A stretch of 8,219 nt of DNA, taken from positions 1 through 8,219 of the forward strand of contig JAJRTK010000541.1 in the NCBI GenBank assembly GCA_024278345.1. The letters run 5' to 3'. Position 1 is the first letter of the stretch, and each line of letters opens with the position of its first letter. The position numbers were made by a program, and so were the translations under genes. Of the stretch, positions 1-8,219 are shown one piece after another. The notes below the pieces were generated by a model. The model saw only the letters and a list, made by a program, of their open reading frames with translations, was not told where the DNA came from and made no database searches. The stretch is from a bacterium (GTDB taxonomy: Bacteria > CSSED10-310 > JAJRTK01).

Positions 1-283
1 GGTTGTCGGCAAACCCTTTGTTTTCTACGTGTTGCGTTCCGCTCACATCGGCGGCAGTCCGTCCGCCGCTGTTCGCCATCATCGCCGCTCTCACTCTCCA
101 CTGCCCTAAGGCCGAAGCACCACCAAGATTTGTGCTCCTCTTGAGCCATTTGTCATGGTTTATCCCTTGGTGGAGGTGCGCTGACAATCTTGATCTGGCC
201 CCTTTGCAGCTTCATGGCCAGGAGAGTCTTGAGGGGTGCTGTCAGCGTCCGCACCTGGAATCCCGGTTCTCTGATGGTCGTTT

Positions 284-322
284 GCCACGGTCTTTTCGCG
301 TCCGATGGAAGGCGACCGTGGC
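284..322. repeat. Perfect 9-bp inverted repeat in the operon leader
   Basis: GCCACGGTC (284-292) and GACCGTGGC (314-322) are exact reverse complements separated by 21 bases. The spacer could partly pair (TTTC with GAAG), giving a longer imperfect stem. No T-run follows, so it is not an intrinsic terminator. It lies about 80 bases before the candidate promoter of the secretion operon and could be a protein-binding site or part of a structured RNA. Function is unknown. Confidence 0.5.
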
Positions 323-399
323 TTTGTGCCGGCCATCGGCGCCACGACCAGGAAGTTCCGGGGATGAACTTGGAGAGTGTGTATTGGAGGTCAAAGCCG

Positions 400-408
400 T
401 GCTATGAT
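400..408 (+). promoter_or_regulatory. Candidate extended -10 promoter of the secretion operon
   Basis: TGCTATGAT combines a TATGAT -10 hexamer (403-408) with the TGn extension. The -35 position at 17-base spacing (380-385, TGTATT) is poor, as is common for extended -10 promoters. It lies about 80 bases before the sctQ start, and no terminator intervenes. Sequence match only; transcription may also come from further upstream. Confidence 0.3.
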
Positions 409-488
409 ACGCTTTCCTCTATACGGTTGTTCGGTAAGCCTGCTCGGCCCGGTGCCTGCAATAACCGGCCAGCAGTGGGAGTGGTTGG

Positions 489-1844
489 ATGCGTAGAAGG
501 TCCTTGAAGCGGAGTCGTGGCGTCAAACCCAGGCCGCCTGACTATCCGGAGCCCTACAAGTTTAGGCATTTGCCTGTTTTGTCTCGCTCCGAACTCGAAG
601 CGATCCAGAATCTTTATCTTTATTTGCCTCCGACCTTTCTTGAACGGGCCCTCCTTGACGAGTTGTCCGAGGCGTTGAGTCAACTTCTTGGCGGTCGGGT
701 TTTTATCCGGGTCCATTCCGTGGAGCACTTGAAGTTTGGTGAGTGGCGCAGCAAGCTGCCTGATACCGGTAGCAGCGCGATTTTCCGGCTTTTGCCTCAC
801 CAGTCAGCGGTGGCTCTCCATCTCGATCACGCTCTCGTGGGTTATCTCCTGGGGCGGTTGACTGGTGCAGGCGGCGCGTCCCCGGCGGATCTTCGCCCGC
901 TGAGCGCAGTGGAAAAAGGGGTCATGGAGTTTGTGCTTTTGCACGCCTTGGCTGTGGTGGAGGAGGGCTTTGGCCACATGGCGCAGGTCAAGCCCCGGTT
1001 GGAGAGATTCGAGGATGGTGCTCACGGTCTCTATGACGTGGCATTGGACGAAGATCGGGTGGTGGTCATCAACATGGAGTTTGTCTTGGCTTCCGTGGAG
1101 CGTGGTGGTGGAGCACCGTCGCTGACTTTCTTGGATGGCCCGACACCGGGCGGAGTGATAGAACTTGGGGAAGGCGTGTTCGATCTCGCGGTGGGTCGTG
1201 GGGAGAAGGCTCCGCTTCGCATTCCGCATCGCTCTCTTTCTCGTGAGCATGCCCGCTTGAGGAGGGAAGGTGATCGGACGGAGCTCATGGATCTTCAGAG
1301 TCGCAACAAGACGTTGGTCAATGGGCAAGAGCTGGTTCCGCACCAGCCAGTTGTGCTGGCGAATGGCGATCTCCTGAAGTTTGGAGCGGTGTCGCTTCAG
1401 TACAGCGACCCGGAGAGTGAGATCATCGTGGAAGAGCAAAAGGATTTTCTGAGTCTCTGCGTTCCCTATCCTTTCGTGAATGAGGTCTTGATTGCCCCGT
1501 ACCAGGGGCAGGGCCTGACGCCTGTGGAGCGGGCCTATTACCTTGATCGGGCGAGGCGATTAGGAGGGGCATGGCAAACCTCGGTTCGAGCAGAGATCGG
1601 GCATATCACCTTTTCTGCCGCCGAGCTGGAAAGCGTCGAAGAGGGGGATGTACTTCTCATTGAGGAGCCAAAGGCGGAAAGACTGCCTGACGGATCGTAT
1701 CGTGGGGAGGTTTTGGTGCGAGTGGGGCGTGGAGAGGCCTTTGTCTTTCAAGGGACCATCGTCTCTGGAGACGAAGTCTTGGCGATTCAGTTGATGGACT
1801 ACGCGATACAGGAGGCACTGACGAATGTCGTCGAACGGATATGA
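489..1844 (+). CDS. sctQ: SctQ/FliM-like C-ring protein with an inserted FHA domain
   Basis: A 451-residue probable sorting-platform (C-ring) protein acting in the cytosol under the export apparatus. Residues 1-17 are very basic. Residues ~25-215 resemble the FliM/SctQ middle domain (LHLDHALVGYLLGRLTG, then a helix VEKGVMEFVLLHALAVVEEG). Residues ~229-306 are an FHA domain with the classical pThr-binding set visible: G236-R237, S251-R252-x-H254, N273, N278-G279, G293-D294. The FliM-like fold then resumes at ~319 (FLSLCVPYPFVNEVLIAPY), and residues ~360-440 form a SPOA domain. So the FHA looks inserted inside the middle domain, not added at an end. GGGAG at 477-481 sits 7 bases before the ATG. 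It overlaps the next SPOA gene by 20 bases. FHA readers bind phosphothreonine; no kinase is in the window. Family assignment is firm; the exact insertion boundaries are estimates. Confidence 0.85.
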   Translation: MRRRSLKRSRGVKPRPPDYPEPYKFRHLPVLSRSELEAIQNLYLYLPPTFLERALLDELSEALSQLLGGRVFIRVHSVEHLKFGEWRSKLPDTGSSAIFRLLPHQSAVALHLDHALVGYLLGRLTGAGGASPADLRPLSAVEKGVMEFVLLHALAVVEEGFGHMAQVKPRLERFEDGAHGLYDVALDEDRVVVINMEFVLASVERGGGAPSLTFLDGPTPGGVIELGEGVFDLAVGRGEKAPLRIPHRSLSREHARLRREGDRTELMDLQSRNKTLVNGQELVPHQPVVLANGDLLKFGAVSLQYSDPESEIIVEEQKDFLSLCVPYPFVNEVLIAPYQGQGLTPVERAYYLDRARRLGGAWQTSVRAEIGHITFSAAELESVEEGDVLLIEEPKAERLPDGSYRGEVLVRVGRGEAFVFQGTIVSGDEVLAIQLMDYAIQEALTNVVERI

Positions 1845-2103
1845 CCATGGTTATGATGACCAGGAGATCGATCAGCAGGAAGGGATGCTCGATGATATCG
1901 CGATCCGAGTCTCGGTAGAGATCGGTGAACGCTCCATGTCGGTTAACCAGATCAGCCACCTCCGAGTGGGGCAGACGATCGAACTCAACCGGGGGCCTTC
2001 CGAGCTGGTCCATTTGCGAGCGGGAGGTGATCTCATTGCTCAAGGCGAATTAGTGAACATCGAAGGAGAGCTTGGAGTGAGGATTCTCAAGTTTCTGAGG
2101 TAG
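1825..2103 (+). CDS. Small SPOA-domain protein (FliN / short SctQ type)
   Basis: A 92-residue protein whose C-terminal ~68 residues form a SPOA domain: AIRVSVEIGERSMSVNQISH, then LRVGQTIELN, a glycine turn, and GELVNIEGELGVRILKFL. SPOA proteins pair with each other to build the C-ring, so this is the likely partner of the larger SctQ encoded just before. Residues 1-22 are acidic, Tyr/Gln-rich and probably flexible. The start is well fixed: a perfect AGGAGG at 1810-1815 lies 9 bases before the ATG. The gene starts inside sctQ in a different frame, a 20-base overlap that suggests coupled translation. In several systems the short SctQ comes from an internal start in the same frame; here it is a separate gene, as with flagellar FliM and FliN. 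Confidence 0.85.
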   Translation: MSSNGYDHGYDDQEIDQQEGMLDDIAIRVSVEIGERSMSVNQISHLRVGQTIELNRGPSELVHLRAGGDLIAQGELVNIEGELGVRILKFLR

Positions 2104-2120
2104 TGGGGCGGATCCGTAGG

Positions 2121-2720
2121 ATGAGACGGTTTGTTTTTTTTGCGAGCTTGTTGTTGATCCTCTGTTTGGGGGAAGCAACCGCAGAAGTCCAGTGGCATGA
2201 CCTTCCCCAGGCTTTAAGCTCTTCCAATACCGTGGAGGGCCATCGTGAAGAAGGGCGTTTGGTGGAGAGGGAGAGTAGGTTAGTGCAGAATCTGGGGGCC
2301 GCTCGAACCGCGGAAGAGGTTGCCTGGGACCTGGGCAAGACGTTGGCTGCGTTGGTTCTGGTTTGTGGCTTGCTCTATGTAAGCCTTAGATTTGGCTTGA
2401 GCCGTCTGGTTCGAGGGAGCGGAACCGGCATTGAGAGGTTTCGGGTCATTGACAAGTTTGGTCTGGAACCAAAAAGAGTACTCTACATTGTTGAGGTTTG
2501 TGGTCGTAGAATCCTATTGTCTTCCAGTGAAGCGGGAATTCGGTTCCTTGTGACATTGGATGGCGCGCCGTTTTCCAAGGAAGAACATCGTTCTCGCGGC
2601 GCGGGGGCCTTTCGCTCATTTGGTGATGTACTACGCGAGAAGCTCGATAGACCGGCGATGGAGCCCCCGGCGCCGGGGGCTGGTCTGTCACCGGCGGGAG
2701 CTGGCCAAGGGGAAGAGTGA
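2121..2720 (+). CDS. fliO: FliO-like membrane protein
   Basis: A 199-residue protein with a Sec-type signal peptide (residues 1-21: MRR, a hydrophobic core, then EATA), a polar periplasmic stretch (22-72), one membrane helix (75-93, LAALVLVCGLLYVSLRFGL) and a cytosolic FliO domain (~104-147, RFRVIDKFGLEPKRVLYIVE followed by CGRRILL). The last ~45 residues are Pro/Gly/Ala-rich. FliO helps assemble the FliP complex in flagella and is normally missing from non-flagellar T3SS. Its place immediately before sctR matches the flagellar fliO-fliP order. Start choice: ATG at 2121 gives an ideal signal peptide; a GTG at 2103, overlapping the previous stop, would add six residues and cannot be excluded. 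The stop overlaps the sctR start by one base. The family call rests on domain pattern and position. Confidence 0.75.
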   Translation: MRRFVFFASLLLILCLGEATAEVQWHDLPQALSSSNTVEGHREEGRLVERESRLVQNLGAARTAEEVAWDLGKTLAALVLVCGLLYVSLRFGLSRLVRGSGTGIERFRVIDKFGLEPKRVLYIVEVCGRRILLSSSEAGIRFLVTLDGAPFSKEEHRSRGAGAFRSFGDVLREKLDRPAMEPPAPGAGLSPAGAGQGEE

Positions 2721-3499
2721 TGAAGCAAGGGACGCGGTTTCTTCTGGTGACTTTGGGGTTTGCCTTCTTGACGCTGGCATTGGGGGAATCTGCGTTTGCT
2801 CAGGCCGGGGGCTCGGAGTCCGTCACGGTCAATCGGCCGATTCTCTTGATGATGGTGCTAGCGGGTATGAGCCTTGCGCCTTTCATTGGGTTGATGGTGA
2901 CGTCGTTCGTCAAGATTTCAGTGGTGCTTTCCATGGTGCGGAGGGCATTGGGCACGCAGCAGATTCCGCCGAACCAAGTCGTGACTGGGTTGGCGATGAT
3001 CTTGACCATATACATTATGATGCCGGTGGCACTGGAAATTCAGACAGAAGTCAAGAATGTGGTGACCAAAGGTGTCGCGCCGGGCGAAGACCTTTTGAGC
3101 AAGCCGTCGTTGGACAACTTGGTTGAGGCTTTCGATGCGGGTAAGGAGCCGCTTCGGCGGTTTCTGGAGCGGCATAGCCACAAGAAAGATCGGAGCCTCT
3201 TCTTCAAATTGGCACGGAAGATGAGGAAACCCAAGGACCGGGGAGGCATTGGTCCGTCTGATTTTACGGTGCTCATGCCAGCATTTGTCATCAGCGAGCT
3301 TCGGGAGGCATTCGAGATAGGATTTGTGATTTACGTCCCTTTCACCGTCGTGGACATGGTGACAGCGAACATCCTTCAAGCTCTTGGAATGATGCAGCTT
3401 TCTCCCGTGATCATCTCGTTGCCGTTCAAGATACTCCTATTTGTTATGATCGACGGGTGGTTCCTCATCGCCCGGGGCCTGGTCTTAAGCTATCTTTAG
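2720..3499 (+). CDS. sctR: SctR, export-gate membrane protein (FliP family)
   Basis: Core subunit (259 residues) of the SctR5-SctS4-SctT1 export gate in the inner membrane. Hallmarks are VKISVVLSMVRRALGTQQIP at ~64-83, a cytosolic/periplasmic loop ~105-178, and the conserved end LMPAFVISELREAFEIGF, then ALGMMQLSPVIISLPFKILL and DGW. The LSP and ALGTQQIPPN variants favour the non-flagellar family over FliP. Unusually for SctR, residues 1-27 form a signal peptide ending AFA before Gln28, as in flagellar FliP, which makes the protein ~40 residues longer than typical SctR. AAGGGG at 2707-2712 lies 7 bases before ATG 2720; a GTG directly upstream (2717) is less likely. The start overlaps the fliO stop (TGATG), indicating coupling. 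Confidence 0.95.
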   Translation: MKQGTRFLLVTLGFAFLTLALGESAFAQAGGSESVTVNRPILLMMVLAGMSLAPFIGLMVTSFVKISVVLSMVRRALGTQQIPPNQVVTGLAMILTIYIMMPVALEIQTEVKNVVTKGVAPGEDLLSKPSLDNLVEAFDAGKEPLRRFLERHSHKKDRSLFFKLARKMRKPKDRGGIGPSDFTVLMPAFVISELREAFEIGFVIYVPFTVVDMVTANILQALGMMQLSPVIISLPFKILLFVMIDGWFLIARGLVLSYL

Positions 3500-3512
3500 G
3501 GAGGGCCTCGAA

Positions 3513-3779
3513 ATGATGGAGCAGTTGGCTATTCGGGTGACGCGGGAGGCGATTTTCTACGTGCTGGCTTTTTCCGCCCCTCCGCTCATTTTGGCGATGG
3601 TTTTGGGGTTGTCCATCGCCTTGGTTTCCGCGGTGACTCAGGTGCAGGAGCAGACATTGACGGCGGTGCCAAAGATGTTCTCGGTCTTCATCGTGTTGGC
3701 AGTGATGGCGAACTGGATGATGGCGTCCTTGGTGAAGTGGACCACCCAGCTTTTCGCATTGATTCCTGTTTATTTTTAG
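3513..3779 (+). CDS. sctS: SctS, export-gate membrane protein (FliQ family)
   Basis: An 88-residue protein of standard family length with two membrane helices (~15-37 and ~51-71) joined by the conserved VSAVTQVQEQTLTAVPKM loop. SctS wraps around the SctR/SctT core of the export gate. GGAGGG at 3500-3505, directly after the sctR stop, lies 7 bases before the first ATG (a second ATG follows at once). The gap to sctR is 13 bases, so they are almost certainly co-transcribed. After its stop comes an unusual 138-base non-coding gap. Confidence 0.95.
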   Translation: MMEQLAIRVTREAIFYVLAFSAPPLILAMVLGLSIALVSAVTQVQEQTLTAVPKMFSVFIVLAVMANWMMASLVKWTTQLFALIPVYF

Positions 3780-3917
3780 TTGGTGGGGATTGACTGTCGG
3801 AACGTGGCACCGATGGGTATTTGTGACCGACGTGAGCAGATTCCGAAGGGGAAAGACTGCTCCGACCCTTGACCTGGGGGGCAGCCTGAGGGAATCAATG
3901 GGCTGAGGGAGCAGAAG
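3780..3917 (+). other. Gap between sctS and sctT
   Basis: 138 bases without an accepted gene in an otherwise tightly packed operon. The sctS frame continues after its TAG with 30 sense codons (TTG/GTG first, TGA at 3870-3872), and after that TGA the same frame runs open into sctT. The 30-residue product would be polar with three cysteines and no known match. I see no promoter or strong hairpin. Near its end is the GAGGGAG ribosome binding site of sctT. Confidence 0.4.
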
Positions 3918-4733
3918 TTGGACGAACTTTTCAATAAGATCCTCGGCGTAGACGTCAATCTGCAGGAGACCATCCAGCTCTATGCGTTGCTTTTAGCCCG
4001 GATCACGCCAACGCTTTTTCAGACGCCTTTTCTTGGCGGGAACCTGGTACAAGGGACGGCCAAGATCGGGATTTCGATGGTGCTGGTCTTTTTTTTCTAC
4101 CCGCTTGTCTATTCCACCGTTGATCCACCACTCCCTCCTGAGTTTGGACTCTACATCCTTTTACTCTTGAAGGAGTTTTTTATCGGTTTCGTTCTCGGTT
4201 TCCTCGCTTCGCTTCCCTTCTATTACGTGACGGCGGCGGGGAACAACATGGACATGGCTCGTGGTGCTTCCATGGGGATGATGCAGAATCCCGGAGTCAG
4301 CGAGCAAGTGACCTTCCTTTCGAACTTCATGTACTGGTTCATGATCTTCTTGTTTCTGGCTTCTGGCGGCCACCGAGTTTACATTCGGGGTTTGGCGCAG
4401 ACGTTCATCATCGTGCCGCCTACGGGGTGGCTTGAGTTTGGTGTCGGTTTTACTCCGTTCGTGGAACGGGTCGTGCGGCTGACAGCCGACACGTTTGTTG
4501 TGATGTTGCAGCTAGGAGCTCCCGTGCTTATCGTGATGTTCGTGACCGACGTGGTGTTTGGGCTCTTTAATCGCATCGCGTCCCAGATGCAGGTGGGGGA
4601 GATGTCGATGATCTTGAAGCTGCTTTTGGGACTCTGGATCTTCTTTCTGAGTATCCCGGTGCTGGTGCGGGTGATGTACCAGTTGCTCGATGGGATGCTC
4701 GACAACATTGTCGGGATCTTGTCGCTTGTCTAG
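3918..4733 (+). CDS. sctT: SctT, export-gate membrane protein (FliR family)
   Basis: A 271-residue multi-pass inner-membrane protein of normal family length. It is the single SctT/FliR subunit that closes the export gate with SctR and SctS. Visible features are the N-terminal LYALLLARITPTLFQTPFLG, hydrophobic helices at ~50-67, ~76-102, ~136-150 and ~195-215, the SGGHRVYIRGLAQTF segment after the third, and the conserved end QVGEMSMILKLLLGLWIFFL. The start is TTG at 3918: GAGGGAG at 3905-3911 lies 6 bases before it, the family N-terminus aligns there, and no ATG or GTG in frame exists between the upstream stop and this codon. The rare start plus the upstream gap may lower SctT output, which would fit its single copy per gate; that is inference. 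Confidence 0.93.
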   Translation: MDELFNKILGVDVNLQETIQLYALLLARITPTLFQTPFLGGNLVQGTAKIGISMVLVFFFYPLVYSTVDPPLPPEFGLYILLLLKEFFIGFVLGFLASLPFYYVTAAGNNMDMARGASMGMMQNPGVSEQVTFLSNFMYWFMIFLFLASGGHRVYIRGLAQTFIIVPPTGWLEFGVGFTPFVERVVRLTADTFVVMLQLGAPVLIVMFVTDVVFGLFNRIASQMQVGEMSMILKLLLGLWIFFLSIPVLVRVMYQLLDGMLDNIVGILSLV

Positions 4734-4736
4734 GAG
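4732..4736 (+). promoter_or_regulatory. Ribosome binding site deciding the sctU start
   Basis: AGGAG overlaps the end of sctT (stop 4731-4733). It lies 8 bases before GTG 4745 but only 2 bases before the alternative TTG 4739, so GTG is the better start. The resulting N-terminus MGEKSEEATP matches the SctU/FlhB family. Confidence 0.7.
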
Positions 4737-4744
4737 CGTTGACG

Positions 4745-5821
4745 GTGGGTGAAAAAAGCGAGGAAGCCACTCCACACAAACTGGAAGAGGCGAAAAAAAA
4801 AGGGCAGATGGCCAAGAGCAAAGATCTGCCGTCGGCCGTACTGATGATTGTGGGGTTTTCGCTTCTGTTGGCCCAGTCCTCGAAAATTGGCATTGAGCTC
4901 CGAGATTTCGGGCTCGAGATGATGCAGGCTACACAGGTCTTTAGCCGCATCGATATGACGCCTGCCATTGTCTTGGACCTCTTCAGTCGCTCCATTTGGC
5001 TGATGATGGGACTTTGTGCGCCGATTCTCTTCGGAGTCATGGCGGTGGCGCTGATCATTAACGTGATCTTAGTGGGTCCGCTTTTTACGACCCATCCACT
5101 CAAGCCCGAGCTGAAGAAGCTCAACCCGTTGCCAGCCATCAAGAATTGGTTCAAGGCCAAGAGCCTGGTGATGTTTGCCATGAACGTTCTCAAGGTTGCC
5201 GTCGCCGGCTACCTGTCTTACAATATCGTCCAGCGCAGCATCTCCCAGGTTCTGAACAGCATGGATCTCGGGATGTGGGAAATCATGGTGCTGTGCGGGA
5301 CGATCATCAAGGACATCATCATCCAGGTCGGCTTTTTCTTCCTCATCATGGGAGTCATCGACTTCGGATACCAGAAAAAGGCGTTCGCGAAGGAGATGAA
5401 AATGTCGAAAGACGAGGTCAAGCGGGAACACAAACAAAACGAGGGTGACCCCGAGATCAAGGCACAGCGGCAAGCTTTGGCCCATGAAATGCTCGAGGAG
5501 TGCATGGTACAGAACGTTCAGACAGCCGATGCGGTGGTGACGAATCCCACTCACATTGCTTGTGCGATTAAGTTCGATGAAAAGGCAATGGATGCGCCGC
5601 AGCTCATGGCCAAGGGAATGCGTCAGACCGCGGAACGGATTGTCAAGATTGCAAAAAAGCATAACGTGCCGATTTTGAGAAACATTTCATTGGCTCGAGC
5701 GCTATCAGAGTTGCAGCTCGGGGACTCGATTCCCGAATCGCTCTACGATGCCGTGGCAGAGGTCCTGAACTTCGTGTATGAGTTGAATTCAGGGCGCAGT
5801 CCCAAGTCCCCGGGAGGCTAA
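4745..5821 (+). CDS. sctU: SctU, autocleaving substrate-switch protein (FlhB family)
   Basis: A 358-residue inner-membrane protein that switches the T3SS from early substrates (needle, rod) to later ones. The N-terminus (GEKSEEATPHKLEEAKKKGQ) is typical. Four membrane segments lie at ~29-44, ~75-110, ~139-163 and ~175-207. The linker SKDEVKREHKQNEGDPEIKA (~221-240) is conserved. The autocleavage site NPTH is intact at residues 267-270 (codons from 5543), followed by the usual cytosolic domain ending around FVYELN. Cleavage occurs between N and P by cyclisation of Asn. The gene starts 11 bases after sctT with a GTG codon and is the last gene of the tight cluster; a ~300-base intergenic region follows. 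I see no clear terminator directly after it. Confidence 0.95.
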   Translation: MGEKSEEATPHKLEEAKKKGQMAKSKDLPSAVLMIVGFSLLLAQSSKIGIELRDFGLEMMQATQVFSRIDMTPAIVLDLFSRSIWLMMGLCAPILFGVMAVALIINVILVGPLFTTHPLKPELKKLNPLPAIKNWFKAKSLVMFAMNVLKVAVAGYLSYNIVQRSISQVLNSMDLGMWEIMVLCGTIIKDIIIQVGFFFLIMGVIDFGYQKKAFAKEMKMSKDEVKREHKQNEGDPEIKAQRQALAHEMLEECMVQNVQTADAVVTNPTHIACAIKFDEKAMDAPQLMAKGMRQTAERIVKIAKKHNVPILRNISLARALSELQLGDSIPESLYDAVAEVLNFVYELNSGRSPKSPGG

Positions 5822-5850
5822 GGGCTGTTTTTGGGTGGTGGACGTTGAAA

Positions 5851-5860
5851 CCTCTAGAGG
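5851..5860. repeat. 10-base perfect palindrome
   Basis: CCTCTAGAGG lies 30 bases after the sctU stop. It is too compact for a stable RNA stem and could be a dimeric protein site, or chance. Confidence 0.3.
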
Positions 5861-6048
5861 GCTTCTGCTACGGTTCGGTCGGTTCCTGGAGCGACGAGGG
5901 GTCCGCTTTTTCGGGGAACTTGGGGGCCGTTGACTCCAGTCGTAGGCCACCGGGAGTTGTTGTTTGGTGAGGGAGTGTAGCGTTGCCAAGGAGGTAGACG
6001 GCGGGATAACTACAGAATGATGCAGACTCTATGAGTTGCCGATTGGAC

Positions 6049-6084
6049 AAAAAAAAAGCGAAACCGCACGCAACAAATTGCGGT
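6049..6084 (-). repeat. Inverted repeat beside an A9 run; minus-strand terminator-like
   Basis: ACCGCA (6063-6068) pairs with TGCGGT (6079-6084), and nested inside is CGCAA (6069-6073) with TTGCG (6078-6082). Read on the minus strand, the stem is followed five bases later by nine T residues, like an intrinsic terminator for transcription from the right. No minus-strand gene is evident to its right, so it may instead be a regulator site with an A-tract upstream of the next gene. Confidence 0.35.
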
Positions 6085-6124
6085 CGGTGCCGATAACCTA
6101 ATGTGAGCATGAGAGGGAGTCAGA

Positions 6125-6604
6125 ATGGCAGAGAAATGGCAAATGAGGACCGTGACAGGCAAGGGTTTTACCCAGGATGAGGACATCCAAGCCTGGGAAG
6201 GACTCAGCGAGTCCGACAAGCAAGATCTTCGCAAGGACTTTCCCGTCGGGGACATCCTCGCGTTCCTTCCGCCGGCCGAGGTGGAGAAGATTCTGGAAAG
6301 GAAAGCCTGTTCTCCTGAAGATCTGGACAAGATGGCGACCTATTGGGAAGGAAAGCCGCTGGACCTGGGTTCTGTCTACATCGTGATTGATGATCCGGAG
6401 AAGTTGGGCGACACAGCCGCCGGGCTCTTGAAGAAGTTCAAGGTGGGTGACAGGGTCGTCCAAGCAAAAGAGCCCTCGGCTTTTTCCGACTCCTCGGCTG
6501 CGGAGGCGCGGAAGAATGTCGCCAAGGCTAAAGCCCCTGAGGGCGGTGTTTGGGGATCCAGGAAACCAGGAGATCCGCGATTGTCTGGACCCTCGAGGCT
6601 CTAA
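6125..6604 (+). CDS. Unrecognised 159-residue soluble protein
   Basis: I do not recognise this protein. It has no signal peptide or membrane helix. Residues ~1-112 look folded and acidic, rich in helices (DIQAWEGLSESDKQDLRKDF, then PPAEVEKILERK) with a short hydrophobic strand at ~83-89 (SVYIVID) and a single Cys62. Residues ~113-159 are low-complexity, rich in Ala, Ser, Lys, Gly and Pro, and probably disordered. GAGGGAG at 6113-6119 lies 5 bases before the ATG, so it is very likely translated. It sits between the export-gate operon and a probable needle gene on the same strand, which suggests a T3SS role: chaperone, regulator, or secreted substrate. None of these can be shown from the sequence. 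A promoter candidate for the next gene starts 13 bases after its stop. Confidence 0.7.
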   Translation: MAEKWQMRTVTGKGFTQDEDIQAWEGLSESDKQDLRKDFPVGDILAFLPPAEVEKILERKACSPEDLDKMATYWEGKPLDLGSVYIVIDDPEKLGDTAAGLLKKFKVGDRVVQAKEPSAFSDSSAAEARKNVAKAKAPEGGVWGSRKPGDPRLSGPSRL

Positions 6605-6616
6605 GACATGACTGCC

Positions 6617-6645
6617 TTAAAGCGAGGCATCGTCGGTGCTATAAA
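6617..6645 (+). promoter_or_regulatory. Candidate sigma-70 promoter of the needle gene
   Basis: TTAAAG (6617-6622), a 17-base spacer, and TATAAA (6640-6645), with TG at 6637-6638 forming an extended -10. The -10 matches consensus at five of six bases; the -35 is weak. It would give a leader of about 55 bases containing the 6669-6680 palindrome. A separate promoter fits the high copy number needed for a needle subunit. Confidence 0.5.
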
Positions 6646-6668
6646 TGAGTAAGTTGTTTCAAACTACA

Positions 6669-6680
6669 GGCTATATAGCC
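6669..6680. promoter_or_regulatory. 12-base perfect palindrome before the needle gene, possible operator
   Basis: GGCTATATAGCC is its own reverse complement. It lies about 24 bases downstream of the candidate -10 and 25 bases before the ATG, a typical place for a repressor site. As RNA it could form only a 4-base stem with an ATAT loop, so DNA binding by a dimeric regulator seems likelier. Confidence 0.4.
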
Positions 6681-6705
6681 GCATCCAATAGGATTGGAGA
6701 AAAAA

Positions 6706-6918
6706 ATGGCTAACACGATCGCTGGAGCGCAACCCAAAGTTAGTAACCCTTTGGCGAATCAGCAGGCTGGGGCAGCTACCCAGGACTTCAAGAACCAGAT
6801 GGACATGCTCAAGGTTCAGCAGTATCAGAACAGGTTGAGCCAGACGACGGGAGCGCTTTCGGCCATGTCCAAGCGGGCCCATGACACCATGATGAGCATC
6901 ATCAGAAATCTGGCCTAG
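6706..6918 (+). CDS. sctF: Probable T3SS needle subunit (SctF-like)
   Basis: A 70-residue protein without signal peptide or cysteine, with a flexible Ala/Gln/Asn-rich N-terminus (1-25) and a long helix (~26-70). The helix pattern YQNRLSQTTGALSAMSKRAH followed by IIRNL resembles needle proteins such as PrgI/MxiH, which have YQSKLSEY and end near IIQNF. Length is slightly below the usual 80-85. GGAG at 6696-6699 lies 6 bases before ATG 6706; an in-frame TTG at 6694 overlaps that ribosome site and is unlikely. It has its own promoter candidate and a strong terminator, so a short abundant mRNA is expected. Alternatives are an inner-rod (SctI) protein or a co-chaperone. The call rests on pattern, size and context. 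Confidence 0.65.
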   Translation: MANTIAGAQPKVSNPLANQQAGAATQDFKNQMDMLKVQQYQNRLSQTTGALSAMSKRAHDTMMSIIRNLA

Positions 6919-6953
6919 TTTTCGTTGTCCATTGTCAGTTGCTGGCTGTAAAG

Positions 6954-6990
6954 GGCGAGGACCGAGAGATCGGTCCTCGCCATTTTTTCT
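6954..6990 (+). terminator. Strong intrinsic terminator after the needle gene
   Basis: GGCGAGGACCGA (6954-6965) and TCGGTCCTCGCC (6970-6981) form a perfect 12-bp stem with a GAGA (GNRA-type) tetraloop, followed by A and TTTTTT (6983-6988). It lies 35 bases after the stop at 6918 and separates the T3SS genes from the next gene. Confidence 0.95.
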
Positions 6991-7042
6991 GTACCAGAAA
7001 CTTTGGCTAAACCTTTTTTGCTTCCCGCTGGTCCCACTTCAT

Positions 7043-7069
7043 GATTGGGTCGGAAAACCTGCCCAAATC
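7043..7069 (+). repeat. Hairpin in the leader of the LTxxQ-type gene
   Basis: GATTGGG (7043-7049) pairs with CCCAAATC (7062-7069) with one bulged A, and an inner GG-AAAA-CC helix continues the stem. No T-run follows. It could be a leader RNA structure or a regulator site. No convincing promoter was seen in 6991-7110. Confidence 0.35.
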
Positions 7070-7110
7070 TGAATGCAAACAAGAATTGATAGATGGATCG
7101 GAGGCTTGTC

Positions 7111-8070
7111 ATGAAGGGTCGGATCGGGAAAATAGTGTTGACAATGGCATGGGTCGGTATATCGGCGGGAGGTGTCTTTGCCAAGCCGATCTCAGATGAA
7201 GTTCGGGAGCTCAGGGCCGAAGTCAAAACATTGAAGCTTGCTCGGGATCTGGATTTGAGCAGTCAACAGATCCGCTCGATTCGTGACTTGGCGCTTCAGG
7301 CCGTTGAGCTCAGGCAAGGATTCCAAGAGGACCTCCAAGGCATGGAGGCTCGGACGATAGCTCATCTGCAGGCGCAGAAAGAGGCTCTTTTGGCTGGCCG
7401 CGAACTCGGCGAGGCAACAGAAAAGGGCAAGGCACTGAAATCGGAAGCCAGGGAGCGGCGGCAGGCGATGAAGGAGCAGATGAAGCCCATCGTGGAAGAG
7501 GCGATGGCTGTCTTCACGCCGGAGCAAAAGGAGCAACTCGCCACATTGCTCCGGAAGAAACATCGACGGGGACCAGCCGGGAAGGTTGTCCGAGCCCTCC
7601 AAAAAGCCCGGGAAGTCTCCGATGAAGAATATCCGGAGCTCAAGGCGGAGGTTCTCAATCGCCATGGCGAGGCAATGGCTAAGCATGGAGCCACGGGCGC
7701 GGAGATTTCGGAAAGCGCAGCCAAGTTGAGCAATGCTCTTGACGATGTGCGCGCCATGGATGAACGGACGTTCAAAGAGAGCCAGGACGAGATCGTCGGG
7801 GAACTTCTGCCAAAGAAACGCGGAGCGCGGCGGGGGGCTCGTTCTGGGTCTACGGATCGCCGAGGAAGAGGAACCGGTCTTTCACCAAGAAGGGGGAGCC
7901 GTCATGGGTATGGCTTCGGTCCTTCCGGGGGGCGAGGCGGTCGCCAAGGTCGCGGAATGGGGGACCGGGCACGCAAAGGTGGGAAGAGACGGATCATGAA
8001 GGAGTTTGGGCGATGGCTCAGCAAGGACTCAACGGTCAAGGCTCTGGAGGAACTTCTGGCCACTCACTAA
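7111..8070 (+). CDS. Sec-exported LTxxQ (Spy/CpxP-like) protein with Arg/Gly-rich stretch
   Basis: A 319-residue protein. Residues 1-24 are a Sec signal peptide (MKGRIGK, a hydrophobic core, then GVFA before Lys25). Residues ~30-150 are long charged helices with two LTxxQ-like motifs, LDLSSQQ (~46-52) and FTPEQKEQL (~135-143), the signature of Spy/CpxP-family periplasmic proteins that sense or buffer envelope stress and misfolded proteins. A second helical block follows (~155-225). Residues ~235-294 are dominated by Arg and Gly (RRGARSG, GGRGGRQGRG), absent from Spy and CpxP. The C-terminal ~25 residues are helical. CGGAGG at 7099-7104 lies 6 bases before ATG 7111; the ATG at 7093 precedes that site and is rejected. 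It is about twice the length of Spy. Separated from the T3SS genes by a terminator, its link to secretion is uncertain. Confidence 0.75.
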   Translation: MKGRIGKIVLTMAWVGISAGGVFAKPISDEVRELRAEVKTLKLARDLDLSSQQIRSIRDLALQAVELRQGFQEDLQGMEARTIAHLQAQKEALLAGRELGEATEKGKALKSEARERRQAMKEQMKPIVEEAMAVFTPEQKEQLATLLRKKHRRGPAGKVVRALQKAREVSDEEYPELKAEVLNRHGEAMAKHGATGAEISESAAKLSNALDDVRAMDERTFKESQDEIVGELLPKKRGARRGARSGSTDRRGRGTGLSPRRGSRHGYGFGPSGGRGGRQGRGMGDRARKGGKRRIMKEFGRWLSKDSTVKALEELLATH

Positions 8071-8219
8071 GAGCCTGTAAGAAGATGGAATTCTGACACC
8101 GTGACCGCCGCCTCCGGCGGTCCGGTCGTCGCGCCCAGCCAAAACGGGAAGTAGCTCTTTTGCTGCAAGCTCCAAAGGGGCTTATTCAGTAGCAGACGCT
8201 AGACGGGGGACTCCACCAA
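8071..8219. other. Non-coding end of the window
   Basis: No gene is seen in the last 149 bases. Besides the GC-rich hairpin at 8103-8122, AAGCTCC (8167-8173) and GGGGCTT (8177-8183) can pair around an AAA loop with one G-T wobble. Neither stem is followed by a T-run. Confidence 0.4.
8103..8122 (+). repeat. GC-rich hairpin after the LTxxQ-type gene
   Basis: GACCGCCG and CGGCGGTC form a perfect 8-bp stem with a CCTC loop, 32 bases after the stop at 8070. It is very stable but lacks a T-run, so it may stabilise the mRNA 3' end or act with Rho rather than being a classical terminator. Confidence 0.5.

Follow-up and report, generated by a model that had tools for sequence, protein, structure and literature searches.

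An FHA domain within the FliM-like middle domain of SctQ from an uncultured bacterium

Described systems and the locus of this study

In classical injectisomes, the FHA domain of SctD contacts SctK, which in turn holds SctQ, SctL, and SctN (PMC12603124). The phosphothreonine (pThr) residues of the SctD FHA domain are poorly conserved, and they are dispensable in PrgH (PMC3635987). The SctQ protein analyzed here resembles the SctD/MxiG/PrgH/CdsD type in placing a cytoplasmic FHA fold at the T3SS base; however, SctD is a separate membrane protein with poorly conserved pThr residues, whereas the FHA domain of SctQ is predicted to be soluble with an intact pocket. A literature search for FHA domains in SctQ or FliM found only papers on SctD; UniProt and InterPro, which may list such an architecture without comment, lay outside this search. 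In DgcB from Bdellovibrio, phosphothreonine is met by R61, K72, and R76, and the consensus residues of the cleft are S75, R76, and T96 (PMC6733907). The DgcB FHA domain is located N-terminally of a GGDEF enzyme and reads DgcB's own tail, whereas the FHA domain studied here lies inside SctQ.

The system of Myxococcus is a needleless T3SS* used in predation (PMC12075869), and Abby and Rocha described the Myxo systems as devoid of secretin, needle, and FliG (PMC3459982). The locus of this study is similar to T3SS* in its related SctR to SctU and SctN proteins (SctR up to 62% identical; trees), in that no T3SS-type secretin was found, and in a FliG-like gene between sctJ and sctL. It differs in the FHA domain, which the completely read SctQ proteins of Myxococcota lack.

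The window, i.e., the whole stretch of DNA analyzed (8,219 nucleotides), is the entire contig JAJRTK010000541.1 of a metagenome-assembled genome of an uncultured bacterium (G000 in locus labels; 6.06 Mb in 550 contigs, 88% complete). Its features are listed in Table 1. Contig C251 of the same genome carries, in operon order, genes for a sigma factor, an SctI-like protein, SctJ, a FliG-like protein (FliG_C, E 3.5e-15), SctL, SctN, SctO, and an SctP/FliK-like protein. The end of C251 (L079 1-203) and positions 83-203 of the window have 121 identical bases, consistent with neighboring contigs that would be joined at this common stretch, or with a repeat. No match to the T3SS secretin model TIGR02516 over its cut-off was obtained in the phylum, with the window's genome being 88% complete.

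Table 1. Positions of the features of the window, with the evidence for each assignment
Feature	Position	Strand	Basis
sctQ: FliM middle domain with inserted FHA, then SPOA1 (451 aa)	489..1844	+	Pfam FliM, FHA, weak FliMN_C; Foldseek/VIA match to FliM
FliM middle domain, part before insertion (aa 34-205), last strand 190-205	588..1103	+	AF2 secondary structure; VIA model ranges 33-38 to 336-343
Inserted segment (aa 208-309) in place of a tight hairpin turn	1110..1415	+	Alignment to 29 FHA-less relatives
Predicted FHA beta sandwich (aa 211-306)	1119..1406	+	AF2 block pLDDT 75-92; Foldseek 6hc1 TMt 0.88, rmsd 1.4
Predicted pThr pocket residues R237, R248, S251, R252, (H254), R272, N273	1197..1307	+	Aligned to DgcB R61, K72, S75, R76, T96
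FliM middle domain, part after insertion (strand 311-326, helix 327-340)	1419..1511	+	AF2 secondary structure; VIA
SPOA1-like domain (aa about 350-440)	1536..1808	+	Weak Pfam; VIA matches to HrcQb, YscQ-C, SpaO SPOA
Separate SPOA2/FliN-like gene, 92 aa (HrcQB-type split)	1825..2103	+	Pfam FliMN_C E 6e-19
FliO-like gene	2103..2720	+	Pfam FliO E 1e-8
sctR	2717..3499	+	NCBIfam TIGR01102 221 bits, over cut-off
sctS	3513..3779	+	Profile search
sctT	3918..4733	+	Profile search
sctU	4739..5821	+	Profile search
Possible needle-like protein	6694..6918	+	Pfam T3SS_needle_F E 0.003, under cut-off

Genes for FliG-like proteins (FliG_C/FliG_M) between sctJ and sctL were observed on C251 (L079:4867-5880), in loci L118, L085, L155, and L089, and in many Myxococcota loci. 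Such genes, in this locus as well as in myxobacterial ones, conflict with the reported absence of FliG from Myxo systems. A common C-terminal needle-like motif (about RHDxxxxxxRNxK) was seen in small proteins encoded in the window (6694-6918), at L079:9939-10448 and 11540-11953, and in L077 and L078; three of these proteins are encoded by the genome of the window, whereas related systems have been termed needleless.

Other FHA proteins were encountered at or away from T3SS genes. In Myxococcota T3SS* loci (L082:18403-19482, L084, L103, L107, L115, and L130), a gene adjoining sctV encodes a protein that combines two FHA domains, a linker that is acidic or proline-rich, and a C-terminal transmembrane helix; this protein is a candidate SctD stand-in. 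The same tail-anchored layout, with a TAG between the two FHA domains, was found in the window's genome (L174:9584-11119, contig C154), away from the T3SS and near a PP2C-like phosphatase gene and a kinase-like gene. An SctD-like layout, in which a pair of FHA domains is combined with a single transmembrane helix and with TPR repeats at the C-terminus, is encoded upstream of sctR at L102:2438-4507, and a gene for an FHA-sigma54 activator adjoins the T3SS locus at L123:14966-16378.

The FHA domain of SctQ and its position

The product of ORF 489-1844 is SctQ, a FliM-like C-ring protein whose SPOA2 domain is split off as in HrcQA/HrcQB. The 451-amino acid protein matched the Pfam FliM family (PF02154) at residues 58-198 with 54.6 bits (E 1.7e-14) and, weakly, FliN/SPOA at residues 365-398; the gene order on the window is sctQ-R-S-T-U, as expected for an SctQ/FliM C-ring protein. 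Both SPOA domains are present, SPOA1 within sctQ and SPOA2 in the separate gene at 1825-2103, and SPOA1 matched SPOA structures with VIA Z scores of 4-5.8. The NCBIfam SpaO_YscQ equivalog, a model that expects one gene with a cut-off of 100.8 bits, gave 22.6 and 87.9 bits for the two split halves. A displaced SctD was ruled out as the identity of the ORF because the protein has no transmembrane stretch; in SctD, a transmembrane helix and a periplasmic domain come after the FHA domain.

The FHA family (PF00498) was detected at residues 235-299 of SctQ with 61.8 bits (cut-off 20.7, E 8.8e-17). In the full-length AF2 model, computed from an alignment of 30 sequences, the pLDDT of the FHA region was mostly in the 40s to 60s, a low confidence explained by the lack of FHA relatives in that alignment. 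The domain was folded alone in a separate AF2 run with 25 FHA relatives, and the three best Foldseek matches of this model were all Bdellovibrio DgcB entries (6hc0, 6hc1, and 6hbz). DgcB was also the closest FHA domain of solved structure by sequence (E 1e-11); the two share SRxH and an unusual N-K-T after the conserved serine. DgcB is an established binder of phosphopeptide, and the model superimposes on 6hc1, its phosphopeptide complex, with an rmsd of 1.4. The alignment places R237 at DgcB R61, R248 at K72, S251 at S75, R252 at R76, and R272 at T96, and the conserved G-R, S-x-x-H, and N of the pThr site are present. Judged from profile, alignment, and predicted fold, the domain is confirmed as a real and complete FHA domain with a putative pThr pocket of the type crystallized with a phosphopeptide.

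Several statements of the preliminary description, which had been made from the sequence alone, were borne out by these analyses. The residues that it named as binding motifs (G236-R237, S251-R252-x-H254, N273, and N278-G279) are all present in SctQ, the profile search recovered FHA and FliM over the protein (with the SPOA match being weak in Pfam), and the FHA region was predicted as a beta sandwich with a TMt of 0.88 to 6hc1. Its boundaries of residues ~229-306 hold in part: a complete FHA domain lies there, but the start was set too late, with strands beginning at ~211 and the insert spanning about 208-309.

In the nearest FHA-less relatives, the last hairpin of the FliM middle domain has a turn of a few residues, whereas SctQ of the window has about 100 residues in its place. 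In an unguided MAFFT alignment of the protein with 29 relatives, the FHA domain was cleanly set off as an insert in all rows. When the FHA domain was cut out, BLAST gave one unbroken alignment across the junction (best relative E 1e-18), whereas with the FHA domain kept, the matches ended at the junction or were split in two. In the full-length model, strands 190-205 and 311-326 flank the insert, with a block pLDDT of mostly 81-91, and VIA-align superimposed residues 38-336 on the FliM middle domain (4fq0, chain B) with Z 21.6 and an rmsd of 2.2, with all 182 residues aligned. The predicted fold thereby shows an intact FliM core around the FHA domain. As in FliM and other SctQ proteins, a full middle domain of the FliG-binding type is followed by SPOA; the difference is the domain insert in the last hairpin. 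By alignment and model alike, the FHA domain occupies the turn that links the final two strands of the FliM middle domain and not a domain boundary. Since BLAST, MAFFT, AF2, and VIA recover a single FliM domain from both flanks, the earlier statements that FliM/SctQ-like sequence lies on both sides and that the FHA domain is embedded in the middle domain proved correct.

FHA domains in SctQ of other lineages

Named genomes with sctR provided 80 loci, 73 of which had a SPOA gene upstream (some partial). Among these 73, SctQ contained an FHA domain in eight Acidobacteriota-type loci (one labeled Microvirga and cut by a contig end) and in L110 from Schekmanbacteria. Where the gene start was present, the domain spanned residues about 72-169; it was found in none of the Myxococcota, Eisenbacteria, and split-SctQ loci of the set. 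A wider search added four Acidobacteriota SctQ proteins with the FHA domain at 83-176. Three other genomes of the window's phylum (G006, G002, and G003) encode SctQ with the FHA domain on the N-terminal side, before the first FliM strand, and the SctQ proteins of L110 and G006:C227 are identical. None of 41 SctQ proteins of the split-SctQ phylum had an FHA domain (30 checked with the FHA profile); their complete frames of 303-376 amino acids are too short for one. Relatives of the window's SctQ were not found in plasmids or viral contigs. The T3SS genes of L148 (labeled Comamonas) and L156 (labeled Microvirga) group with those of Myxococcus and Acidobacteriota, and these records are likely mislabeled or contaminated assemblies.

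The combination of FHA and SctQ is not unique to the window, since it recurs in other lineages. The Acidobacteriota and Schekmanbacteria proteins likewise have the FHA domain inside SctQ with mostly retained pocket residues, but their site precedes the first FliM strand; the hairpin site was found in the window only among all SctQ surveyed. A survey of homologues for the insertion, as proposed initially, therefore confirmed the recurrence of the domain but not of its position. The GR, S, H, and N residues are retained in 4/4 SctQ FHA domains of the phylum, and the pocket is whole in G006, G002, G003, and most Acidobacteriota. In two Bryobacterales proteins, pocket residues are lost (S to N and N to L); thus, phospho-reading would not be kept by every FHA domain of SctQ.

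In a tree of five concatenated proteins (SctN, R, S, T, and U), the window was placed beside G006 (SH-aLRT 99) on long branches, and four changes of the FHA label were required. A tree of SctR only had placed the window with the split-SctQ clade and was dropped, as the five-protein tree puts it with G006. A single clade of all FHA carriers was rejected (p-AU 2.3e-6), indicating more than one event of gain, loss, or relocation of the domain; these sequences do not distinguish gain from loss. The window's FHA domain scored 50 bits to non-SctQ FHA domains, several of which are closer to it than the SctQ FHA domain of G006 (36 bits). This weakly favors a separate insertion, the domain comprising only 100 residues. 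Alternatively, the domain may be derived from an ancestral one located before the first FliM strand, of which a copy was moved, in line with the grouping with G006, whose FHA domain is at that other site. Relocation is possible, but the odds are against it given the bit scores, in which short domains resolve poorly.

Possible role of the FHA domain

The FHA domain of SctQ is predicted to read phosphothreonine at the sorting platform, an interpretation to which we assign a probability of about 0.5. SctQ is the C-ring (sorting-platform) subunit of a secretin-less, flagellum-like T3SS related to T3SS* of Myxococcus, and in this lineage its FliM middle domain received an FHA domain at the turn of the last beta hairpin. 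This FHA domain would read phosphothreonine on a partner, for which the candidates are a further protein of the sorting platform or ring, a chaperone or substrate complex, and a kinase of the membrane; with an active Ser/Thr kinase, SctQ assemblies would be docked or retained via the FHA domain. We infer phosphopeptide binding, partner, kinase, and the effect on export from these comparisons, which suggest that protein kinases may act directly on this secretion machine. For Ser/Thr kinases, 129 matching stretches, some sharing a protein, were counted in the window's genome and correspond to roughly 100 kinases; 34 FHA matches were also obtained. A nearby Ser/Thr kinase gene, which the preliminary description proposed to look for among homologues, was not found on the T3SS contigs (the window and C251), and the kinase genes lie elsewhere in the genome. 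Export may be regulated by phosphorylation, as the preliminary description proposed.

The main rival holds that the FHA domain is a phosphorylation-independent docking module that fulfills, inside SctQ, the role of the SctD FHA domain in attaching the platform to the membrane ring. Such docking through SctK is what SctD does (PMC12603124) with poorly conserved pThr residues that PrgH can dispense with (PMC3635987), and the Bryobacterales proteins have lost some pocket residues. Also in its favor, no SctD profile match was obtained in the four T3SS-bearing genomes of the phylum, but a divergent SctD could have gone unseen. The whole pThr pocket in the window, unlike that of SctD, and likewise in G006, G002, G003, and most Acidobacteriota argues against this rival, and we regard phosphate-free docking as rather unlikely. 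A tolerated, functionally neutral insertion at a permissive turn would fit the variable length of hairpin turns and the presence of an FHA domain at this exact site in only one of the genomes surveyed, but it is improbable in view of the intact pocket residues and the repeated association of FHA with SctQ. An assembly chimera of two genes, conceivable in a metagenome assembly of 550 contigs, was considered and rejected as highly improbable, because the frame is unbroken, the insert keeps the frame and falls exactly on a structural turn, both halves of one FliM domain are present around it, and its G+C content (0.60) is close to that of the flanks (0.57 and 0.55).

As a tentative extension of phosphothreonine reading, FHA domains may have been recruited to SctQ of secretin-less T3SS on two or more occasions and at different sites; pThr signaling by Ser/Thr kinases would then directly control how the sorting platform is assembled or loaded, in place of the docking by SctD in classical injectisomes. 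The two insertion sites point to the turns at which the FliM domain tolerates or favors an added domain, which bears on ring packing. As pThr binding by T3SS FHA domains has been disputed for SctD (PMC3635987), the intact pocket of the SctQ FHA domain makes it well suited to test this question. If the domain reads phosphothreonine, a kinase could switch the secretion machine via its cytoplasmic ring and not via gene expression.
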